A DNA stretch of 64,000 nucleotides from the NCBI GenBank assembly GCA_016342745.1, contig JAEINT010000018.1:62001-126000 (forward strand), read 5' to 3'. The notes beneath the pieces were generated by a model, which ran no database searches, was not told where the DNA came from, and worked only from the letters and a program-made list of their open reading frames with translations. Positions 1-64,000 of the stretch are shown here, piece after piece. Origin of the DNA: Labilibaculum sp. (GTDB taxonomy: Bacteria > Bacteroidota > Bacteroidia > Bacteroidales > Marinifilaceae). The position numbers and the translations under genes were made by a program. How positions within the stretch are numbered: the first letter of the stretch is position 1; every line of letters starts with the position of its first letter.

Positions 1-858
1 CGTTTGTGTAACTACTGTTCTGGTCTATGTATGCCAGAAATTGCTGCTATGGGAGCAATTGAAGGTTTAGATGTGATGTTGAATGATGCATTGTACGGTA
101 TCCTTTTTCGTGATATCAACATGCAACGTACCATTGTTGATCAGTATTTCTCAAGACTATTGAATGGTTTTGCTGGTGTAATTATTAACACCGGAGAAGA
201 TAATTACCTAACAACTGCTGATGCATTTGATGAAGCTCATACTGTTTTGGCTTCTGATTTTATTAACGAGCAGTTGGCTGTGGTAGCAGGTTTACCTGAA
301 GAACAAATGGGATTAGGTCACGCTTTCGAAATGGAACCAGGACTAGAGAATGGTTTCCTTTTTGAGCTTGGTCAAGCTCAAATGATAAGAGAAATTTTCC
401 CTAAGGCTCCTTTAAAATATATGCCTCCAACAAAGTTCATGACTGGAAATATTTTCAAAGGTCAGATTCAGGATGCATTATTCAATCAAATTTCAATTTG
501 GACAGGACAAGGAATTCAATTGTTGGGAATGCTTACCGAAGCAATTCACACACCTTTCATGTCTGACAGATATCTTTCTATCGAGAATGCGAAATACATC
601 TTCAACAACATGAAGAGTATTGGTGACGAGATGGAATTTAAAGAAGGCGGAATTATTCGTCAGCGTGCAGCAAAAGTTCTTGATGATGCAACCGAATTGG
701 TTGAGAAAATCGATAAAGAAGGATTGTTTAATGCACTTGAAAAAGGAATTTTTGCTGATATCAAACGTCCGAAAGATGGTGGCAAAGGTTTGGCTGGAGT
801 TGTAGAAAAAGGAAACAACTACTTCAACCCTTACATTGAAATATTGCATAAAAAGTAA
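1..858 (+). CDS. kamD: D-lysine/beta-lysine 5,6-aminomutase alpha subunit, 5'-truncated by window edge
   Basis: This is the C-terminal 285 residues of the large subunit of lysine 5,6-aminomutase, which with KamE moves the terminal amino group of beta-lysine or D-lysine from carbon 6 to carbon 5 using adenosylcobalamin and PLP. The reading frame is open from base 1, so the gene starts outside the window; the full family length is about 515 residues. Recognition rests on the overall sequence, including the segment around GLLTEAIHTPF-like residues (about residues 178-190) and the C-terminal KGNNYFNPY motif. It is followed by kamE after 152 bases. That spacer is unusually long for subunits of one enzyme and holds a purine-rich tract and two hairpins. 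The subunit itself carries no cobalamin motif, which is normal because KamE holds it. The family call is firm; exact substrate preference cannot be read from sequence. Confidence 0.9.
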   Translation, partial: RLCNYCSGLCMPEIAAMGAIEGLDVMLNDALYGILFRDINMQRTIVDQYFSRLLNGFAGVIINTGEDNYLTTADAFDEAHTVLASDFINEQLAVVAGLPEEQMGLGHAFEMEPGLENGFLFELGQAQMIREIFPKAPLKYMPPTKFMTGNIFKGQIQDALFNQISIWTGQGIQLLGMLTEAIHTPFMSDRYLSIENAKYIFNNMKSIGDEMEFKEGGIIRQRAAKVLDDATELVEKIDKEGLFNALEKGIFADIKRPKDGGKGLAGVVEKGNNYFNPYIEILHKK

Positions 859-1010
859 CAAATAACAAGTATAAAGGATCAAGTAAAAAGTTCCAGGGAA
901 ATTAATTTTTGGAACTGGTGATTCCCTCTTTTAAAGGGAATTTAGGAGAGTGTTAAATGCTCAACTAAGATCACTTCTTGATTCTGCTTAAAATATAAGG
1001 AGATAAAAAA
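858..1010 (+). repeat. Intergenic composite repeat, copy A (AACAAG-rich tract plus hairpins)
   Basis: The kamD-kamE spacer starts with a purine-rich tract built from CAAGT/ACAAG/GGATCAAG words (about 857-889). Two inverted repeats follow: AGTTCCA (889-895) with TGGAACT (910-916), and TTCCCT (922-927) with AGGGAA (935-940). The same order, an AACAAG/GGATCAAG tract and then a TTCCC...GGGAA hairpin, recurs at 63197-63334 upstream of the YciI gene. No ORF lies here. It may be a dispersed intergenic repeat that decays quickly; a regulatory role in kamDE balance is possible but not shown. Confidence 0.45.
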
Positions 1011-1799
1011 ATGAGTGGAGGTCTATATTCAACTGATTCCAACGAATTTGATAAAACGCTTGATCTAACAAAGGTCAAACCTTACGGTGATACCATGAAT
1101 GATGGTAAAACTCAGGTTAGTTTTACACTTCCTGTTGTAAAAGGCGAAGAAGCTATTGAAGCGGCTAAGCAAATGATGAGAAAAATGGGTTTTGAAAATC
1201 CACAGGTAGTGTTCGTTCAAGAGTTAATGGAAGGATTTACCTTTTTTAATTGCTATGGCAATTGTGTTCATACGGTTGATTTTACAGGAATTACGGTTCC
1301 TAAGGTAGAAGCAACAGCAATGGATATGCACGAAACAGATGATTTTGTGAAAGAAAATATTGGTCGTCCGATTCGTGTTCTTGGTGCTAGTACAGGTAGC
1401 GATGCGCATACTGTAGGTATCGACGCAATTATGAACATGAAGGGATTTGCAGGGCATTACGGTTTAGAGCGCTACGATATGATGGAAGCTTTAAACATGG
1501 GATCTCAGGTGCCAAACGAAGAATTTATTGCCAAGGCAATCGAATTTAAAGCTGATGTTCTTTTGGTTTCGCAAACCGTAACTCAAAAAGATGTTCACAT
1601 TAAGAACCTTGTTGAGTTGGTAGAGCTAATGGAAGCGGAAGGATTACGTGAAAAAGTAATTTTGATTTGTGGTGGACCAAGAATCTCTCACGAGCTTGCT
1701 AAAGAATTGGGTTACGATGCAGGATTTGGAATGAACAAATATGCTGATGATGTAGCATCTTATGCCGCACAAGAATTAAGCAGAAGATTGAACGCATAA
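1011..1799 (+). CDS. kamE: Lysine 5,6-aminomutase beta subunit
   Basis: KamE binds adenosylcobalamin and PLP and pairs with KamD to isomerise beta-lysine to 3,5-diaminohexanoate (or D-lysine to 2,5-diaminohexanoate) in lysine fermentation. Length is 262 residues, normal for the family. The cobalamin-binding DxHxxG motif is visible as D131-A-H133-T-V-G136, with His133 as the cobalt ligand. Lys144, in the NMKG motif, matches the lysine known to hold PLP in a Schiff base in the clostridial enzyme. The N-terminal LDLTKVKPYGDTMNDGK segment is also typical. A GGAG-like site lies just ahead of the ATG (AAGGAGATAAAAAA), one of few clear ribosome sites in the window. The kamD gene is upstream and a CoA-transferase subunit follows after 81 bases, so the operon is the lysine-to-butyrate pathway. 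Confidence 0.95.
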   Translation: MSGGLYSTDSNEFDKTLDLTKVKPYGDTMNDGKTQVSFTLPVVKGEEAIEAAKQMMRKMGFENPQVVFVQELMEGFTFFNCYGNCVHTVDFTGITVPKVEATAMDMHETDDFVKENIGRPIRVLGASTGSDAHTVGIDAIMNMKGFAGHYGLERYDMMEALNMGSQVPNEEFIAKAIEFKADVLLVSQTVTQKDVHIKNLVELVELMEAEGLREKVILICGGPRISHELAKELGYDAGFGMNKYADDVASYAAQELSRRLNA

Positions 1800-1818
1800 A
1801 TACAGAGAAACTAGTACA

Positions 1819-1858
1819 AAGTATCAGGATTTAAGTCTTGATACTTACATCTTGATAC
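1819..1858 (+). repeat. TGATACT/AGTATCA repeat cluster between kamE and atoA
   Basis: AGTATCA (1819-1825) is followed by its inverse TGATACT (about 1839-1845) and then a direct second TGATACT (about 1852-1858). The first two can pair as a hairpin with a 13-base loop, and the third can compete for the same arm. The 81-base spacer has no coding potential. It could be a remnant of a dispersed intergenic repeat or an RNA element setting the kamE/atoA ratio; the sequence does not decide. Confidence 0.35.
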
Positions 1859-1880
1859 TGAATACTAAAAAAACACTCAA

Positions 1881-2540
1881 ATGGATAAAAAAGAAATCAG
1901 AGAGGTGATTGCTAAGAGATCTGCTCTCGAATTACAAAATGGAGATGTAGTAAACCTTGGAATTGGATTGCCTACAATTATCCCAAACTTTGTACCTGCT
2001 GATGTAAATGTTACACTACAATCGGAAAATGGTTTGTTGGGAATGGGTGCTGCTCCTGCCGAAGGAGAAGAAGATCCTGATTTTGTAAATGCTGGTGGTG
2101 GATTTATCACTTGCAAAGATGGAGCAAGTAGTTTCGATAGTTCTGTTTCTTTTGGAATCATTAGAGGTGGACATGTTGATGTGACTGTTTTAGGTGCTCT
2201 TCAGGTTGACGAAAAAGGAAATTTAGCGAACTGGATTATTCCAGGAAAAAAGACTCCTGGAATGGGAGGAGCTATGGATTTAATCGTTGGAGCTAAGCGA
2301 GTAATTCTTGCAATGGAACATACTGCTCGAGGAAATCACAAAATCATGACAGATTGTAATCTTCCTTTAACGGCTGCTGGTCAGGTAGACATGATTATCA
2401 CAGAAATGGGTGTTATGGATATCGTTCCGGAAGGAATTCTATTAAAAGAATACAATCCAATGTTTACTCTTGAGCAAATTCAGGAGGCTACCGATGCAAA
2501 ATTGATTATTGCTGAGGATTTAATTGAAATGAAAAAGTAG
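1881..2540 (+). CDS. atoA: 3-oxoacid / butyrate-acetoacetate CoA-transferase subunit B
   Basis: This is the B subunit of a family I CoA-transferase, here most likely butyryl-CoA:acetoacetate CoA-transferase, which releases butyrate and forms acetoacetyl-CoA at the end of lysine fermentation. The 219-residue length is typical. The SENG motif places the catalytic glutamate that forms the acyl-glutamyl-CoA intermediate at Glu49, and the glycine-rich GMGGAMDL segment is also typical. The partner A subunit (AtoD), usually the gene directly upstream, is absent from this position; kamE sits there instead. AtoD must lie upstream of the window or elsewhere. The thiolase that would cleave acetoacetyl-CoA follows after 56 bases. 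The specificity (butyrate rather than succinate or acetate) is inferred from context. Confidence 0.88.
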   Translation: MDKKEIREVIAKRSALELQNGDVVNLGIGLPTIIPNFVPADVNVTLQSENGLLGMGAAPAEGEEDPDFVNAGGGFITCKDGASSFDSSVSFGIIRGGHVDVTVLGALQVDEKGNLANWIIPGKKTPGMGGAMDLIVGAKRVILAMEHTARGNHKIMTDCNLPLTAAGQVDMIITEMGVMDIVPEGILLKEYNPMFTLEQIQEATDAKLIIAEDLIEMKK

Positions 2541-2596
2541 GGAAACGATTCATCAAATCCTTAACGATGTTATACCAATTAGAAAATTAAAATACA

Positions 2597-3802
2597 ATGA
2601 GCAAAGTATATATTGTTGCAGCTAAGCGTACTGCAATCGGGAAATTTTTAGGAGCATTAACTCCAGTTAAAGCTGCTGATTTAGCTGCTACAGTAATCAA
2701 AAATATCGTTGAAGAAACAGGTATTGATGCAGCAAAATTAGATGAGGTTGTTGTAGGTAATATCCTTTCGGCTGGTCAAGGTCAAGGTGTTGCTCGTCAG
2801 GCTTCTATCAAAGCTGGAATTCCTCAAGAAGTTCCTGCTTATGGAATCAACATGATTTGTGGTTCAGGAATGAAGACCATTAATTTGGCTTACGCTAATA
2901 TCAAATCTGGTGAAGCGAACTTGATTCTTGCCGGAGGTACAGAAAATATGTCAAACTCTGGTTTTGTAATGCCAGGTACAGTTCGTGGCGGACACAAAAT
3001 GATGGATTTGAAAGCTGTTGACCACATGGTTTTTGATGGTTTAACAGATGCTTTTGAAGGATATCACATGGGTATTACAGCAGAAAATATTGCTGCTAAA
3101 TATAGCTTAACTCGTGAAGAGCAAGATGCTTTTGCATTTGGATCACAGCAAAAAGCAATGACAGCTCAGGATAATGGGAATTTTAAGAATGAAATTGTTC
3201 CTGTAGAGATTAAGTCGCGCAGAGAGACGATTGTTTTTGATGCTGATGAATTCATCAACAGAAGAACAAGCGAAGAAAAATTAGGTGGTTTACGTCCAGC
3301 TTTTAAGAAAGATGGAACAGTAACTGCTGGTAATGCTTCTGGTATTAATGATGGTGCTGCTTTTGTATTGGTTGCATCGGAAGAAGCTGTAAAAGAGCAT
3401 GGTTTAACACCAATTGCAGAAATCGTAGCTACCGGTCAAGGTGGTGTTGATCCTGCAATTATGGGTATGGGACCAGTTCCTGCAATTGCTAATGTATTGA
3501 AGAAAGCGGATATGAAATTGGAGCAAATGGAAGTGCTTGAATTGAACGAAGCTTTTGCTGCTCAATCATTAGGAGTTGTGAAACAATTGAGTGAGGATCA
3601 CGCTGTTGATGCTGATTTCTTTAAAGAAAGATGCAATTTGAATGGTGGAGCAATTGCTTTAGGTCACCCAATTGGAGCATCAGGAACTCGTATTACTGTT
3701 AGTTTGATTCACGAAATGAAGCGTTCTGGAAAAGAGTACGGATTGGCTTCACTTTGTATCGGGGGTGGTATGGGTACTGCATTAATTTTGAAAAACGTGT
3801 AA
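2597..3802 (+). CDS. Acetyl-CoA acetyltransferase (thiolase)
   Basis: Thiolase of 401 residues, cleaving acetoacetyl-CoA to two acetyl-CoA (or running in reverse). The active-site residues are all present: Cys88 in the CGSGMK motif, His357 in GGAIALGHPIGASGTR and Cys387 in the LCIGGGMG motif near the end. In the lysine pathway it would regenerate the acetyl-CoA consumed by the 3-keto-5-aminohexanoate cleavage step, using the acetoacetyl-CoA made by the CoA-transferase encoded just upstream. It lies in the middle of the operon, 122 bases before the acyl-CoA dehydrogenase. Length and motifs match AtoB/ThlA-type biosynthetic thiolases; a longer-chain specificity seems unlikely. Confidence 0.93.
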   Translation: MSKVYIVAAKRTAIGKFLGALTPVKAADLAATVIKNIVEETGIDAAKLDEVVVGNILSAGQGQGVARQASIKAGIPQEVPAYGINMICGSGMKTINLAYANIKSGEANLILAGGTENMSNSGFVMPGTVRGGHKMMDLKAVDHMVFDGLTDAFEGYHMGITAENIAAKYSLTREEQDAFAFGSQQKAMTAQDNGNFKNEIVPVEIKSRRETIVFDADEFINRRTSEEKLGGLRPAFKKDGTVTAGNASGINDGAAFVLVASEEAVKEHGLTPIAEIVATGQGGVDPAIMGMGPVPAIANVLKKADMKLEQMEVLELNEAFAAQSLGVVKQLSEDHAVDADFFKERCNLNGGAIALGHPIGASGTRITVSLIHEMKRSGKEYGLASLCIGGGMGTALILKNV

Positions 3803-3924
3803 TTAGTACTGAGTCGTTAGAGCGCAGTATGTTATCTGTCTTATCTCAGCCCTTGTAAACAGGGATTTGTGGTGATGAGTATAGAGGCGTATTGTGTTTT
3901 TTCTACAAACATCTAATAAAAAAT

Positions 3925-5064
3925 ATGGATTTTAGCTTAACAAAAGAACAAGTGTTGTTTCAGCAAATGATTAAAGATTTTGCTGAGAGAGAGGTAAAGC
4001 CTTTGGCTGCTGAAGTGGATGATTTGGAACGTTTCCCGATCGAAACAGTTGAAAAAATGGCCAAAATTGGAATTATGGGTATTCCGATTCCAAAGCAATA
4101 TGGTGGAGCAGGTGGAAATAACGTGATGTACTCAATGGCTGTTGAAGAACTATCAGCAGTTTGTGCTACAACGGGAGTTATTGTATCAGCTCATACTTCA
4201 TTGTGTGCAGCTCCAATTATGGAGCACGGAACAGAGGCACAAAAGCAAAAATACCTTCCAAAATTGGCTTCTGGAGAGTGGATTGGAGCTTTTGGTTTGA
4301 CCGAACCTAACGCCGGTACCGACGCTTCAGGACAACAGACAACTGCAATTGAAGAGGGCGATAACTATATCGTTAACGGAAGTAAGATATTTATTACCAA
4401 TGCTGAATTTGCTCACGTTTATGTGATTTTGGCAATGACTGATAAGTCACAAGGAACTCGTGGAATTACTGCTTTTATTGTTGAAAAAGGAACTCCAGGT
4501 TTCTCTATTGGAAAGAAAGAGAAAAAAATGGGTATTCGAGGATCGGCTACTTGTGAATTGGTTTTCGAAAATTGTGTTATTCCTAAGGAAAACATGTTGG
4601 GTAAGTTGAGTAAAGGATTTGGTATTGCTATGAAAACTTTAGATGGTGGACGTATTGGTATCGCTGCACAAGCTTTGGGTATTGCTCAAGGTGCTATCGA
4701 CGAAACGGTGAAGTATGTGAAAGAAAGAAAGCAGTTCGGTCGTCCGATTTCTGCATTTCAGAACACACAATTTCAGTTGGCTGATATGAATACCAAAACA
4801 GAAGCTTCTCGTATGTTGGTTCGTAAAGCAGCTTATAAAAAAGATGCTAAAGTGCCTTATTCAGTGGATGCTGCAATGGCTAAACTTTATGCTGCTGAAA
4901 CAGCAATGGAAGTTACAAACAAAGCAGTTCAACTTCATGGTGGCTACGGATACACAAGAGAATATCCTGTTGAGCGTATGATGCGTGATGCAAAAATCAC
5001 AGAAATCTACGAAGGAACATCAGAGGTTCAAAAGATGGTAATTTCAGCTAACATGTTGAAATAA
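3925..5064 (+). CDS. bcd: Short-chain acyl-CoA dehydrogenase, probably butyryl-CoA dehydrogenase
   Basis: FAD-dependent acyl-CoA dehydrogenase of 379 residues, here probably reducing crotonyl-CoA to butyryl-CoA with electrons from EtfAB. The start is taken at 3925 (MDFSLTKEQ), the usual N-terminus of the family; an upstream in-frame ATG at 3892 would add eleven unlikely residues. Glu363 in IYEGTSEVQ is at the position of the catalytic base of short-chain enzymes, and the signatures FGLTEPNAGTDA (FAD/substrate loop) and QLHGGYGYTREYPVERMMRDAK are present. The genes for EtfB and EtfA follow directly, so a Bcd-EtfAB complex is likely, possibly electron-bifurcating with ferredoxin. That last point is inference. 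A GGTCA...TGACC palindrome separates it from etfB. Confidence 0.9.
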   Translation: MDFSLTKEQVLFQQMIKDFAEREVKPLAAEVDDLERFPIETVEKMAKIGIMGIPIPKQYGGAGGNNVMYSMAVEELSAVCATTGVIVSAHTSLCAAPIMEHGTEAQKQKYLPKLASGEWIGAFGLTEPNAGTDASGQQTTAIEEGDNYIVNGSKIFITNAEFAHVYVILAMTDKSQGTRGITAFIVEKGTPGFSIGKKEKKMGIRGSATCELVFENCVIPKENMLGKLSKGFGIAMKTLDGGRIGIAAQALGIAQGAIDETVKYVKERKQFGRPISAFQNTQFQLADMNTKTEASRMLVRKAAYKKDAKVPYSVDAAMAKLYAAETAMEVTNKAVQLHGGYGYTREYPVERMMRDAKITEIYEGTSEVQKMVISANMLK

Positions 5065-5082
5065 GATATAATGTAATTGTAG

Positions 5083-5102
5083 GGTCAGGACATGTCTTGA
5101 CC
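5083..5102. promoter_or_regulatory. 20-bp near-palindrome between bcd and etfB
   Basis: GGTCA at 5083-5087 and TGACC at 5098-5102 flank a GACATGTC core, giving an almost perfect 20-bp inverted repeat with one non-complementary pair. It could be a dyad operator or an RNA hairpin setting the ratio of dehydrogenase to flavoprotein mRNA. No U-run follows, so it is not a terminator. Confidence 0.35.
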
Positions 5103-5157
5103 GTATGAATCATTACCGAAACGCAGTTGATCTGTTGTTTCAATAAAATCAGAAAAA

Positions 5158-5943
5158 ATGAAAATAGTTGTCTGTATTAAACAGGTACCGGATACAACCG
5201 AAATAAAAATAGATCCGAAAACGGGAACTTTGATCCGTGACGGTGTGCCAAGTATTATGAACCCTGATGATAAGAGTGGTTTAGAAATGGCATTGCAATT
5301 AAAAGATGAAAAAGGAGCTCACGTTACTGTAATAACTATGGGACCTCCTCAAGCAGATTTAATTCTTCGTGAAGCTTATGCTATGGGAGTTGATCGTGCG
5401 ATTCACTTAACAGATCGTAAATTTGCTGGAGCAGATACTTTGGCTACTTCACATGCTTTGGCTGGTGCCTTAAAAAAGATCGATTTTGATCTTTTGATTA
5501 CAGGTCGACAGGCAATTGATGGTGATACTGCTCAGGTAGGTCCTCAGATTGCTGAACATCTTGATTTACCTCAGGTATCTTACCTTGAAGATTTGAAGTT
5601 CGACGGAGATAAGACTTTCACAATGAAACGTCATATTGAAGAAGGATACCAAATGCTAGAGGTAGAAGCACCTTGTGTGGTAACTGTTCTTTCATCGGCA
5701 AATACACCTCGTTACATGAATGTTGGTGGTATTGTTGATGCTTACCAAAACGAAGTTGAGGTTTGGGGATTCAACGAAATTGAAGTTGAAGAGAAAGATC
5801 TTGGCTTAAAAGGATCTCCTACAAGTGTTCACAAAGCATTTGCGCGTGGTTTGAAACCATCAGGTGAACTTTATGAAGTAGATACCGATGAGGCCGTAGG
5901 AATCATCATCAAGAAATTAAAAGAGAAATTCATTCTAAACTAG
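5158..5943 (+). CDS. etfB: Electron transfer flavoprotein beta subunit
   Basis: EtfB, 261 residues, the smaller subunit of the electron transfer flavoprotein that exchanges electrons with the acyl-CoA dehydrogenase encoded upstream. The N-terminus (MKIVVCIKQVPDT) and the motif DGDTAQVGPQIAEHL near residues 122-136 are family signatures. A second motif, TPRYMNVGGI near residues 182-191, is followed by the usual helix. etfA starts 10 bases after the stop, with a GGGAGGA ribosome site just before it, so the two subunits are translated together. Whether this Etf is of the bifurcating type (second FAD in EtfB) cannot be settled by eye, although the pairing with a butyryl-CoA dehydrogenase in a fermentation operon favours it. 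Confidence 0.95.
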   Translation: MKIVVCIKQVPDTTEIKIDPKTGTLIRDGVPSIMNPDDKSGLEMALQLKDEKGAHVTVITMGPPQADLILREAYAMGVDRAIHLTDRKFAGADTLATSHALAGALKKIDFDLLITGRQAIDGDTAQVGPQIAEHLDLPQVSYLEDLKFDGDKTFTMKRHIEEGYQMLEVEAPCVVTVLSSANTPRYMNVGGIVDAYQNEVEVWGFNEIEVEEKDLGLKGSPTSVHKAFARGLKPSGELYEVDTDEAVGIIIKKLKEKFILN

Positions 5944-5953
5944 GGAGGACAAT

Positions 5954-6946
5954 ATGAACTTAGAAGATTACAAAGGCATATATGTCTTCATAGAGCAACG
6001 CGAAGGTGTAATTCAGAACGTAGCTTTAGAATTGTTAGGACAGGCTAGAAAGTTAGCTGATGAGTTGAACGATAAGGTGTACGCAATGTTATTAGGAGAT
6101 GGAATCGCTGATCAGGCGCAGAGCTTAATTGCTCGTGGTGCTGATGAGGTGATTGTTGTTGATGCTCCTGAATTAAAAGAGTACACTACGGAACCATATA
6201 CACAGGCAATTTGCCAAATTATAAATGAAAGAAAGCCAGAATCGATGTTGATTGGTGCCACTACTTTAGGTCGTGATTTAGGCCCAAGAGTATCGGCTCG
6301 TGTTAGCACAGGTTTAACTGCCGATTGTACTAAAATTGAGATCGGTGAAAAGGGAGAGATGTTAATGACTCGTCCTGCTTTCGGTGGAAACTTGATGGCA
6401 ACGATTGTTTGTAAAAAGCATCGCCCACAAATGGGTACTGTTCGTCCGGGTGTATTATTCGCTATGGATGCTGACGAAAGTCGTACAGGAGCTATCGTAA
6501 ACTACGAAGTGAAATTTAACGCTGCAAAGTTCAAGGTGAAGTTGTTGAAAACCGTTAAGGAAGAAACTGATTTGATCGATATAACTGAAGCTAGAATTTT
6601 GGTTTCTGGTGGACGTGGGATTGGTAACAAAGAAGGATTTGAAGCAATGGACGGATTGGCTCATACATTGGATGCAGAAGTTTCTGCTTCTCGTGCTATG
6701 GTTGATGCAGGTTACATTGGTCACGACCGTCAGGTAGGTCAGACAGGTAAAACTGTTCGTCCTGATTTGTATTTTGCATTTGGTATTTCAGGAGCCATTC
6801 AGCACGTTGCTGGTATGGAAGATTCTGATTTAATCATTGCAGTAAATAAAGACAAGCACGCACCAATTTTTCAGGTTGCTGATTTGGGTATCGTTGGGGA
6901 CGCTAAACAAATCATTAAAAAGCTTACTGAAAGATTGGAGAAATAG
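5954..6946 (+). CDS. etfA: Electron transfer flavoprotein alpha subunit
   Basis: EtfA, 330 residues, carries the FAD-binding domain of the electron transfer flavoprotein. The C-terminal FAD domain is recognised from SGGRGIGNKEGF (about 215-226), the VGQTGKTVRPDLYFAFGISGA-type signature (about 257-277, given here in part) and the NKD motif near residue 297. It is the last gene of the fermentation operon; a strong hairpin with a T-run follows 28 bases after the stop. It would form a heterodimer with EtfB and deliver electrons to or from Bcd in the cytoplasm. Nothing is missing compared with family members. Confidence 0.95.
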   Translation: MNLEDYKGIYVFIEQREGVIQNVALELLGQARKLADELNDKVYAMLLGDGIADQAQSLIARGADEVIVVDAPELKEYTTEPYTQAICQIINERKPESMLIGATTLGRDLGPRVSARVSTGLTADCTKIEIGEKGEMLMTRPAFGGNLMATIVCKKHRPQMGTVRPGVLFAMDADESRTGAIVNYEVKFNAAKFKVKLLKTVKEETDLIDITEARILVSGGRGIGNKEGFEAMDGLAHTLDAEVSASRAMVDAGYIGHDRQVGQTGKTVRPDLYFAFGISGAIQHVAGMEDSDLIIAVNKDKHAPIFQVADLGIVGDAKQIIKKLTERLEK

Positions 6947-6974
6947 ATAAGAATATCACTAACTAGTGTTTATT

Positions 6975-7010
6975 AAGCCTGCTCGATGCATTTCGAGTAG
7001 GCTTTTTATT
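6975..7010 (+). terminator. Rho-independent terminator of the lysine/butyrate operon
   Basis: AAGCCTGCTCGA (6975-6986) pairs with TCGAGTAGGCTT (6993-7004) across a 6-base loop, with one G-T pair, and is followed by a T-rich run (TTTATTT). It ends the + strand operon and overlaps the 3' end of the convergent ATP-grasp gene. Confidence 0.85.
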
Positions 7011-8076
7011 TAAGTTTAATGATCGAACTTAGTTTTTTATAAGTTTTTACTATTTCTGGAAGCGGATCATTTAGCACATATTTCCAAGAAGAGTTTTTAA
7101 TGCTTTTTAGTTTGCCTTGTTGAAGTGCTTGTTGGGCAAGATAAAATTGAGTTTTACGATAGCCAATAAAATCGATTGTTTGATTTTGTGCGAGTTTTAC
7201 CATTAATATTGGAAAGTTAACACCAGCGTATAAAGAGCCAATTAAAGTAGACCACAAGCGAGGATTAAAATCAATAAGGTGATAGGAGTTAGATTTAGGA
7301 TCGTGAACAAAATCTAAGTGAGCAATGCCATTCCAGTTAAGTTTTTTGATAATAGCTTCGGTTTGCTTTAACAGTTCATTATTATCAATGAACTCAATTC
7401 CTGTAGCGAAAGAAAGAGCTTCTCTAACCAATCCTTTTTGGATTGTATAGGCTTTAATAATACCATTTTTGGCTAGTAAGCTGATATCAATATCTTCACC
7501 ATAAATATTTTCCTGAAGGATGAAATCTTCCTTGTTAAAATTATTTTCTTTTGTGGTTTCTAGATAAGTATCGGCTGACTTAATCATTTTAACCTTATTT
7601 CCGTTTGTGTCTAGTTTTGGTTTTAGAAGTATTGGAAATATTATGGATTGAAGTGTTTTCTCTGAAATTAAATAACTTTTTGGTGTTGGAAATGAATGTT
7701 CTTTCAGCCAATTAAAAAGTAGCCATTTGTCAGAAACGATTTCTAAGGTTTCTTTTGTGGATTGAGGAGGAAGAAGAGAACGATCAAATTCTCCATTTAA
7801 ACTAGCGAAAAATGTATAGTTCGATTGTTTTACAGGAAGAACGACATCTATTTTCCATTCCCTTATTTTGACATTAATTTTTTCAATTTCCTCTTTTTTG
7901 CTTTTGAAATTAAGGTATTCATATTTTTTAACGTGACGAGAATAGGGAATGGTATTAAAATATTCTTTGCGTTCTGGTGATACTACATAGATATTAACAT
8001 CTTGTTTATAACTCAAACATCGGATTGTATCCAGAATATACGGTCCTCCTTTATCGTCTACGAGTAAAATATTCAT
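7006..8076 (-). CDS. ATP-grasp family protein, substrate unknown
   Basis: A cytoplasmic ATP-grasp enzyme of about 357 residues. The start is taken at MNILLVDDKGG (8076), since the extra residues upstream are unlike the family; ATG at 8085 is also possible. Residues 1-100 form a Rossmann-like pre-ATP-grasp domain. An ATP-grasp fold follows, with FPILLKPKLDTNGNKV (nucleotide-binding beta strands and loop), the acidic YGEDIDIS strand and the metal-binding LIDFNPRLWS motif near the end. Such enzymes join a carboxylate to an amine, thiol or other nucleophile using ATP. The carbamoyl-phosphate-synthase-like order of domains resembles stand-alone ATP-grasp ligases of unknown substrate. It is a single gene with no biosynthetic neighbours, which gives no clue to substrate. 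Confidence 0.75.
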   Translation of the reverse strand: MNILLVDDKGGPYILDTIRCLSYKQDVNIYVVSPERKEYFNTIPYSRHVKKYEYLNFKSKKEEIEKINVKIREWKIDVVLPVKQSNYTFFASLNGEFDRSLLPPQSTKETLEIVSDKWLLFNWLKEHSFPTPKSYLISEKTLQSIIFPILLKPKLDTNGNKVKMIKSADTYLETTKENNFNKEDFILQENIYGEDIDISLLAKNGIIKAYTIQKGLVREALSFATGIEFIDNNELLKQTEAIIKKLNWNGIAHLDFVHDPKSNSYHLIDFNPRLWSTLIGSLYAGVNFPILMVKLAQNQTIDFIGYRKTQFYLAQQALQQGKLKSIKNSSWKYVLNDPLPEIVKTYKKLSSIIKLK

Positions 8077-8223
8077 CTTCTGCATTTTGCTGATTATGTA
8101 TATATCTATATAAGATAGGTATTTAGGCAAGTCGAAGCAAAATTAAATGATAGATGTGTAAAATGCGTTGATTAGTAGTTGGTAAAGGATATCCAAGAAT
8201 GTGTAAGGTATTTTTATAAGGTT

Positions 8224-8262
8224 AAAAAAAGGAAACCCACCAATAATAGGTGAATTCCCTTT
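8224..8262 (-). terminator. Terminator of the S41 peptidase gene
   Basis: Read on the - strand, the hairpin (arms about 8249-8262 and 8231-8241) is followed by a T-run (A-run at 8224-8230 on +). Its core CCCACCAATAATAGGTGAAT is identical to the terminator at 10326-10355, so the two are copies. Confidence 0.75.
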
Positions 8263-8281
8263 TAAGATTAATTTTTCACGC

Positions 8282-9283
8282 TTAAAGAAGCTCTTTCAAG
8301 GCTCTTTCGATAATTTCATCTTTTGTACGGTCATTCCAATCGAATGATACTTTAATATCTGGAGGAACACCGTTTTCGAATGTATTATTTTTATCCAATG
8401 TTAAAGCTTGAGTTATTGAGAATCGATAAGTCCAACCATTTGGAAGCTGACCACCATTTGGTAAGCCTAATCCGCCACCAGTTGTATCGCCTACAAGAAT
8501 CATGTTAGGCAATGCCTTTGTTGCTAAAGAGGTAAACGATCCTGCGCTGTATGTTCCTCTGTCGACCAATACCATTACTTTGTTTGTGTATCTAATGCCA
8601 TCGTGAGGAGTAACTTTTACAGGTTTATCTTCCGAAAAATCGTTGTGTGCTGGTCCTGTTTTTATTCTTGAGTAATTCAAGATTGTTTCTTTCTCGACAA
8701 AGCGACTCAGAATATTAAAAATATCGGTAACGGCACCTCCGCCATTTTCTCTTAAATCAAGAATCAGACCTTTTGTGTTTTTGTAACGATTCAAAATAAA
8801 ATCAAGGTTTGTATTGTCTACTGTGCCCGTAAATGAACCAAAGCGTATGTAGCCAACCTCATTATTGGCTAGAAAATCGTGAGTAAAAGGGCCCGAGATA
8901 TAATAATCTTCGGATAGGTATTGGTCTTTTACAATTCGAGAATCGTAATTATCCTGACCCAGTTGATCTACGCCAAAAAAGGATATGTTAAAATCGGAAA
9001 TCAAATTGGTGTGATCATCTTTAAGTTCGGTAAGCATATCGCCTAATACGGTAAACAATGCCTCCTCCGACATGTCATTACTTATTTTTGCCGAGTACTT
9101 TGTTTTAATTTGATCCCAGTCGATATTTTTTAATTCAAAATAGGAGTATTTTTCATTACATTGGGTCCATAGGTATTCAAAGTTTGTCATTGGATCAGTG
9201 GAAGCCAAATCTTTTTCGAACATCGCGTCTTCGCAAGAAAAAAAGAATGGAATTATTAGGAGTGCTAAATATATCTTTTTCAT
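8282..9283 (-). CDS. S41 family peptidase, lipoprotein
   Basis: A C-terminal-processing-type serine peptidase of 333 residues. It has a lipoprotein signal peptide, with the lipobox cysteine at Cys17 (FFFSC), so the mature protein should be tethered to the outer or inner membrane facing the periplasm or cell surface. The S41 catalytic core is visible: GLILDLRENGGG (about residues 173-184), then RGTYSAGS with the probable nucleophile serine, and a GDTTGGG motif. There is no recognisable PDZ domain, as in many Bacteroidota S41 lipoproteins. It lies 76 bases downstream of the outer-membrane-like gene on the same strand, and a terminator follows, so the two probably form a short operon. Its substrate is unknown. 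Confidence 0.85.
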   Translation of the reverse strand: MKKIYLALLIIPFFFSCEDAMFEKDLASTDPMTNFEYLWTQCNEKYSYFELKNIDWDQIKTKYSAKISNDMSEEALFTVLGDMLTELKDDHTNLISDFNISFFGVDQLGQDNYDSRIVKDQYLSEDYYISGPFTHDFLANNEVGYIRFGSFTGTVDNTNLDFILNRYKNTKGLILDLRENGGGAVTDIFNILSRFVEKETILNYSRIKTGPAHNDFSEDKPVKVTPHDGIRYTNKVMVLVDRGTYSAGSFTSLATKALPNMILVGDTTGGGLGLPNGGQLPNGWTYRFSITQALTLDKNNTFENGVPPDIKVSFDWNDRTKDEIIERALKELL

Positions 9284-9359
9284 TGTATTATTTTTTTATT
9301 TTTCGAGATACTAAATCATTAATAACACCTTCTGGTGAATTGGTGAGTAAAGTATTTTT

Positions 9360-10208
9360 TTACTTTTTATTGAATAAGAGAGCAATTTTTAGAGTGTGAT
9401 TACTCATCTCGAATTGATCTAAATTCCCCCCTGTTTTGTAAGCATCCCATTCGTAAGAAAGGCGGATTCCATTTTTGTTTTTTAGATACACAGTGTAATC
9501 TAAGGCAGAGCTGAATCTTGCTCCAGAAAAAGCTTTAAATTCATATGATTTTAGAAAGCCATCATCATTTAATACACCTTCTTGGCCAGAATATGCATAG
9601 CCATTTCGATAAGTATTGTTCATTAATCCAAGGTTAAATCGAAACGAAAGAGTTCTATCTGCAGGCTTGAGTTTGAAAAATAAAAAACGATTAAGGCTTG
9701 AGATATCACGGGTTGCTTTAACGGACCCAAATAAGGTAGAGAAAAGTTCTAATCCTGTTGAGTTGTTTTGTAAAATTGGGTTAACTCGAAAATTACCTGT
9801 GGTATTAAAGAGTGCTCCAACTTTAACGTTCCATTTTTCGGTTGATAAAGATCGAATTGCATATAATTGGGAATAATTAAATGCAAATGTTTTTATTTGA
9901 CTTGTTGATGTGGTGCCGTTAAAACTTGAACTGTAATTTCCGAATCCGTATGACAGACCAATTTCAATTTCTCTATTGTCATCTGCTTTTAAGCGGGAAA
10001 CTGAAAATGTTTTTGCTGTTCCGTTGTAAAACAGTGGAGAGGTTGCAAAATCTCTGAATTTTGAAATGTTGAGACCAGCACTAAGATTGATATATGTTGG
10101 TCGTGATTTACGAATTTCTTTTTTTGATAAACTACTTTCTTGCATTTGGCTAAATGCTCCTAAAGGACAAATTGCCAACAATAAAATAATGAGCTGTTTT
10201 CTTTTCAT
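9360..10208 (-). CDS. Exported outer-membrane-beta-barrel-like protein, unknown function
   Basis: A protein of 282 residues from the chosen start at 10208 (MKRKQLIILLLAICPLGAFSQ), which gives a clean signal peptide cut after FSQ; an ATG 30 bases upstream would add a non-signal extension. The mature part is rich in alternating aromatic and polar strands and ends in a hydrophobic strand (HTLKIALLFNKK), as expected of an outer membrane beta-barrel. I do not recognise a named family. It precedes the S41 lipoprotein gene by 76 bases on the same strand, so the two may act together at the outer membrane. No conserved catalytic motif was seen. Confidence 0.65.
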   Translation of the reverse strand: MKRKQLIILLLAICPLGAFSQMQESSLSKKEIRKSRPTYINLSAGLNISKFRDFATSPLFYNGTAKTFSVSRLKADDNREIEIGLSYGFGNYSSSFNGTTSTSQIKTFAFNYSQLYAIRSLSTEKWNVKVGALFNTTGNFRVNPILQNNSTGLELFSTLFGSVKATRDISSLNRFLFFKLKPADRTLSFRFNLGLMNNTYRNGYAYSGQEGVLNDDGFLKSYEFKAFSGARFSSALDYTVYLKNKNGIRLSYEWDAYKTGGNLDQFEMSNHTLKIALLFNKK

Positions 10209-10317
10209 TTGTGAATTGATATTAGTAATTATTTGCACTTAGTTTGGCACCAAGTAGGGTTAAGACAACCATGTTCGTGTAAACACGTACATGGCTAGGT
10301 TTTTTATATTCATGAAA

Positions 10318-10356
10318 AAGAAAAAGGGAACCCACCAATAATAGGTGAATTCCCTC
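10318..10356 (-). terminator. Terminator of the repeat-rich T9SS gene
   Basis: AGGGAACCCACC (10326-10337) pairs with GGTGAATTCCCT (10344-10355) apart from a two-base internal mismatch. On the - strand a T-run follows (AAAAAGAAAAA on +). It sits about 30 bases after the stop of the gene ending at 10387 and nearly duplicates the hairpin at 8231-8262. Confidence 0.8.
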
Positions 10357-10386
10357 GCTGCTAACTAAAATGTATCTCTACTTACA

Positions 10387-13300
10387 TTATTGCTTAACAA
10401 TTTTGAAGCTAACTGCTTCATTAAGGTTGATAAAGTGAATAAAATATAATCCTGACGGATAACTGCTCAAGTCTAGAGTGGTTATTGGTTCTAGTTTTTT
10501 GCACAAGATTAGTTTTCCGCTCGAATCGAGCAGTTTTAGCTGTAGAGTAGATACATGGTTGAAGTTATTTCGTAAATCGATTACAAGTTTGCCCTTGGTT
10601 GGGTTCGGATAAATCGACATGTTTTCTTTTAATAGGCCTGCAATACCAACAAGTATTACTTCGACAGATTCTGATTGTGAAGATTTGCATCCAAATTCGC
10701 TCCAAACTTCAACGGAGTAATTACCATCTTGTTCTGGGGTGAATTGTTGGGCTGTGAATCCGCTTAGAGTCTGATTGTTTAAATACCATTGGTACCCATT
10801 TTCGATAGTAGATGAGAGAATTCCATTTGCATAGCTTACGATTGGTGTTTCTGGAGTTTCGTAAAGGCTTAGATGGACTGCATCTGTTGCTTCACATCCA
10901 TTTGCATCGATAACTTTCAAGCTGTAATTACCTTCCGTATCAGCAATTATCTCATTTGTACCTTCTACATCATTCCAAAAGTACTGTGCAAAATTGTCAG
11001 CCACACTAAAAATATGTTCTGAGCCTTCGCAGATATTGATATCATTACCTAAATCAACAGATGGAGAAGTGTAAAATGAAAAATTCACATCATCTGTTGC
11101 ATCACATCCATTGTTATCAATTACTCGAAGGGTGTATGTTCCTTCGGTGCTAGTTAGGAACTCATTTGTACCTTCTACATTATTCCAGAAGTATTGTGCG
11201 AAATTGTCCGTAACACTAAAGGTGTGCTCAGATCCTTCACAAGCAATAACATTATCACCAAGCTCAATTGTTGAAGCAGGGAATACCGTTAAATGAACTT
11301 CATCGGTAGCTTCGCATCCATTGGCGTTAATAACCCGAAGCGTATACGTACCTTCTTCAGTTGCTGAAAATTCATTTGTTCCTTCTACATCATTCCAAAA
11401 ATACTGGGTAAAGTTATCTGGAACACTAAGGGAGTATGCGCCACCTTCACAGATTTGTGCATCTTGTCCTAAATTAATTGATATGGATGAAATTGTTAGA
11501 CTAACATTGTCTGTTGCTTCACAGCCATTGTTATCGATAACCCTTAAAGAATAATTGCCTTCTGTTGTTGCGATAATTTCGTTTGTACCTTCCAAATCAT
11601 TCCAGAAATATTGAGCAAAGTTATCTTCGACACTAAAGGTATGTGAATTACCTTCACAGATTAAGATATCCTCTCCTAAATCTATGTTTGGCGTAGGATT
11701 AACAAGTAAGTTTACCACGTCGCTTGCTTCACAGCCATTAATGTCTATTACTCTTAAGGTGTATTCCCCAGTAACTTCTGTAGAGAACTGGTAGGTTCCT
11801 TCTACATCATTCCAAAAGTACTGCTCGAAATTATCAGGAATACTAAAAGTGTGTGAACCACCTTCACAAATTTGAACATCATCACCTAAATTGATAATTG
11901 CAGCAGAGTGAAAGCTTAGGTTTGCAACATCAGTTGCCCCACATCCATTTGCATCGATAATTTTTAAGTTGTAATCACCTTCGGTAGCTGCAATCAATTC
12001 ATTTGTGCCTTCCACATCATTCCAAAAGTATTGCGCAAAATTATCAGCTATACTAAAGGTATGATCATTGCCTTCGCAGATTTGTATATCAGCACCTAAA
12101 TTAACAACTGGTATAGCATGAATTGTTATTAAATCTGCCATGCTAGAAACATCCGATAAGGAATAAGTGTCGTTTGTCGCTGTTAACGAAACGGTGTACG
12201 AACCTGCTGTATTATAAGTGTAACTTGGATCAATTTCGGTACTTGTATTTCCATCTCCAAAATCCCACAGATAGCTTTCTCCATCAGTAGAATTATTATT
12301 GAATTGAACTGTTAAAGAACCACATTTTTCGGTGTTGTCGGCAGTAAAGCTTGCTTTAACAACTGCAATGCGATTAATGGTATCGCTAAGCGGCACACTC
12401 CAATTTCCTTGATCATCCTTAAATTGATAACTGATGGTTTGATCTACACCTGGCGGGATGGACAGTACATCTACCATCTCATTTAGAGAGAATTTAACTG
12501 TTATAGGATCAATAGTTACAGTAGTCAGATTGGTAAGATCGTCGTTAAACCAATATCGGTATTGATTCAGTTTGGCTACTTGCTGAATTGGCCTTTTAAT
12601 AAATTGTTTTGTTATTACCGAAGACCAAATGTTACTTTCATCTTTAATCCGGACATTAATAACATGAAGTCCAACTGGTAATTCAGATAGTTCGATTAAC
12701 TCCTTACTGTCAACTTTATCGCTTGCAGGAATGGTGGTAGTTACAATGTTTTCGATGTTGCTATCAAACCAATATTGAACTGTTGTAAGTTGATGTGCTT
12801 GTGTGTTATTTTCTCGTTTAATAATTTGTTCTGAAACAACACAAGACCAAATGTTTGCCTCATTCTTAATGCGATAATTCAATAGGTGCATTCCCCCACT
12901 CAAGGTGGATAAATCAATCAATTCGGAATGATCCAATTGATTTGTAGCGGCAAAAGTGCTTGTTATTGCACTTTCAACATTATTATCGAACCAATATTGT
13001 AGGGTATTCAGTTTTTGCGATTCAACTAATGCTTCACGCTTAATAATTTGTTTTGAAACTACACAAGACCAAATGTTTGCCTCATTCTTTATGCGATAAT
13101 TCAATAAGTGCATTCCACCACTTAAGGTGGATAAATCAATCAATTCGGAATGATCCAATTGATTTGTGGCTACAAAAGTGCTTGTTATTGCACTTTCAAT
13201 GTCATTATCGAACCAGTATTGTATGGTATTTAATTTTTGCGATGCAGCCAATGCTTCACGCTTAATAATTTGTTTTGAAACTACACAAGACCAAATGTTT

Positions 13301-13746
13301 GCCTCATTTTTTACACGATAATTAACCAAATGCATTCCATTGCTTAAGGCTGATAAATCGATTAAATCGGAATGATCCAATTTGTCGGTTGATGCAAAAG
13401 TGGTAGTTACTTCATTTTCAAGATCATTATCGAACCAATATTGTAGGGTATGTAAACTTTGAGATGGAGCCAAAGTTTCTCGTTTTGTAAATAGTTTATT
13501 TACAGTATTGCTCCATACCTTATTGGTGTCTTTAAATCGAATACTAATAGAGTGCAATCCATCGGATACAGTTGATAAATCTACTAGTTCGTTTATTGCA
13601 ATATTATTACTTGGAGACGATAGGTTAACAGATGTTCTGTTTGCGATATCATCATCAATCCAATATTCATATTCTGTTATCTGGTTCTGACTAAATCCTG
13701 CTAAGGCAAATAGCCAGAAAAAACAGACCAGGAGTATTTTTTTCAT
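10387..13746 (-). CDS. Large repeat protein with PKD domain and T9SS type A sorting domain
   Basis: A predicted secreted or surface protein of 1119 residues. The start at 13746 (MKKILLVCFFWLFALAGFSQ) gives a standard signal peptide and follows a GGAGG ribosome site; the in-frame ATG five codons upstream would cover that site. Order of parts: about six units of 73 residues (residues 21-460), each with QYWFDND, HSELIDLS and NIWSCVVSKQ signatures; a PKD domain with WDFGDGNTS (about 465-550); about six units of 69 residues, each with ICEG, QYFWNDVEGTNE and NGCEATD (about 550-965), the paired cysteines suggesting a disulfide per Ig-like unit; a related last domain; and a C-terminal type IX secretion sorting domain (IYPNPTKGK ... 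YPSGLYFIHF). Units 3 and 4 of the first array are almost identical, a sign of recent internal duplication. Probably adhesive or structural. The beta-helix gene lies 81 bases upstream on the same strand. Confidence 0.85.
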   Translation of the reverse strand: MKKILLVCFFWLFALAGFSQNQITEYEYWIDDDIANRTSVNLSSPSNNIAINELVDLSTVSDGLHSISIRFKDTNKVWSNTVNKLFTKRETLAPSQSLHTLQYWFDNDLENEVTTTFASTDKLDHSDLIDLSALSNGMHLVNYRVKNEANIWSCVVSKQIIKREALAASQKLNTIQYWFDNDIESAITSTFVATNQLDHSELIDLSTLSGGMHLLNYRIKNEANIWSCVVSKQIIKREALVESQKLNTLQYWFDNNVESAITSTFAATNQLDHSELIDLSTLSGGMHLLNYRIKNEANIWSCVVSEQIIKRENNTQAHQLTTVQYWFDSNIENIVTTTIPASDKVDSKELIELSELPVGLHVINVRIKDESNIWSSVITKQFIKRPIQQVAKLNQYRYWFNDDLTNLTTVTIDPITVKFSLNEMVDVLSIPPGVDQTISYQFKDDQGNWSVPLSDTINRIAVVKASFTADNTEKCGSLTVQFNNNSTDGESYLWDFGDGNTSTEIDPSYTYNTAGSYTVSLTATNDTYSLSDVSSMADLITIHAIPVVNLGADIQICEGNDHTFSIADNFAQYFWNDVEGTNELIAATEGDYNLKIIDANGCGATDVANLSFHSAAIINLGDDVQICEGGSHTFSIPDNFEQYFWNDVEGTYQFSTEVTGEYTLRVIDINGCEASDVVNLLVNPTPNIDLGEDILICEGNSHTFSVEDNFAQYFWNDLEGTNEIIATTEGNYSLRVIDNNGCEATDNVSLTISSISINLGQDAQICEGGAYSLSVPDNFTQYFWNDVEGTNEFSATEEGTYTLRVINANGCEATDEVHLTVFPASTIELGDNVIACEGSEHTFSVTDNFAQYFWNNVEGTNEFLTSTEGTYTLRVIDNNGCDATDDVNFSFYTSPSVDLGNDINICEGSEHIFSVADNFAQYFWNDVEGTNEIIADTEGNYSLKVIDANGCEATDAVHLSLYETPETPIVSYANGILSSTIENGYQWYLNNQTLSGFTAQQFTPEQDGNYSVEVWSEFGCKSSQSESVEVILVGIAGLLKENMSIYPNPTKGKLVIDLRNNFNHVSTLQLKLLDSSGKLILCKKLEPITTLDLSSYPSGLYFIHFINLNEAVSFKIVKQ
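10850..12110 (-). repeat. Six tandem ~207-bp coding repeats (Ig-like CEG/NGC units)
   Basis: This section of the T9SS gene encodes six units of about 69 residues. Each holds a CEG motif, the block QYFWNDVEGTNE and an NGCEATD motif in fixed order. The nucleotide copies stay similar enough to be seen by eye (for example around 10965-11000, 11165-11200 and 11380-11410). Confidence 0.85.
12360..13690 (-). repeat. Six tandem ~220-bp coding repeats (YWFDND units)
   Basis: The N-terminal array of the same gene. The central units share long nearly identical DNA, for example the ACACAAGACCAAATGTTTGC word near 12839, 13060 and 13285. The outermost units are diverged, the pattern expected of expansion from the middle of the array by unequal recombination. 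Confidence 0.85.
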
Positions 13747-13827
13747 ATTGATTTCCTCCATTTATACCATTAATAAATTATTTTATGGGTATTTCCGATG
13801 TGTATTAATTAATCGGATTAAAGGAAA

Positions 13828-14850
13828 TTATCTGTCTTGAGCTTGTACGCCTAGCTCCACACTTAACTTACCATCAGCATCGTTTTCGCTTGCAATATTA
13901 ACTTTAAAAAAATGTGGATTGGATGGAACGGCAGAAGCTTTGCAAGGGTTAGCTGTTCCATATATTCCAACATTTGTTCCGTCAAGAGCAGCATTCACAC
14001 CTAGAGAAGAAGTTTGTAAATGGTAATCATTTGCAAAATCGAAAGTATATTCTTTTCCAGATTCTATGTTCATGAAAATACTCGCAATGTCTTGATTAAA
14101 TATGTTATCATCATCATCAGGTCCCATAGAACTAGCAAAATCTCGCCTAAATAAATTATTATTAAATTCACAAGTGTTAGGTATGCTGCATGTTTGATCG
14201 AGAATTACATTGGAGTTAAACACTATGCCTTGACAATCATAGAAATTATAGCCACTACTGCTAGATCCGGTATAATTGCGAATTAGCGTACAATGAGATA
14301 GTAAGGAGGTGTTTCTAAAATAAATAATTTGTCCTTGAATAATAGATTTTTCAATTGCAATATTAGTAGCAGTACCAGAGTTAGAAGATGAAACAGTCCC
14401 AAGAAGTACACATTCACTAATTGTAAAACCATCAATGGTTCCATTTAATTGAGTTTGTCCACCAATTCGACATCTACTTATTGTAATGTTATTAATAGTT
14501 TGTGATGATGTGTAGATATAACCGTTTGTATATAAACCTTCAATTTTTGATCCATCACAGCCAGTGTTGAGATAAAAATTTCCGATTACTTGTGTCATTC
14601 CAGAAGCAGCAGTAGAGTCGGCATAATGTCCTGTTCCAAAAATGCATAATTGTTTGTCAAGAGTAATGGTTTCGTTGTAGGTATAGCCAGGAATATAAAT
14701 GGTGTCTGTTGCCACTGCTGCAGTTATTGCATCAGATATTGTTGTGTACAAAGTTGGGATTCCTGCGTGTTGTAATAATACTTTCTTTTGTGTTTGTCCA
14801 GCAAAAGAAATTGTTAATAAAATAGCGGTTAAGAGTAGAAGTTTTTTCAT
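13828..14850 (-). CDS. Exported right-handed beta-helix-like protein
   Basis: A protein of 340 residues from the start at 14850 (MKKLLLLTAILLTISFAGQTQ), chosen because it begins a signal peptide; the frame stays open 66 bases upstream, but that part reads as non-coding promoter. After the signal comes a pectate-lyase-type start (TISDAITAAVATDTIYIPGYTYNETITL), then short repeating strands such as ITISRCRI, FTISECVLLG, IAIEKSIIQG and LSHCTLIRN, typical of a parallel beta-helix. There is no C-terminal T9SS sorting domain and no obvious catalytic triad, so it may bind rather than cleave a polysaccharide. It is divergent from the sensor kinase gene at 15110, and the shared spacer has matched tandem repeats, which suggests control by that system. 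Confidence 0.7.
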   Translation of the reverse strand: MKKLLLLTAILLTISFAGQTQKKVLLQHAGIPTLYTTISDAITAAVATDTIYIPGYTYNETITLDKQLCIFGTGHYADSTAASGMTQVIGNFYLNTGCDGSKIEGLYTNGYIYTSSQTINNITISRCRIGGQTQLNGTIDGFTISECVLLGTVSSSNSGTATNIAIEKSIIQGQIIYFRNTSLLSHCTLIRNYTGSSSSGYNFYDCQGIVFNSNVILDQTCSIPNTCEFNNNLFRRDFASSMGPDDDDNIFNQDIASIFMNIESGKEYTFDFANDYHLQTSSLGVNAALDGTNVGIYGTANPCKASAVPSNPHFFKVNIASENDADGKLSVELGVQAQDR

Positions 14851-14921
14851 GATTTTAGTTTTTTTGGTTTTCAATTTGTCTCTAAAATAGCCTGATATAA
14901 TAAGAGCTAATAGCAAAAAAC

Positions 14922-14951
14922 AATAAGTGGGAGATTTCGATAATAAGTGGG
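14922..14951 (-). promoter_or_regulatory. Tandem 10-bp repeat upstream of the beta-helix gene (probable LytTR site)
   Basis: AATAAGTGGG occurs at 14922-14931 and again at 14942-14951, exactly 20 bp apart. In the direction of the - strand gene this reads CCCACTTATT twice, with the near copy 72 bases before the start codon. LytTR-type regulators bind paired direct repeats on one helix face about two turns apart, and a LytTR regulator gene lies in this locus. Binding itself is inferred. Confidence 0.6.
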
Positions 14952-15003
14952 CGGAATTAATGGCTCAATTATTATTAATTCGTCATTAATAATTACTTAG
15001 CGA

Positions 15004-15032
15004 CCACTTATTAGCTTATTTGCTCACTTGTT
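15004..15032 (+). promoter_or_regulatory. Tandem 9-bp repeat upstream of the sensor kinase gene (probable LytTR site)
   Basis: CCACTTATT (15004-15012) and TCACTTGTT (15024-15032) are again exactly 20 bp apart. They have the same orientation relative to the downstream gene as the pair at 14922-14951, and lie 78 bases before the ATG at 15110. The mirror arrangement in one divergent promoter region makes chance unlikely. Confidence 0.6.
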
Positions 15033-15109
15033 ATGTATTGAATAATAATTCGATTTAGAATTATTATCTTGAGCTTGGAAACCTTAAATCTATCTGTATA
15101 AACACTTAA

Positions 15110-18016
15110 ATGAAACAAGTTTTTTTATTCTTGCTACTCATTTGTACTTGGTTTAGCATACAAGCACAAGAACGGCCGTATATTAATTATACGACGCATT
15201 CAGGCTTACCACAAATTCAGGTTATGGCTGTTCATCAAGATCCCTCGGGGTATATTTGGGCTGGAACGAAGTCAGGAATCGTTAAGTTTAATGGTGAGAG
15301 TTTTGAACACTTCTTACCCAAGGAGAGAATTTTCAAAATCAATAGTGATTCTCAGGGGCGAGTTTACGTTAAAACTTACGATAAACTATTTAGATATGAT
15401 GGAAAAGAAATGAAGTTACTATCGACTTTCTCTGATATTTCTCGTGTATTTGTAGGAGATGATGATTATTGGCTTGTTTCAGCTAAAAATCTAATCAATT
15501 ATTCTGATTCCATAGAGATTTGTAGATTCGAAATAGGAAAAGATATAAAAGGTGCAGTCAATTCTGTTGGATATGATAAGGCAAATAAGAAGTTGCATTT
15601 CAGTTCTGAGGGATCAAAAGAGATTCATAGCTGTTGCAATGGGAAAATCAAGAAAGAAGAATTTAATACAGACTGTAAGGAGGTAAGAGCAGTAGATTTT
15701 AATGGAACAATTGCATACATCGAAGTGCTTGGAAATACTGATAGATATATTGATCCTGAATCACTAAAGGAGTTTTTTACAGTTTACAAAACCAATAACC
15801 TTGTTGATAGTATTCAGGTTAAACATTTGCCTATAAAAAGTTATTTATTTTCACATGATTATTCTTACTTCCTGTTGGATAGTGTTTTGCGTTCCAGTAC
15901 AAAAATAGATTTGAGCTTTATAAAAGCACCTTATCCTGTAATATTTGATCGTGATAATAACATTTGGTCTGGTTCAGATAATGGACTTTATCAGGTTTTT
16001 AATGGTGTAATAAAGAATTACCCACGTTCATTCATGAATGATGTGTGGACTCTGATTAAAGGTGCTGATCAAGAGTTTTATGGTGCCGTTTTTAAGGAAG
16101 CTTTGTATCGTTATGACTTTAACAATGAAACCAAAAGTGAGATTGTAGCTCCAGGACCATATAATCGAAAAGAGACAGACTATTATTATGGTGCTAGCAA
16201 AGATTCAAAAGGAGATTTATATTTCCCAACCCATTATGGATTGGTGAAATATGATTACAAGCAAACCAAGAAATTTGATACTGGAATTTCTTTAATCTCC
16301 AAGTATGATTCTCTTTCAAATCAAGTTGTTTTTGGACAAATGAATGGTCTCGGATTTATCGATGAAAACGAGAATGTTAAAATTTTAATTGATTCAAGTA
16401 AAAGATTTATTGCTTCCCATCCTTCTGCTATTGAGTTTGATGAGGATGGGAATATTTGGGTTGGAACAAAATCTAGCTTGGCAATGTGGAATCGACAAGA
16501 GGAGAGATTTACTTCAACAAAAGTGTGTCCTTCGCAAACTTTCACAGTTATTCATCGCGATAAGAGAAATAATATTTGGCTTGGCGGGAAAAATGGACTT
16601 TGGTTGTATAATGGAAAGACAAATGAGTGCAAAAGAATAGCCGAAGGAATTATAGATAATAATATTACAGATATCATTTCATCAAATAACAACTTTCTCG
16701 TAATAGGGACATCATTGGAGATTTTTGTGATGGATTTGAAGGCGTTTTTTAATGCTGGAGAATTGAAAATTAAGCTGTTTAATTTCCGTAATGGATTTTT
16801 ATCTGAAGAAGTTTGCCAGAATGGATTTCTACTAGATAGGAATTTGCTTTATGTGCCTTCTACAACATGTACTTCAGTTCTTAATCTAGACAAAATTAAT
16901 TTCGATGCGGATTTTTACGATGTGAGAATTAGCAAATTAAATGATGAGGGAATTGTATTTTCAGATACTTTGTCACGTTCGTTGTATACGGTGTGTTCCG
17001 GATGCAACGAGTTGGATTTTTCATTTGAAACCATAGGCTTTGGATTGCCTACTAGTCCAATGTTTAAATATAAACTTGATGGAGTAGACGATGAATGGAG
17101 TCCTTGGACAACAAAAGAATATGCAAACTATCGAAATCTTGCTTCGGGTAAGTACTGTTTTCATGTGATGGCTCGTCCCGGAGGAAATCCAAATTTGAGT
17201 GTGATAAAAGAAGATCATATTCATATATGCATTTCACTTCCGTTTTATAAAGAACCACGATTCTATCAACATGCATTGTTTGGATTTATTCTTTTGACTT
17301 TAATACTTGGATTTTTTGTGCATTCTCGATTCCATATCAAATTAAAAATGATTGATCGAGAAAGGAAGATAAAACTTCTTGAGATTGCTACCCTTCAAGC
17401 GCAGTTAAATCCTCATTTTATATTTAATATTCTTTCGTCGGTTCAAAATTTAATTAGCCTTCATAAACCAGAAATAGCCAATGAGTATTTGATTAAATTT
17501 TCACGATTAATTCGTTCCTACATGGAAGCATCTATTAAATCTTCGAAAGTTTTGTTGGGAGCTTCGGTTAGCAGTGAGATAAGTGTGAAAGAAGAGGTGG
17601 ATCTTTTAAGGATGTATATTGAATTGGAAAAGGTGAAACACAACAGTGAGAAATTTGATTTTAAAATTGATGTTTCTACTGATTCTCTATTGAATAGGAC
17701 TATTCCTCCAATGATATTGCAACCACTGGTCGAAAATGCCATTAAACATGGTTTGGAACCGAAAGAAGAAATGGGGTTTTTACAAATTTCTTTTTCAGAA
17801 CTTGAAGAAGGAGTAAAGTGTGTTATAAAGGATGATGGAATCGGTAGGGAAAAGTCAGAGGAATTGAAAAAGGAATCAATAAAACTATATCAGTCACGAG
17901 GAGTGGAATTAATAAATAAAAAGATAGAAATTCTGAACGATTTGGATTATCAAATTCGATTGGAATATGCCGAAACAAATGTTGGCACGGAGGTTCATGT
18001 CATATTTTCAAATTAG
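15110..18016 (+). CDS. Sensor histidine kinase, beta-propeller / Y_Y_Y / LytS-type kinase
   Basis: A membrane sensor of 968 residues. It has a signal peptide (cut after IQAQ); a large periplasmic region with two-component beta-propeller (Reg_prop) repeats such as GYIWAGTKSGIVKFNG, NIWSGSDNGLYQ, NIWVGTKSSL and NIWLGGKNGLWLYNG; a Y_Y_Y domain (YKLDGVDDEWSPW ... NLASGKYCFHV, about 650-700); one membrane segment (FGFILLTLILGFFV, about 725-745); and a short coiled region. The kinase is of the LytS/His_kinase type, with the phospho-accepting His769 in LNPHFIFN and an ATPase domain with PLVENAIKHG and DDGIG motifs. It therefore partners a separate LytTR regulator, encoded 6 bases downstream. The architecture resembles Bacteroides hybrid systems that sense glycans, but with no fused receiver or AraC domain. 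Ligand unknown. Confidence 0.88.
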   Translation: MKQVFLFLLLICTWFSIQAQERPYINYTTHSGLPQIQVMAVHQDPSGYIWAGTKSGIVKFNGESFEHFLPKERIFKINSDSQGRVYVKTYDKLFRYDGKEMKLLSTFSDISRVFVGDDDYWLVSAKNLINYSDSIEICRFEIGKDIKGAVNSVGYDKANKKLHFSSEGSKEIHSCCNGKIKKEEFNTDCKEVRAVDFNGTIAYIEVLGNTDRYIDPESLKEFFTVYKTNNLVDSIQVKHLPIKSYLFSHDYSYFLLDSVLRSSTKIDLSFIKAPYPVIFDRDNNIWSGSDNGLYQVFNGVIKNYPRSFMNDVWTLIKGADQEFYGAVFKEALYRYDFNNETKSEIVAPGPYNRKETDYYYGASKDSKGDLYFPTHYGLVKYDYKQTKKFDTGISLISKYDSLSNQVVFGQMNGLGFIDENENVKILIDSSKRFIASHPSAIEFDEDGNIWVGTKSSLAMWNRQEERFTSTKVCPSQTFTVIHRDKRNNIWLGGKNGLWLYNGKTNECKRIAEGIIDNNITDIISSNNNFLVIGTSLEIFVMDLKAFFNAGELKIKLFNFRNGFLSEEVCQNGFLLDRNLLYVPSTTCTSVLNLDKINFDADFYDVRISKLNDEGIVFSDTLSRSLYTVCSGCNELDFSFETIGFGLPTSPMFKYKLDGVDDEWSPWTTKEYANYRNLASGKYCFHVMARPGGNPNLSVIKEDHIHICISLPFYKEPRFYQHALFGFILLTLILGFFVHSRFHIKLKMIDRERKIKLLEIATLQAQLNPHFIFNILSSVQNLISLHKPEIANEYLIKFSRLIRSYMEASIKSSKVLLGASVSSEISVKEEVDLLRMYIELEKVKHNSEKFDFKIDVSTDSLLNRTIPPMILQPLVENAIKHGLEPKEEMGFLQISFSELEEGVKCVIKDDGIGREKSEELKKESIKLYQSRGVELINKKIEILNDLDYQIRLEYAETNVGTEVHVIFSN

Positions 18017-18022
18017 TCAATT

Positions 18023-18859
18023 ATGCAAGAAGTATATTCAGCATTAGTAGTGGAGGATGTCAAAGATACATCGACCTATATTCGACAGAGAATAGAGAAA
18101 CTGTGTCCATCGATCAAAAGTATTCAGCAAGCTTTTAGCATTGATGAGGCCTACGATAAGATAATTGTGGAACATTTTGATATTATTTTTTTAGATATAC
18201 AATTACCTAAGGGGACTGGATTCGATTTGTTACGAAAATTGTCCGAGGAGGGGAAAATTGATTTCGAAATCATTTTCATAACTGGGGAAAGTGCCAAAGA
18301 ATTCACTTTGAGAGCGATTAAGTATTCTGCGCTTGATTTTCTTTATAAGCCATTGGATGATAATGATTTGATTATGGCAGTTAACAAAGCATGTGACAAG
18401 CTGAAAACGCAATATTTTAATCGGCAAATAAAATTGTTGTTGGATAGAGTTGGTGGAGATAATTTGAATAAAACCAATAAGATTGCCTTGCATCTGCACA
18501 ATGGAATTGTTGAGTTTGTAAATGTTGATGAGATAAAATACCTCGAAGCTGACGGTGTTGTAGCTTATGTTTTCTTGAGCAATGGAGATAGACTTACAAC
18601 AACTCGAAACCTGGGTTATTACAAAGAAATGCTGATGATGGATTACAATTTTTATCCAATTAGCAACAGTTTATTGGTGAACCAGGAATACATACTTCGT
18701 TACAATCATAAAGAATTGGAACTTACGCTAAACGATGGGACAAGTCTGTTTGCCTCCAAACGATTTGGTAAGAGTTTTAAAGATACTTTTACACAAAAAA
18801 ACAATGGTTCAAGTGTTTTTAAAAGTATTACACAATTTTGGAAAAGGATACTCGAATAA
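18023..18859 (+). CDS. LytTR-family response regulator
   Basis: A response regulator of 278 residues. The receiver domain covers about residues 5-125, with acidic residues Glu11 and Asp12, phospho-acceptor Asp58 in IIFLDIQLPKGTG, Thr87 and Lys109 in LYKP. A LytTR DNA-binding domain follows (about 150-260), with EIKYLEADGVVAYVFL, TTRNLGYY and NSLLVNQEYI signatures. It starts 6 bases after the kinase gene, so the two are cotranscribed and are almost certainly a pair. LytTR proteins bind short direct repeats; the repeats at 14922-14951 and 15004-15032 are the obvious candidate sites, which would give control of the beta-helix gene and of its own operon. About 20 basic residues follow the DNA-binding domain. 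Confidence 0.92.
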   Translation: MQEVYSALVVEDVKDTSTYIRQRIEKLCPSIKSIQQAFSIDEAYDKIIVEHFDIIFLDIQLPKGTGFDLLRKLSEEGKIDFEIIFITGESAKEFTLRAIKYSALDFLYKPLDDNDLIMAVNKACDKLKTQYFNRQIKLLLDRVGGDNLNKTNKIALHLHNGIVEFVNVDEIKYLEADGVVAYVFLSNGDRLTTTRNLGYYKEMLMMDYNFYPISNSLLVNQEYILRYNHKELELTLNDGTSLFASKRFGKSFKDTFTQKNNGSSVFKSITQFWKRILE

Positions 18860-18872
18860 ATATCTACTGAAT

Positions 18873-19454
18873 TTATTTAAAGATTTTAGATTCTATTAAT
18901 TCACTGTCTTCTTTTGCTTCGATCTTTATTTTCACATCTTTTAATTGGTGAATTACAAGTAGGTTTCCTTTTGGTAAACGATGAATTTCTTCATTTGTAT
19001 GAACAAGAACGGCTCCTGTTAAGATGTATAAAACGAGGTGTTCAATAGTGTCTTCTATTTGGCATTGAACTTTTTCTTTAGCTGCAATAGAAATGGCTGT
19101 TAATTCTCCATTTGTATTTCCTCTTGTCATTAAATTAAAATCGACACACTTTCCAATCGATGAGGTTTTCCAATCTCCTTCAAAACTATCAATATCGAAT
19201 TTAGCGAGTTTTTTACGATATTGATTTTCATGAGTGATCTCTATTTCTCCCTCTAGAATCATTAATTTTCGTGATATACCTGGCAATGAAGTAAAATTTG
19301 ATTTTTCAACTTCAACTGTTGCTGTACTTAATCTAAAATCAAAATTTCCTTGTTTATAATCAGAATTTGGAGGATAAATTAGTAGTTCAGTGCTAGTTCC
19401 ACCCGACCACTTAATGGTATCAAAATTGTTAGGAGTAATGATTGAATATTGCAT
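18873..19454 (-). CDS. HutD/Ves family cupin protein
   Basis: A 193-residue protein of the HutD/Ves family, a bicupin-like fold found next to histidine-use genes in some bacteria and otherwise of uncertain role. The N-terminus KWSGGTSTELLIYPP, the strand FDFRLSTATVEVEKSNFTSLPG and the following RKLMILEGEIEI are the family signatures. The central KCVDFNLMTRG block (about residues 103-113) is also typical. It has no signal peptide. Its 3' end lies 13 bases from the convergent LytTR regulator, and no hut genes are near, so a link to histidine breakdown is not supported here. It is a single-gene unit; the next gene upstream on the strand ends well away. Confidence 0.75.
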   Translation of the reverse strand: MQYSIITPNNFDTIKWSGGTSTELLIYPPNSDYKQGNFDFRLSTATVEVEKSNFTSLPGISRKLMILEGEIEITHENQYRKKLAKFDIDSFEGDWKTSSIGKCVDFNLMTRGNTNGELTAISIAAKEKVQCQIEDTIEHLVLYILTGAVLVHTNEEIHRLPKGNLLVIHQLKDVKIKIEAKEDSELIESKIFK

Positions 19455-19524
19455 TTGTTGGTGTTTTGAAAAAGTATTCCAAATCTACTATAATCCATGA
19501 AAAGTGAAGTGATTTTTTAGATAG

Positions 19525-19562
19525 AAAAAAAGGGAATCCATCATAATTTGACAGATTCCCTT
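19525..19562 (-). terminator. Terminator of the S9 peptidase gene
   Basis: AGGGAATC (19531-19538) pairs with GATTCCCT (19554-19561). On the - strand a T-run follows (AAAAAAA at 19525-19531 on +). It lies 27 bases after the stop of the gene ending at 19589. Confidence 0.8.
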
Positions 19563-19588
19563 AGTATGTGTTTTTTTAGATTTAAGAA

Positions 19589-22009
19589 TTATTCATCTTC
19601 TCGATTTTTCACATGTTTTTCAAGCCATTGATCTTGTTCCCATAGCAAGTGTAATATGCTTTCTTTGGCTCGATAACTATGACTTTCTTTAGGAAACATT
19701 ACCAAACGAACATTTGCTCCTAATCCTTTAAGAGCATTAAAATAGCGCTCACTTTGCATTGGGTAGGTTCCCGAATTATTATCTGCTTCACCGTGAATAA
19801 GAAGCAAAGGAGATTTCATTTTGTCTGCGTGCATAAAAGGAGACATGTTGTAATATACCTCTGGAGCATCCCAATAAGAGCGTTCTTCACTTTGAAAACC
19901 AAAAGGTGTTAAGGTTCTGTTATAAGCTCCGCTTCGCGCAATTCCTGCAGCAAATAAATCAGAATGACTAAGTAGGTTTGCTACCATAAATGCACCATAA
20001 GAGTGACCACCAACAGCAACTTTATTTCTATCAATATATCCTAAAGCTTCAACAGCATCAATAGCGGCTTTTGCATTTGAAACTAATTGCTTTCGGAAAG
20101 AGTCATTAGGTTCTGTTTCACCTTCGCCAACAATTGGGAAAGAGGCATCGTCAAGTACAACATATCCTTTTGTTACCCAATAAATTGGGGATGCCCAATA
20201 TGGATATGTGAATTCATTTGGATTCTGTGTGTTCTGAGAAGCACTGGCTTTATCCTTAAATTCTTCAGGATAGGCCCACAAAATCATTGGCATTTTTTCT
20301 TTCTTATTTAGGTCATATCCAACTGGTAGATATAAAGTTCCAGATAATTCCAGCCCATCTTCACGTTTGTAGTTTAATACTTCTTTATGAACGTTTTGGA
20401 TGCTTTTAAAAGGATTTTTGAAGGTGGTTAGTTGTTTTAAATCTTCCTTTTTTAAATTTCTGAAATAGTAGTTAGGGTAATCTGTTTTCGACTCAATTCG
20501 CACTAATAGTTTGTTGTTTTTAGGATCAAAATCTCTTAAATCCTCAATTTTATCATCATAAGTTGATTGGTATAAGCGCTCTTTCTTTTCGGTCGTCAGG
20601 CTCATTTTATCAACAAATGGATATTGACCTTTATCCGAGTATCCTTCACCAATTAAGAATACATTATCACCTTCTAAAGCCAAAACGTAATTTCCATATT
20701 TATTTCTTTTGGTAACGAAACTTCCCGGATCATTATACCTGTCTTGGTAATTTCTATCAGAAATGATTTTAGTTTCCTGCTTGCTATCTGATGGGTTAAA
20801 TAGGTAGGCTTTTGTATTTCTAGTATTCCACCAATAATCCATTGCAATGGCAGTGTTGTCGTTTGCCCAATTGATGGTGTAAAAGCGATTAATGGTTTTT
20901 AGAATACTTTTCGGCTCTCCATTAAAAGGTGCTTCAAGCTCAAAAACTTCATCTCGAAAATCAACTTTTTTCTCTGGATCTCCATCGTCAAGAGCAACTA
21001 CAAAAGTTAAAGTAGCAGCTTTGTCATCACGCCAATCTAAATTTCTTCTGCCAGTGCGTTCTGCCATAAATCCTTTCGGAAGCTCTTCAATTAAAGGAAC
21101 TTCCAATACGGTTTCTATTTTCTTCGCATCTTTAGAATATATTGTCGTTTTTGATGGGAACCTGCGGTAAGGAACAATATAAGAAAATGGTTTTTCAACA
21201 GTATTTACCATTACGTATTCGCCATCAGGAGAAAAACTAATGCTGCTATACATTGCTGCATCTAGCCATTTATTTTTCTGCCCATTAATATTCACCTTGT
21301 AAAGTTCCGAATGAGCCAGTTGTTCAAAATTATACTCGTCATTCTTATTTTTAAGCAGATCTTGATATGTTCTGTTTTGTGCCTTACTTCCTTCATTTAC
21401 TGAAATGGTTGGCCCAGTTGGAATCGAACTTTTTGTATCGATTAGGTCTTTTTTATCCTTAGAAATCATCTTAACTAAAACAGATTCGCTATCCTCAAAC
21501 CAATTAATTACATCGCGCATGTTTGCATTAACATTTGCCTCGGTTAGTTTTTTAGCTTCTGATTTTTTCATATCAACAAACCAAATTTCAACACCACTTA
21601 AGGTGGTATGAGTAAAGGCAATTTTCTTCTGATCTGGTGACCAAGAAAAGTTGGCTAAACGTGGATTATCAGGAAGCCCTTTAACCTCCACAGGCTGTTT
21701 GTCTTTATTTTTAAGGTTAATAATTTTTAAGTTGTTGTAATAATTGGTTCGACTTCCAATATTCGTTTTTGGATTAATTCGTAAGCCTCCCAAGCGCATT
21801 TCTTCCTCCGAAAGTTCAGCTATGCTTTTGTACGAATCACGGTAACGTAATAGCATAAATTCTTTACTTTCATCAATTAATACAGAAGGTGCTACCTGAA
21901 CATCTACAAGGTCAAGTATTTCTGCTGATGGTTTTTGATAACCTAAATTTTCCTGTGCATTGGCACTTGAAAAAGCTAGGAGGATTAGCAAATACATTAG
22001 TCGTTTCAT
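19589..22009 (-). CDS. Prolyl oligopeptidase family (S9) peptidase, exported
   Basis: A peptidase of 806 residues with a signal peptide (MKRLMYLLILLAFSSANAQ). A beta-propeller domain (about 30-530, with TolB-like blades such as NFSWSPDQKKIAFTH) is followed by an alpha/beta-hydrolase domain. The catalytic serine lies in GGHSYGAFM, the aspartate in LLIHGEADNNSG and the histidine in PKESHSYR, in the correct order and spacing for S9. The closest kin are periplasmic acylaminoacyl-peptidase or DPP-like enzymes of Bacteroidota that cut short peptides. The tricorn-like protease gene lies upstream on the same strand but is separated by 482 bases containing hairpins, so the two are probably independent units with a shared theme of peptide breakdown. 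Confidence 0.9.
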   Translation of the reverse strand: MKRLMYLLILLAFSSANAQENLGYQKPSAEILDLVDVQVAPSVLIDESKEFMLLRYRDSYKSIAELSEEEMRLGGLRINPKTNIGSRTNYYNNLKIINLKNKDKQPVEVKGLPDNPRLANFSWSPDQKKIAFTHTTLSGVEIWFVDMKKSEAKKLTEANVNANMRDVINWFEDSESVLVKMISKDKKDLIDTKSSIPTGPTISVNEGSKAQNRTYQDLLKNKNDEYNFEQLAHSELYKVNINGQKNKWLDAAMYSSISFSPDGEYVMVNTVEKPFSYIVPYRRFPSKTTIYSKDAKKIETVLEVPLIEELPKGFMAERTGRRNLDWRDDKAATLTFVVALDDGDPEKKVDFRDEVFELEAPFNGEPKSILKTINRFYTINWANDNTAIAMDYWWNTRNTKAYLFNPSDSKQETKIISDRNYQDRYNDPGSFVTKRNKYGNYVLALEGDNVFLIGEGYSDKGQYPFVDKMSLTTEKKERLYQSTYDDKIEDLRDFDPKNNKLLVRIESKTDYPNYYFRNLKKEDLKQLTTFKNPFKSIQNVHKEVLNYKREDGLELSGTLYLPVGYDLNKKEKMPMILWAYPEEFKDKASASQNTQNPNEFTYPYWASPIYWVTKGYVVLDDASFPIVGEGETEPNDSFRKQLVSNAKAAIDAVEALGYIDRNKVAVGGHSYGAFMVANLLSHSDLFAAGIARSGAYNRTLTPFGFQSEERSYWDAPEVYYNMSPFMHADKMKSPLLLIHGEADNNSGTYPMQSERYFNALKGLGANVRLVMFPKESHSYRAKESILHLLWEQDQWLEKHVKNREDE

Positions 22010-22072
22010 AATTTAATTTTTATGTTCCAATTTAACACTGTTTGTATTTAAAGTCAATTTTTTATAAAAAAT

Positions 22073-22113
22073 GCCGAAAACTACATCGGCCCCTATTCCG
22101 TGTAATTTTCGGC
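22073..22113 (-). terminator. Long hairpin, possible - strand terminator or 5'-leader element
   Basis: GCCGAAAA (22073-22080) pairs perfectly with TTTTCGGC (22106-22113). Inside, TACA (22082-22085) pairs with TGTA (22101-22104) and CGG with CCG, giving about 15 pairs around a small loop with one mismatch and one bulge. On the - strand a T-run follows (AAAAAAT before it on +), as in a terminator. But it lies nearly 400 bases past the tricorn gene and only 64 bases before the S9 start, so it could also be an attenuator in the S9 leader. Confidence 0.5.
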
Positions 22114-22288
22114 AAAAATTATCTGCTCAATTTTCATAAATATGAATAATAAACAGCTGCTTGACCATACTTGTAAGAAAATAAGTTGCCAAGCTATTAT
22201 TCCGATGGCTAGTAGGTAAATTTAACATGCATGGAATATTTTTATAGTTTCTTTTGTTGTGGTTTAATAGCAAATATCATACCAATAA

Positions 22289-22348
22289 AATGAGAACAAA
22301 GCTCAATTCAATTGAGGTGATCAAAGGAGGGTTGAGCTCCGTCTCATT
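22289..22348. ncRNA. Nested inverted repeat, candidate structured RNA
   Basis: AATGAGA (22289-22295) pairs with TCTCATT (22342-22348). Within it GCTCAA (22301-22306) pairs with TTGAGC (22332-22337). The inner left arm can pair instead with TTGAG at 22312-22316, giving two alternative folds. The segment contains AAAGGAGGG (22324-22331), a ribosome-site-like string that would be single-stranded in one fold and constrained in the other, but no ORF follows it. Weakly supported as a small RNA or mRNA element. Confidence 0.3.
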
Positions 22349-22491
22349 TACACTTAATTGTCCAGTTAATGTTGTAGTTGTTATCTGGCTCTAGTTGTTG
22401 TCATCTAAAAAAAATAGTCAATGTGTGTGTACCTGCCAAACACATCTCCATAAAAGAAGAAGTGTTTGATTGCAGAATCTTTATAAACAGA

Positions 22492-25400
22492 CTATTTCTT
22501 ATCAATTTCGTTTAGTAGATGCTCAACTGCTTTTATAAGCTGTTGATCATCTCCTTTGGTTACAACTTCATAATCGTTTGTAACTCTAATATCTGGTTCA
22601 ATTTGCTGATTCTCGATGTAATTCCCTTTTGTGTCTTTAACACCAACCATTGGCATTCCAAAGTACAAGCTTTGATCTTGCAATGTTTCCCACCAAACAG
22701 CTGTCATCGTTCCAGGAACAGGCATACCAATCAGTTTTCCTATTTTTAAAGTCTGGTATGCATAAGGAAATGCACAAGCATCAGAATAGTTACTTTCGCT
22801 AATCAAAACAGCAGATGGTTTCTTCCATTTGTACATAGGTTCAGTTCCAAAATCTTGACCTCTTGGAGATAAAGTTGAGTAAACTTCACCGCTTAATAAA
22901 GTCACTAAATCATCGTGAAGCCAGCCGCCTCCGTTAAATCTGGTATCGACTACAATTGCCTCATGTGTTCCATATTTGCCAAGCATATCCGAATATACTT
23001 TTCGGTAACTTGGAGAATTCATTCCTTTCACGTGAACGTAGCCAATTCTTCCATTCGAAAGACGCTTTACTTCTTCAGCTCTATTTTTCACCCAACGCTC
23101 ATATAATAAAGTATTCACACTTGATACAGGTTTAACAACTTCTTCCCATCGTTCTTTTGTGTACGGACTGTAAAGGTTTAGCAATACTTTTTTACCTGCT
23201 TTGTGATTTAATAGTGGGTAATGACTTTTGTCTTTAGTGATAGCGATGCCATCAATTTTTTCGATAATTACGCCAACTTTAATTTTAGAATCAGCCTTGC
23301 TAAGCGGACCCTTATCTAAAACTTCAGCAATTCGTAAGCCATCACCTTCGTAATTCCAGTCGAAAAATGCTCCTAGTTTCGCAGTATTGTCAGCATTGCT
23401 TGCTCTGAAGCGATAGCCAGAACCTGTGTGAGAGGCATTTAGTTCACCTAGTAATTCACTTAGCATTTCTGAGAAATCGTGATTGTTGTTGATGTAAGGT
23501 AAGAAGCGTTTGTATTCAGCTTTGTAAAAATCCCAATCCAATTGATGCATTTCAGGATCGTAAAATTTTCTTAGCATGGTACGCCAAACGTGCTCAAATA
23601 AATATTCTCTTTCTTTGGCCTTATCCAAATACATTTCGGCAGTGTAACTAATATTCTTTCGTTTGTTTGTTGCTACATCTACTTTTATTATACTTTTGCC
23701 CGACATTAAAAATAGGTTTTTTGCATCCTTGTCGAATTGCATAGCGCCACCGCCACCTTTTAAATCAAGAACCTTTTTGGTTTCTTTCTTTTCAAGATCG
23801 TTAACCCAAAGATCATAACCATCCTCAAATTTACTTAGGTAGAATAATTTTTTTCCATCAGGTGTAATAATTGCATCCGATAGGTTCGAAGGATTAATTG
23901 TTAGGCAGATTTGACGATCTTCCAAACCAGAAAATTCGATATTCAAATCTTTCTCTTCTTCATCTTCCTTTTTATCCTTCTTGTCTTTTTTGCCTTTCTT
24001 ATCTTTTTTAGAAGATTCCTCTTCTTTTTCACTTTCCTTTTTCGCTTTTTCTTCTTCCTCAATCAGCTCTTTTTCTTCTTTCGAAAGTTTGAAATCATCA
24101 AATGCTTTTTGATTAAAGAATTGTATGTAAACATCCGATTGTGAGCCCCAACTACCATGACTTCTGTAGCCTCGTTTGTCAGTATCCCAAATCATTGCAT
24201 TTCCTTTGAGAGACCATTTGGCATTTGAATCGCTGTATCCACTTTGGGTAAGGTTTACCATTTTTTTATTTCCTTGTGCATCAACTAAAGCCACATCTGG
24301 CATAAAAATGGTGTGAGGATAAAAGTCAACCAAGAACCATTTGCCATCATTAGACCAATCGTAATGTTGATCTCCATCAGAATAAGAGTAGTTGTATTTT
24401 TTGCCAAGTATTTCTCTTACGTTTTTAGATTCTAGATTGATCACTTTAAGGATAACACGTTCCTCTAAAAAGGCAACTTCTTTTCCGTCTGGAGAATATT
24501 TTGGTTGATATGTTTCTGCTTCTGTTTCTAGAAGAGCTTCTTCTTTAAGCATAATTGCGCTTGAGAACTGAGTTTCACCTTCACGAACTAGCTTTGTCTG
24601 ATATAAATTCCAACTGCCATTTCTTTCCGATGCATAAAGCAAAGCTTTTCCATCAGGGCTAAAACTTACCGATCTTTCTTGTTCAGGCGTATTGGTAATT
24701 CGTTTTGTTGTTCCGTATTCTACAGAAGTAACAAATACTTCACCTCGAACAACGAAAGCAACTTCTTTTCCATTTGGTGAAACACTCATTTCTCTAGCAC
24801 CACTTCTTAATTTTTCGAAGCTTACTGCATTTTCTTTATTGTCTGTAGCAACACTAACAGCTAATTTTACTGGATCTTCACCCTCTTTTTGCGTGTAGAT
24901 TTCCCCATTCCAAAAATAGCAAAGTGTGTTGTTTTCAGAAATGCTTAGGAAACGAACAGGATGTTTTTCAAAACTACTTATTTGTTTTAACTGAGATTTG
25001 TTGTTTACAGGAGCCTTCCAAACATTAAAACTTCCACTCTTTTCCGATAAATAGAAAATCGCATCGTTCGCAGCATTAAAAACAGGGTAAAGATCTTCAC
25101 CTTTAAAGGTTGAAAACATGCTGTGTTTTTTATTTTTCACATCGTATAACCAAATGTCTCGTGTAACTGCCGAGGTGTGATGTTTTCTCCAATGATCTTC
25201 ATATCCTTTGCTGTCTCTATAAAGAAGCAAATCCATGTTTTTATTGTACTTAGCATCCAATGCTGGTGTCGTTAAAACTTGAGTAGTTTTACCTCCAGCA
25301 ACAGGAACGCTATACAATTCAGGAAGTACTCCAGAAGGAAACATTGCATTCTTAGAATCATCGCTTATCGATGATGAAAATAAAATGTTTTGCCCATCAG

Positions 25401-25755
25401 GTGTATAACTAGATGGTGTTTCGCCACTAGAGTTATAGGTGAGTCGAAGAGGAGTTCCTCCTTCAACTGGTATTGTGAAAATATCAAAATTGCCATATCG
25501 ATTCGATGCAAAAGCAATTGTTTTGCTATCTGGTGACCAAATTGGCTGATAATCGTAAGCTTGATTTGTTGTAAGTGCTGTAGCCACACCTCCGTCCGAT
25601 GATATTGTGAATAAATCACCATGGTATTCAAAGACAATAGTTTGTCCGTTGGGAGAGATTGATGGATATCTAAGCCACTGAGGAGTATCCATACCTAGAA
25701 GACTTTTAGCAAGAGCAATTAGAAATGTGGTAATGAAAAACAACTTTTTAATCAT
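22492..25755 (-). CDS. Tricorn-like protease (beta-propeller, PDZ, S41 domain), exported
   Basis: A 1087-residue relative of tricorn protease. The hydrophobic N-terminus suggests a signal peptide (cut near SLLG). TolB/WD40-like blades form two propellers (about 20-330 and 330-680; motifs such as PIWSPDSKTIAFASNRYGNFDIF and VSFSPDGKALLYAS). A highly charged Glu/Lys insertion lies near residues 555-605, followed by a tricorn C1 region, a PDZ-like domain (about 765-850) and a C-terminal S41-type catalytic domain with AIVVDTRFNGGGW and the probable nucleophile serine in ESNYSDACAFP. These enzymes degrade peptides processively to short products. In Bacteroidota they are periplasmic, consistent with the signal. 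The charged insertion is unusual and looks disordered. Confidence 0.9.
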   Translation of the reverse strand: MIKKLFFITTFLIALAKSLLGMDTPQWLRYPSISPNGQTIVFEYHGDLFTISSDGGVATALTTNQAYDYQPIWSPDSKTIAFASNRYGNFDIFTIPVEGGTPLRLTYNSSGETPSSYTPDGQNILFSSSISDDSKNAMFPSGVLPELYSVPVAGGKTTQVLTTPALDAKYNKNMDLLLYRDSKGYEDHWRKHHTSAVTRDIWLYDVKNKKHSMFSTFKGEDLYPVFNAANDAIFYLSEKSGSFNVWKAPVNNKSQLKQISSFEKHPVRFLSISENNTLCYFWNGEIYTQKEGEDPVKLAVSVATDNKENAVSFEKLRSGAREMSVSPNGKEVAFVVRGEVFVTSVEYGTTKRITNTPEQERSVSFSPDGKALLYASERNGSWNLYQTKLVREGETQFSSAIMLKEEALLETEAETYQPKYSPDGKEVAFLEERVILKVINLESKNVREILGKKYNYSYSDGDQHYDWSNDGKWFLVDFYPHTIFMPDVALVDAQGNKKMVNLTQSGYSDSNAKWSLKGNAMIWDTDKRGYRSHGSWGSQSDVYIQFFNQKAFDDFKLSKEEKELIEEEEKAKKESEKEEESSKKDKKGKKDKKDKKEDEEEKDLNIEFSGLEDRQICLTINPSNLSDAIITPDGKKLFYLSKFEDGYDLWVNDLEKKETKKVLDLKGGGGAMQFDKDAKNLFLMSGKSIIKVDVATNKRKNISYTAEMYLDKAKEREYLFEHVWRTMLRKFYDPEMHQLDWDFYKAEYKRFLPYINNNHDFSEMLSELLGELNASHTGSGYRFRASNADNTAKLGAFFDWNYEGDGLRIAEVLDKGPLSKADSKIKVGVIIEKIDGIAITKDKSHYPLLNHKAGKKVLLNLYSPYTKERWEEVVKPVSSVNTLLYERWVKNRAEEVKRLSNGRIGYVHVKGMNSPSYRKVYSDMLGKYGTHEAIVVDTRFNGGGWLHDDLVTLLSGEVYSTLSPRGQDFGTEPMYKWKKPSAVLISESNYSDACAFPYAYQTLKIGKLIGMPVPGTMTAVWWETLQDQSLYFGMPMVGVKDTKGNYIENQQIEPDIRVTNDYEVVTKGDDQQLIKAVEHLLNEIDKK

Positions 25756-26052
25756 GTCTTATTAATTTGTGTTAAAAATTAAGGTCTTAGGTTTACTATT
25801 TAGTAAGAATCAAGTTTTTCTATCATAATTTGTACCAAAGCAAATAAGCATCTGGTAATGTGTCGTTTTAGTAAAAGAGTGGCTGCTCAACAGTAATATT
25901 TATTGTTCGAAAGTGGACAAATAGCTGTTCGGAATCGAACTTTGTTCGTTCGTGTAAAAGCTTTTAGAATTAAGCTGTTACGAATTGTGTTTTTAAGAAA
26001 AATTATTTTCTTTGTTTCGAAAATATATTGCTTAAAATTAATTGAATTCGAT

Positions 26053-26364
26053 ATGCTAAATTATCAAGTGAAAGAGCAGTCTGTTATAGCATCTTTGGAA
26101 GGAGTAAAGAGAATTAACGCTAAAATTTCAGACTTAGTGAAAAAGGAGATAAATGAATTTATTGAAAAATCAGGGCAGCAAGTAGTGCTCGATTTACGAG
26201 GTGTGAGTTTTATTGATAGTGAGGGATTTTCCGCCTTACAGGCAATTGCCGAATTCGCTCGTGTAAACAATCAAATCTTTTCCTACATGAATGTTTCTGA
26301 GGATGTAATGGAATTGATTGAGTTGGTTGGAATGAAAGAATCTTTTGTGATCTTCAAAAATTAA
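26053..26364 (+). CDS. STAS-domain protein (anti-sigma factor antagonist-like)
   Basis: A 103-residue single STAS domain, like SpoIIAA/RsbV anti-anti-sigma factors. The start is set at MLNYQVKEQSVIASLEG (26053); the frame stays open 150 bases upstream, but that extension is basic, low in complexity and unlike any STAS protein. The signature VVLDLRGVSFIDSEGFSALQAI contains the serine (Ser59) at the position normally phosphorylated by the anti-sigma kinase (DS in FIDSEG). No partner kinase, phosphatase or sigma factor gene is nearby. The protein would work in the cytoplasm by partner switching or in lipid-transport-type regulation; which one is open. Its last four bases overlap the convergent GNAT gene. 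Confidence 0.78.
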   Translation: MLNYQVKEQSVIASLEGVKRINAKISDLVKKEINEFIEKSGQQVVLDLRGVSFIDSEGFSALQAIAEFARVNNQIFSYMNVSEDVMELIELVGMKESFVIFKN

Positions 26365-26879
26365 AGATCCTTGAACTCTTTAGGGTATTCAACGCATCCT
26401 GCTATGTCTTTTAAAGCATCTGGCAGTATTTCTTTGGCCATGAAAACTTGATCAGGAACATCAAAAGGAGGACTGATATTGAATTCAGAAGCTGCTTTGA
26501 ATCCAAATTTTGGATAATATTTTTCGTGGCCTAAAACAATGATTGATTGGTGTCCTAATTTTTTTGCTTTTGCAATGCCTTTTTCTACCAATTGGGATCC
26601 AATACCTAAACCTTGTAGTTCTGGAATAACGGACATTGGCGCTAATGCTAAAGATTCAAAGCTTTCTTTTTCTGAATTAATTTTAATGGGGAAAAACAAG
26701 ATGTGACCAATGATCTCATTACCCATACAAGCTACTAAGGAGAGTTCTTTTATGAATTTTCGATTTTTTCGCAGTTTCTCAATTAAAATACCTTCGTTTT
26801 CTTGTCCAAAGGCCATATCATTAACCATAGATATGATTTTATAATCGTTTTTGTTTTCTGGGCGAATTTGAATCTTCAT
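26361..26879 (-). CDS. GNAT family N-acetyltransferase
   Basis: A 172-residue GNAT acetyltransferase of the YhbS-like type. The fold begins with IQIRPENKNDYKII and has the acetyl-CoA-binding loop in VIPELQGLGIGSQLVEKGI (R/Q-x-x-G-x-G/A form, about residues 84-102). The next strand, SIIVLGHEKYYPKFGFKAASEF, is typical of YhbS proteins. It transfers an acetyl group from acetyl-CoA to an unknown amine. Its stop overlaps that of the STAS gene by four bases on the opposite strand. It lies directly before the terminator of miaB and is its own transcription unit or read from near 26900. Confidence 0.8.
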   Translation of the reverse strand: MKIQIRPENKNDYKIISMVNDMAFGQENEGILIEKLRKNRKFIKELSLVACMGNEIIGHILFFPIKINSEKESFESLALAPMSVIPELQGLGIGSQLVEKGIAKAKKLGHQSIIVLGHEKYYPKFGFKAASEFNISPPFDVPDQVFMAKEILPDALKDIAGCVEYPKEFKDL

Positions 26880-26926
26880 AAAAGGTAAATTTTAAGATAG
26901 AAAGATAGTTAATTTTGAGGATACAG

Positions 26927-26960
26927 AAAATCCAACTAATACGATGATTAGTTGGATTTA
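26927..26960 (-). terminator. Terminator of miaB
   Basis: AAATCCAACTAAT (26928-26940) pairs perfectly with ATTAGTTGGATTT (26947-26959) across a six-base loop. On the - strand the arm ends in a run of T, 19 bases after the miaB stop. Confidence 0.8.
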
Positions 26961-26978
26961 TATGTTGTTGTATCGTAA

Positions 26979-28310
26979 CTAAACAGATACTCCTACAAGC
27001 GTCGCCTTGGTGCAAGAATTAACTATTACATTAGCAAAATCGCCGACCTCAAAGTTCCCTTTAGGAAATACAATTACTTTATTTTGTGACGTTCTTCCGT
27101 AAACATCTTGTTCTGATCTTTTCGATATTCCTTCAATTAAGACCTCAAAAACTTCTCCGATATCATTTTGATTATTTTCAAGTGATATTTGATTTTGAAG
27201 ATGAATCATTTCATCGAGGCGTTTACTTTTAACCTCTTCAGGAACATTATCCTCTAGGTTCTTGTAAGCGAAAGTACCAGGACGTTCAGAATATTTAAAC
27301 ATGTAGGCTAAATCAAATCTTGCCCATTTCATTAATTCAATAGTTTCCTGAAAATCTTCGTCGCTTTCATTATGAAATCCACAGAAAATATCAGAAGAAA
27401 TGCCACATCCAGGGATGATTTTTCGAATTGCAGTAATGCGATCTTTGTACCATTCTTGCGTATATTTTCTACGCATGTCTTTCAATACAGAGTCACTTCC
27501 TGATTGCACTGGTAAGTGAATGAAATTGCAAATGTTAGAATATTTCGCAATTACATACAAAGTATCGTCACTCATATCTTTAGGGTGCGATGTTGCAAAT
27601 CGAATTCTCATGTTGGGAACTTCCTGAGCTACCAACTCTAATAGTTCAGGAAAGCTAACTTGCGAATCAGAATTTTTGTAGACGAATGAATTAACGTTTT
27701 GTCCCAAAAGAGTAACTTCTTTGTATCCTTTGTCCGATAAGTCTCTTACTTCTTTTAAAATACTTTCAGGATTACGGCTACGTTCTCTTCCTCTTGTGTA
27801 GGGAACAATGCAATAAGTACAGAAATTATTACAACCTCTCATAATTGAAACAAATCCTGAAATTGATGTTTCATCTATTCTTGAAGGACAAATATCTTTG
27901 TAAGTTTCAGTAAGGGAAAGTTCAATATTAATTGCCTTTTCACCTTTTTCGGCTTTTTTAACTAACATTGGAAGGTCCATGTAAGCATCTGGTCCAACCA
28001 CAATGTTTACATTTTTTTCTTGTTCAAATAATTTTTCGCCTAAACGTTCAGCCATGCATCCAATAACACCTACTAAAAGTTTTGGGTTTTTCTTTTTTAA
28101 TTCGCTAAAGCCCTGAACTCTACCTCTTACTCTTGTTTCTGCATTTTCTCGAACCGAGCAAGTATTAACAAGAATTACATCAGCTTCCTCTCTGGTTTTT
28201 GTAATCTGAAAACCATCATGCTCCATTATAGATGCTACTACTTCACTATCAGCTACATTCATTTGACAGCCGTAGGTTTCCATAAATAACTTTTTATTGT
28301 CTTGCTCCAT
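26979..28310 (-). CDS. miaB: tRNA-2-methylthio-N6-dimethylallyladenosine synthase
   Basis: MiaB, 443 residues, a radical-SAM methylthiotransferase that adds a methylthio group to i6A37 of tRNAs reading UNN codons. The N-terminal UPF0004 domain has its three cluster cysteines in YGCQMN, NTCSVRENAETR and IGCMAERLG. The radical-SAM CxxxCxxC motif is in RGCNNFCTYCIVPYTRGRERSR (given in part as CNNFCTYC). A C-terminal TRAM domain (EVLIEGISKRSEQDVYGRTSQNK, about residues 375-440) binds tRNA. Length and motifs distinguish it from RimO and MtaB. It is a single-gene unit with its own terminator. Confidence 0.96.
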   Translation of the reverse strand: MEQDNKKLFMETYGCQMNVADSEVVASIMEHDGFQITKTREEADVILVNTCSVRENAETRVRGRVQGFSELKKKNPKLLVGVIGCMAERLGEKLFEQEKNVNIVVGPDAYMDLPMLVKKAEKGEKAINIELSLTETYKDICPSRIDETSISGFVSIMRGCNNFCTYCIVPYTRGRERSRNPESILKEVRDLSDKGYKEVTLLGQNVNSFVYKNSDSQVSFPELLELVAQEVPNMRIRFATSHPKDMSDDTLYVIAKYSNICNFIHLPVQSGSDSVLKDMRRKYTQEWYKDRITAIRKIIPGCGISSDIFCGFHNESDEDFQETIELMKWARFDLAYMFKYSERPGTFAYKNLEDNVPEEVKSKRLDEMIHLQNQISLENNQNDIGEVFEVLIEGISKRSEQDVYGRTSQNKVIVFPKGNFEVGDFANVIVNSCTKATLVGVSV

Positions 28311-28713
28311 CGTTGTATTTCACCAGTTAAAATTTCCGTGCAAAGTTATATTATCTCAATTGATTGACAAGGCCTAAGAGAATCATTTAGAAAAGTTTAA
28401 AAAAAGATCCTTAAAAATAAATTTTGCTTTCCATGTTTATGATTATAAATAGTGGATTAATTCGTACTTTTAGAATTAAGTGAACTGTTTTTTTTATCCT
28501 AAAATATTTAGTTGATATTGGCTTGGAAATAGTGTTTGTTGCTAAATATTTTTGTGTATTTTTACCTCGCAAATTAGAGGTCTGAGAAGGGCTTGATTTA
28601 GAGTGGGTTTGAAGATTTCGTATCTGTTTTGAAACCTTTTTTATTTTAGAAAATGAAAAAAAAGGAATAGTTCTTGTGTTACGATAAGTAGTGTAAATGT
28701 AAAAGTAGACATC
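28311..28713. other. 403-base spacer between miaB and the universal stress gene
   Basis: No ORF or RNA gene is visible. The region between divergent genes must hold the promoters of both. The most promising match to the Bacteroidetes promoter form (TTG, about 20 bases, TAnnTTTG) is at 28523-28554. A poly-A/T-rich stretch at 28640-28670 precedes the universal stress gene. Confidence 0.55.
28523..28554 (+). promoter_or_regulatory. Candidate Bacteroidetes-type promoter of the universal stress gene
   Basis: TTG at 28523-28525 and TATTTTTG at 28547-28554 (fits TAnnTTTG) are separated by 21 bases, slightly longer than usual. A second, weaker pair, TTTG at 28535-28538 and TATTTTTA at 28557-28564, lies 10 bases downstream. 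Either implies a leader of about 150 bases. Confidence 0.35.
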
Positions 28714-29547
28714 ATGAAGCGTATTTTAGTTCCAATCGATTTTTCAGGAGATTCACTCAAAGCCTTGAGGTTTGCCATCTATTTGGCGAATAAATTGGAT
28801 TGCCATCTTAGGATAATTCATGTGCAAAAATCCGAAAAGTTTGAAATTCCATTTCATTTTGAAGAAATGAAAAATGAGATCATTCATACGGTGCAAGAAT
28901 ATTTAGAAAAATTGATAGAACTTCATTCTGCTGGCTATTGTGTCAAGAATGGAGTTTTTGATTTTAAGATAAGAACCGGAAGTGTTTATCGAGAAATCGT
29001 AAATCAGGCTAAATACGGTGATGCCTACATGATTCTAATGGGTGCGTATGGAGCTTCTGGTTTTGAAGAATTTTTTATTGGAAGTAATGCTTTTAAGGTT
29101 GTTCGAAATGCTGATTGTCCGGTTATAACGGTTCAAAATGAATTTACAAAAGGGCAGTTGAAAACAATTGTTATGCCTATCGATGCGAGTACTGAAACAA
29201 GAAAGAAGATCCCTTTTGTTACTGATATAGCTTCTAGTTGCAATGCAAAAGTCCATATTTTAGGGGTTCATGAAACAACAAACTCGCAAATTGTTGGGAA
29301 AATTGAGCATTACATGAGACAAGCCGAAGGTTATTTTAAAGAGGCGAATGTCGAATTTGTGTCGAGCCTTCGTCAGGGAGATAATAATACATTCTCCTCT
29401 CTTGATTATGCTCGTGAAGTGGAGGCTGACCTAATAACAATAATGACAGAGCAAGCAGAAAGCTCGTTTAATATGTTCTTTGGATCCTATGCTCAACAAA
29501 TGGTGAATCGATCGGAAATTCCAATTTTATCTGTTCCTAACGATTAA
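28714..29547 (+). CDS. Tandem-domain universal stress protein
   Basis: A UspA-type protein of 277 residues with two Usp domains (about 1-145 and 150-277), the common Bacteroidota form. The first starts MKRILVPIDFSGDSLKALRFA and contains the ATP-binding G-x2-G-x9-G-S-N motif (GAYG ... GSN, about residues 110-125). The second keeps the fold (TIVMPIDAST, AEVADLITIM-like helix) but has MTEQAESSFNMFFGS in place of the glycine motif, so it probably does not bind ATP. Such proteins are cytoplasmic and help cells through stress and non-growth, mechanism unclear. A terminator follows and the next gene has its own start. Confidence 0.92.
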   Translation: MKRILVPIDFSGDSLKALRFAIYLANKLDCHLRIIHVQKSEKFEIPFHFEEMKNEIIHTVQEYLEKLIELHSAGYCVKNGVFDFKIRTGSVYREIVNQAKYGDAYMILMGAYGASGFEEFFIGSNAFKVVRNADCPVITVQNEFTKGQLKTIVMPIDASTETRKKIPFVTDIASSCNAKVHILGVHETTNSQIVGKIEHYMRQAEGYFKEANVEFVSSLRQGDNNTFSSLDYAREVEADLITIMTEQAESSFNMFFGSYAQQMVNRSEIPILSVPND

Positions 29548-29570
29548 AATTCGGTTTTTAGATTAGACTT

Positions 29571-29607
29571 AGATTATTTAGCCGTTGTTCGGCTGGTAAT
29601 CTTTTTT
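29571..29607 (+). terminator. Terminator of the universal stress gene
   Basis: AGATTA (29571-29576) and TAGCCG (29579-29584) pair with CGGCT (29590-29594) and TAATCT (29597-29602) around a TTGTT loop, followed by six T. It lies about 24 bases after the stop. Confidence 0.8.
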
Positions 29608-29632
29608 ATTAGATTTTGATAAAAAGAGTAAA

Positions 29633-30127
29633 ATGCAGTACAAGAAAATTATATTTCTTTCTTTTTTAATTGTTTTGGGCTTTTCCGCAAGAGCTCAATA
29701 TGGTGCGGTTCAGGAAACTGAAATGGCAAGTGCAGATACCTTAGGGATAGTAAATATTATTCAGGACGCAAGGGTGGATCAGCTGTTGGAAACAGATCAA
29801 ATGATTAGTGCTAAAAATCCTGGTTTTACAGGGTATCGTGTGCAAATTTTTTCTGGAAGAAGTACCGATAGAGAACGTGCTTTTAAGGTGAAACACGAAT
29901 TTAATGAATTGTTTCCTGAGGAAAGAGCGTATGTAGTTTACAAAGCTCCAGATTTTCGAGTGCGTGTTGGTAATTTTAGAAGTAAAATTGAATCAATCGA
30001 GCTGTATAAAGCTTGCTTAGAATATTTTCCAAATTGCTATCCAGTAAAAACAAGAATATTGTTTACTGATCTAATTCCTATACAACAGGAAGTGGAAGAA
30101 GTGATTTTGGAAGAAGTGACAGAATAA
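29633..30127 (+). CDS. Exported SPOR-domain protein
   Basis: A 164-residue protein with a signal peptide (MQYKKIIFLSFLIVLGFSARAQ), an acidic linker and a C-terminal SPOR domain (about 78-145: GFTGYRVQIFSGRSTDRERAFKVK in part, then YKAPDFRVRVGNFRSKIE). SPOR domains bind denuded septal peptidoglycan or related glycans in the periplasm. It ends 36 bases before the PurF-like gene on the same strand with no terminator between them, so it may be cotranscribed, an odd pairing. No other cell-division gene adjoins it. The last 15 residues are strongly acidic. Confidence 0.85.
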   Translation: MQYKKIIFLSFLIVLGFSARAQYGAVQETEMASADTLGIVNIIQDARVDQLLETDQMISAKNPGFTGYRVQIFSGRSTDRERAFKVKHEFNELFPEERAYVVYKAPDFRVRVGNFRSKIESIELYKACLEYFPNCYPVKTRILFTDLIPIQQEVEEVILEEVTE

Positions 30128-30163
30128 CAAATACAATCTAAATAACCATTTAAGAAGTAAGTA

Positions 30164-32065
30164 ATGAGTGACCAACTAAAGCACGAGTGTGGTATAGCAA
30201 TGATTAGATTGCTAAAACCTCTTGAGTACTATCAGGAAAAATACGGTTCCTGGAGATATGGTATTCAAAAACTCTATCTGTTGATGGAAAAACAACACAA
30301 CAGAGGACAGGAAGGAGCGGGAGCTGTTGGATTGAAATTGGATATGGCACCAGGGAATAAGTACATTCACCGCCAGCGTTCATGTAGCGATCAACCAATA
30401 AAGGATGTTTTCGATGGAGTTTATAAAGATCTTGCAGCAGCTGAAGCTAGTGATCCAGATAAGTTTAATGATCCGGCTTGGGCGAAAGCTAATTTGCCAT
30501 TCGCGGGGGAATTGTATTTGGGGCATTTAAGATATGGAACTTTTGGTCGAAACAGTATTGATTTTGTTCATCCAGTTATGCGAGAGAATAATTGGAAGTC
30601 AAGAAACCTAGTGTTAGCGGGTAATTTTAACTTGACTAATGTTGATGAGCTTTTTGACTTGTTGGTAGGTTTAGGACAGCATCCTAAAGATTATACAGAT
30701 ACAGTTACCATACTAGAAAAGGTAGGTCATTATTTAGATGAGGAAAACCAAATGTTATTCCGTCAGTATAAGAACGATGGTTTATCAAATAAGGATATTT
30801 CTCCTAAAATAGAAGAGAATATAGACATTCAAAAAGTACTTTCAAACGCAAGTAGAGATTGGGATGGAGGATATGCTATTGCAGGTATGTTCGGTCATGG
30901 CGATTCTTTTGTGATGAGAGATCCTTGGGGAATTCGCCCAGCATTTTATTATAAGGATGATGAAATTGTTGTGGTTGCATCGGAACGACCAGTTATTCAA
31001 ACAGCTTTAAATGTTAGAGCAAATACAATTAAAGAGATTGAACCTGGAAATGCGGTAATTGTTCGTAAAAATGGTGAGGTTGATGAGGTTCCTGTGCGTG
31101 TTGCTCAGAAAAGAAGATCTTGTTCGTTTGAGAGAATTTATTTTTCCAGAGGAAGTGATAAGGATATCTATAAAGAAAGAAAAAAATTGGGGCATTTGTT
31201 AACGCCAGCAATTTTAGATACCATCGATCATGATATTAAAAATACTGTATTTTCATTTATACCAAATACTGCGGAAACTGCTTTTTATGGTATGATGGAA
31301 GGTGTTCGTGATCACTTAACTGAACTGAAAAAGCAGCAGGTTCATGATTTAAATGGAAGTTGGACTGAAGAAAAACTTCAGGAGATTATTTCTGTTGAGC
31401 CTAGAGTTGAAAAGATTGCCATTAAGGATGTTAAGATGAGAACCTTTATTACCAACGACGAAGGTCGTGATGATTTGGTTGGTCATGTTTACGATGTAAC
31501 TTATGGTATCGTTAAAAACAAAGAAGATAATTTGGTCGTAATTGATGATTCTATTGTGCGAGGGACTACTCTTAAGCAGAGTATTCTTCGAATATTAGAT
31601 CGCTTGCATCCAAAAAGTATTGTGATTGTATCATCAGCACCTCAAATTCGATATCCAGACTGTTATGGTATCGATATGACTCGTATGGGTGAATTTATCG
31701 CTTTTAATGCTGCCATTGCAATGTTGAAGGAACGAGGAATGGAAAGTGTAATTGATGAGACCTATAAGAAATGTAAGGCTCAAGAAAATCTTCCAAAGGA
31801 AGAGGTTGTGAATTACGTAAAAGAAATTTACAAGCCTTTTACAGCTGAAGAAATTTCTGGAAAGATCGCAGAACTTCTAACTCCTGAGGTTATGGATGCT
31901 GAGGTTAAGATTGTGTATCAAACAATCGAAAACCTTCATGCTGCATGCCCAGAAAACAAAGGAGATTGGTATTTTACAGGAAACTACCCAACACCAGGAG
32001 GAAATAAGGTTGTGAATACATCCTTTATAAATTACTGTGAAGGAAATGATAAAAGGGCTTACTAG
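30164..32065 (+). CDS. Amidophosphoribosyltransferase-like protein, long form
   Basis: A 633-residue PurF relative, combining an N-terminal class II glutamine amidotransferase with a phosphoribosyltransferase domain. The likely nucleophile is Cys9 in HECGIAMI, so an eight-residue leader would have to be removed; the NRGQEGAGA motif follows near residue 46. The PRPP-binding motif is VVIDDSIVRGTTLK (about residues 460-473). Canonical PurF, about 470-510 residues, makes phosphoribosylamine as the first step of purine synthesis; this protein is longer, with extra segments near residues 80-110 and at the C-terminus. Bacteroidota carry such a long form, usually annotated as PurF. Whether it is the housekeeping enzyme or a paralog cannot be decided from this window. 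Confidence 0.8.
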   Translation: MSDQLKHECGIAMIRLLKPLEYYQEKYGSWRYGIQKLYLLMEKQHNRGQEGAGAVGLKLDMAPGNKYIHRQRSCSDQPIKDVFDGVYKDLAAAEASDPDKFNDPAWAKANLPFAGELYLGHLRYGTFGRNSIDFVHPVMRENNWKSRNLVLAGNFNLTNVDELFDLLVGLGQHPKDYTDTVTILEKVGHYLDEENQMLFRQYKNDGLSNKDISPKIEENIDIQKVLSNASRDWDGGYAIAGMFGHGDSFVMRDPWGIRPAFYYKDDEIVVVASERPVIQTALNVRANTIKEIEPGNAVIVRKNGEVDEVPVRVAQKRRSCSFERIYFSRGSDKDIYKERKKLGHLLTPAILDTIDHDIKNTVFSFIPNTAETAFYGMMEGVRDHLTELKKQQVHDLNGSWTEEKLQEIISVEPRVEKIAIKDVKMRTFITNDEGRDDLVGHVYDVTYGIVKNKEDNLVVIDDSIVRGTTLKQSILRILDRLHPKSIVIVSSAPQIRYPDCYGIDMTRMGEFIAFNAAIAMLKERGMESVIDETYKKCKAQENLPKEEVVNYVKEIYKPFTAEEISGKIAELLTPEVMDAEVKIVYQTIENLHAACPENKGDWYFTGNYPTPGGNKVVNTSFINYCEGNDKRAY

Positions 32066-32085
32066 TTATAGTTTGCTATAAAAAT

Positions 32086-32116
32086 AAAACCCCGCTTTTT
32101 CAAAGCGGGGTTTTTT
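32086..32116. terminator. Strong bidirectional terminator after the PurF-like gene
   Basis: AAAACCCCGCTTT (32086-32098) pairs with AAAGCGGGG (32102-32110), followed by six T on the + strand and preceded by A-rich sequence. It lies about 20 bases after the stop and sits between convergent genes. Confidence 0.9.
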
Positions 32117-32130
32117 ATTGGATAGGGAAT

Positions 32131-32159
32131 AAAAAAGCATTCTGTTAGGAATGCTTTTT
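32131..32159. terminator. Terminator of glsB, bidirectional
   Basis: AAAAAGCATTC (32132-32142) pairs with GAATGCTTTTT (32149-32159) around a six-base loop. T-runs are available on both strands. It sits just 4 bases beyond the glsB stop. Confidence 0.85.
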
Positions 32160-32163
32160 GCTA

Positions 32164-33144
32164 TTATTTCTTTTTGAAAATATTTAATTTAGGAGCCTTT
32201 GGAAATTTGATCTTTAAGAATGAAAGATAAGAAGAGGTGTGTCTGTCAATTTTCTGATCGTAAACATCTCCAATTGTAATCATTATACCCGTTTCTTCTA
32301 CATCACCAAAATGTGTATTTACTGCTGTTCCAAAGCATTTCATTGTTGGCGAAAGTCCCATGTATGCATTAATTAGTGGAGGGATATTTTCACCATTTTT
32401 GCGAACATTTTGCGATAAAACTTTATAGTTCTCTTCAAATGTATCGTAACAAAAATCTTTTGCTAGCGTCTCAGTATCCATGTTAGTTATAAGAGGCGTT
32501 GTTGGCGTAGCAAGTTTGTCTGGATCGTTAAACATTCTATCCATGAAGTACAAGATGTGATTTCTTGCATCTCTATTAAAGTCTGGATACATGGTAACCT
32601 TTCCAAAGAAATATTTAATTTCAGGATAATCAATAATTAAAGAACCTAAGCCATCCCAAAGATTGTCTAAAGCATATAAACTTTTTCTTCCTTTTTTTAT
32701 TGATTGGTAATCGGGTTGAACAAAAGATCTTCCTAATTCAATGGTGTGAGGCATGTAATCCTTCTTGAATTCATCAGAAAAATTAAACAACCTGGAAGTT
32801 GCTAGGTAAGTTTTCCCATTTTCATCAATAGGAGCATCCTTGCATAAAATATAACGATAGCCACCAAGAATTTCTTTAGCTTTAGGATCCCAAACAATTA
32901 ATTGATGGTATGGTCTTTCGTCTGTATCAAAAAGATCAATATCTATGTCTTTTCCAGTTCCACCACCAGCTTTACGGAAAGTAATTTCGCGTAAACGACC
33001 AACTTCTCTCATCAAGTTTGGAGAGTCGTGATGTGTGAAACTATAGATTTCATTCGAGCCCTTGTTGGTCTTGCGTACAAATCTTTCTTCAGTCAACTCC
33101 TTTTCAAGTTCCTCTCGCGCTACAGGGGGAATAATTTCTTTCAT
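32164..33144 (-). CDS. glsB: GNAT-like N-acyltransferase of glycine-lipid synthesis
   Basis: A protein of 326 residues from the ATG at 33144 (the GTG at 33147 gives one residue more). It is a GNAT/hemolysin-type N-acyltransferase: VGRLREITFRKAGGGTGKDIDIDLFD (part of about residues 50-75), QLIVWDPKAKEILGGYRYI, IELGRSFVQPDYQ and KYFFGKVTMYPDFN are its marks. In Bacteroides thetaiotaomicron the homologous GlsB joins a 3-hydroxy fatty acid to glycine, and GlsA then adds the second acyl chain to make glycine lipids. The acyltransferase gene at 33297 lies just upstream on the same strand, which supports the assignment. The substrate could be ornithine or another amine. A perfect 17-base palindrome lies 16 bases before the start. 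Confidence 0.75.
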   Translation of the reverse strand: MKEIIPPVAREELEKELTEERFVRKTNKGSNEIYSFTHHDSPNLMREVGRLREITFRKAGGGTGKDIDIDLFDTDERPYHQLIVWDPKAKEILGGYRYILCKDAPIDENGKTYLATSRLFNFSDEFKKDYMPHTIELGRSFVQPDYQSIKKGRKSLYALDNLWDGLGSLIIDYPEIKYFFGKVTMYPDFNRDARNHILYFMDRMFNDPDKLATPTTPLITNMDTETLAKDFCYDTFEENYKVLSQNVRKNGENIPPLINAYMGLSPTMKCFGTAVNTHFGDVEETGIMITIGDVYDQKIDRHTSSYLSFLKIKFPKAPKLNIFKKK

Positions 33145-33159
33145 CACGTGGTGTATTGT

Positions 33160-33176
33160 TTCCTTAAATTAAGGAA
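33160..33176. promoter_or_regulatory. 17-base palindrome TTCCTTAA-A-TTAAGGAA upstream of glsB
   Basis: Eight-base arms around a single central base, perfectly complementary, lie in the 152-base glsA-glsB spacer right ahead of the glsB start. This is the form of a dimeric repressor site, though it could also be a simple RNA hairpin. Confidence 0.35.
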
Positions 33177-33296
33177 TATTATTACTTGGTTTTCTCTTTA
33201 ATTAAAATGGATTTCGAAAATACCTACTTTATGGTCAATAATGAAATGTATAGTAACATTATTTGATTAAATAGTTTTAATCTTATTTAATTGAAA

Positions 33297-34133
33297 TTAT
33301 TGGTCCGCTAAATTGTAGGTTGCTCTTTTCATTTTTTCAGCCCACTTATCATACGATAAACTGCTGTCAAAGGTTTGGTAAGAAATCGGTTTGCCAATTC
33401 GAACAGTAAACTTCTTTCCTCTTTGCTTAAAAAGTTCGTTTGGCAAATATAACATTTCCAAATTAGATTTTAAGCCTAGAAATTTCCGAAGATTAGCTAG
33501 TCTGTAAAAAAAGTTAGAATTTCTTCCGTCAATATGAAGAGGTACAATGTCACGCTTGTGTTTTTTAGCTTTCGCGATGAAGCTTTTTTTCCAAGCTAAA
33601 TCTTCAATCTTTCCGTTCTGTTTTCTTGAAACTAATCCGGCAGGAAAGGTTAACATTGTTGACTCAGATTGATATGCTTCTTCTATTATTTTCGCAGCTT
33701 CTTTTGCTTGCCCACCATGTTTGTTTATAGGAACAAAAACTTCCGATAGGTTCTTGATATTCATTAAGATGTCGTTTACCAAGAATCTGATTTTAGGAAA
33801 TTGTTTTCCGAAAATACTGATAAGAATAATTCCATCAGGTCCTCCTAATGGATGATTACAGGCAAAAATATATCTACCATCAGTTTTAATGTTCTCAAAT
33901 CCTTTTACTTCAAAGGTAATGTCAAGTTCTTCGAGAACACTATCAGCAAATTCGATTCCTTGTTTTTTATGGTTTCTAGATAAAAAATCATTTAGCTCAT
34001 CTTGATGAAGGATCTTTTTTAAATAGCGAACAATAAAACCTGGTAATACTTTGGCTAGTTTTTCACTTTTACTTGCAATAACTTTTTCGATATCGATTTT
34101 TGGATAGCTTTCGCTTGTATTTTCTTTTTCCAT
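33297..34133 (-). CDS. glsA: PlsC-family O-acyltransferase of glycine-lipid synthesis
   Basis: A 278-residue 1-acyl-glycerol-phosphate-acyltransferase-type (PlsC fold) enzyme. The catalytic HX4D motif is HPLGGPD (about residue 106-112), followed by the FVPINKHGG strand and FPAGLVSRKQNG block (the usual FPEG region). In Bacteroidetes this protein and the GNAT enzyme encoded downstream (GlsB) together form glycine lipids: GlsB makes the N-acylated form and GlsA acylates the hydroxyl of the 3-hydroxy fatty acid. The genes are 152 bases apart and in the order glsA-glsB. No transmembrane helix is evident, so it likely binds the inner face of the membrane peripherally. Confidence 0.75.
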   Translation of the reverse strand: MEKENTSESYPKIDIEKVIASKSEKLAKVLPGFIVRYLKKILHQDELNDFLSRNHKKQGIEFADSVLEELDITFEVKGFENIKTDGRYIFACNHPLGGPDGIILISIFGKQFPKIRFLVNDILMNIKNLSEVFVPINKHGGQAKEAAKIIEEAYQSESTMLTFPAGLVSRKQNGKIEDLAWKKSFIAKAKKHKRDIVPLHIDGRNSNFFYRLANLRKFLGLKSNLEMLYLPNELFKQRGKKFTVRIGKPISYQTFDSSLSYDKWAEKMKRATYNLADQ

Positions 34134-34273
34134 AAATATAAAGAAGTCGTTTATTCAGATGGCAAATATCGCAATTTTATGTCATTGTTTTTTCTATTTC
34201 TAAAGCAATATCAAATTAATTGAGGGATAATTACTTGAGGAGTGATATAAAAGTTATTAACAAAACAATAAAA

Positions 34274-34298
34274 GTGGGGCGATGTGGTTGAAAGTGGG
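34274..34298 (+). promoter_or_regulatory. MraZ operator: three GTGGG/GTGGT repeats at 10-bp spacing
   Basis: GTGGG (34274-34278), GTGGT (34284-34288) and GTGGG (34294-34298) are exactly 10 bp apart. MraZ of other bacteria binds direct TGGG repeats at 10-bp spacing upstream of mraZ. The last two repeats overlap a promoter-like TTG (34288-34290), so binding would block initiation and give autoregulation of the dcw cluster. Confidence 0.75.
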
Positions 34299-34318
34299 TA
34301 AATTTTTCTCTAATTTTA
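34288..34318 (+). promoter_or_regulatory. Probable dcw promoter
   Basis: TTG at 34288-34290, a 20-base spacer and TAATTTTA at 34311-34318 fit the Bacteroidetes TTG-TAnnTTTG form with one mismatch. It overlaps the MraZ repeats and ends 22 bases before the mraZ start, giving a short leader. Confidence 0.5.
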
Positions 34319-34340
34319 CAATTGTAAATTAATTTCCCCA

Positions 34341-34802
34341 ATGGTAACATTTATAGGTGATTATCCTTGTCGATTAGATGCTAAAGGCCGTGTTTTATTG
34401 CCTTCGGCCTTTCGGAAACTCTTAAATGGAGATTCTGAGAGTCGTTGTGTCTTGCGAAAAAATCTCTATGAAAAATGTTTGGACTTGTATTCGATTACAG
34501 AATGGGAGAAGCAAACAGAGTTGGTAAGAGCTAAGGTGAATCCATTTAATAAAAAACATGCGGGCTTTTTACGTGAGTTTTTTCGTGGCACCGCCGAAGT
34601 TCCAATTGATGCCAATGGGCGAATTTTAATACCTAAGAAGTTTTTTGAGTTTGCAGGTTTTACCAAAGAGGTCACATTAGCTGGGCAAGATGGTAAAATT
34701 GAAATTTGGGATACTGAAACTTACGAACAATCAGCATTAGGACAGGATGGGTTTAGCGATTTAGCTGATGAGATTCTGGGTGGTGATGCAAATGATGAGT
34801 AA
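34341..34802 (+). CDS. mraZ: Transcriptional regulator MraZ
   Basis: MraZ, 153 residues, the first gene of the dcw cluster, forms a ring-shaped DNA-binding oligomer of two SpoVT-AbrB-like halves. Both halves show the DxxGRxxxP-type motif: DAKGRVLLPSAFR (about 13-25) and DANGRILIPKKFF (about 92-104). It binds the repeats in front of its own gene and sets expression of the cluster. rsmH starts 57 bases after the stop. Length and motifs are standard. Confidence 0.96.
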   Translation: MVTFIGDYPCRLDAKGRVLLPSAFRKLLNGDSESRCVLRKNLYEKCLDLYSITEWEKQTELVRAKVNPFNKKHAGFLREFFRGTAEVPIDANGRILIPKKFFEFAGFTKEVTLAGQDGKIEIWDTETYEQSALGQDGFSDLADEILGGDANDE

Positions 34803-34859
34803 TCGTTGAAAATGAGCATTTAGAGTTGTTTCTTTGTGCTTCAATTAAAAGACAAAAAA

Positions 34860-35759
34860 ATGAGTGAATATCACATACCAGTTTTACTAGGAGAGAGCAT
34901 AGAAGGGTTAGATATTAAACCAGATGGGATTTATGTGGATTTAACTTTTGGTGGTGGAGGCCATTCAAGAGAAATTCTAAAACATCTGACAACAGGTAAG
35001 CTGATTGGTTTTGATCAAGATGTAGATGCAGAGGGAAATGTTCCTGATGATGATCGTTTCATTTTTGTTCGACACAATTTTAGATATTTTAAAAATTTCA
35101 TGAAATACCTTAAATACCCAAAGGTAGATGGAATTTTAGCCGACCTTGGAGTGTCGTCTCATGAGTTTGATGTGGCCGAACGAGGTTTTTCTTTTCGTTT
35201 TGATGGCGATTTAGATATGAGAATGAATCAAACCTCAGAGTTTACTGCGGCTGATTTGTTAAATGATTACAGTGTTGAAGATCTGTTTCGAATTTTCAAA
35301 TACTATGGGGAAGTGAAAAATCCTGGTAAGTTGGTTCGGTTGATTGATAATCGAAGAAAAGAAACACCTTTTACAACAATTCAAGATTTTAAAGAGGTAA
35401 TTGCACCTTGCACGCCAAAATTTAAGGAGCATAAATATTTAGCTCAAGTTTTTCAGGCCATTCGTATTGAGGTTAATCAAGAAATGGATGTGTTGAAAGA
35501 GATGTTAATGCAGTGTGCTGATATGTTAAAGCCTGAAGGCCGTCTTGTTGTAATAACCTATCATTCTTTGGAAGATCGATTGGTTAAGAATTTTATACGA
35601 GATGGGAAGTTTGATGGTTCTGCAGAGAAGGATTTCTTCGGAAATGTACAAACGCCATTGATGGCGGTAAACAGAAAAGTAATTCTTCCGAGCGAAAAGG
35701 AAATTGAATTAAACGGTAGAGCACGTAGTGCAAAAATGAGAATTGCTCAACCTAAATAG
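34860..35759 (+). CDS. rsmH: 16S rRNA (cytosine1402-N4)-methyltransferase
   Basis: RsmH (MraW), 299 residues, methylates N4 of C1402 in 16S rRNA. The ATG at 34860 gives the usual N-terminus (MSEYHIPVLLGESIEGL); an upstream in-frame GTG at 34836 would add eight residues and is less likely. SAM-binding motif VDLTFGGGGHSREIL (about 23-37), the LADLGVSSHEFD motif (about 98-109) and RGFSFRFDGDLDMRMN are present, as is the late YHSLEDRLVKNF. It sits between mraZ and ftsL, the normal dcw place. Confidence 0.95.
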   Translation: MSEYHIPVLLGESIEGLDIKPDGIYVDLTFGGGGHSREILKHLTTGKLIGFDQDVDAEGNVPDDDRFIFVRHNFRYFKNFMKYLKYPKVDGILADLGVSSHEFDVAERGFSFRFDGDLDMRMNQTSEFTAADLLNDYSVEDLFRIFKYYGEVKNPGKLVRLIDNRRKETPFTTIQDFKEVIAPCTPKFKEHKYLAQVFQAIRIEVNQEMDVLKEMLMQCADMLKPEGRLVVITYHSLEDRLVKNFIRDGKFDGSAEKDFFGNVQTPLMAVNRKVILPSEKEIELNGRARSAKMRIAQPK

Positions 35760-35768
35760 AAATGTAGG

Positions 35769-36149
35769 ATGTTTAAATTTCGTAAAAAATACAATGATTT
35801 TATCAAGCCTAGCGAGGAACTGAAAGAGACACCTTCAGGTTCGATCAAGGATTTTATTGATGGAAGTATTTTATCGAAAACGGCAGTTGTACAGCAATTG
35901 CCTTTTATCCTTTTTTTAGTGGCTTTAGGTATTTTTTATATCAGTAATAGATATCGTTCCGAAAGAATTTACCGTGATATGGTAAGTCTGGAGAAAGAAC
36001 TAAAAGATCTTCGATTCGAAGCCATAACTACAGCTTCGGATTTGATGTATATGAGCAAGCAGTCAGAAGTTGTTAAAAGAGTAAAAAGAGAAGGCTTAGA
36101 TTTGATTGAATCTACAGAGCCTCCAATCAAAATATATTTAGAGAAATAG
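35769..36149 (+). CDS. ftsL: FtsL-like cell division protein
   Basis: A 126-residue bitopic membrane protein with a basic N-terminus, one transmembrane helix near residues 40-58 (LPFILFLVALGIFYI) and a short coiled-coil periplasmic tail. Size, topology and place between rsmH and the PBP gene identify it as FtsL, which with FtsB/DivIC-type partners and FtsQ activates septal wall synthesis. The sequence itself is poorly conserved, as is normal for FtsL. Its stop codon shares one base with the start GTG of the next gene (TAGTG), so the two are translationally coupled. Confidence 0.85.
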   Translation: MFKFRKKYNDFIKPSEELKETPSGSIKDFIDGSILSKTAVVQQLPFILFLVALGIFYISNRYRSERIYRDMVSLEKELKDLRFEAITTASDLMYMSKQSEVVKRVKREGLDLIESTEPPIKIYLEK

Positions 36150-38266
36150 TGCCAATAAAAAAGGATATCATATGGCGAGTTGGGGCTATCTATACTTTGG
36201 TGTTGATTTTTGCAATACTTATTGTAGGTAGAGTTGTAGCCTTGCAATTGTTCGAAGGAGATAAGTGGAGAAGTAAAGCTCAGACTCTTTCGCAACGAGA
36301 TGTGATCGTACATGCCAATCGTGGAGATATTTGTGCTGCTGATGGACGTTTATTGGCAAGCTCATTGCCTTATTATCAGATCCGTATGGATTTTAGAGCT
36401 CACGGATTAACAGATTCAGTTTTTCGTGCTGATGTTGATTCTTTAGCTTTGTGTTTGTCTCGATTCTTCAATGATAAATCAGCCAGAGATTATAGAAATA
36501 TGCTTTGGAAGGCGAAATATCGCACCAAAAAAAATCGTTATTTCTTAATTAATAGAAGAAAAATCAATTACAACGGATTAAAGAAAATCAAAACCTTTCC
36601 CCTTTTTAGATTAGGGAAAAATAAGGGTGGCTTAATTTGTGAGCAAGAGAATCGAAGAATTCAACCGCATCTAAATCTGGCAAACAGAACAATAGGTTAT
36701 TTGTTAGAGGGAGAACAAAAGCAAAAAATTGGTAAAGTTGGTATTGAGGGAGCTTTTGAGAGTGAGTTAAAGGGTGTTGATGGAATTAGCATCATTCAAA
36801 AACTGTCTGGCAGATGGTTGCCTGTTAATATGGTAGAACCAAAAGATGGTAACGATCTAATTACGACTATTGATGTGAATTATCAGGATGTTGCGCAATC
36901 GGCATTGGAGCAACAGCTAATTAAATACAACGCTCGTCATGGTTCGGTAGTTTTAATGGAAGTGAAAACTGGAGCTATCAAGGCAATTGCCAATTTAGGT
37001 TTCGACGAAAAAAGTCAATCTTATAAGGAAAATTACAATTATGCTATTGGTGAGGCAACAGAACCAGGTTCTACATTTAAGTTAGCATCGGTAATGGCAT
37101 TGTTGGAGGATGGCTATGTTGGTCCAATGGATTCTGTTGATACAGGAAATGGCGTTTATAGTTTCTACAAAGAAAAAATGCGTGATTCTCATTATGGGGG
37201 ATATGGGAAGATAACTGTGCAAGAAGCTTTTGAAAAATCATCAAATGTTGGAATTTCAAAATTGGTGAACGAGCATTATAAAAATAAGCCAAGATCATTT
37301 ATCAATCGGTTATACGAATTCAGATTAAACGAACCTTTAGGTTTAGATATAAAAGGAGAGGGCATTCCAAGTATAAAATATCCTGATGATCCAACTTGGT
37401 CAGGAGTATCCTTGCCATGGATGTCAATTGGTTATGCTGTTGAGCAAACGCCGCTACAAACGCTGACCTTTTACAATGCAATTGCCAACGATGGTAAAAT
37501 GATGAAGCCACGTTTTGTAAAAGAGCTTCGTTACCATGGTGAGGTGATTCGTGAGTTCGATGATGAGGTTTTGAAATCGAAAATTTGTTCTAATCAAACT
37601 TTAGAATATGTTCAGAATATGTTGGAAGGTGTTGTTTTAAGAGGGACTTCGAGAAATTTACGAAATGCCAATTATTCGATTGCCGGAAAGACAGGAACTG
37701 CTCAAATTGCTGATAAAAACAAAGGATATAAAGTCAAGGTTTATCAAGCTTCCTTTGTAGGTTATTTTCCTGCAGATGATCCGATGTATTCTTGTATTGT
37801 GGTTGTTAATCGACCAAACAAGACCAAAGGATTTTATGGAAATCAGGTAGCTGGACCCGTTTTTAAAACCATTGCTGATAAGGTTTATGCAATGAGTTAT
37901 TCAATGCACCCTATTAAAGTGGACGAGGAAAGCATAGAGCCGCTTGTACCTGTGTCATTAAATGGATTTAAAAACGATTTAGATAATGTTTTTGGTGAAT
38001 TGGATATCGAGATCGCCAATGAGGATATTAATTCTGATTGGGTAATGACATCTCGAAAAGATTCAATTATTGAATACAAATATAGAACGGTTAAGAAGTT
38101 TGTAGTTCCTAATGTAAAAGGAATGGGCGTGCAAGATGCCTTGTACATTCTCGAAAATGCCGGATTACGAGTGCAGGTAAAAGGAATGGGATCGGTTGCA
38201 AAACAATCTCTTCGACCTGGTTCTTATTTTAAAAAGGGAGATCGAATTTCGATTAGTTTATCGTAA
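36149..38266 (+). CDS. ftsI: Penicillin-binding transpeptidase FtsI with PASTA domain
   Basis: A class B penicillin-binding protein of 705 residues that cross-links septal peptidoglycan. It starts with GTG at 36149, overlapping the ftsL stop. A membrane anchor lies near residues 10-32, then the dimerisation domain, then the transpeptidase with Ser308-TFK311 (SxxK), Ser364-S-Asn366 (SxN) and Lys514-TG (KTG). A PASTA domain closes the protein (about residues 640-705, VPNVKGMGVQDALYILENAGL in part). PASTA on FtsI is common in Bacteroidota and binds uncrosslinked glycan or muropeptides. It sits between ftsL and murE, the standard place. Confidence 0.95.
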   Translation: MPIKKDIIWRVGAIYTLVLIFAILIVGRVVALQLFEGDKWRSKAQTLSQRDVIVHANRGDICAADGRLLASSLPYYQIRMDFRAHGLTDSVFRADVDSLALCLSRFFNDKSARDYRNMLWKAKYRTKKNRYFLINRRKINYNGLKKIKTFPLFRLGKNKGGLICEQENRRIQPHLNLANRTIGYLLEGEQKQKIGKVGIEGAFESELKGVDGISIIQKLSGRWLPVNMVEPKDGNDLITTIDVNYQDVAQSALEQQLIKYNARHGSVVLMEVKTGAIKAIANLGFDEKSQSYKENYNYAIGEATEPGSTFKLASVMALLEDGYVGPMDSVDTGNGVYSFYKEKMRDSHYGGYGKITVQEAFEKSSNVGISKLVNEHYKNKPRSFINRLYEFRLNEPLGLDIKGEGIPSIKYPDDPTWSGVSLPWMSIGYAVEQTPLQTLTFYNAIANDGKMMKPRFVKELRYHGEVIREFDDEVLKSKICSNQTLEYVQNMLEGVVLRGTSRNLRNANYSIAGKTGTAQIADKNKGYKVKVYQASFVGYFPADDPMYSCIVVVNRPNKTKGFYGNQVAGPVFKTIADKVYAMSYSMHPIKVDEESIEPLVPVSLNGFKNDLDNVFGELDIEIANEDINSDWVMTSRKDSIIEYKYRTVKKFVVPNVKGMGVQDALYILENAGLRVQVKGMGSVAKQSLRPGSYFKKGDRISISLS

Positions 38267-38278
38267 AAAAGGAACAAA

Positions 38279-39736
38279 ATGAGTGTAAATATTAACGAGC
38301 TTTTTGCTTCGGTTAACATACAGAGTGTAAAGGGGAGCAGAGATGTTGAGGTGAACGAGGTGCACTTCGATTCGCGAAAAGTAAAAGAAGGAGATTTGTT
38401 TGTTGCCTGCAGAGGTACTGTCTCCGACGGACATGATTTTATTGAAAAAGCAGTAGAACAAGGTGCGAAAGTTGTTGTTTGTGAGGAGTTGCCAAAATCT
38501 AGCTCTTCTGAAACAAGTTTTGTGTTGGTTGAAGATGCTTCGGAAGCATTGTCGCACATTGCTCATAACTTTTACAATAAACCTACAGAAAATATTCAAT
38601 TAGTAGGTGTTACGGGAACAAATGGAAAAACAACCGTAGCAACATTATTGTATGATTTATTTAGAAAGTTAGGATATAAAGTTGGCTTGTTATCAACGGT
38701 ATGCAATTATATCGACGATAAAGAAGTGAAAGCAACTCATACGACCCCAGATTCATTGCAATTAAATGCTTTGCTAGAAGAAATGGTTGAAGCTGGTTGT
38801 GAATATTGTTTCATGGAGGTTAGCTCACACGCAATCGATCAGAAAAGAATTGGTGCTTTAAATTTCAAAGGTGGAATTTTCACAAATATCACTCACGATC
38901 ATTTAGATTATCACAAAACTTTTGATGCTTATTTAAAAGTAAAGAAGGCATTTTTTGATCAATTAGATAAAAAATCATTTGCGGTTACAAATGTAGATGA
39001 TCGGAATGGGAAGTTAATGCTTCAGAATATGAAAGGACATAAGTTCACGTATTCGAAGCGTTCTTTTGCTGATTTTCGTTGTCAGATTTTGGAAAAGCAT
39101 TTTTCTGGAATGTTACTTGAGTTAGATGGAGCTGAAATTTGGACCAATTTTATTGGTGATTTTAATGCTCATAATTTGCTTGCTGTTTACAGTACTGCTT
39201 GTCTTTTAAATCAAGATAAAGGGGAAGTGTTAAGAGGAATTAGTGAGTTAAAATCCGTTGATGGTAGATTTGAAAGCATTATTTCTGATGATGGAATTAT
39301 GGCAATAGTCGATTATGCTCATACTCCTGATGCTTTGAAAAATGTATTGGAGACAATTGGATCCTTGCGAACAGGAAATGAGCAAGTGATAACTGTTGTA
39401 GGAGCTGGTGGCGATAGAGACAAGAGCAAAAGACCATTAATGGCAAAAGTAAGTGCTGAGTTGAGTGATAAGGTAATTCTAACATCTGATAATCCAAGAT
39501 CTGAAGATCCAGATCAGATCATTCAGGAGATGAAAGTGGGTGTTGATGCGCACAACCTTCGTAAGGTTTTGGCCATTACCGACCGTAAAGAGGCAATTCG
39601 CACGGCTTGTATGCTGGCACAAAAAGAAGATATTATTTTGGTGGCTGGTAAAGGACACGAAGATTATCAGGAAATTAAAGGAGTGAAGCATCATTTTGAT
39701 GACAAAGAAATAATTAGAGAAATTTTTAAGCTGTAG
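38279..39736 (+). CDS. murE: UDP-MurNAc-tripeptide synthetase (meso-diaminopimelate adding)
   Basis: MurE, 485 residues, adds meso-diaminopimelate to UDP-MurNAc-L-Ala-D-Glu in the cytoplasm. The ATP-binding motif is [13 protein letters not shown] (about 109-121). The C-terminal DNPRSEDPD motif (about 400-408) contains the DNPR signature that selects meso-DAP rather than lysine. This predicts DAP-type peptidoglycan, as in Bacteroidota generally. It ends 2 bases before mraY and so is tightly coupled. Confidence 0.97.
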
Positions 39737-39738
39737 CT

Positions 39739-40992
39739 ATGTTATATTATTTATTCAGGTTTTTAAATGAATTGGATTTTCCAGGAGCAGGTATGTTTGA
39801 TTACATCTCTTTTCGTGCTGCTCTGGCAATTATGACTTCCTTGTTTATTGCCACTGTATTTGGAAAAAAAATCATTCAATTATTGCAGAAACAACAAATT
39901 GGAGAAATTGTTCGTGACCTTGGTTTGGCCGGACAAATGGAAAAGAAAGGTACACCTACAATGGGTGGGATTATTATTATTATTTCCATTATTATTCCTG
40001 TATTATTGTTTGCTAAACTAGAGAATGTCTACATCTTATTAATGATTATTACGACCATTTGGTTGGGCTTAATTGGATTTATTGATGATTACATTAAAGT
40101 CTTTAAAAAAGATAAGGCCGGTTTAAGTGGTAAATTTAAAGTTGTCGGACAAATAGGTTTGGGCTTAATTGTTGGGGTAACGCTTTATGTGAGTGATGAT
40201 GTAGTTGTTCGAGAAAAGGTATCCATAGATGAGTTAGGCGTTCAAACAGAATTGGTTGATGCAGGTTTTACCGCAGAAGATCCAGGAGTAACTCGTTTAA
40301 CGAAAGATGTTAAATCAACAAAAACGACGATCCCATTTTTTAAGAATAATGAGTTTGATTATGAATATTTAGTAGCTTTTGGAGGCGAACATGCTCCTAA
40401 ATTGGCTTGGCTGATTTTTATAATTGTCGTCATATTTATTGTAACAGCAGTGTCAAACGGAGCTAATATCACCGATGGTTTGGATGGGCTGGCAACAGGT
40501 TCTTCAGCAATTATTGGAGCTACTTTGGGAATCTTAGCATATGTTTCGGGTCACGTTGTCTATGCAGACTATTTGAACATCATGTACATTCCGAATTCGG
40601 GAGAATTAGTTGTGTTTATTGCCGCTTTTATTGGTGCAACTATTGGTTTCATGTGGTACAATTCTTATCCTGCTCAGGTTTTCATGGGAGATACAGGTAG
40701 CCTTTCTTTGGGAGGTATCATTGCCGTATTTGCAATTGTGATTCATAAAGAACTCTTGATTCCTATTTTATGTGGGATTTTCTTGATAGAGAACATTTCT
40801 GTTATGATGCAGGTATCTTGGTTTAAATACACAAGAAAGAAATATGGAGAAGGTAGAAGAATTTTCAAAATGGCTCCTCTGCATCATCATTATCAAATGA
40901 AAGGATATCCAGAACCAAAAATTGTAACTCGTTTTTGGATCATTGGAATTTTCTTGGCAATTATTACCATTGTTACTCTGAAAATTAGGTAG
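39739..40992 (+). CDS. mraY: Phospho-MurNAc-pentapeptide translocase
   Basis: MraY, 417 residues, an inner-membrane enzyme that makes lipid I from UDP-MurNAc-pentapeptide and undecaprenyl phosphate. The motifs KKGTPTMGG (about 72-80), GFIDDYIK (catalytic DDD region, about 113-120), [10 protein letters not shown] (about 242-251) and [12 protein letters not shown] are all present, as is the histidine-rich APLHHHYQ. It is longer than the E. coli protein because of an insertion at about residues 150-220, typical of Bacteroidota. A degenerate gene inside a 12-bp inverted repeat sits immediately downstream, before murD. Confidence 0.97.
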
Positions 40993-40994
40993 TT

Positions 40995-41404
40995 ATTAAT
41001 GTTTAAGGATGAATTGTCACCAATCAATTGATGAAGGAAAATGTAATAAGGGTTAAGAGTTTTGTATTTGCAATTCGGATTGGGAGGCTGCATAAATTTT
41101 TGTCTGAGGATAAAAAATAATTTACACTTTCTAAGCAGCTTTTACGAAGTGGAACAAGTGTTGGTGCAATGATCCGAGAGGCTGAATTTGCTGAGAGTAA
41201 AAAAGATTTTATTCATAAAATGGCAATAGCTCAAAAGGAGATTAATGAAGCAATTTATTGGATTGAACTGTTGAGTGAAACTGGCTTTTTAAATTCGAAA
41301 CAATTTGAAGATATAAATAAGGATGCCATTGAGGTCATAAAATTAATAACGAGTATTATTAAGTCAGCAAAGGCATCATTAAGCAATAACAATTAAACAT
41401 TAAT
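40995..41404. mobile_element. IVS-like insert in the dcw cluster, flanked by a 12-bp inverted repeat
   Basis: ATTAATGTTTAA (40995-41006) is the exact inverse of TTAAACATTAAT (41393-41404). The pair bounds almost the whole mraY-murD gap, which is filled by a broken four-helix-bundle gene of the kind found in 23S rRNA intervening sequences. A pairable end-to-end inverted repeat is how such rRNA elements close into a stem. The insert starts 2 bases after the mraY stop and ends 2 bases before the murD start. No transposase is present. Confidence 0.55.
41031..41396 (+). pseudogene. Four-helix-bundle protein (23S rRNA IVS-type) interrupted by a stop codon
   Basis: Read from the ATG at 41031, this frame encodes a member of the S23/IVS four-helix-bundle family (about 121 codons), with the marks SFVFAIRIGRLHKFLSEDKK, then FTLSKQLLRSGTSVGAMIREAEFAES and IAQKEINEAIYWIELLSETGFL. 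A single in-frame TAA at 41118-41120 splits it after codon 29, just where family members have glutamate in the KKEFxLSKQLLRSGTS stretch (GAA to TAA, one base). The part after the stop could still be made from the ATG at 41169 (75 residues) but would lack the first helix. It sits between mraY and murD, where no such gene belongs. Function of intact members is unknown. The stop could be a true mutation or, less likely, an error in the assembly. Confidence 0.8.
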
Positions 41405-41406
41405 CA

Positions 41407-42744
41407 TTGAAAAATAGAATCGTCATATTAGGAGCAGGAGAAAGTGGGGTTGGCGCAGCTGTATTGGCTAAGTCAAAGGGCTTTGATGTGTTTGTTTCAG
41501 ACTTAGGAGAAATAAGTCCTAAGTACAAAGAAGCGCTTAATCGATATCAACTAAAGTTTGAGGAAAAGAAGCATACCGAGGAATTGATTTTATCAGCTGA
41601 TGAAGTTGTTAAAAGTCCGGGGATTTCTGATACAGCTCCATTAATTTTAAAGTTGAAAGAGAAAAAAATAGCTGTGATTTCGGAAATTGAATTCGCAGGA
41701 AGGTATTCCGATGCGAAAATGATTTGTATTACAGGAAGCAATGGCAAAACAACTACAACTATGTTGCTGCATCACATGCTAAAAAAAGCAGGTTTAAATG
41801 TTGGTTTAGCAGGAAATGTAGGGGAAAGTTTAGCCTGGCAAGTGGCAGAACAAAATTACACCCATTATGTGATTGAATTGAGCAGTTTTCAGCTAGATGG
41901 GATGTATGATTTTAGAGCCAATATTGCCATTTTATTAAACATTACGCCAGATCATTTAGATCGGTACGATTATAAAATGGAAAACTATATCAATTCAAAA
42001 TTTAGAATTTTGCAAAATATGAAATCCGAGGATTCATTTGTTTTTTGCACTGATGACGAAATCATTAGAACTGAATTGTTGAATTGTGATACTCTCGCTC
42101 AATTATTACCATTTTCGGTTCAGGAAGAAAAGGAAATGTGTGGATGGATTGAGAACGAACTTTTAAAAATTCAATACAACGAAAATTTATTTTCAATGGA
42201 TAAAAAAGATTTGTCTTTACACGGAATTCATAATGTTTATAACTCACTAGCTTCTGGGATTGCAGGCAACGTTCTACAGATCAGAAAAGAAGTTATTCGT
42301 GAAAGCTTAAGTGATTTTCAAGGTGTCGATCATCGTCTAGAAAAGGTTGTGCGTGTTAGGGGAATTCAATTTATTAATGATTCAAAGGCGACAAACATTA
42401 ACGCAACTTGGTATGCGTTGGAGAGTATGGAAGAGCCAATTGTTTGGATTGTTGGTGGTGTAGATAAAGGAAATGATTACGCTATATTGGCTGATTTGGT
42501 TTGTGAAAAAGTGAGTGGTATTGTGTGTTTGGGAGTTGATAACTCTAAAATACATGCCGCTTTTGATGGAAAGGTCAATACAATCGTAGATGCTAGTTCG
42601 ATGAAAGAGGCGGTAAGTCAGGCTTATCAAATAGCAAAAAAAGAAGAAATCGTTTTGTTATCTCCAGCTTGTGCAAGTTTCGATTTGTTCAAGAATTATG
42701 AAGATCGCGGAAATCAGTTCAAAGAAGAAGTACGAAATTTATAA
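41407..42744 (+). CDS. murD: UDP-MurNAc-L-alanine:D-glutamate ligase
   Basis: MurD, 445 residues, adds D-glutamate to UDP-MurNAc-L-alanine. Signatures are the N-terminal RIVILGAGESGVGAA Rossmann motif (about 3-17), ITGSNGKTTTTMLLHHML (ATP-binding, about 110-127) and SPACASFDLFKNYEDRG near the C-terminus. The start codon is TTG at 41407, the only one that gives the usual N-terminus. It is an odd choice in this cluster and lies two bases from the end of the upstream IVS-like insert, so the insertion may have removed a better start. Translation strength may therefore be reduced. Confidence 0.94.
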   Translation: MKNRIVILGAGESGVGAAVLAKSKGFDVFVSDLGEISPKYKEALNRYQLKFEEKKHTEELILSADEVVKSPGISDTAPLILKLKEKKIAVISEIEFAGRYSDAKMICITGSNGKTTTTMLLHHMLKKAGLNVGLAGNVGESLAWQVAEQNYTHYVIELSSFQLDGMYDFRANIAILLNITPDHLDRYDYKMENYINSKFRILQNMKSEDSFVFCTDDEIIRTELLNCDTLAQLLPFSVQEEKEMCGWIENELLKIQYNENLFSMDKKDLSLHGIHNVYNSLASGIAGNVLQIRKEVIRESLSDFQGVDHRLEKVVRVRGIQFINDSKATNINATWYALESMEEPIVWIVGGVDKGNDYAILADLVCEKVSGIVCLGVDNSKIHAAFDGKVNTIVDASSMKEAVSQAYQIAKKEEIVLLSPACASFDLFKNYEDRGNQFKEEVRNL

Positions 42745-42753
42745 ATACTTGAG

Positions 42754-43938
42754 ATGGGGAAGTTGTTAAAGAATTTAAGCTTAAGGGGAGATAAGGTGAT
42801 TTGGGTCATCATCTTCTTTTTATCGATGATTTCTTTGCTGGTTGTGTATAGCTCGACCGGAACGCTTGCCTATAAGGTAAAAGGTGGTAATACCTCTTAC
42901 TTTTTTATCAAGCAATTGATATTATTAGGTGGTTGTTACATGATCATGTATGTGGTTCACCGGATACATTTTAAGGTTTACTCGAGTTCGGCAAACTTGG
43001 TGTTGATCGTCTCCATTGGTTTGCTCATACTGGCCAAATTTGTAGGGACGAATTTGAACGATGCATCCAGATGGATTACCATTCCTGGGATTGGCTTTAA
43101 TTTTCAGCCCTCGGAACTCGCAAAGTTGGCCTTAATACTTCATGTTTCCAGGACTTTGTCGCGATTTCAATCCGAAGATTCCTGTAAAAAAGAAGCTTTT
43201 CTGCATATAATTATACCCGTAGGAATTGTCTGTTTTCTAATTTTTCTAGATGACTTTTCAACTTCGGTACTGCTTGGAGGAGTTTGTTATTTGCTAATGT
43301 TTATTGGTAGAGTAGCTAAAAAGTATTTGCTTGGATCGGTAGGAGTTGTATTGGGATTGGTAATTATGCTAATTGTTATGGCGCCACTATTGCCAAGTAT
43401 TGGTCGTGTGCAGACCGTAAGAAGTCGAATTGTTAACTTTTTCGATAAAGATGAAACCAATGTAAATAATAGTCAGAATTATCAGGTAGAACAGGCTAAA
43501 ATTGCAGTTGTATCTGGCGGTGTTTTTGGTAAAGGTCCGGGAAATAGTAGCCAGAGAAACTTTTTGCCTCACCCTTATTCCGATTTTATTTACGCTATTA
43601 TATTAGAAGAAATGGGATGGATTGGAGGTTTTGTAATCTTGATCTTTTACCTCTTTCTTATGTATCGGGCCGGCTTGATTGTTCGGAAATGCAATCGGAC
43701 ATTTCCAGCACTATTGGTAATAGGCCTTGCATTAAGTATCGTTTTTCAGGCGCTAACAAACATGGCTGTGTCTGTAAATTTAATTCCGGTAACAGGACAA
43801 CCTCTTCCTTTAGTTAGTATGGGAGGAACATCTTTAATATTTACGAGTGCTGCATTTGGTATGATATTGAGTGTTAGCAATTGGGTAAATGAGGAAGAGA
43901 AACTGAATGAACAAAAATTGAATGAAGGAGAAAATTAA
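42754..43938 (+). CDS. ftsW: SEDS peptidoglycan polymerase FtsW
   Basis: FtsW, 394 residues, a multi-spanning SEDS glycosyltransferase that polymerises septal glycan with FtsI. About nine to ten hydrophobic helices are visible. Family marks are FQPSELAKLALILHVSRTL (about 110-128), the loop with GPGNSSQRNFLPHPYSDFIYAIILEE (part, about 251-276; the catalytic Asp is in this SDF segment) and PLPLVSMGGTSLI near the end. Position in dcw between murD and murG separates it from RodA. It overlaps murG by 17 bases. Confidence 0.93.
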   Translation: MGKLLKNLSLRGDKVIWVIIFFLSMISLLVVYSSTGTLAYKVKGGNTSYFFIKQLILLGGCYMIMYVVHRIHFKVYSSSANLVLIVSIGLLILAKFVGTNLNDASRWITIPGIGFNFQPSELAKLALILHVSRTLSRFQSEDSCKKEAFLHIIIPVGIVCFLIFLDDFSTSVLLGGVCYLLMFIGRVAKKYLLGSVGVVLGLVIMLIVMAPLLPSIGRVQTVRSRIVNFFDKDETNVNNSQNYQVEQAKIAVVSGGVFGKGPGNSSQRNFLPHPYSDFIYAIILEEMGWIGGFVILIFYLFLMYRAGLIVRKCNRTFPALLVIGLALSIVFQALTNMAVSVNLIPVTGQPLPLVSMGGTSLIFTSAAFGMILSVSNWVNEEEKLNEQKLNEGEN

Positions 43939-45022
43939 AATAATCGTAAGTGGTGGTGGTACTGGCGGACATATTTTTCCTGCCATTTCAATTGCAAATG
44001 CTTTAAAACAAAAGCATAGCGATTGTGAAATCCTATTTGTAGGAGCTGAAGGAAAAATGGAAATGGAAAAAGTTCCAGCTGCAGGTTATGATATTATAGG
44101 ATTACCAATTCGCGGATTGCAAAGGAGTTTTTCGAAAGAGAATTTAAAATTCTTTTCTCGCTTGCTTCGTAGCATCTGGAAAGCAAAAGCGGTAGTAAAA
44201 GGATTTCGACCAGATGCTGTAGTTGGCGTAGGTGGATATGCAAGTGGACCTCTTTTACATGCAGCGGCTAAATTGGGAGTGCCAACGCTTATTCAAGAGC
44301 AAAATTCTTATGCTGGAATTACCAATAAACTCTTGGCCAAAAAGGCTAAGAAGATATGTGTTGCTTACGAAGGTATGGAACGGTTCTTTCCAGCAAATAA
44401 AATACTATTAACAGGAAATCCTGTAAGAAAAGATTTACTTGATATCTCTTCTAAAAAACAAGAAGCGGTAGCGTATTTCGACTTAGATCCAGCAAAGAAA
44501 ACAATTCTAATTGTGGGAGGAAGTTTGGGTGCAAGAACAATTAACAACAGTGTTCTTAAGTCACTTAAAGCTCTGTCAGATTCGGATGTTCAGGTAATCT
44601 GGCAAACAGGAAAATTTTACATTGAAAAAGTTCGAGAAGAATTAAGCAATTGGGATATTCCATGCTTGAAAGTATCCGATTTTTTAAGTCGTATGGATTT
44701 GGCTTATGCTGCCGCGGATATGGTTATATCAAGAGCGGGTGCAGGTACAATTTCTGAACTTTGCCTGGTCGAGAAAGCATGTATTTTAGTACCTTCTCCT
44801 AATGTTTCTGAAGATCATCAAACCAAAAATGCAATGGCATTGGTAAATAAAAATGCCGCTGTAATGGTTAAGGATATTGAAGCAGAGGACAAGTTGATAG
44901 GTACAGCTTTGGAATTGATTAAGGATGAAGAAAAATTAGCTCTTTTGTCAGAAAACTGCAAGGCTTTAGCTAAGCCAAACGCAGCAGATGAAATTGCAGA
45001 ACAAATAATTGCATTAATATAG
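43922..45022 (+). CDS. murG: UDP-GlcNAc:lipid I GlcNAc transferase
   Basis: MurG, 366 residues, turns lipid I into lipid II at the inner face of the membrane. The N-terminal GGTGGHIFPAISIA motif (about 11-24) and the SRAGAGTISELCLV motif (about 268-281) with the following P-S-P-N-V-S-E-D-H-Q segment are standard. It starts inside the end of ftsW (17-base overlap) and ends 3 bases before murC, so translation is closely coupled. Confidence 0.96.
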   Translation: MKEKIKIIVSGGGTGGHIFPAISIANALKQKHSDCEILFVGAEGKMEMEKVPAAGYDIIGLPIRGLQRSFSKENLKFFSRLLRSIWKAKAVVKGFRPDAVVGVGGYASGPLLHAAAKLGVPTLIQEQNSYAGITNKLLAKKAKKICVAYEGMERFFPANKILLTGNPVRKDLLDISSKKQEAVAYFDLDPAKKTILIVGGSLGARTINNSVLKSLKALSDSDVQVIWQTGKFYIEKVREELSNWDIPCLKVSDFLSRMDLAYAAADMVISRAGAGTISELCLVEKACILVPSPNVSEDHQTKNAMALVNKNAAVMVKDIEAEDKLIGTALELIKDEEKLALLSENCKALAKPNAADEIAEQIIALI

Positions 45023-45025
45023 ATT

Positions 45026-46399
45026 ATGCGGATTGAGGATTTTAAAAATATTTATTTTATAGGCATCGGTGGAATCGGAATGAGTGCTATTGCTCGATAT
45101 TTTCATTCCATTGGCAAGAATGTGTTTGGTTACGATCGAACACCGACTCAACTCACCGCAGAATTAATAAAAGAAGGAATTGGAATTACGTTCGACGAAG
45201 AGCTTAATCAAATTCCTGAGCCATACAAAGCAAATGAAAAAACGCTAGTCGTTTATACTCCTGCTATACCTTCTAGTCATGCGCAATTGAAATTTTTTCA
45301 AGCAAATGATTTTGTGATTAAAAAACGTTCTGAAGTTTTAGGCTTGCTTTCCGATCATTTAAATGGAATAGGAATAGCAGGAACGCATGGAAAAACTACG
45401 GTTTCCACTATTACATCACATATTTTTAAAACATCATCTCTTGGCTGTAATGCTTTTTTAGGTGGTATTTCGCGTAATTATCAATCTAATTTGTTGCTTT
45501 CAAAAAATAGCCCTTGGGTTATTTTAGAGGCTGATGAATTCGATCGTTCATTTTTACAATTGCATCCACAAATTGCGGTAATAACTTCGATGGACGCAGA
45601 TCATTTGGATATTTATGGCGATAAAAATGAGTTGGAAAAAAGTTTTCAGGAGTTTGTTTCTCAAATCAAAAAAGGAGGAAGTTTAGTTCATAAAAAGGGC
45701 TTGATTCTTAAAACGAATGACATATCAACTTACTCTTATTCTTTAAAAGAGGAGGCTGATTTTTATGTGAAAAACATGAAGTTGGTTGAAGGATTTTATC
45801 AATTTGATTTAATTCATCCAAGTGGGGTTCTTCAAAATTTAAAGTTTTCTTATCCAGGTAAGATAAATGTAGAAAATGCAGTAGCGGCAACAAGTGTGGC
45901 TCTGCTTTGCGGAGTGAAAGAAGAAGAAATTCGAATAGCGCTGGCTTCTTTTGAAGGTGTGCGCAGAAGGTTCGACTATCATATCAGAAAAGAGAATTTG
46001 GTTTTTATTGATGATTATGCACATCATCCTAAGGAGCTTTTGGAAAGTATTTCGTCAGTAAGAGAATTGTATCCTGATAAAAAAATAACAGGAGTTTTTC
46101 AACCTCATTTGTATACGCGAACAAGAGATTTTGCAGAGGGTTTTGCAGATAGTTTAAATCTTCTGGATGAGGTGATTTTGTTGGATATTTATCCGGCTAG
46201 GGAATTGCCTATCGAAGGCGTTACTTCTGAGATTATTTTTAAAAATTTGAAAGTGCCTTCTAAATTGTGCAAGAAAGAGGAATTGATAGAAGTACTTAAG
46301 GAAATAGAACTTGAAGTTTTACTAACTTTAGGAGCAGGTGATATTGATAAATTAGTAGAGCCAGTGAAAAACCTATTGAGTGAAAGAATAAAATGCTGA
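45026..46399 (+). CDS. murC: UDP-MurNAc:L-alanine ligase
   Basis: MurC, 457 residues, adds L-alanine to UDP-MurNAc, the first step of stem-peptide assembly. Seen are the N-terminal FIGIGGIGMSAIARYFHS (about 11-28), the ATP loop AGTHGKTTVSTI (about 116-127) and FIDDYAHHPKEL (about 326-337). It overlaps ftsQ by 7 bases. Length and order are normal. Confidence 0.96.
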   Translation: MRIEDFKNIYFIGIGGIGMSAIARYFHSIGKNVFGYDRTPTQLTAELIKEGIGITFDEELNQIPEPYKANEKTLVVYTPAIPSSHAQLKFFQANDFVIKKRSEVLGLLSDHLNGIGIAGTHGKTTVSTITSHIFKTSSLGCNAFLGGISRNYQSNLLLSKNSPWVILEADEFDRSFLQLHPQIAVITSMDADHLDIYGDKNELEKSFQEFVSQIKKGGSLVHKKGLILKTNDISTYSYSLKEEADFYVKNMKLVEGFYQFDLIHPSGVLQNLKFSYPGKINVENAVAATSVALLCGVKEEEIRIALASFEGVRRRFDYHIRKENLVFIDDYAHHPKELLESISSVRELYPDKKITGVFQPHLYTRTRDFAEGFADSLNLLDEVILLDIYPARELPIEGVTSEIIFKNLKVPSKLCKKEELIEVLKEIELEVLLTLGAGDIDKLVEPVKNLLSERIKC

Positions 46400-47121
46400 A
46401 GAAAGTAGCGAACATATTGGTTTGGGTATTCTTTTTTGGATATTTAATTGTGGTTTTTTCTTTTGCGAACAGCAAAAATGAGAAGCTTAGTTTTGCGGGC
46501 ACTACAGTTAACGTTGTAGATAGCATAACAAGGGGGTTTGTGAATAATTCTGATGTTGAAAGAATTATAAAAAAGGAATATCCCTCTTTAGAAGGATTGC
46601 CAATTGCCGATATTAACAAGGAGGTATTGGAAGAGCTGATTGATAAAATTCCCTACGTGAAAAAATCGGAGGTTTACAATTCTCTTTCGGGAAAATTGAT
46701 TGTTGAAATTAAGCAACGCAATCCAATTGTTAGGATACTTCAAGGTAATGGGTATTATATTGACGAAGAAGGAGAGAAAATGCCTTTGTCGAGGAACTAT
46801 ACATCAAGGGTTTTAGTTGTTTCAGGGGCAGTAAATGATAAGTTGATAAAAGAAGAGCTGTTCGACTTGGTGAAATTTATTACAAATGATGAATTTTGGA
46901 AGTCGCAAATAACGCAGATACATGTTAGTAGGAATAAAGAGTATATATTGATTCCACGCGTTGGTGCACATAAAATTGAATTAGGGAGTATAGAAAATTA
47001 TCATCGGAAATTTCAAAAGTTGGGTGCTTTGTATTCTGAAGGTTTTTCAAAAAAAGGCTGGAATGCATACAAAACGATCAACTTGAAGTATAAGGATCAG
47101 GTAGTTTGCACAAAAAAGTAA
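46393..47121 (+). CDS. ftsQ: Cell division protein FtsQ
   Basis: FtsQ, 242 residues, a bitopic inner-membrane division protein. One membrane helix lies near residues 5-25, then a POTRA domain (about 45-115: YPSLEGLPIADINKEVLEELIDKIPYVKKSEVYN in short, followed by GKLIVEIKQRNPIVRI) and a C-terminal domain. It links FtsL-type proteins to the rest of the divisome. It starts inside the end of murC and ends 4 bases before ftsA. The sequence is divergent from E. coli, as usual in this phylum, but position and POTRA fold fit. Confidence 0.9.
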   Translation: MLKKVANILVWVFFFGYLIVVFSFANSKNEKLSFAGTTVNVVDSITRGFVNNSDVERIIKKEYPSLEGLPIADINKEVLEELIDKIPYVKKSEVYNSLSGKLIVEIKQRNPIVRILQGNGYYIDEEGEKMPLSRNYTSRVLVVSGAVNDKLIKEELFDLVKFITNDEFWKSQITQIHVSRNKEYILIPRVGAHKIELGSIENYHRKFQKLGALYSEGFSKKGWNAYKTINLKYKDQVVCTKK

Positions 47122-47125
47122 TAGA

Positions 47126-48388
47126 ATGACGGGTAGAAATAAGATAATAGCAGCTATCGATATTGGCACAACAAAAATTGTTGCCATTCTGGGAGAGAAA
47201 AACTCCGAGGGGAAATTGCGCATTCTTGGAATGGAGAAGACCGTTTCGAAAGGTGTGAAACGAGGAGTTATACACAGTATTGAAGATACAATAGAAGCAA
47301 TTCGAGAAGTTGTTGAGAAATTGATGGCAAAATCAAATAAAGACATCTCTCGCGTGTATGTTGGCATAGCAGGCCAACATATCAGAAGTATCAAAAACAG
47401 ACAATTTAAATACATTCAGAATGGAATTGGTGAAATTACCAAGGCGGATGTAGACGAAATATTAAATGAAAATTTGAGAATTCCGATTGAGGTCGGAGAA
47501 CAAATATTGCATGTAATTCCACAAGATTTTGTTGTGGATAAAGAGGCAGGTATTCGAAATCCAGTTGGAATGGCTGGAAGAAGATTAGATGGTAACTTTA
47601 ACATTATCATTGGGCGAACTGCATCTGCACGTAATATTGAAAAATGTGTGAAAGAAGTTGGGCTCGAGATTGAAGAACTTGTTTTGGAACCTTTGGCTTC
47701 TTCGCTTGCAGTGCTTACCGAAGAGGAAAAAGAAGCTGGTGTTGTTTTGGTAGATATTGGAGGAGGTACTACAGATATTACTGTCTATTTCGATGGTATA
47801 TTAAGACATACAGCGGTAATTCCATTTGGGGGAGACATTGTAACTCGTGATATTAAAGAAGGTTGTTCTGTTCTCATTAAGCAAGCCGAAGCTCTAAAAA
47901 TTCAGTTTGGTGAAGCTGTGGCTGATATGGCTGCCGAAGAAAAGGTAGTTACCATACCAAGTGTTGGAGGATGGGATCCTAAAGAGATTTCTTTTAAAAC
48001 ATTAGCTCAAATCATTCAATGTAGAATGGAGGAGATTATTGATAGTGTGAAATTTCAGATTGAGATAACTGGCTTACATGATAAAATTGGAGCTGGAATA
48101 GTTTTAACTGGAGGTGGTGCCTTATTGAAAAATCTTGACTTGTTAACGCAAGAACAAACTGGACTTGATGTTCGAGTTGGATATCCAGGTACTTCTGATA
48201 AGATCGAATTGGAAGAAGCTTTGGATTTACCAATCTTTTCAACAGGAATCGGATTGTTGTTGCAGGGAATGAACAAGCCTGATCAAGAGACTCAAAATCG
48301 GAATTCAGACAAAGGGAATAAACCAAAAAAGAAAGGTTTACAGCGGTTTTTTGGTGCTTTGTTTGATACTGATGATATGAAAATGTAA
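47126..48388 (+). CDS. ftsA: Cell division protein FtsA
   Basis: FtsA, 420 residues, an actin-like ATPase that attaches the FtsZ ring to the membrane. IAAIDIGTTKIVAILGEKN (about 7-25) and VVLVDIGGGTTDITVYFDG (about 206-224) are the phosphate-binding loops, with the SHS2-like 1C domain between them. The C-terminus, after a Lys/Pro-rich linker, is GLQRFFGALFDTDD, an amphipathic membrane-targeting helix. The 1B subdomain carries the TGLHDK...GGGALL motif. ftsZ1 starts 34 bases later. This C-terminal helix matters because the same pattern recurs at the end of FtsZ1. Confidence 0.95.
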   Translation: MTGRNKIIAAIDIGTTKIVAILGEKNSEGKLRILGMEKTVSKGVKRGVIHSIEDTIEAIREVVEKLMAKSNKDISRVYVGIAGQHIRSIKNRQFKYIQNGIGEITKADVDEILNENLRIPIEVGEQILHVIPQDFVVDKEAGIRNPVGMAGRRLDGNFNIIIGRTASARNIEKCVKEVGLEIEELVLEPLASSLAVLTEEEKEAGVVLVDIGGGTTDITVYFDGILRHTAVIPFGGDIVTRDIKEGCSVLIKQAEALKIQFGEAVADMAAEEKVVTIPSVGGWDPKEISFKTLAQIIQCRMEEIIDSVKFQIEITGLHDKIGAGIVLTGGGALLKNLDLLTQEQTGLDVRVGYPGTSDKIELEEALDLPIFSTGIGLLLQGMNKPDQETQNRNSDKGNKPKKKGLQRFFGALFDTDDMKM

Positions 48389-48422
48389 ATAGAATATTTG
48401 TAACCCTAATACTTGTGAGATC

Positions 48423-49733
48423 ATGGTTGACGAATTGTTACCGGTTGATTTTGAACCTAAAGAGAAATCTATAATTAAAGTGATTGGTGTTGGTGGCGGT
48501 GGAAGTAACGCTGTTAACCACATGTTAAAAGGAGGAATCACAGGGGTTGATTTTGTAATTTGTAATACCGATGCACAAGCATTGGAAAATAGTCAGGTAC
48601 CTATTAAAGTGCAACTTGGTAGATCACTTACCGAAGGCAGAGGAGCTGGGAATAAACCAGAACGTGGAAGGGAATCTGCAAAGGAAAGCATCGAAGAAAT
48701 AAACAGGGTTTTAAGCCAAAAAACCAAAATGATATTTGTTACTGCAGGTATGGGAGGTGGAACTGGTACTGGTGCCGCTCCAATTATTGCAGAAGCAGCA
48801 AGACAACAAGGTGTATTAACAGTTGGCATTGTAACCATTCCATTTCGATTTGAAGGCAAACGGAGAATTGAGCAGGCGATGGAAGGAATTGCAAATCTGG
48901 AGAAACATGTTGATGCACTTTTGATCATTAATAACGAAAAGTTAAGGATGATGTATGGCGATTTAAAATTATCGGATGCCTTTGCAAAGGCTGATGATGT
49001 TTTATCGATTGCAGCTAAAAGTATCGCAGAAATTATTACAGTTCACGGCTATGTAAACGTCGATTTTGCCGATGTTGAAACTGTGATGCGTGATAGTGGA
49101 GTAGCCGTTATGGGTTCTGCATCTGCCTCTGGAGAAGACAGAGCAATTCGTGCAATCGAAGAAGCTCTTACATCACCACTATTGAATAGCAATAACATCT
49201 GCGGAGCTCGAAATATTCTATTGAATATTATATCGGGAAAAGAAGAGGTTACAATGCAAGAAGTTAGTCTAATTACCGAGTACGTTCATGATGTAGTAGG
49301 TGATGAGGTGAGCATTATATGGGGAAATGGGAATAGCGATCAGTTGGATGATGAGTTAGGTGTGACCATAATTGCAACTGGCTTCTCTGAAAATCCAATT
49401 CCTGATTTGAATATAGAACCAAGAAAATCAGTTCGTGACGCAGCTCCTAAATTGGAATTAATTATCGAGAATCCGGCTGAGTCGGAGGAAATTGCAGCAG
49501 CAAAAAGACGAGAAGAAAAGCAGCGTCGGGAAGAATTGATGCGAAGACGTTCAGAGGAAGCGCGTAGCGAGGTGGTTGAAGAACAGGAAGTGAAAAGAGA
49601 AGCTCCTGTTCAAAAAAAGGAACCTGTTGAGGTCGAAGAAACACCAGAAGAGGAGCACAAGAAAGGTGGATTAGACAATTGGTTTATAGGTAAGTTTACA
49701 CAGATTTTTGATAATGATGATACTTCTATGTAG
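48423..49733 (+). CDS. ftsZ1: FtsZ paralog 1 with C-terminal amphipathic helix
   Basis: A tubulin-like GTPase of 436 residues. The GTP-binding GGGTGTG signature is at 111-117, and the T7 loop NVDFADVETVM at 212-222 keeps both catalytic aspartates (Asp214, Asp217), so it should polymerise and hydrolyse GTP. It aligns with FtsZ2 without gaps through about residue 320. The tail differs. A linker of about 70 residues (about 340-412) is dense in Glu/Arg/Lys and may form a coiled coil. The last 22 residues, with L417, W420, F421, I422, F425, I428 and F429 on one face, form a likely amphipathic helix resembling the end of FtsA. The canonical FtsA-binding peptide is missing. It lies between ftsA and the ordinary-looking ftsZ, so it appears to be the added copy. 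Role unproven; a membrane-binding FtsZ is the leading idea. Confidence 0.93.
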   Translation: MVDELLPVDFEPKEKSIIKVIGVGGGGSNAVNHMLKGGITGVDFVICNTDAQALENSQVPIKVQLGRSLTEGRGAGNKPERGRESAKESIEEINRVLSQKTKMIFVTAGMGGGTGTGAAPIIAEAARQQGVLTVGIVTIPFRFEGKRRIEQAMEGIANLEKHVDALLIINNEKLRMMYGDLKLSDAFAKADDVLSIAAKSIAEIITVHGYVNVDFADVETVMRDSGVAVMGSASASGEDRAIRAIEEALTSPLLNSNNICGARNILLNIISGKEEVTMQEVSLITEYVHDVVGDEVSIIWGNGNSDQLDDELGVTIIATGFSENPIPDLNIEPRKSVRDAAPKLELIIENPAESEEIAAAKRREEKQRREELMRRRSEEARSEVVEEQEVKREAPVQKKEPVEVEETPEEEHKKGGLDNWFIGKFTQIFDNDDTSM

Positions 49734-49776
49734 TGTCGAGTTGTTGAATATTTTGATCTGTATAATATAAGAAGAA

Positions 49777-51006
49777 ATGAGTGAGGAATTAATTGATTTT
49801 AGCTTGCCAGAAGAAGAAGCATCTATTATTAAAGTGATTGGTGTAGGTGGTGGTGGTGGTAATGCTGTAAATTATATGTATAAACAAGGTATTAAAGATG
49901 TTGATTTCATCATCTGTAATACTGATGCCCAAGCATTAGAGACAAGTACAATTCCAGTTAAAATTCAGCTGGGAGAATCGCTTACCGAAGGGCGAGGTGC
50001 AGGAAATAAACCTGAAAGAGGTGAGCAGTCTGCAATCGAAAACCTAGAGGATGTGAACGAAGTATTAGCTGATAATACCAAAATGGTATTTATAACGGCT
50101 GGTATGGGTGGAGGTACCGGTACAGGAGCAGCTCCGATAATTGCAAAAGCTGCGAAAGAAATGGGTATTTTAACGGTTGGAATTGTTACCATTCCATTTC
50201 GTTTTGAAGGTCGTCAGCGCTTGCATCAAGCTATTGAAGGAATTAACAAGCTAAAGGAAAATGTTGATTCTCTTTTGGTGATTAACAATGAGAAGTTAAG
50301 TGAGATTTATGGTGACCTTAAGTTGTCTACCGCCTTTTCTAAGGCAGATGATGTGTTGGCAACAGCAGCTAAAGGAATTGCTGAAATCATTACTTTGCAT
50401 GGATATATAAACGTCGATTTTGAAGATGTTAAAACAGTAATGACAGATAGTGGTGTTGCGGTAATGGGTTCTGCTTCTGCAGAAGGAGAAGATCGTGCAG
50501 TTAATGCCATTCGTGAGGCTCTTACCTCACCATTATTGAATAGTAATGATGTTCGAGGAGCTCGTAATATTTTATTGAATATTAGTTCTGGTCAGGAAGA
50601 AGTAACGATGGACGAAGTTGGAGAAATTACTGACTACGTTCAAGAAGCTGTTGGTGATAGTGCTTCCATTATTTGGGGTACAGGACAAGATGCTAGCTTA
50701 GAAAATAAAGTTTCGGTTACCATCATTGCAACAGGGTTTGATAATGGTTTGATTCCAGAACAGAACCAGCAATCTAGAACAACGGCTTTTCAGGCCAAAC
50801 GAGGTCAGGCAAATACTGCAGAACAAACCAAAATGCAGCTGGAAGAAGAAAAAGTAGTGGATGAAAAACTGATCCTTACTGATTTGAAAGAATCTGAAAT
50901 TGATGAAATCGAAAATGTACCCGCTTACAAAAGAAAGTTAAAGAATCTGGGTAGACATGGATATCAATCAGGAAAAGTAATTAAATTTACTCTTGACGAA
51001 GAATAA
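49777..51006 (+). CDS. ftsZ2: FtsZ paralog 2, canonical type
   Basis: FtsZ of 409 residues, the tubulin-like GTPase that forms the division ring. The GGGTGTG motif is at 111-117 and the T7 loop NVDFEDVKTVM at 212-222. The N-terminus and middle (YMYKQGIKDVDFIICNTDAQ in part, GILTVGIVTIPF, TMDEVGEITDY) are the ones usual in Bacteroidota FtsZ. The tail has a shorter linker and then NVPAYKRK (380-387), which matches the conserved C-terminal peptide that binds FtsA and other partners (DIPAFLRK in E. coli). After that come about 22 residues ending in TLDEE. yqeY follows, as in the usual ftsA-ftsZ-yqeY order, which supports this being the ancestral copy. It starts 43 bases after ftsZ1. Confidence 0.95.
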   Translation: MSEELIDFSLPEEEASIIKVIGVGGGGGNAVNYMYKQGIKDVDFIICNTDAQALETSTIPVKIQLGESLTEGRGAGNKPERGEQSAIENLEDVNEVLADNTKMVFITAGMGGGTGTGAAPIIAKAAKEMGILTVGIVTIPFRFEGRQRLHQAIEGINKLKENVDSLLVINNEKLSEIYGDLKLSTAFSKADDVLATAAKGIAEIITLHGYINVDFEDVKTVMTDSGVAVMGSASAEGEDRAVNAIREALTSPLLNSNDVRGARNILLNISSGQEEVTMDEVGEITDYVQEAVGDSASIIWGTGQDASLENKVSVTIIATGFDNGLIPEQNQQSRTTAFQAKRGQANTAEQTKMQLEEEKVVDEKLILTDLKESEIDEIENVPAYKRKLKNLGRHGYQSGKVIKFTLDEE

Positions 51007-51040
51007 GGAATACATACTGAAAATTTAAATAGACAGAACA

Positions 51041-51487
51041 ATGAGCTTATTAGAACAGATCAATTCGGATATGAAAGCTGCCATGAAGGCAAAAGCAAAA
51101 GATAAATTACAAGCTATTCGAGCATTGAAAACGGCTTTTACTCTGGAGATGACTAAAACTGGAGCTAGCGAATTAGATGACGATTCAGCTGTTAAGCTTG
51201 TTCAAAAATTGGTAAAACAACGTAAAGATTCAGCAGATACTTATAAGTCTGGTGGACGTGAAGATTTAGCAGATAAAGAATTGCTTGAAATGGGCTTTTT
51301 AGAGGTGTATTTGCCTGCTCAGCTAAGTGATGAGGAACTAACTACTGCAATTCAAGAGATCGTAGCTAAAACAGGAGCTTCTTCAATGAAAGATATGGGG
51401 AAAGTAATGGGAATGGCTTCGAAACAATTGGCCGGAAAAGCTGATGGAAAAGCAATTGCTGATAAGGTAAAAGCAGTATTGGCTTAA
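51041..51487 (+). CDS. yqeY: GatB/YqeY domain protein
   Basis: A 148-residue YqeY protein: a helical domain shared with the C-terminus of GatB, the tRNA-dependent amidotransferase subunit. Seen are LLEQINSDMKAAMKAKAKDKLQAIRALK at the start (given in short) and the GMASKQLAGKADGKAIADKVKAVL end typical of the family. It often follows ftsZ in this phylum. Precise function is unknown; a tRNA-related role is guessed from GatB. Two terminators lie after it, closing the dcw cluster. Confidence 0.92.
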   Translation: MSLLEQINSDMKAAMKAKAKDKLQAIRALKTAFTLEMTKTGASELDDDSAVKLVQKLVKQRKDSADTYKSGGREDLADKELLEMGFLEVYLPAQLSDEELTTAIQEIVAKTGASSMKDMGKVMGMASKQLAGKADGKAIADKVKAVLA

Positions 51488-51511
51488 ACCATACGAGAGA
51501 AAATACATTGA

Positions 51512-51544
51512 AGAGGTTTAGCTTTGGCTAAGCCTCTTTTTTTT
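51512..51544 (+). terminator. Terminator of the dcw cluster
   Basis: AGAGGTTTAGC (51512-51522) pairs with GCTAAGCCTCT (51527-51537) with one G-T pair and a four-base loop, followed by eight T. It lies 25 bases after the yqeY stop. Confidence 0.9.
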
Positions 51545-51603
51545 GGCCTGTATACGATGCATCAAATGCTATTAATTTTAATGTGGCATAAGGAATTAGG
51601 CAT

Positions 51604-51638
51604 AAAAAAAGCGAGATGAAATTCATCTCGCTTTTTTT
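51604..51638. terminator. Bidirectional terminator between yqeY and ppiD
   Basis: AAAAAAAGCGAGATGAA (51604-51620) pairs with TTCATCTCGCTTTTTTT (51622-51638). The near-perfect hairpin has T-runs for both strands and ends ppiD, whose stop is 17 bases away. Confidence 0.9.
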
Positions 51639-51654
51639 GTGGTTTTACTAATCT

Positions 51655-53778
51655 CTAGTAAAACTTGTATCTTTTATCAACAACATTAGCATTTTCTTTT
51701 AATGCTTGGAATGCTTGATAGTTTGCTCTGTATTGGTAACCTTGCTCTAATCTCGATTTGAAAGCTTCAACAGTCATATCTGTTACTTCATCAGAAGTTT
51801 CATTTGTTACAACCAACATGTAAACACCTTGGTTTCCTTCTATAGCTGAAGAGATCTTACCTTTTTCAAGTAAAGCAGCAGTACTGATAACTTTTGGCTC
51901 AATTCCAGCTCCAGGAATCTGGAATGATTGGAAACTGATACCAGTAGCAGTTTTAACTTCTAAGTTTTCTTTTTGAGCTACAGAAAGTAAACTTTGAGCG
52001 CTTGCACTATTTTTATTCATAGCAGCAATAATTTGCTCAGCTTTCTTTTCTTTTCTAACTGCACGCTTAATAGCAGAAACTTGATCTTGAATTGAAGCAA
52101 TTCCTTCTTCTTTGATATCAGAAAGAATAGCGATAACAAATTTGTTTCCAAATTCGAATACAGCAGAGTTGTCATGTGTTAGTAAAACACTTTCCATTTC
52201 ATCTGTATTGTATGCAGCTCTAACTAAATCTCTAGAGTTTTCTAATCCTGGAATTAACTTGGTATCTTTTTTAAGATTTGCAGTTCTACGACTTAAGTTC
52301 TCGGCAGTAATTGCTTTTAAGAAAGCAGCTCTTTCGATATTGTTTCCTGCAAAAGTACGAGCTCTAGCATAAACACCTTGAGTTGTTTTTGTGCTAGCTT
52401 CAACCTTACGGTCAAGAACGGCAAGCTGTACTTTTTTAACTTCTTTGCTCAATTTTGTTACTTGAATAATGTGAGCGCCAAATTGAGTTAAAACAACTTT
52501 TACTTCATTTTTCTTTGAAGAGAAAGCAGCATCGTTAAATTGCTGAACCATTTTACCTTGAGTAAACCAACCTAAATCTCCACCGTTAACAGCAGATCCT
52601 TGATCGTCAGAATTACTTTTCGCTAGGTCAGCAAAATTAGCACCTTTAGCAATTAATGTTTTCAAACTATCAGCTTTAGCTTGAGCTCCAGGAAAGTCAT
52701 TGTTAACCGGACGAATTAAAATGTGACGAGCTTTTACTGAATCAGCCATCATTTTAATTTCATTCACCTTAGCCATTTTGTACATTTCATTCTCGAAATA
52801 AGGACCATATACATCACCTTTAGCAGCTGCAAAAGCAAAGTCGTTTACTTCCTTATTAGACATTTCGTCTTTCTTGAAATAATATGCGTTAAAATCAGTA
52901 TCACCATTCAATTCAACAAACTGAACATTGTTACTTTCTTTTGCGAAATCTTCTTTTTGATCAGCAATCCATTTCTCAGTTGCTTTGTAATCTTCAGTAG
53001 AAGGCTCGATGTCAAAAGTAACGTAGTCAATTTTTCTTGACTCGCTTTGCTTGAATAGATCTTGGTGATTGTTATAATATTCTCTAATTTCTGATTCAGT
53101 AACAGTAATTGTACTATCAGGAATAAGATTATAACTTTTTACGATATAGTTGAAATCAACTTTTTTACTTCCTTTAGTTGCCATTTCTTTAATCATTGCA
53201 CTTGGCATGTAAAGACCTTTTTGAACTAAAGAGTTGTATTTAGCTAATGTTCTTTGCGTACTCATCGCTTCTTCAATGCTTAACCATTGAGTTTTTTGAG
53301 GACTTCCAGCAGGAGCTGCAATTAATTGCTTAAGTGTTGCTCTTACTTGATCTTTATCAACAAGACCGTTTTCATTTTGGAAAATCTGACGGATCGTTGG
53401 ATCGATATTACGACCTTGAACCATGTCAAATAACTCGTCAGAAGAAATCGAAATTCCTAACTCATCATATTCGCGGCCCATTACATATTCTTGAACCATT
53501 TGTTGCCAAACTTGCTCTCTTAAACGTTCAATCTGCTCCGATGGAATTGAACTCTGTCCTGACATGAGTTTGGTTACCTCTAAACTATGATTGAATCGGT
53601 TTTGGAAATCACGATAATTGATTGATTCCCCTGCAATCTCTGCCATCTCATTTCGTGAGTTTGTCAACAAAGAACCACCTGATTTAAGCGCATCACCAGC
53701 AATAAATGCAAGAAGAGCTCCACCAATAATGATTCCTATTAAAACACCACGATTTCTTATTTTTTGTAATGTTGCCAT
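51655..53778 (-). CDS. ppiD: Periplasmic peptidyl-prolyl isomerase, PpiD/SurA type
   Basis: A membrane-anchored folding factor of 707 residues. One N-terminal transmembrane helix (GVLIGIIIGGALLAFIAGDAL, part, about residues 11-31) leaves the rest in the periplasm. A SurA-N-like helical domain is followed by a parvulin-type PPIase domain with VKARHILIRPVNNDFPGAQAKAD (in short), ANFADLAKSNSDDQGS and GGDLGWFTQGKMV (about 340-450). A second, weaker repeat of the same kind follows to the end. It helps fold outer membrane proteins. In this phylum a gene of this type usually follows the gldE-like and lptC genes, and here it does too, 249 bases beyond gldE. Confidence 0.92.
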   Translation of the reverse strand: MATLQKIRNRGVLIGIIIGGALLAFIAGDALKSGGSLLTNSRNEMAEIAGESINYRDFQNRFNHSLEVTKLMSGQSSIPSEQIERLREQVWQQMVQEYVMGREYDELGISISSDELFDMVQGRNIDPTIRQIFQNENGLVDKDQVRATLKQLIAAPAGSPQKTQWLSIEEAMSTQRTLAKYNSLVQKGLYMPSAMIKEMATKGSKKVDFNYIVKSYNLIPDSTITVTESEIREYYNNHQDLFKQSESRKIDYVTFDIEPSTEDYKATEKWIADQKEDFAKESNNVQFVELNGDTDFNAYYFKKDEMSNKEVNDFAFAAAKGDVYGPYFENEMYKMAKVNEIKMMADSVKARHILIRPVNNDFPGAQAKADSLKTLIAKGANFADLAKSNSDDQGSAVNGGDLGWFTQGKMVQQFNDAAFSSKKNEVKVVLTQFGAHIIQVTKLSKEVKKVQLAVLDRKVEASTKTTQGVYARARTFAGNNIERAAFLKAITAENLSRRTANLKKDTKLIPGLENSRDLVRAAYNTDEMESVLLTHDNSAVFEFGNKFVIAILSDIKEEGIASIQDQVSAIKRAVRKEKKAEQIIAAMNKNSASAQSLLSVAQKENLEVKTATGISFQSFQIPGAGIEPKVISTAALLEKGKISSAIEGNQGVYMLVVTNETSDEVTDMTVEAFKSRLEQGYQYRANYQAFQALKENANVVDKRYKFY

Positions 53779-54027
53779 CGAAAAAGATTTAAATTTTCTT
53801 AATTAGGCTACGAATATACAAAAAAATGGGAAATGATCGCCTTTTATTTCATTAGGATTGTTAGGTTTTATAGTAAAATAAGAAGAGATTGAAAAACAGA
53901 TCTGTTAATGACTGATAAGAAAGGCTTTTACCTACATATTTGTAGAGAAAAATCAGATAAAAGCGTATTTGTTATTGATATAAATAGTGAACTTCTTCCT
54001 GAGTTTCTCCAATATAAAAAAGGAGAA

Positions 54028-55287
54028 TTATTCGAGAATTGTTAGGCGGATTTTGTCAACCCTTGTACTGCTTACTTCCATTATTTTAAAATGGAAATTT
54101 TCAATGCGAATGGTTTCATTGTATTTGGGAATACTTTCATGGGTAAATAACAAATAGCCGTTAAGTGTTTCGAAATCCTCCGATTCAGGCAGATTTAGTT
54201 CATACTTATCGTTTAAATAGTCTATTTCTAACCGTCCAGATAAGATATATTCAGTATCCGAAATTTTTTCTTCCTCTAAATCAATATTATCATGTTCATC
54301 TTCAATTTCACCAAATATCTCTTCCATGATATCTTCGATGGTAACCATTCCTGCAGTTCCACCAAATTCATCGACTACTACAGCAACACTTTTTTGTTGA
54401 CGAGTAAACAGGTTTAATAATTTGTGTGCGGCCATTGTTTCAGGAACAATAATAATCCTGCTTAAAGCAGATTTAATGCTTTGTGGATTTTTAAAAATTA
54501 CCGATGAGTGAACGTAGCCAATGATGTTATCTATGGATTCTTTGTAAATAAGTATTCTGGAATAACCTGTTTCGATTAAGCGCTGGGTTAACTCTTCTAT
54601 CTCACCAGTGATTTCCATCGCCTCAATTTCATTACGAGGAACCATACATTCTCGTAATTTAACCTTCGAAAAGTCAAGTGCATTTCGAAAGATCTTGATG
54701 TCATGAAGGTCATCTTCTGCAATTGTCTGCGTGTCTTGTCCTTCTTGAACCAAATGATCCAAGTCTACTTTACCAAAAGCTCTGGTTTCTTCGTCTTCGC
54801 TGATTTTTGTTTTGAAGACCTTATAGATAATGTTCTTCGATAGAAAAATGGTAAACGAGGTAAGCGGATAGAAGACAATGTAAAAAAACATCACCGGAAG
54901 GGCAAAAAGGTTTAATGCCAAATTCGGATTGATACGAAAAAGTGTCTTCGGAATAAATTCTGCAGTAACCAGAATTAGAATGGTAGAAATAAGGGTTTGT
55001 ATGGTTAGAATTAAGGATTCTGTATCTACCCATAAAGCAATGGATGGTTCTAGCATTTTTGCCATAACAATACCATAAACTACCAAGGCAATGTTGTTTC
55101 CTACCAACATTGTGCTGATATAGTGTCCAGGGTAGCGTGAAAATATTGAAATAACCTTTGCCGAAACAGTGTTTTTATTTCGATCTAGTTCCATGCGTAA
55201 CTTGTTCGCCGCAATAAAAGCAATTTCCATTCCTGAAAAAAATGCAGACAAGGCCAACATGATAAAAATGATGATCAGGTCATTCAT
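54028..55287 (-). CDS. gldE: CNNM/CorC (HlyC) family membrane protein, GldE-like
   Basis: A 419-residue membrane protein of the CNNM/CorC type, with an N-terminal DUF21 membrane domain (about four helices over residues 1-160), a pair of CBS domains (about 190-320, with MVPRNEIEAM and DEFGGTAGMVTIEDIMEEIFGEIEDE in short) and a C-terminal transporter-associated domain. Relatives include Mg2+/Co2+ exporters and GldE of gliding Flavobacteria. In this phylum the gene near lptC and ppiD is usually the GldE-like one, so that name is used, but gliding cannot be inferred. It abuts the small membrane protein gene upstream (its start follows that stop directly). Confidence 0.8.
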   Translation of the reverse strand: MNDLIIIFIMLALSAFFSGMEIAFIAANKLRMELDRNKNTVSAKVISIFSRYPGHYISTMLVGNNIALVVYGIVMAKMLEPSIALWVDTESLILTIQTLISTILILVTAEFIPKTLFRINPNLALNLFALPVMFFYIVFYPLTSFTIFLSKNIIYKVFKTKISEDEETRAFGKVDLDHLVQEGQDTQTIAEDDLHDIKIFRNALDFSKVKLRECMVPRNEIEAMEITGEIEELTQRLIETGYSRILIYKESIDNIIGYVHSSVIFKNPQSIKSALSRIIIVPETMAAHKLLNLFTRQQKSVAVVVDEFGGTAGMVTIEDIMEEIFGEIEDEHDNIDLEEEKISDTEYILSGRLEIDYLNDKYELNLPESEDFETLNGYLLFTHESIPKYNETIRIENFHFKIMEVSSTRVDKIRLTILE

Positions 55288-55491
55288 TTATTTCGGGGAT
55301 TGGTTTTTCTCTTGTAACTTTCTCATGTATCTTCTACTGGCGAACATTAATGTTGCAACAAGAGCGATAACATAAAGTAAAATGCTCTCAGAAAAACCTG
55401 ATTGTGTAGTTTTGTGAATGGCAGCTGCTAGAGCTACAATCATAACCACAAACCAAATGATTTCTAAAATAAAAGGTAGTTTCTGTTTCAC
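55288..55491 (-). CDS. Small two-helix membrane protein, unknown function
   Basis: A 67-residue protein with two transmembrane helices (about residues 7-25, FILEIIWFVVMIVALAAAI in short, and 35-52, SILLYVIALVATLMFASR) and a basic C-terminus (RRYMRKLQEKNQSPK). The stop codon is immediately followed by the start of the gldE-like gene, and lptC lies 41 bases upstream on the same strand, so it belongs to that operon. I recognise no family. Position suggests a helper of the envelope block, but nothing more can be said. Confidence 0.75.
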   Translation of the reverse strand: MKQKLPFILEIIWFVVMIVALAAAIHKTTQSGFSESILLYVIALVATLMFASRRYMRKLQEKNQSPK

Positions 55492-55532
55492 GTTATAAAT
55501 GATTTTAGTTGCAATATAATATGAATTTTATC

Positions 55533-56102
55533 TTATTGTTCTGTTTCATCTTTTAAATATACTTCACCAGAAACTTTTTTCAATATAATATTATTCATTT
55601 TCTCATCTGAAGAAAAACTATTGCCTTCTAAAACTTGACCATCTTCATCAGTAATTCTCACATATTGATCAGAGTAAATCTCACCCTTTTTCTGATCCCA
55701 ATACATTAATTCAGTGTTAATGGTTTTCCCATCATCGCTTAGTGCAACAACATTGTTTCGTAGTTCCCATAATTGTTCAGAGACAATGTGTTTGGCATAT
55801 TTGGCTTCAATTTGTCCAGCTACCGTGCCATCTTTATCGTATGAAATTAGTTTTCCTCCTTTAGGAAATTCGTCATATTCTTTACCTTCCGTAGTAATTT
55901 GGGTAAATTCAACAGCAAATGCGCGATGTACAATTCTGGTTGAGTCGGTATAGATAAATTCTACTTCTTCGCCCGATACTTCAGGAGTGTCTTCTTTGCT
56001 TGTGGCATTTTGCACCTCTTTGATACTGTTTTCACAAGACAAAAGCATTGTAATCCCAAAAAGGACTACAATGCTTTTGATAATATTGTTGATATTTTTC
56101 AA
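55533..56102 (-). CDS. lptC: Lipopolysaccharide transport protein LptC
   Basis: LptC, 189 residues, links the inner-membrane LPS extractor LptBFG to the periplasmic bridge. The N-terminal hydrophobic anchor ends in the lipobox-like LLSC at residue 23, so it may be a lipoprotein rather than a transmembrane anchor. The rest is the beta-jellyroll seen in VEFIYTDSTRIVHRAFA, GGKLISYDKDGTVAGQIEAKYAKH and YSDQYVRITDEDG. The TPR-protein gene lies 4 bases upstream on the same strand and a small membrane protein follows. No lptA is in sight. Confidence 0.85.
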   Translation of the reverse strand: MKNINNIIKSIVVLFGITMLLSCENSIKEVQNATSKEDTPEVSGEEVEFIYTDSTRIVHRAFAVEFTQITTEGKEYDEFPKGGKLISYDKDGTVAGQIEAKYAKHIVSEQLWELRNNVVALSDDGKTINTELMYWDQKKGEIYSDQYVRITDEDGQVLEGNSFSSDEKMNNIILKKVSGEVYLKDETEQ

Positions 56103-56106
56103 TGTC

Positions 56107-57444
56107 TTATTCAGTTAATCTTGCTTTAGTAGATTCATTAATCCAAGCACCTACTTTATAAGTATCACCTTGCTTAATTCCTTCGAAAAAAGCTTCTTCT
56201 GTTCTTGGAAAGTGTCTTGAGTAATCGTTAATTAACCCACGAGCTTCTTCTGCACATTCAGCATCTACAGCTTTTGCTTTTATGAATTTGTCAACAGCAA
56301 CCCAGTATACAGCTTTTTTTTCTAATTCCGTAGAACCATATTTTTGACTATAAGCAGCATAAGCTTTTCCTATAAGCATGTAAGGCTGTCCCCAGTTTGG
56401 TCTTAAAGCAGCAGCTTTTAAAGCATTAGATTTTACAGCGCTATATTCTTTTTTGAAAAATTTAATACTTGCTAATTTATAGTGTAAGTCAGCTTTAATA
56501 TCAGCATCTTCTTGCAATTCGATAGCTTGAACTAGGTAACCTTCACTCTTAGAAAATTCTTTCTTCTTGATAAACATCTTTGCCAAGTTAAGTGCAGCAT
56601 CTGCATTTGGCTCCAGTTCATATTTTCTTTCAGCTACCATTGCATACAAAGCACCATCTTCACATTCCTGACGGTTCAACATGCGAAGAGTCTTGTTGAT
56701 CAACTTCATGTCGTCTTTGTTAGCTTGAAACTTAGGCATAAAGATATTACTTAAGGTTTCGCAATCAGCAACACCAGCAGCAAAGAAAATTTGCTCAACG
56801 TTTTTACGTGCATTATCAAGATTCTCCTTTTTCTTAGGGTTGGCTTCAGCATCCATTTGCTTTTTCGCCATATCCATATACAATAGATAATTATCGATTA
56901 CTTCCTCTGCTTCAATCTCGTTGTTTTGAACCAAAATTTTAGAAGCTTCCATTGTATTAGCAATTACCTTAGCTTCTGATTTTAATCCTTGAATTTCGAT
57001 TGACTGCTTAAGAATGCCATAAGCTTCTTTAACAGCAGGAATACTTTTCTTTTTGTATTTGAATAAATCACCACCTTTACGACCAAGAATCCATCCTTTA
57101 GAATACTTACGATCGGTACCGAAATATTTAATTCTTTTATCGTAAATCATCATCAAGGTATCCACGTACTTGGAATCTTTTGTAGCACGCAATTGTGCAG
57201 TCATGATTTTTACACCATTAATATAAGTAGACTTCTGATAGGCAGGAGCATTATTATAAACATATCTCCATTGTGATATTGCTTCAGAATAATTATTTTG
57301 CTTTACCATCTCAATATAAAGAGATGCATTCAAAATTGTCTGAGTACTATCTAACCCATATTTTGATTCCAAAGTCTGTGCTTTTGAAGTAAACAGACCT
57401 GAAAACAAAAGAACCATTGTTACGAATAAAATTCTTGTCTTCAT
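56107..57444 (-). CDS. Exported tetratricopeptide-repeat protein
   Basis: A 445-residue protein with a signal peptide (start at 57444, MKTRILFVTMVLLFSGLFTSKAQ in short; the frame extends seven residues upstream but that part lacks signal character). After it come helical TPR-like repeats over most of the length (for example AVYNNAPAYQKSTYINGVKI-type pairs early, and DADIKADLHYKLASIKFFKKEYSAVKSNALKAAALRPNWGQPYMLIGKAYA in short near 300-350). It is likely periplasmic or outer-membrane-associated and would act as a protein scaffold. It ends 4 bases before lptC, so the two are translated together. Homologs in Bacteroidota share this lptC-linked position, though the function is not established. 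Confidence 0.8.
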   Translation of the reverse strand: MKTRILFVTMVLLFSGLFTSKAQTLESKYGLDSTQTILNASLYIEMVKQNNYSEAISQWRYVYNNAPAYQKSTYINGVKIMTAQLRATKDSKYVDTLMMIYDKRIKYFGTDRKYSKGWILGRKGGDLFKYKKKSIPAVKEAYGILKQSIEIQGLKSEAKVIANTMEASKILVQNNEIEAEEVIDNYLLYMDMAKKQMDAEANPKKKENLDNARKNVEQIFFAAGVADCETLSNIFMPKFQANKDDMKLINKTLRMLNRQECEDGALYAMVAERKYELEPNADAALNLAKMFIKKKEFSKSEGYLVQAIELQEDADIKADLHYKLASIKFFKKEYSAVKSNALKAAALRPNWGQPYMLIGKAYAAYSQKYGSTELEKKAVYWVAVDKFIKAKAVDAECAEEARGLINDYSRHFPRTEEAFFEGIKQGDTYKVGAWINESTKARLTE

Positions 57445-57693
57445 ATTACTAATTTTTATAATCAAGTTTCTTTTTGTTTCTAAACTAAAATTTCGATCTC
57501 TAGATTTTACTGATAAAATCAGATTTCAAAATCATGCTATAAATATAACGAAAGTTTTAGTTATGTCAGAATTAAAACTGCAAAACTCGTACCAAAAATT
57601 TGTACAAGCTTTAAAAACGCTCTTCAACTGCTCTTTTTTTGAGCTCAATGCAAAACTATAAATAAAATGGAAAGTTGCAAAGAAAAGTGATTA
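57445..57693. other. 249-base spacer between coaX and the TPR gene
   Basis: No ORF or RNA gene is seen. In related genomes a small envelope gene may sit between coaX and the TPR gene; here there is only AT-rich sequence with a short GTAC...GTAC inverted repeat (about 57588-57608). It should contain the promoter of the TPR-lptC block. Confidence 0.45.
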
Positions 57694-58431
57694 TTAAGAG
57701 TGATTCAACAAATTAAATTCCAGTATCTTGTTTAAGCCTTCTAACACAATCTCAGGAGCTAAGATTACTTTGTTATTGATTGATTTGACAAGAAAAGGAG
57801 CATCGCCACCAGTAAAAATAACTTCTAAGTTGCGATGAGTATTTTTTAAATTGTTGATATAAGCATCAACTTCGAACAGTAAACCATTTTGAACACCTGA
57901 TACAATCGCATCATTGGTATTCTTGCCTATTAGATGAAAGTCATCATTTTGGGAAAGTTCAGGAAGCTTTTGAGTAAATTCATGCAGAGCTCTAAATCTC
58001 ATTTTTAATCCCGGTGAAATACAACCTCCTATATATTGTGCTTTATCATTCACAAAATCAAAAGTAATTGCAGTTCCTGCATCTATCACAAGAAGATTTT
58101 GATTGGGGTGATTGCCATAAGCACCAACACAAGCGGCTAAGCGATCATATCCTAATGTGCTTTTCGATTCGTATAAATTTTCAAGTGGAATAGCAATATC
58201 GGAATTTAAAAAAAATGCTTTCCCACACTGTAGTTTTAGGAAAGAGACTAATTCTTCAGAGGATTTTCGAACTGAGGAAACGATGGCGTTTTGAATTTTA
58301 TCTGTCTGCGAAAAGATTTCTTTGATAAAATCAATTTCAGGCTTACTTGATGTAAAAAGCTTAACCAATTGATAGTTTTCAAATAAGGCAGCTTTTATTT
58401 GCGTGTTTCCTATGTCGATTATTAGATTCAA
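57694..58431 (-). CDS. coaX: Type III pantothenate kinase
   Basis: CoaX, 245 residues, phosphorylates pantothenate as the first step of coenzyme A synthesis. The phosphate-binding motif NLIIDIGNTQIKAALFE (about 2-18), GYDRLAACVGAYGNHP (about 99-114) and LLVIDAGTAITFDFV (about 118-132, with the catalytic Asp122) are family marks. It does not depend on the CoA feedback of type I enzymes. It heads the - strand block of envelope genes in the usual Bacteroidota order coaX, TPR, lptC, gldE-like, ppiD. Confidence 0.95.
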   Translation of the reverse strand: MNLIIDIGNTQIKAALFENYQLVKLFTSSKPEIDFIKEIFSQTDKIQNAIVSSVRKSSEELVSFLKLQCGKAFFLNSDIAIPLENLYESKSTLGYDRLAACVGAYGNHPNQNLLVIDAGTAITFDFVNDKAQYIGGCISPGLKMRFRALHEFTQKLPELSQNDDFHLIGKNTNDAIVSGVQNGLLFEVDAYINNLKNTHRNLEVIFTGGDAPFLVKSINNKVILAPEIVLEGLNKILEFNLLNHS

Positions 58432-58637
58432 AAGAAAAAATGTAAACTTAATTATTATAAATATCTTGTAAAATCGCTTAAAATTAGCAAACTTTATGCA
58501 TATATTGGAGTGATACTATGGTTTTACAAAATCATTTTAAAGGGAAGAGGTTTTACATCTTCAATTTTAATGCGAAGAAATGATAGGATGTAGTGTCAAT
58601 GTAGAGTTAATTCGATTAATTATTCAATTTCAGATTG

Positions 58638-59747
58638 ATGAAGAAAAAAATATTAATTGTAGAGGATGATAGTTTGATTTCGACCATTTTTAGAATGTTC
58701 TTGAAAGAATTAGGATATGATCTTTTGGAAATTGTAGAAGATGGTAAGGAAGCTATTCGTTTATGCGAAACCTTAAAGCCTGACATTATTTTAATGGATG
58801 TACATTTAGGTGGAAGCATGGATGGAATTCAAACCACCGAATTAATTAAATCTAAATTTGATATTCCAGTTATTTTCTTGTCGAGCGATACCGAGGAAAG
58901 TACAATTCAAAGAGTAATTAATACGCACTCGTATGGTTATCTGGTAAAACCCATTGATAAAAAAGAATTGGGTATTTCAATAGAATTGGCTTTTTACAAA
59001 CATCAATTCGATTTGGATCAGAAAATGCGTGAACAACGGTTTAGAAATTTTATTACTGATTCTCCTGAGGCCATTATCGTAATTAATGAAAATGGACTGA
59101 TTGAATATTTAAATTGCTTGGGTTTAAAACTTTTCAAAACAGCATACATTGAAGATTTAATGGGCTTGCCTTTACTTTCTTTTGTAGATGAAAATTACGC
59201 TGCTATTTTCAAAGAACGTTTGGAAACTTCTTTAGCAATGGAAAAGGGAATTGCTTATACACATCTTAAGTTGAAAACAATTCATGGTGAACTTTTTGAT
59301 GTTGGTTTAACTGGTGCTCAAATTGAGTTTAACGGGAAAATGAATTTGCAATTAATTGTTAGAGATATCACCCAGGAATTTGCATATCGTCAATTGTTAG
59401 CCGAAAAAGCGAACATTATTAATAATTTGGCAGATGGTGTTGTTACTTTCGATTTAAATGGAACAATTAAATCATGGAATCGAGCCTGCGAACGTATTTT
59501 TGGAATTGAAGAAGCTAAAGTTCTTGGAAAGGAATACGAAGAAGTAATTATTGAAGGAGAAGAAAAATCTTTTGTTGGAGATATATTAAGTCCGGTAAGA
59601 GAAAATGGAATTTATAAGGTGGATGTTTCTTTAGACATTAAGAATGAAAAAAAAGACTTAAAGCTAATGGCTAATCTGCTTAAAAATGATAACGGTGAAG
59701 AAACGGGCATTGTATGTTATATAAGAGATACAAAAGCATGTTCTTAA
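58638..59747 (+). CDS. Response regulator with two PAS domains, no output domain
   Basis: A 369-residue cytoplasmic protein. The receiver domain (about 1-125) has acidic residues in VEDDS, phospho-acceptor Asp53 in IILMDVHLGG, Ser80 in FLSSDTEES and Lys102 in LVKP. Two PAS domains follow (about 135-245 and 255-365, both with NxxxxIxxxN-type strands and YxxLLGxxxxE-like turns). There is no DNA-binding, GGDEF or kinase domain. The ATG at 58638 is used; a TTG one codon earlier is less likely. Such REC-PAS proteins integrate signals and act through protein contacts, perhaps with a kinase elsewhere. No partner gene is adjacent. Confidence 0.85.
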   Translation: MKKKILIVEDDSLISTIFRMFLKELGYDLLEIVEDGKEAIRLCETLKPDIILMDVHLGGSMDGIQTTELIKSKFDIPVIFLSSDTEESTIQRVINTHSYGYLVKPIDKKELGISIELAFYKHQFDLDQKMREQRFRNFITDSPEAIIVINENGLIEYLNCLGLKLFKTAYIEDLMGLPLLSFVDENYAAIFKERLETSLAMEKGIAYTHLKLKTIHGELFDVGLTGAQIEFNGKMNLQLIVRDITQEFAYRQLLAEKANIINNLADGVVTFDLNGTIKSWNRACERIFGIEEAKVLGKEYEEVIIEGEEKSFVGDILSPVRENGIYKVDVSLDIKNEKKDLKLMANLLKNDNGEETGIVCYIRDTKACS

Positions 59748-59754
59748 AAAAATA

Positions 59755-59782
59755 AACTCCCATTCAAATTTGAATGGGAGTT
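59755..59782. terminator. Bidirectional terminator between the REC-PAS gene and mfd
   Basis: AACTCCCATTCAAA (59755-59768) pairs with TTTGAATGGGAGTT (59769-59782) in a perfect 28-bp palindrome. T-rich sequence follows on the + strand. It separates the + strand gene from the convergent mfd. Confidence 0.85.
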
Positions 59783-59789
59783 CTTATTA

Positions 59790-62700
59790 TTATAAAGTAT
59801 TAATTAAAGTCAGTATTTCACTGGCTTTTTTTATGTTGTTAATTTTATCGAAACTTAGACTCAAACGATTTTTTGCTTCCTTCATTTTGCACGGAATTGG
59901 TTGCGTTTGTAAGAATTGTAAGACCTTACTAAATTGGGCTGATTGATAAAAGGCAGAGCTTTGATCAGAAATAAAATAAAGAACTAGCTTACCGCTTTTC
60001 AGAATTACTTTTTCAATTCCTAAATCAAGAGACAACCAACGTAAGCGAACGACATTAAGTAATTCTGCACTTGGCTCTGGCAATTCTCCAAACCTGTCTT
60101 TTAATTGTGCCTCAAATGTCTCAATATCTTCTTCTGTTTTAATATTATCTACTTCGCGATACAAGCGAACTCTTTCCGAGATGCTCTCAACATATTGCTC
60201 TGGGAAAAGAATTTCAAGATCGGTATCGATTTGGCATTCCGAGATGAATCGGATCACTTCTTTCGTTTCCTCTTTTTTCTCATCTTCAAAAACATCTTTA
60301 AACTCATTCTCTTTTAATTCCAAAAGAGCTTCGTTTAAGATTCGATGATAGGTTTCGTAACCAATATCAGCAATAAACCCACTTTGTTCGCCACCCAATA
60401 AGTTTCCAGCGCCACGAATATCTAAATCTTGCATGGCAATATTAAATCCACTTCCCAATTCTGAGAAGTTTTCGATGGCTTGTAATCTTTGGCGAGCTTC
60501 CTGTGTCATGGAATCATGAGGAGGCGTTAACAAGTAACAAAATGCTTTTTTGTTCGATCTTCCAACACGACCACGAAGCTGATGCAGCTCGCTTAATCCA
60601 AAGTTTTGACCATTATTAATAAGAATCGTATTGGCATTAGGAATGTCAAGACCCGATTCTATGATTGTTGTGGCAATTAAAACATCGTAATCGCCACGAA
60701 TAAATTCAAGCATAATTTTTTCGAGCTTAGGACCATCCATCTGACCGTGAGCTACAATTGTCGATACGCCAGGAACTATTCTGTGAAGCATTGCTTCCAC
60801 TTCCTTGATGTTCTGTACTCTATTGTGAATAAAAAAAGCTTGACCATTACGCTCTACTTCGTAGGTAATTGCCTCTCGAATAATGTCTTCATTAAAATTA
60901 TGAACTTCGGTTGCAATAGGATATCTATTTGGCGGTGGCGTGTTGATGATGGATAAATCTCTTGCGCCCAATAATGAAAATTGAAGGGTTCTAGGAATTG
61001 GAGTTGCCGTTAGTGTTAAGGTATCAACATTAACCTTAAACTGTTTGAGTTTCTCTTTTACAGATACACCAAATTTTTGTTCTTCATCAATAATCAGTAA
61101 ACCCAAATCTTTAAATCCGATGTCTTTTCCAATAATTCGATGCGTACCAATTAGGATGTCTATTTGACCAGCTTTTAGATCTTTTAAAATTTCTTTTTGG
61201 TCTTTTGGCTTTCGCATGCGACTGATGTAATCAACTCTGCATGGAAAATTTTTTAAACGATCGTTGAAGGTTTTAAAATGTTGGAATGCCAATATGGTCG
61301 TTGGAACTAAAATAGCAACTTGTTTGTTATCGGCTACAGCTTTAAAGGCAGCACGAATAGCAATTTCTGTTTTTCCGAATCCAACATCACCACAAACCAA
61401 TCGGTCCATTGGGAATGGCGATTCCATACCTTCTTTAGTGGCAATGGTTGCCTTTACCTGATCTGGTGTGTCTTCATAAATAAAAGAAGCTTCCAATTCT
61501 TGCTGCATATATGAATCGGGACTAAACTGAAATCCTTTTTCATTCTTTCTTTTTGCATAAAGAGCAATTAAGTCTTTCGCAATATCCTTAACCTTACTCT
61601 TGGTTTTGTCTTTTAGTTTTTGCCACGCACCAGTTCCTAATTTGTATATTTTAGGAGTTCCTCCATCTTTCCCTTTGTATTTTGAGATTTTATGAAGCGA
61701 GTGCAGACTAACAAACAAAATATCATTGTCTTTATAGACCAAACGAATTGCTTCTTGAGATTTTCCGTTGACATCAATTTTCTGCAATCCACCAAATCGT
61801 CCAATTCCATGATCGGAATGAACAATGTAATCACCAGGATGTAATCGGTTGATTTCTTTTAGAGTAACAGATTCTTTTGCTTTGTGAACCGTAGCCGTTT
61901 TAAGTTGGAATTTGTGGTATCGATCGAAAATTTGATGATCGGTAAAACATGAAATTCGCAAATCCTGATCAGAAAAGCCTTCGTGAAGCGTTTGATTTAC
62001 ATCTTGGAATTCAACTTCAATTCCTTTATCTTCAAATATGTTGTGTATCCTTTCGATTTGTTTCGGATTATCGGAAAGAATAAAGTTGCTTTCTGCTTTC
62101 GCATTGTTATTGAGTAAATGCTGACCTAACAAATCAAAATTCTTATTGAAAGCTGGTTGCGGACTTTGGTTAAATTGAATTACCTCTTGCGCAGCTAAAA
62201 AGAATTTCTGACCAAATTCAAGAATGGAAAAATCGTTAATCTGATGTAAGAATTCTTTGCTGTCTATTAAATAATCTTTAGTAGAAACTCGGTCTTCTCC
62301 AAGTTCTAAAAAAGGTACTTTCTCAATTGTACTTTCGTAGATAGACTGAATTCTATCACAAGAAAATTGGAAGTTTTTACACCAAAAAATAGTATTGTTA
62401 GGAACAAAGGAAAGGAATGAGATTCGTGATTCCTTTAACAGATTCTCTTGTATGTTTGGGATAATATCAACCGCATCGAATTTTTTAATAGAAAGCTGAT
62501 TTTCCACATCGAACATACGAATGGAATCTACATCTTCTCCAAAGAAATCGATTCGGTAAGGTTGTTCATCTGAAAAGGAAAAAATATCGATAATACTTCC
62601 TCGAATAGAATACTGTCCTGGTTCAACAACGAAATCAGCACGCTCAAATTCGTAATCTACCAGTACTTCTTCAACAAATTCGGGCGATAACTTTTCTCCG

Positions 62701-63140
62701 ACTTTAATGCTTAAGGTGTTTTCTTCTAATTGCCCTTGCGTAATTACCTTTTCAACAATAGCTTCTGGAAAGGTGATGATAAATGTTGGATGTTGGTCTG
62801 AAGTTAATCGTTTTAAACATTCAGCACGAAGAATGATATTGGAACTATCTGTTTTCTCGTATTGTACCGATCGTTTGTATGAAGATGGAAAGAACAAAAC
62901 ACTTTTATCATCTATAAGATTACACAAATCGTTGTAGAAGTACGCTGCTTCTTCCTTATCGTTAAAAATTAAAACATGTGGACGTTTACTTGGCGAAAGT
63001 GCAGATATAACCAATGACAAAGAAGATCCAATTGCACCTTTTAAATGAAGTTGAAAGTTCTTTTTTTGTTCTAGGTATTTTTCAATGCTATAACGAGCAG
63101 GATGCTCAGAGAAAATTTGTATAAGTTGCTTTAGTTCCAA
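59790..63140 (-). CDS. mfd: Transcription-repair coupling factor
   Basis: Mfd, 1116 residues, removes stalled RNA polymerase and recruits the UvrABC repair system. The UvrB-homology module lies in the first 350 residues. The RNAP-interacting CID-like segment has HPGDYIVHSDHGIGRFGGLQK near 440-460, and the translocase domain has Walker A GDVGFGKTEIA (about 590-600), the DEEQ box LLIIDEEQKFGV and motif VI QLRGRVGRSNKKAFC. The TRCF C-terminal domain closes it. It is a single gene; a bidirectional terminator lies 7 bases past its stop. Confidence 0.96.
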   Translation of the reverse strand: MELKQLIQIFSEHPARYSIEKYLEQKKNFQLHLKGAIGSSLSLVISALSPSKRPHVLIFNDKEEAAYFYNDLCNLIDDKSVLFFPSSYKRSVQYEKTDSSNIILRAECLKRLTSDQHPTFIITFPEAIVEKVITQGQLEENTLSIKVGEKLSPEFVEEVLVDYEFERADFVVEPGQYSIRGSIIDIFSFSDEQPYRIDFFGEDVDSIRMFDVENQLSIKKFDAVDIIPNIQENLLKESRISFLSFVPNNTIFWCKNFQFSCDRIQSIYESTIEKVPFLELGEDRVSTKDYLIDSKEFLHQINDFSILEFGQKFFLAAQEVIQFNQSPQPAFNKNFDLLGQHLLNNNAKAESNFILSDNPKQIERIHNIFEDKGIEVEFQDVNQTLHEGFSDQDLRISCFTDHQIFDRYHKFQLKTATVHKAKESVTLKEINRLHPGDYIVHSDHGIGRFGGLQKIDVNGKSQEAIRLVYKDNDILFVSLHSLHKISKYKGKDGGTPKIYKLGTGAWQKLKDKTKSKVKDIAKDLIALYAKRKNEKGFQFSPDSYMQQELEASFIYEDTPDQVKATIATKEGMESPFPMDRLVCGDVGFGKTEIAIRAAFKAVADNKQVAILVPTTILAFQHFKTFNDRLKNFPCRVDYISRMRKPKDQKEILKDLKAGQIDILIGTHRIIGKDIGFKDLGLLIIDEEQKFGVSVKEKLKQFKVNVDTLTLTATPIPRTLQFSLLGARDLSIINTPPPNRYPIATEVHNFNEDIIREAITYEVERNGQAFFIHNRVQNIKEVEAMLHRIVPGVSTIVAHGQMDGPKLEKIMLEFIRGDYDVLIATTIIESGLDIPNANTILINNGQNFGLSELHQLRGRVGRSNKKAFCYLLTPPHDSMTQEARQRLQAIENFSELGSGFNIAMQDLDIRGAGNLLGGEQSGFIADIGYETYHRILNEALLELKENEFKDVFEDEKKEETKEVIRFISECQIDTDLEILFPEQYVESISERVRLYREVDNIKTEEDIETFEAQLKDRFGELPEPSAELLNVVRLRWLSLDLGIEKVILKSGKLVLYFISDQSSAFYQSAQFSKVLQFLQTQPIPCKMKEAKNRLSLSFDKINNIKKASEILTLINTL

Positions 63141-63463
63141 ATCCTTATCCTTTTATTATTTGATTGGCAAATTTAGGGAAAATATTTTAGGGACAGGTTA
63201 AAAGTGACAAGGATCAAGAACAAAGTGACAAGTAACAAGGAGAAAGGATCAAGAACCAAGGAAAAAGTACAAATATTGGTAAAGAATATTTAGCAGTGTA
63301 TTTTCAAATTCAATCTTTCCCTTTTAAGGGAAAGTGCCGATAGGCGAAAGGGTGAAATAAATGACAGTAATTGTTCCTATATTTTTAGATTCTTTAATTT
63401 ATCATAAATAATGTTTACTTTCGAAACTTGGTTTTTCATTAAATACAAAGCAAATAATAAATC
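63141..63463. repeat. Intergenic composite repeat, copy B (AACAAG-rich tract plus hairpin)
   Basis: This 323-base gap holds a purine-rich tract with GTGACAAGGATCAAGAAC words (about 63197-63270, internal copies of GGATCAAGAAC at 63211 and 63246) and then a hairpin CTTTCCC/GGGAAAG (63315-63321 and 63328-63334), followed by a GCCGATAGGCGAAAGGG string. The same order occurs at 857-940. No ORF was found. It must also hold the promoter of the YciI gene. Confidence 0.45.
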
Positions 63464-63754
63464 ATGTTCATCATATCATTAACCTATAAAGTGCCTTTAG
63501 AAAAGGTAGAGGCCGAATTGAATAATCACGTTCAATATTTAAAGGAGCAATATGCTTTAGGTAATTTTCAGGCTTCGGGAAGAAAAGTCCCTAGGACGGG
63601 TGGTATTATTCTATCACAAATGAAGGATAAGAGTCAGTTGGAAGAAGTTTTAGCAAAGGATCCTTTTCATAAAAATGATTTAGCCGATTATACAATTACC
63701 GAATTTATTCCTAGCATGACGAGTGATGAATTGACCTGTTTGTTGGAGGTTTAG
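63464..63754 (+). CDS. YciI-family protein
   Basis: A 96-residue protein of the YCII-related family. The start MFIISLTYKVPLEKVEAELNNHVQYLKEQ (in short) with His22 and the GGIILSQMKDKSQLEEVLAKDPFHKNDLADYTITEF core (with KDPF and the DY motif) are characteristic; family members often keep His and Asp pairs at a small cleft. Some are fused to or near dehydratase-like enzymes, but the reaction is not known. It stands alone here. The sequence after it to the window edge shows only short frames. Confidence 0.8.
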   Translation: MFIISLTYKVPLEKVEAELNNHVQYLKEQYALGNFQASGRKVPRTGGIILSQMKDKSQLEEVLAKDPFHKNDLADYTITEFIPSMTSDELTCLLEV

Positions 63755-64000
63755 TTTCCTTGAGAGGTATTGGGAATATTTTTAGAACTATTAATCATTA
63801 GAATAAGATGAAAATATAGTACAAAAGAAAAAAATGGAATTCCTTCTTTTCAATATCTTATAGAGAATGAAAGTGATCAAGATATGTTCTTGGCATTCCC
63901 TATTGAAGGTAACTGTAATTTAGTTATCAAGAACAGTAACTCTATCGATTCATTACAAATTAATTTTGAAAATTCTCACTAAAATAAAAGCCACTTCACA

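Follow-up and report, generated by a model that had tools for sequence, protein, structure and literature searches.

The divergent promoter described here carries four copies of one 9-bp word, arranged as two pairs in the 259-bp intergenic region between two start codons (14851-15109) of the window, a 64,000-bp stretch of a Labilibaculum genome. We read the two pairs as operators of the LytTR response regulator encoded beside them, which would activate its own operon on one side and the operon of a beta-helix-like protein and a T9SS surface protein on the other, and we give this reading a probability of about 75%. A LytTR regulator made from the same locus had been proposed as a fit in the preliminary description, and the REC and LytTR domains of this protein, the way the pair follows its ortholog across genomes (6/6 vs 0/50) and the similar word and linker of published operators all support the proposal. 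With one regulator, two sites and one target operon, the locus would provide a regulator-operator pair that is complete and open to test in a two-component system of the Bacteroidota; among the paper titles listed in our literature search, none describes it.

Layout and conservation of the divergent promoter

Within each pair, the two copies run in the same direction at a pitch of 20 bp (start to start) with an 11-bp linker (9-11-9), and the pair is oriented toward its own gene (Table 1). On the plus strand the copies of the left pair read AATAAGTGG, which is CCACTTATT on the minus strand. Three of the four copies match CCACTTATT exactly, and the fourth, TCACTTGTT, is weaker with 2 mismatches. 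Offsets from repeat to start codon are 72 bases on the left (ATG 14850, minus strand) and 78 bases on the right (ATG 15110, plus strand). The left start is consistent with the starts of seven aligned homologs; a mechanical list of open reading frames gives an earlier TTG at 14916. Two mirrored pairs with a 20-bp spacing, 72-78 bases before their ATGs, had been described before, and we confirm their coordinates, orientation and spacing. The pattern given at that time, CCACTTATT-N11-CCACTTATT, is exact for the left pair and has 2 mismatches in the right pair. Precise spacing had been claimed as well; this holds for the 20-bp pitch and for the 32 bp to the candidate -7 elements, while the distances to the ATGs are a looser proxy.

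Table 1. Positions of repeats, candidate promoter elements and genes in the window
Feature	Position	Strand	Remarks
T9SS surface protein, 1124 aa	10387-13761	-	PKD and Por_Secre_tail domains (domain search)
Secreted beta-helix-like protein, 340 aa	13828-14850	-	first gene of left operon; no Pfam/NCBIfam match
Candidate left -7	14882-14889	-	TATTTTAG; 32 bp past proximal repeat; 5/6 fit to TANNTTTG; 5/8 columns invariant, no indel
Proximal repeat, left beta-helix promoter	14922-14930	-	CCACTTATT; 8/9 columns invariant in 8 genomes
Distal repeat, left promoter	14942-14950	-	CCACTTATT; pitch 20; 8/9 columns invariant in 8 genomes
Spacer between pairs	14951-15003	.	53 bp in the window; relatives have up to 153 bp more
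Distal repeat, right sensor-kinase promoter	15004-15012	+	CCACTTATT; 8/9 columns invariant in 8 genomes
Proximal repeat, right promoter	15024-15032	+	TCACTTGTT; pitch 20; 9/9 columns invariant in 8 genomes
Candidate right -7	15065-15072	+	TATCTTGA; 32 bp past proximal repeat; only 4/6 fit to TANNTTTG; 7/8 columns invariant, no indel
Sensor kinase, 968 aa	15110-18016	+	Reg_prop, Y_Y_Y, His_kinase; HATPase_c below cut-off
Response regulator, 278 aa	18023-18859	+	REC and LytTR; Asp58 conserved

Eight intergenic regions were aligned, namely those of the window, of G001 (same species), of Marinifilum caeruleilacunae, of Marinifilum breve and of four genomes of genus g11 (G029, G031, G034 and G035). 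With the candidate -7 elements omitted, 33 of 36 columns are invariant in the repeats and 79 of 207 elsewhere (Fisher p 7e-10, a descriptive value, with related rows whose kinship is ignored). The repeats, their 11-bp linkers and the 32 bp to the candidate -7 elements are free of indels in 8/8 genomes, and the pitch is 20 in all of them. The spacer that separates the pairs is up to 153 bp longer in the other aligned regions, and such freedom in length speaks against a DNA loop that would hold the two pairs in fixed phase.

The -7 consensus used here, TANNTTTG, is that given in the portion of PMC7366714 consulted, and no convincing TTTG at -33 was seen in the divergent promoter. The positions of the repeats fit a place directly upstream of the promoter of the regulator operon, with the -7 elements as candidates only. 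A recent inverted duplication, considered as the source of the mirror, is unsupported: the left and right 32-bp stretches are identical at 9 of 32 positions, with a shuffle mean of 10.2. Thus, the shared layout does not appear to be the leftover of such an event.

On the left, the gene for the T9SS protein is probably in one operon with the beta-helix gene, and the gap between them is 66 bp in the window and in G001, 51 bp in L109 and 2 bp in L110, L111 and L113. The AlphaFold2 model of the beta-helix-like protein shows a beta-helix pattern at modest confidence (mean pLDDT 64, pTM 0.70), with the last 74 residues (267-340) below 50. Its best Foldseek match has an E value of 5.6e-3; the matches listed are mostly beta-helix proteins (tail fibres, tailspikes and pectin methylesterases), and none of those listed is below E 0.001. 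On the right, the kinase carries a PF06580 His_kinase domain (8.8e-17), and its gene ends 6 bp before the regulator gene. Both regulator domains are over the cut-off (PF00072, 3.7e-19; PF04397, 3e-9), and D12, D58, K109 and P110 are invariant among 22 aligned homologs, with Asp58 as the putative phospho-acceptor. Of the 15 LytTR matches in the genome of the window, this regulator has the lowest score with the Pfam model (39.6 bits).

Occurrence of the repeat pair within and across genomes

The word by itself occurs at chance frequency, with 21 matches at up to 1 mismatch against 20.4 expected, and enrichment of the single word was rejected as a signal. The mirrored two-pair arrangement appears in 0 of 3000 dinucleotide-preserving shuffles of the intergenic region, which bears out the earlier statement that chance is unlikely. 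In the 5.37-Mb genome, the exact pattern YCACTTRTT-N11-YCACTTRTT is found at only two places, both in the divergent promoter. It had also been held that a motif common in unrelated intergenic regions would speak against the proposal; exact pairs are not common in other places, and loose matches are at control level.

When up to 3 mismatches to CCACTTATT-N11-CCACTTATT are allowed, the genome gives 14 matches and the reversed-pattern control 13. A wider regulon was sought with degenerate words at up to 2 mismatches in 12 genomes and rejected, as the 91 matches consist of 12 exact pairs and 79 others, against 78 in the control. Because loose matches stay at control level, no further regulon members are claimed. 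Two sites with 2 mismatches to the CCACTTATT pair fall on contig C10 and are near-matches that arise from a tandem repeat. This repeat (L079:1618-2455, G000, the genome of the window) has a unit of about 116 bp in about 7 copies and lies in a stretch without an open reading frame of at least 70 aa.

At an E threshold of 1e-25, 8 of 56 genomes of the family match the regulator. Six of these are orthologs with 85-100% identity; the matches in G002 and G032 have only 31-32% identity and were excluded from the ortholog count. Each of the 6 ortholog-bearing genomes has two copies of the exact paired motif, and none of the remaining 50 has any; the beta-helix gene is in the same 6 genomes and in none of the other 50 at E 1e-5. 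A bar of 90% completeness or more and 5% contamination or less is passed by 42 of the family genomes, including all 6 with the ortholog, and 14 fall below it. L109 and L110 are Marinifilum contigs (L110 from M. breve) outside these genome-wide counts, and L111, L112 and L113, which are the same contigs as G029, G034 and G031, were counted once. The M. breve contig has both pairs, and the M. caeruleilacunae contig has the right pair together with a left pair carrying one mismatch (distal left repeat CCAGTTATT). The co-occurrence of motif and regulator, in one clade of two genera, may represent one evolutionary event.

In an order-wide scan of 393 genomes, one exact copy each was found in two genomes besides that of the window, and the reversed-pattern control gives one. 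The match in G270 (L118:1501-1529) is a perfect CCACTTATT-N11-CCACTTATT with GTGG-like steps of 10 bp. The gene just downstream, recognised by eye, we take to be mraZ, and this pair is possibly an MraZ operator. The second stray match sits in a gap between genes, and no LytTR gene was recognised in its 3-kb locus.

Regulatory reading, known systems and alternatives

Starting from sites that are conserved, restricted to this locus and found together with the regulator, we infer that the regulator binds them, that binding depends on its phosphorylation, that it activates rather than represses, and that the exact -7 elements are those marked in Table 1. In this mechanism, the sensor kinase would phosphorylate the response regulator encoded behind it, and two regulator molecules would occupy each direct-repeat pair on one face of the DNA, since the repeats are about two helical turns apart. 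Bound regulator would then recruit RNA polymerase to the -7 element 32 bp downstream. One pair would drive the kinase/regulator operon as autoregulation in a positive loop, and the mirrored pair would drive the beta-helix/T9SS operon as the one target operon. The two promoters would act independently, because the DNA between them changes length. Other LytTR operons of the order also favour repeats two turns apart, which speaks for this reading, but their enriched pitch is 21 and not 20, which counts against it. Further points against it are the 4/6 fit of the right candidate -7, the failure to see a convincing TTTG at -33, the limitation of the co-occurrence to one clade, and the word by itself, which is not specific to the regulator, as distant LytTR proteins use nearly the same one.

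According to the part of PMC4847170 consulted, almost all LytTR operators consist of two repeats of 9-11 nt with spacers of 11-13 nt and share no consensus. The 9-11-9 layout on both sides agrees with this published format in 8/8 genomes. The sections of PMC6193735 used here give ACCACTTAT-12-ACCGCTTAT for BrsR and ACCACTTAT-11-GCCACTTAT for Treponema bryantii, and TATCTTTG in Bacteroides LRS-like promoters. Written in that 9-bp frame, the right-hand pair of the window is ACCACTTAT-11-CTCACTTGT, with TATCTTGA following after 33 nt. Counted in this ACCACTTAT frame, the candidate -7 of the window lies 42 bp from the start of the proximal repeat. From Table 3 of PMC6193735 we compute the same 42 bp for Clostridium botulinum, measured to the -10, and 45 bp for two Bacteroides, which have 11-bp repeats, measured to TATCTTTG. 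Judged by sequence, word, linker and distance are within or near the known LytTR pattern, and the Bacteroides rows fit less closely.

The LRS systems HdrRM and BrsRM, as presented in the same part of PMC6193735, resemble the window in having 9-bp direct repeats, a near-identical word and linkers of 11-13 bp; their repeats stand directly before the promoter of the regulator itself, where the candidate -7 would place those of the window. However, they pair a LytTR regulator with a membrane inhibitor and use no phosphorelay, whereas the window encodes a kinase and a REC-LytTR regulator and has a second, mirrored operator facing a divergent cargo operon. Since a kinase and a receiver domain are present, the system of the window is not an LRS. 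BtsSR and YpdAB of Escherichia coli share with it a LytTR regulator, a tandem-repeat operator and few known targets, the targets named in the excerpts of PMC5552118 and PMC4847170 used here being the transporter genes yjiY and yhjX. In contrast, the sensor of the window is of the Reg_prop/Y_Y_Y kind, and its operators are at its own operon and at a divergent surface-protein operon.

As in LytS/LytTR two-component systems, the kinase of the window has PF06580 and its gene is beside that of the regulator. Regulators of the ComE/AgrA type consist of REC and LytTR, as does the regulator of the window, but they belong to another phylum and work with another sensor. Foldseek ranks full-length ComE first for the regulator model (4cbv; E 1e-12, TM 0.34); the domains align and their mutual placement differs. 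No gene for a peptide pheromone, a feature of ComE/AgrA systems, was evident among the 7 neighbouring proteins scanned. The sensor resembles PDB 4a2l (E 1.6e-24), whose HTCS identity is taken from its molecule name. HTCS of Bacteroides such as BT4663 have a similar periplasmic sensor, and their direct-repeat operators average 21 bp apart according to the part of PMC3878776 consulted. An HTCS, however, is a single hybrid protein with an AraC-like DNA-binding domain, whereas kinase and LytTR regulator are separate in the window; with two proteins and no AraC domain found, this system is not an HTCS.

The alternative that deserves most weight keeps the same LytTR regulator and changes its sign: it would repress one or both promoters, or act as a repressor at the kinase operon and as an activator at the beta-helix operon. 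Either sign is compatible with the sequence, and the right candidate -7 is a weak match to the consensus, so that the true start site could be elsewhere. Nevertheless, we consider repression unlikely, because both pairs end 32 bp upstream of a candidate -7 without indels and overlap neither the -7 nor the start site, and because the position of the repeats is near that of positive LytTR autoregulation in the part of PMC6193735 used. Operators of another factor, such as another LytTR protein of the genome or an MraZ-like protein with GTGG repeats, are less probable still. There are 15 LytTR genes to choose from in this genome, and one of the two stray exact matches in the order is just upstream of the by-eye mraZ of G270. 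Yet in the family exact pairs occur at this locus alone and only where the regulator is present, though between 3 and 19 LytTR genes are found in each of 9 scanned genomes among the 50 others. The G270 match had led us to consider MraZ boxes, which were rejected for the window; the left pair has no third GTGG midway between its two.

The remaining two explanations seem to us more improbable still. Since the left pair nearly equals the right one in reverse complement, a stem could in principle arise, and the inverted halves might form an RNA hairpin, a terminator or a cruciform. However, the region is upstream of both divergent genes, the loop would measure 53 to about 206 bp, and what stays fixed is the distance from repeats to candidate promoters and not the dyad; we regard a hairpin as very improbable. 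Pure chance is the weakest of all and close to negligible: single words are indeed as frequent as expected, but the shuffles give no mirrored arrangement and the repeats are conserved in 8 genomes of two genera.

Repeat pitch at other LytTR operons and a proposed exchange of the surface cargo

Repeat pitch was analysed in the leaders of 80 LytTR loci, with 13 from the genome of the window, 15 from relatives and 52 from five genera of the family, orthologs included. The first set started from 33 genes, 13 of G000 (L139 was not recovered and was omitted) and 20 of relatives, of which 5 were without a usable upstream region and 28 were kept. For the later set, collected after the first 28 had hinted at a signal, 60 of 112 listed LytTR matches were taken and 52 were usable. 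Direct repeats of 9-mers with up to 1 mismatch peak at a pitch of 21 (14 of 80 loci; shuffle mean 3.3, maximum 8). This is the only pitch above the shuffled maximum, and 0 of 100 shuffles reach 14 at any of 28 pitches. The first 28 loci by themselves show a weak excess at pitches 20-22 (p 0.035; exact 8-mers p 0.365), and the later 52 have 10 loci at pitch 21 with the next best pitch at 5. With exact 8-mers, no peak at pitch 21 was found in either set.

The pitch-21 loci are not all independent, because L128, L201 and L181 among them are orthologous operons with a common ACCGAT word at this pitch. The window itself, at pitch 20, is one base pair off the enriched value. Pitch 20 as a general LytTR signature is unsupported, since 9-mers give it in 4 of 80 loci, near the shuffled level; 10-mers also give pitch 20 in 4 of 80 loci, and shuffles average about 1.1 at pitch 21. 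A match to TANNTTTG of at least 5/6 bases is found at 31-34 from the repeat centre in 6 of the 14 pitch-21 loci, three of them orthologs, compared with 37 in the window, which is suggestive only. The 21-bp pitch offers a means of reading the operators of uncharacterised LytTR systems from sequence.

The genes on the two sides of the promoter have different relationships in M. breve. In the trees of the kinase and of the regulator, M. breve and M. caeruleilacunae fall together (support 100/100 and 83/87; identities 80% and 93%). The beta-helix protein of M. breve shares 70-72% identity with g11 proteins and 37-40% with those of other Marinifilum loci, and an AU test rejects the grouping of M. 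breve and M. caeruleilacunae for this protein (p 2e-11). Co-inheritance of cargo and sensor was therefore rejected; the sensor goes with the regulator and not with the cargo.

The DNA up to about the start codon is 85% identical between M. breve and M. caeruleilacunae and 66% between M. breve and L. euxinus. The next 2.2 kb or so of M. breve is closest to Labilibaculum (L110:253-4679 compared with L109, L076 and L077). Of the 15 stretches of 150 bp beyond this block, 11 of M. breve are nearer to M. caeruleilacunae, 3 are tied or slightly lower and 1 is not comparable; alignment of the T9SS gene is uncertain owing to internal repeats. The mosaic block thus takes in the mature beta-helix protein together with the N-terminal half of the T9SS protein, behind a promoter and operator of the Marinifilum type.

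Exchange between relatives is the simplest reading of this mosaic, and long-kept alternative alleles that were sorted differently would look the same. As a tentative proposal, which we hold to be possible rather than probable, the locus may be a fixed control dock with exchangeable cargo. The regulator and its two operators, which are the whole detectable regulon, would be inherited vertically, and the block of about 2.2 kb after the left start would be swapped between lineages, with promoter, start and T9SS tail kept. If this is true, the locus would be a dock-and-cargo system made for displaying alternative surface structures under the control of a single sensor. The difference in cargo suggests that a constant signalling locus can bear interchangeable surface proteins.

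A comparison was also made within the species, between the window and G001 (L073). The regulator is 100% identical, the kinase 99% and the beta-helix protein 89%, and the adhesin has 1124 aa in the window and 1194 aa in G001.
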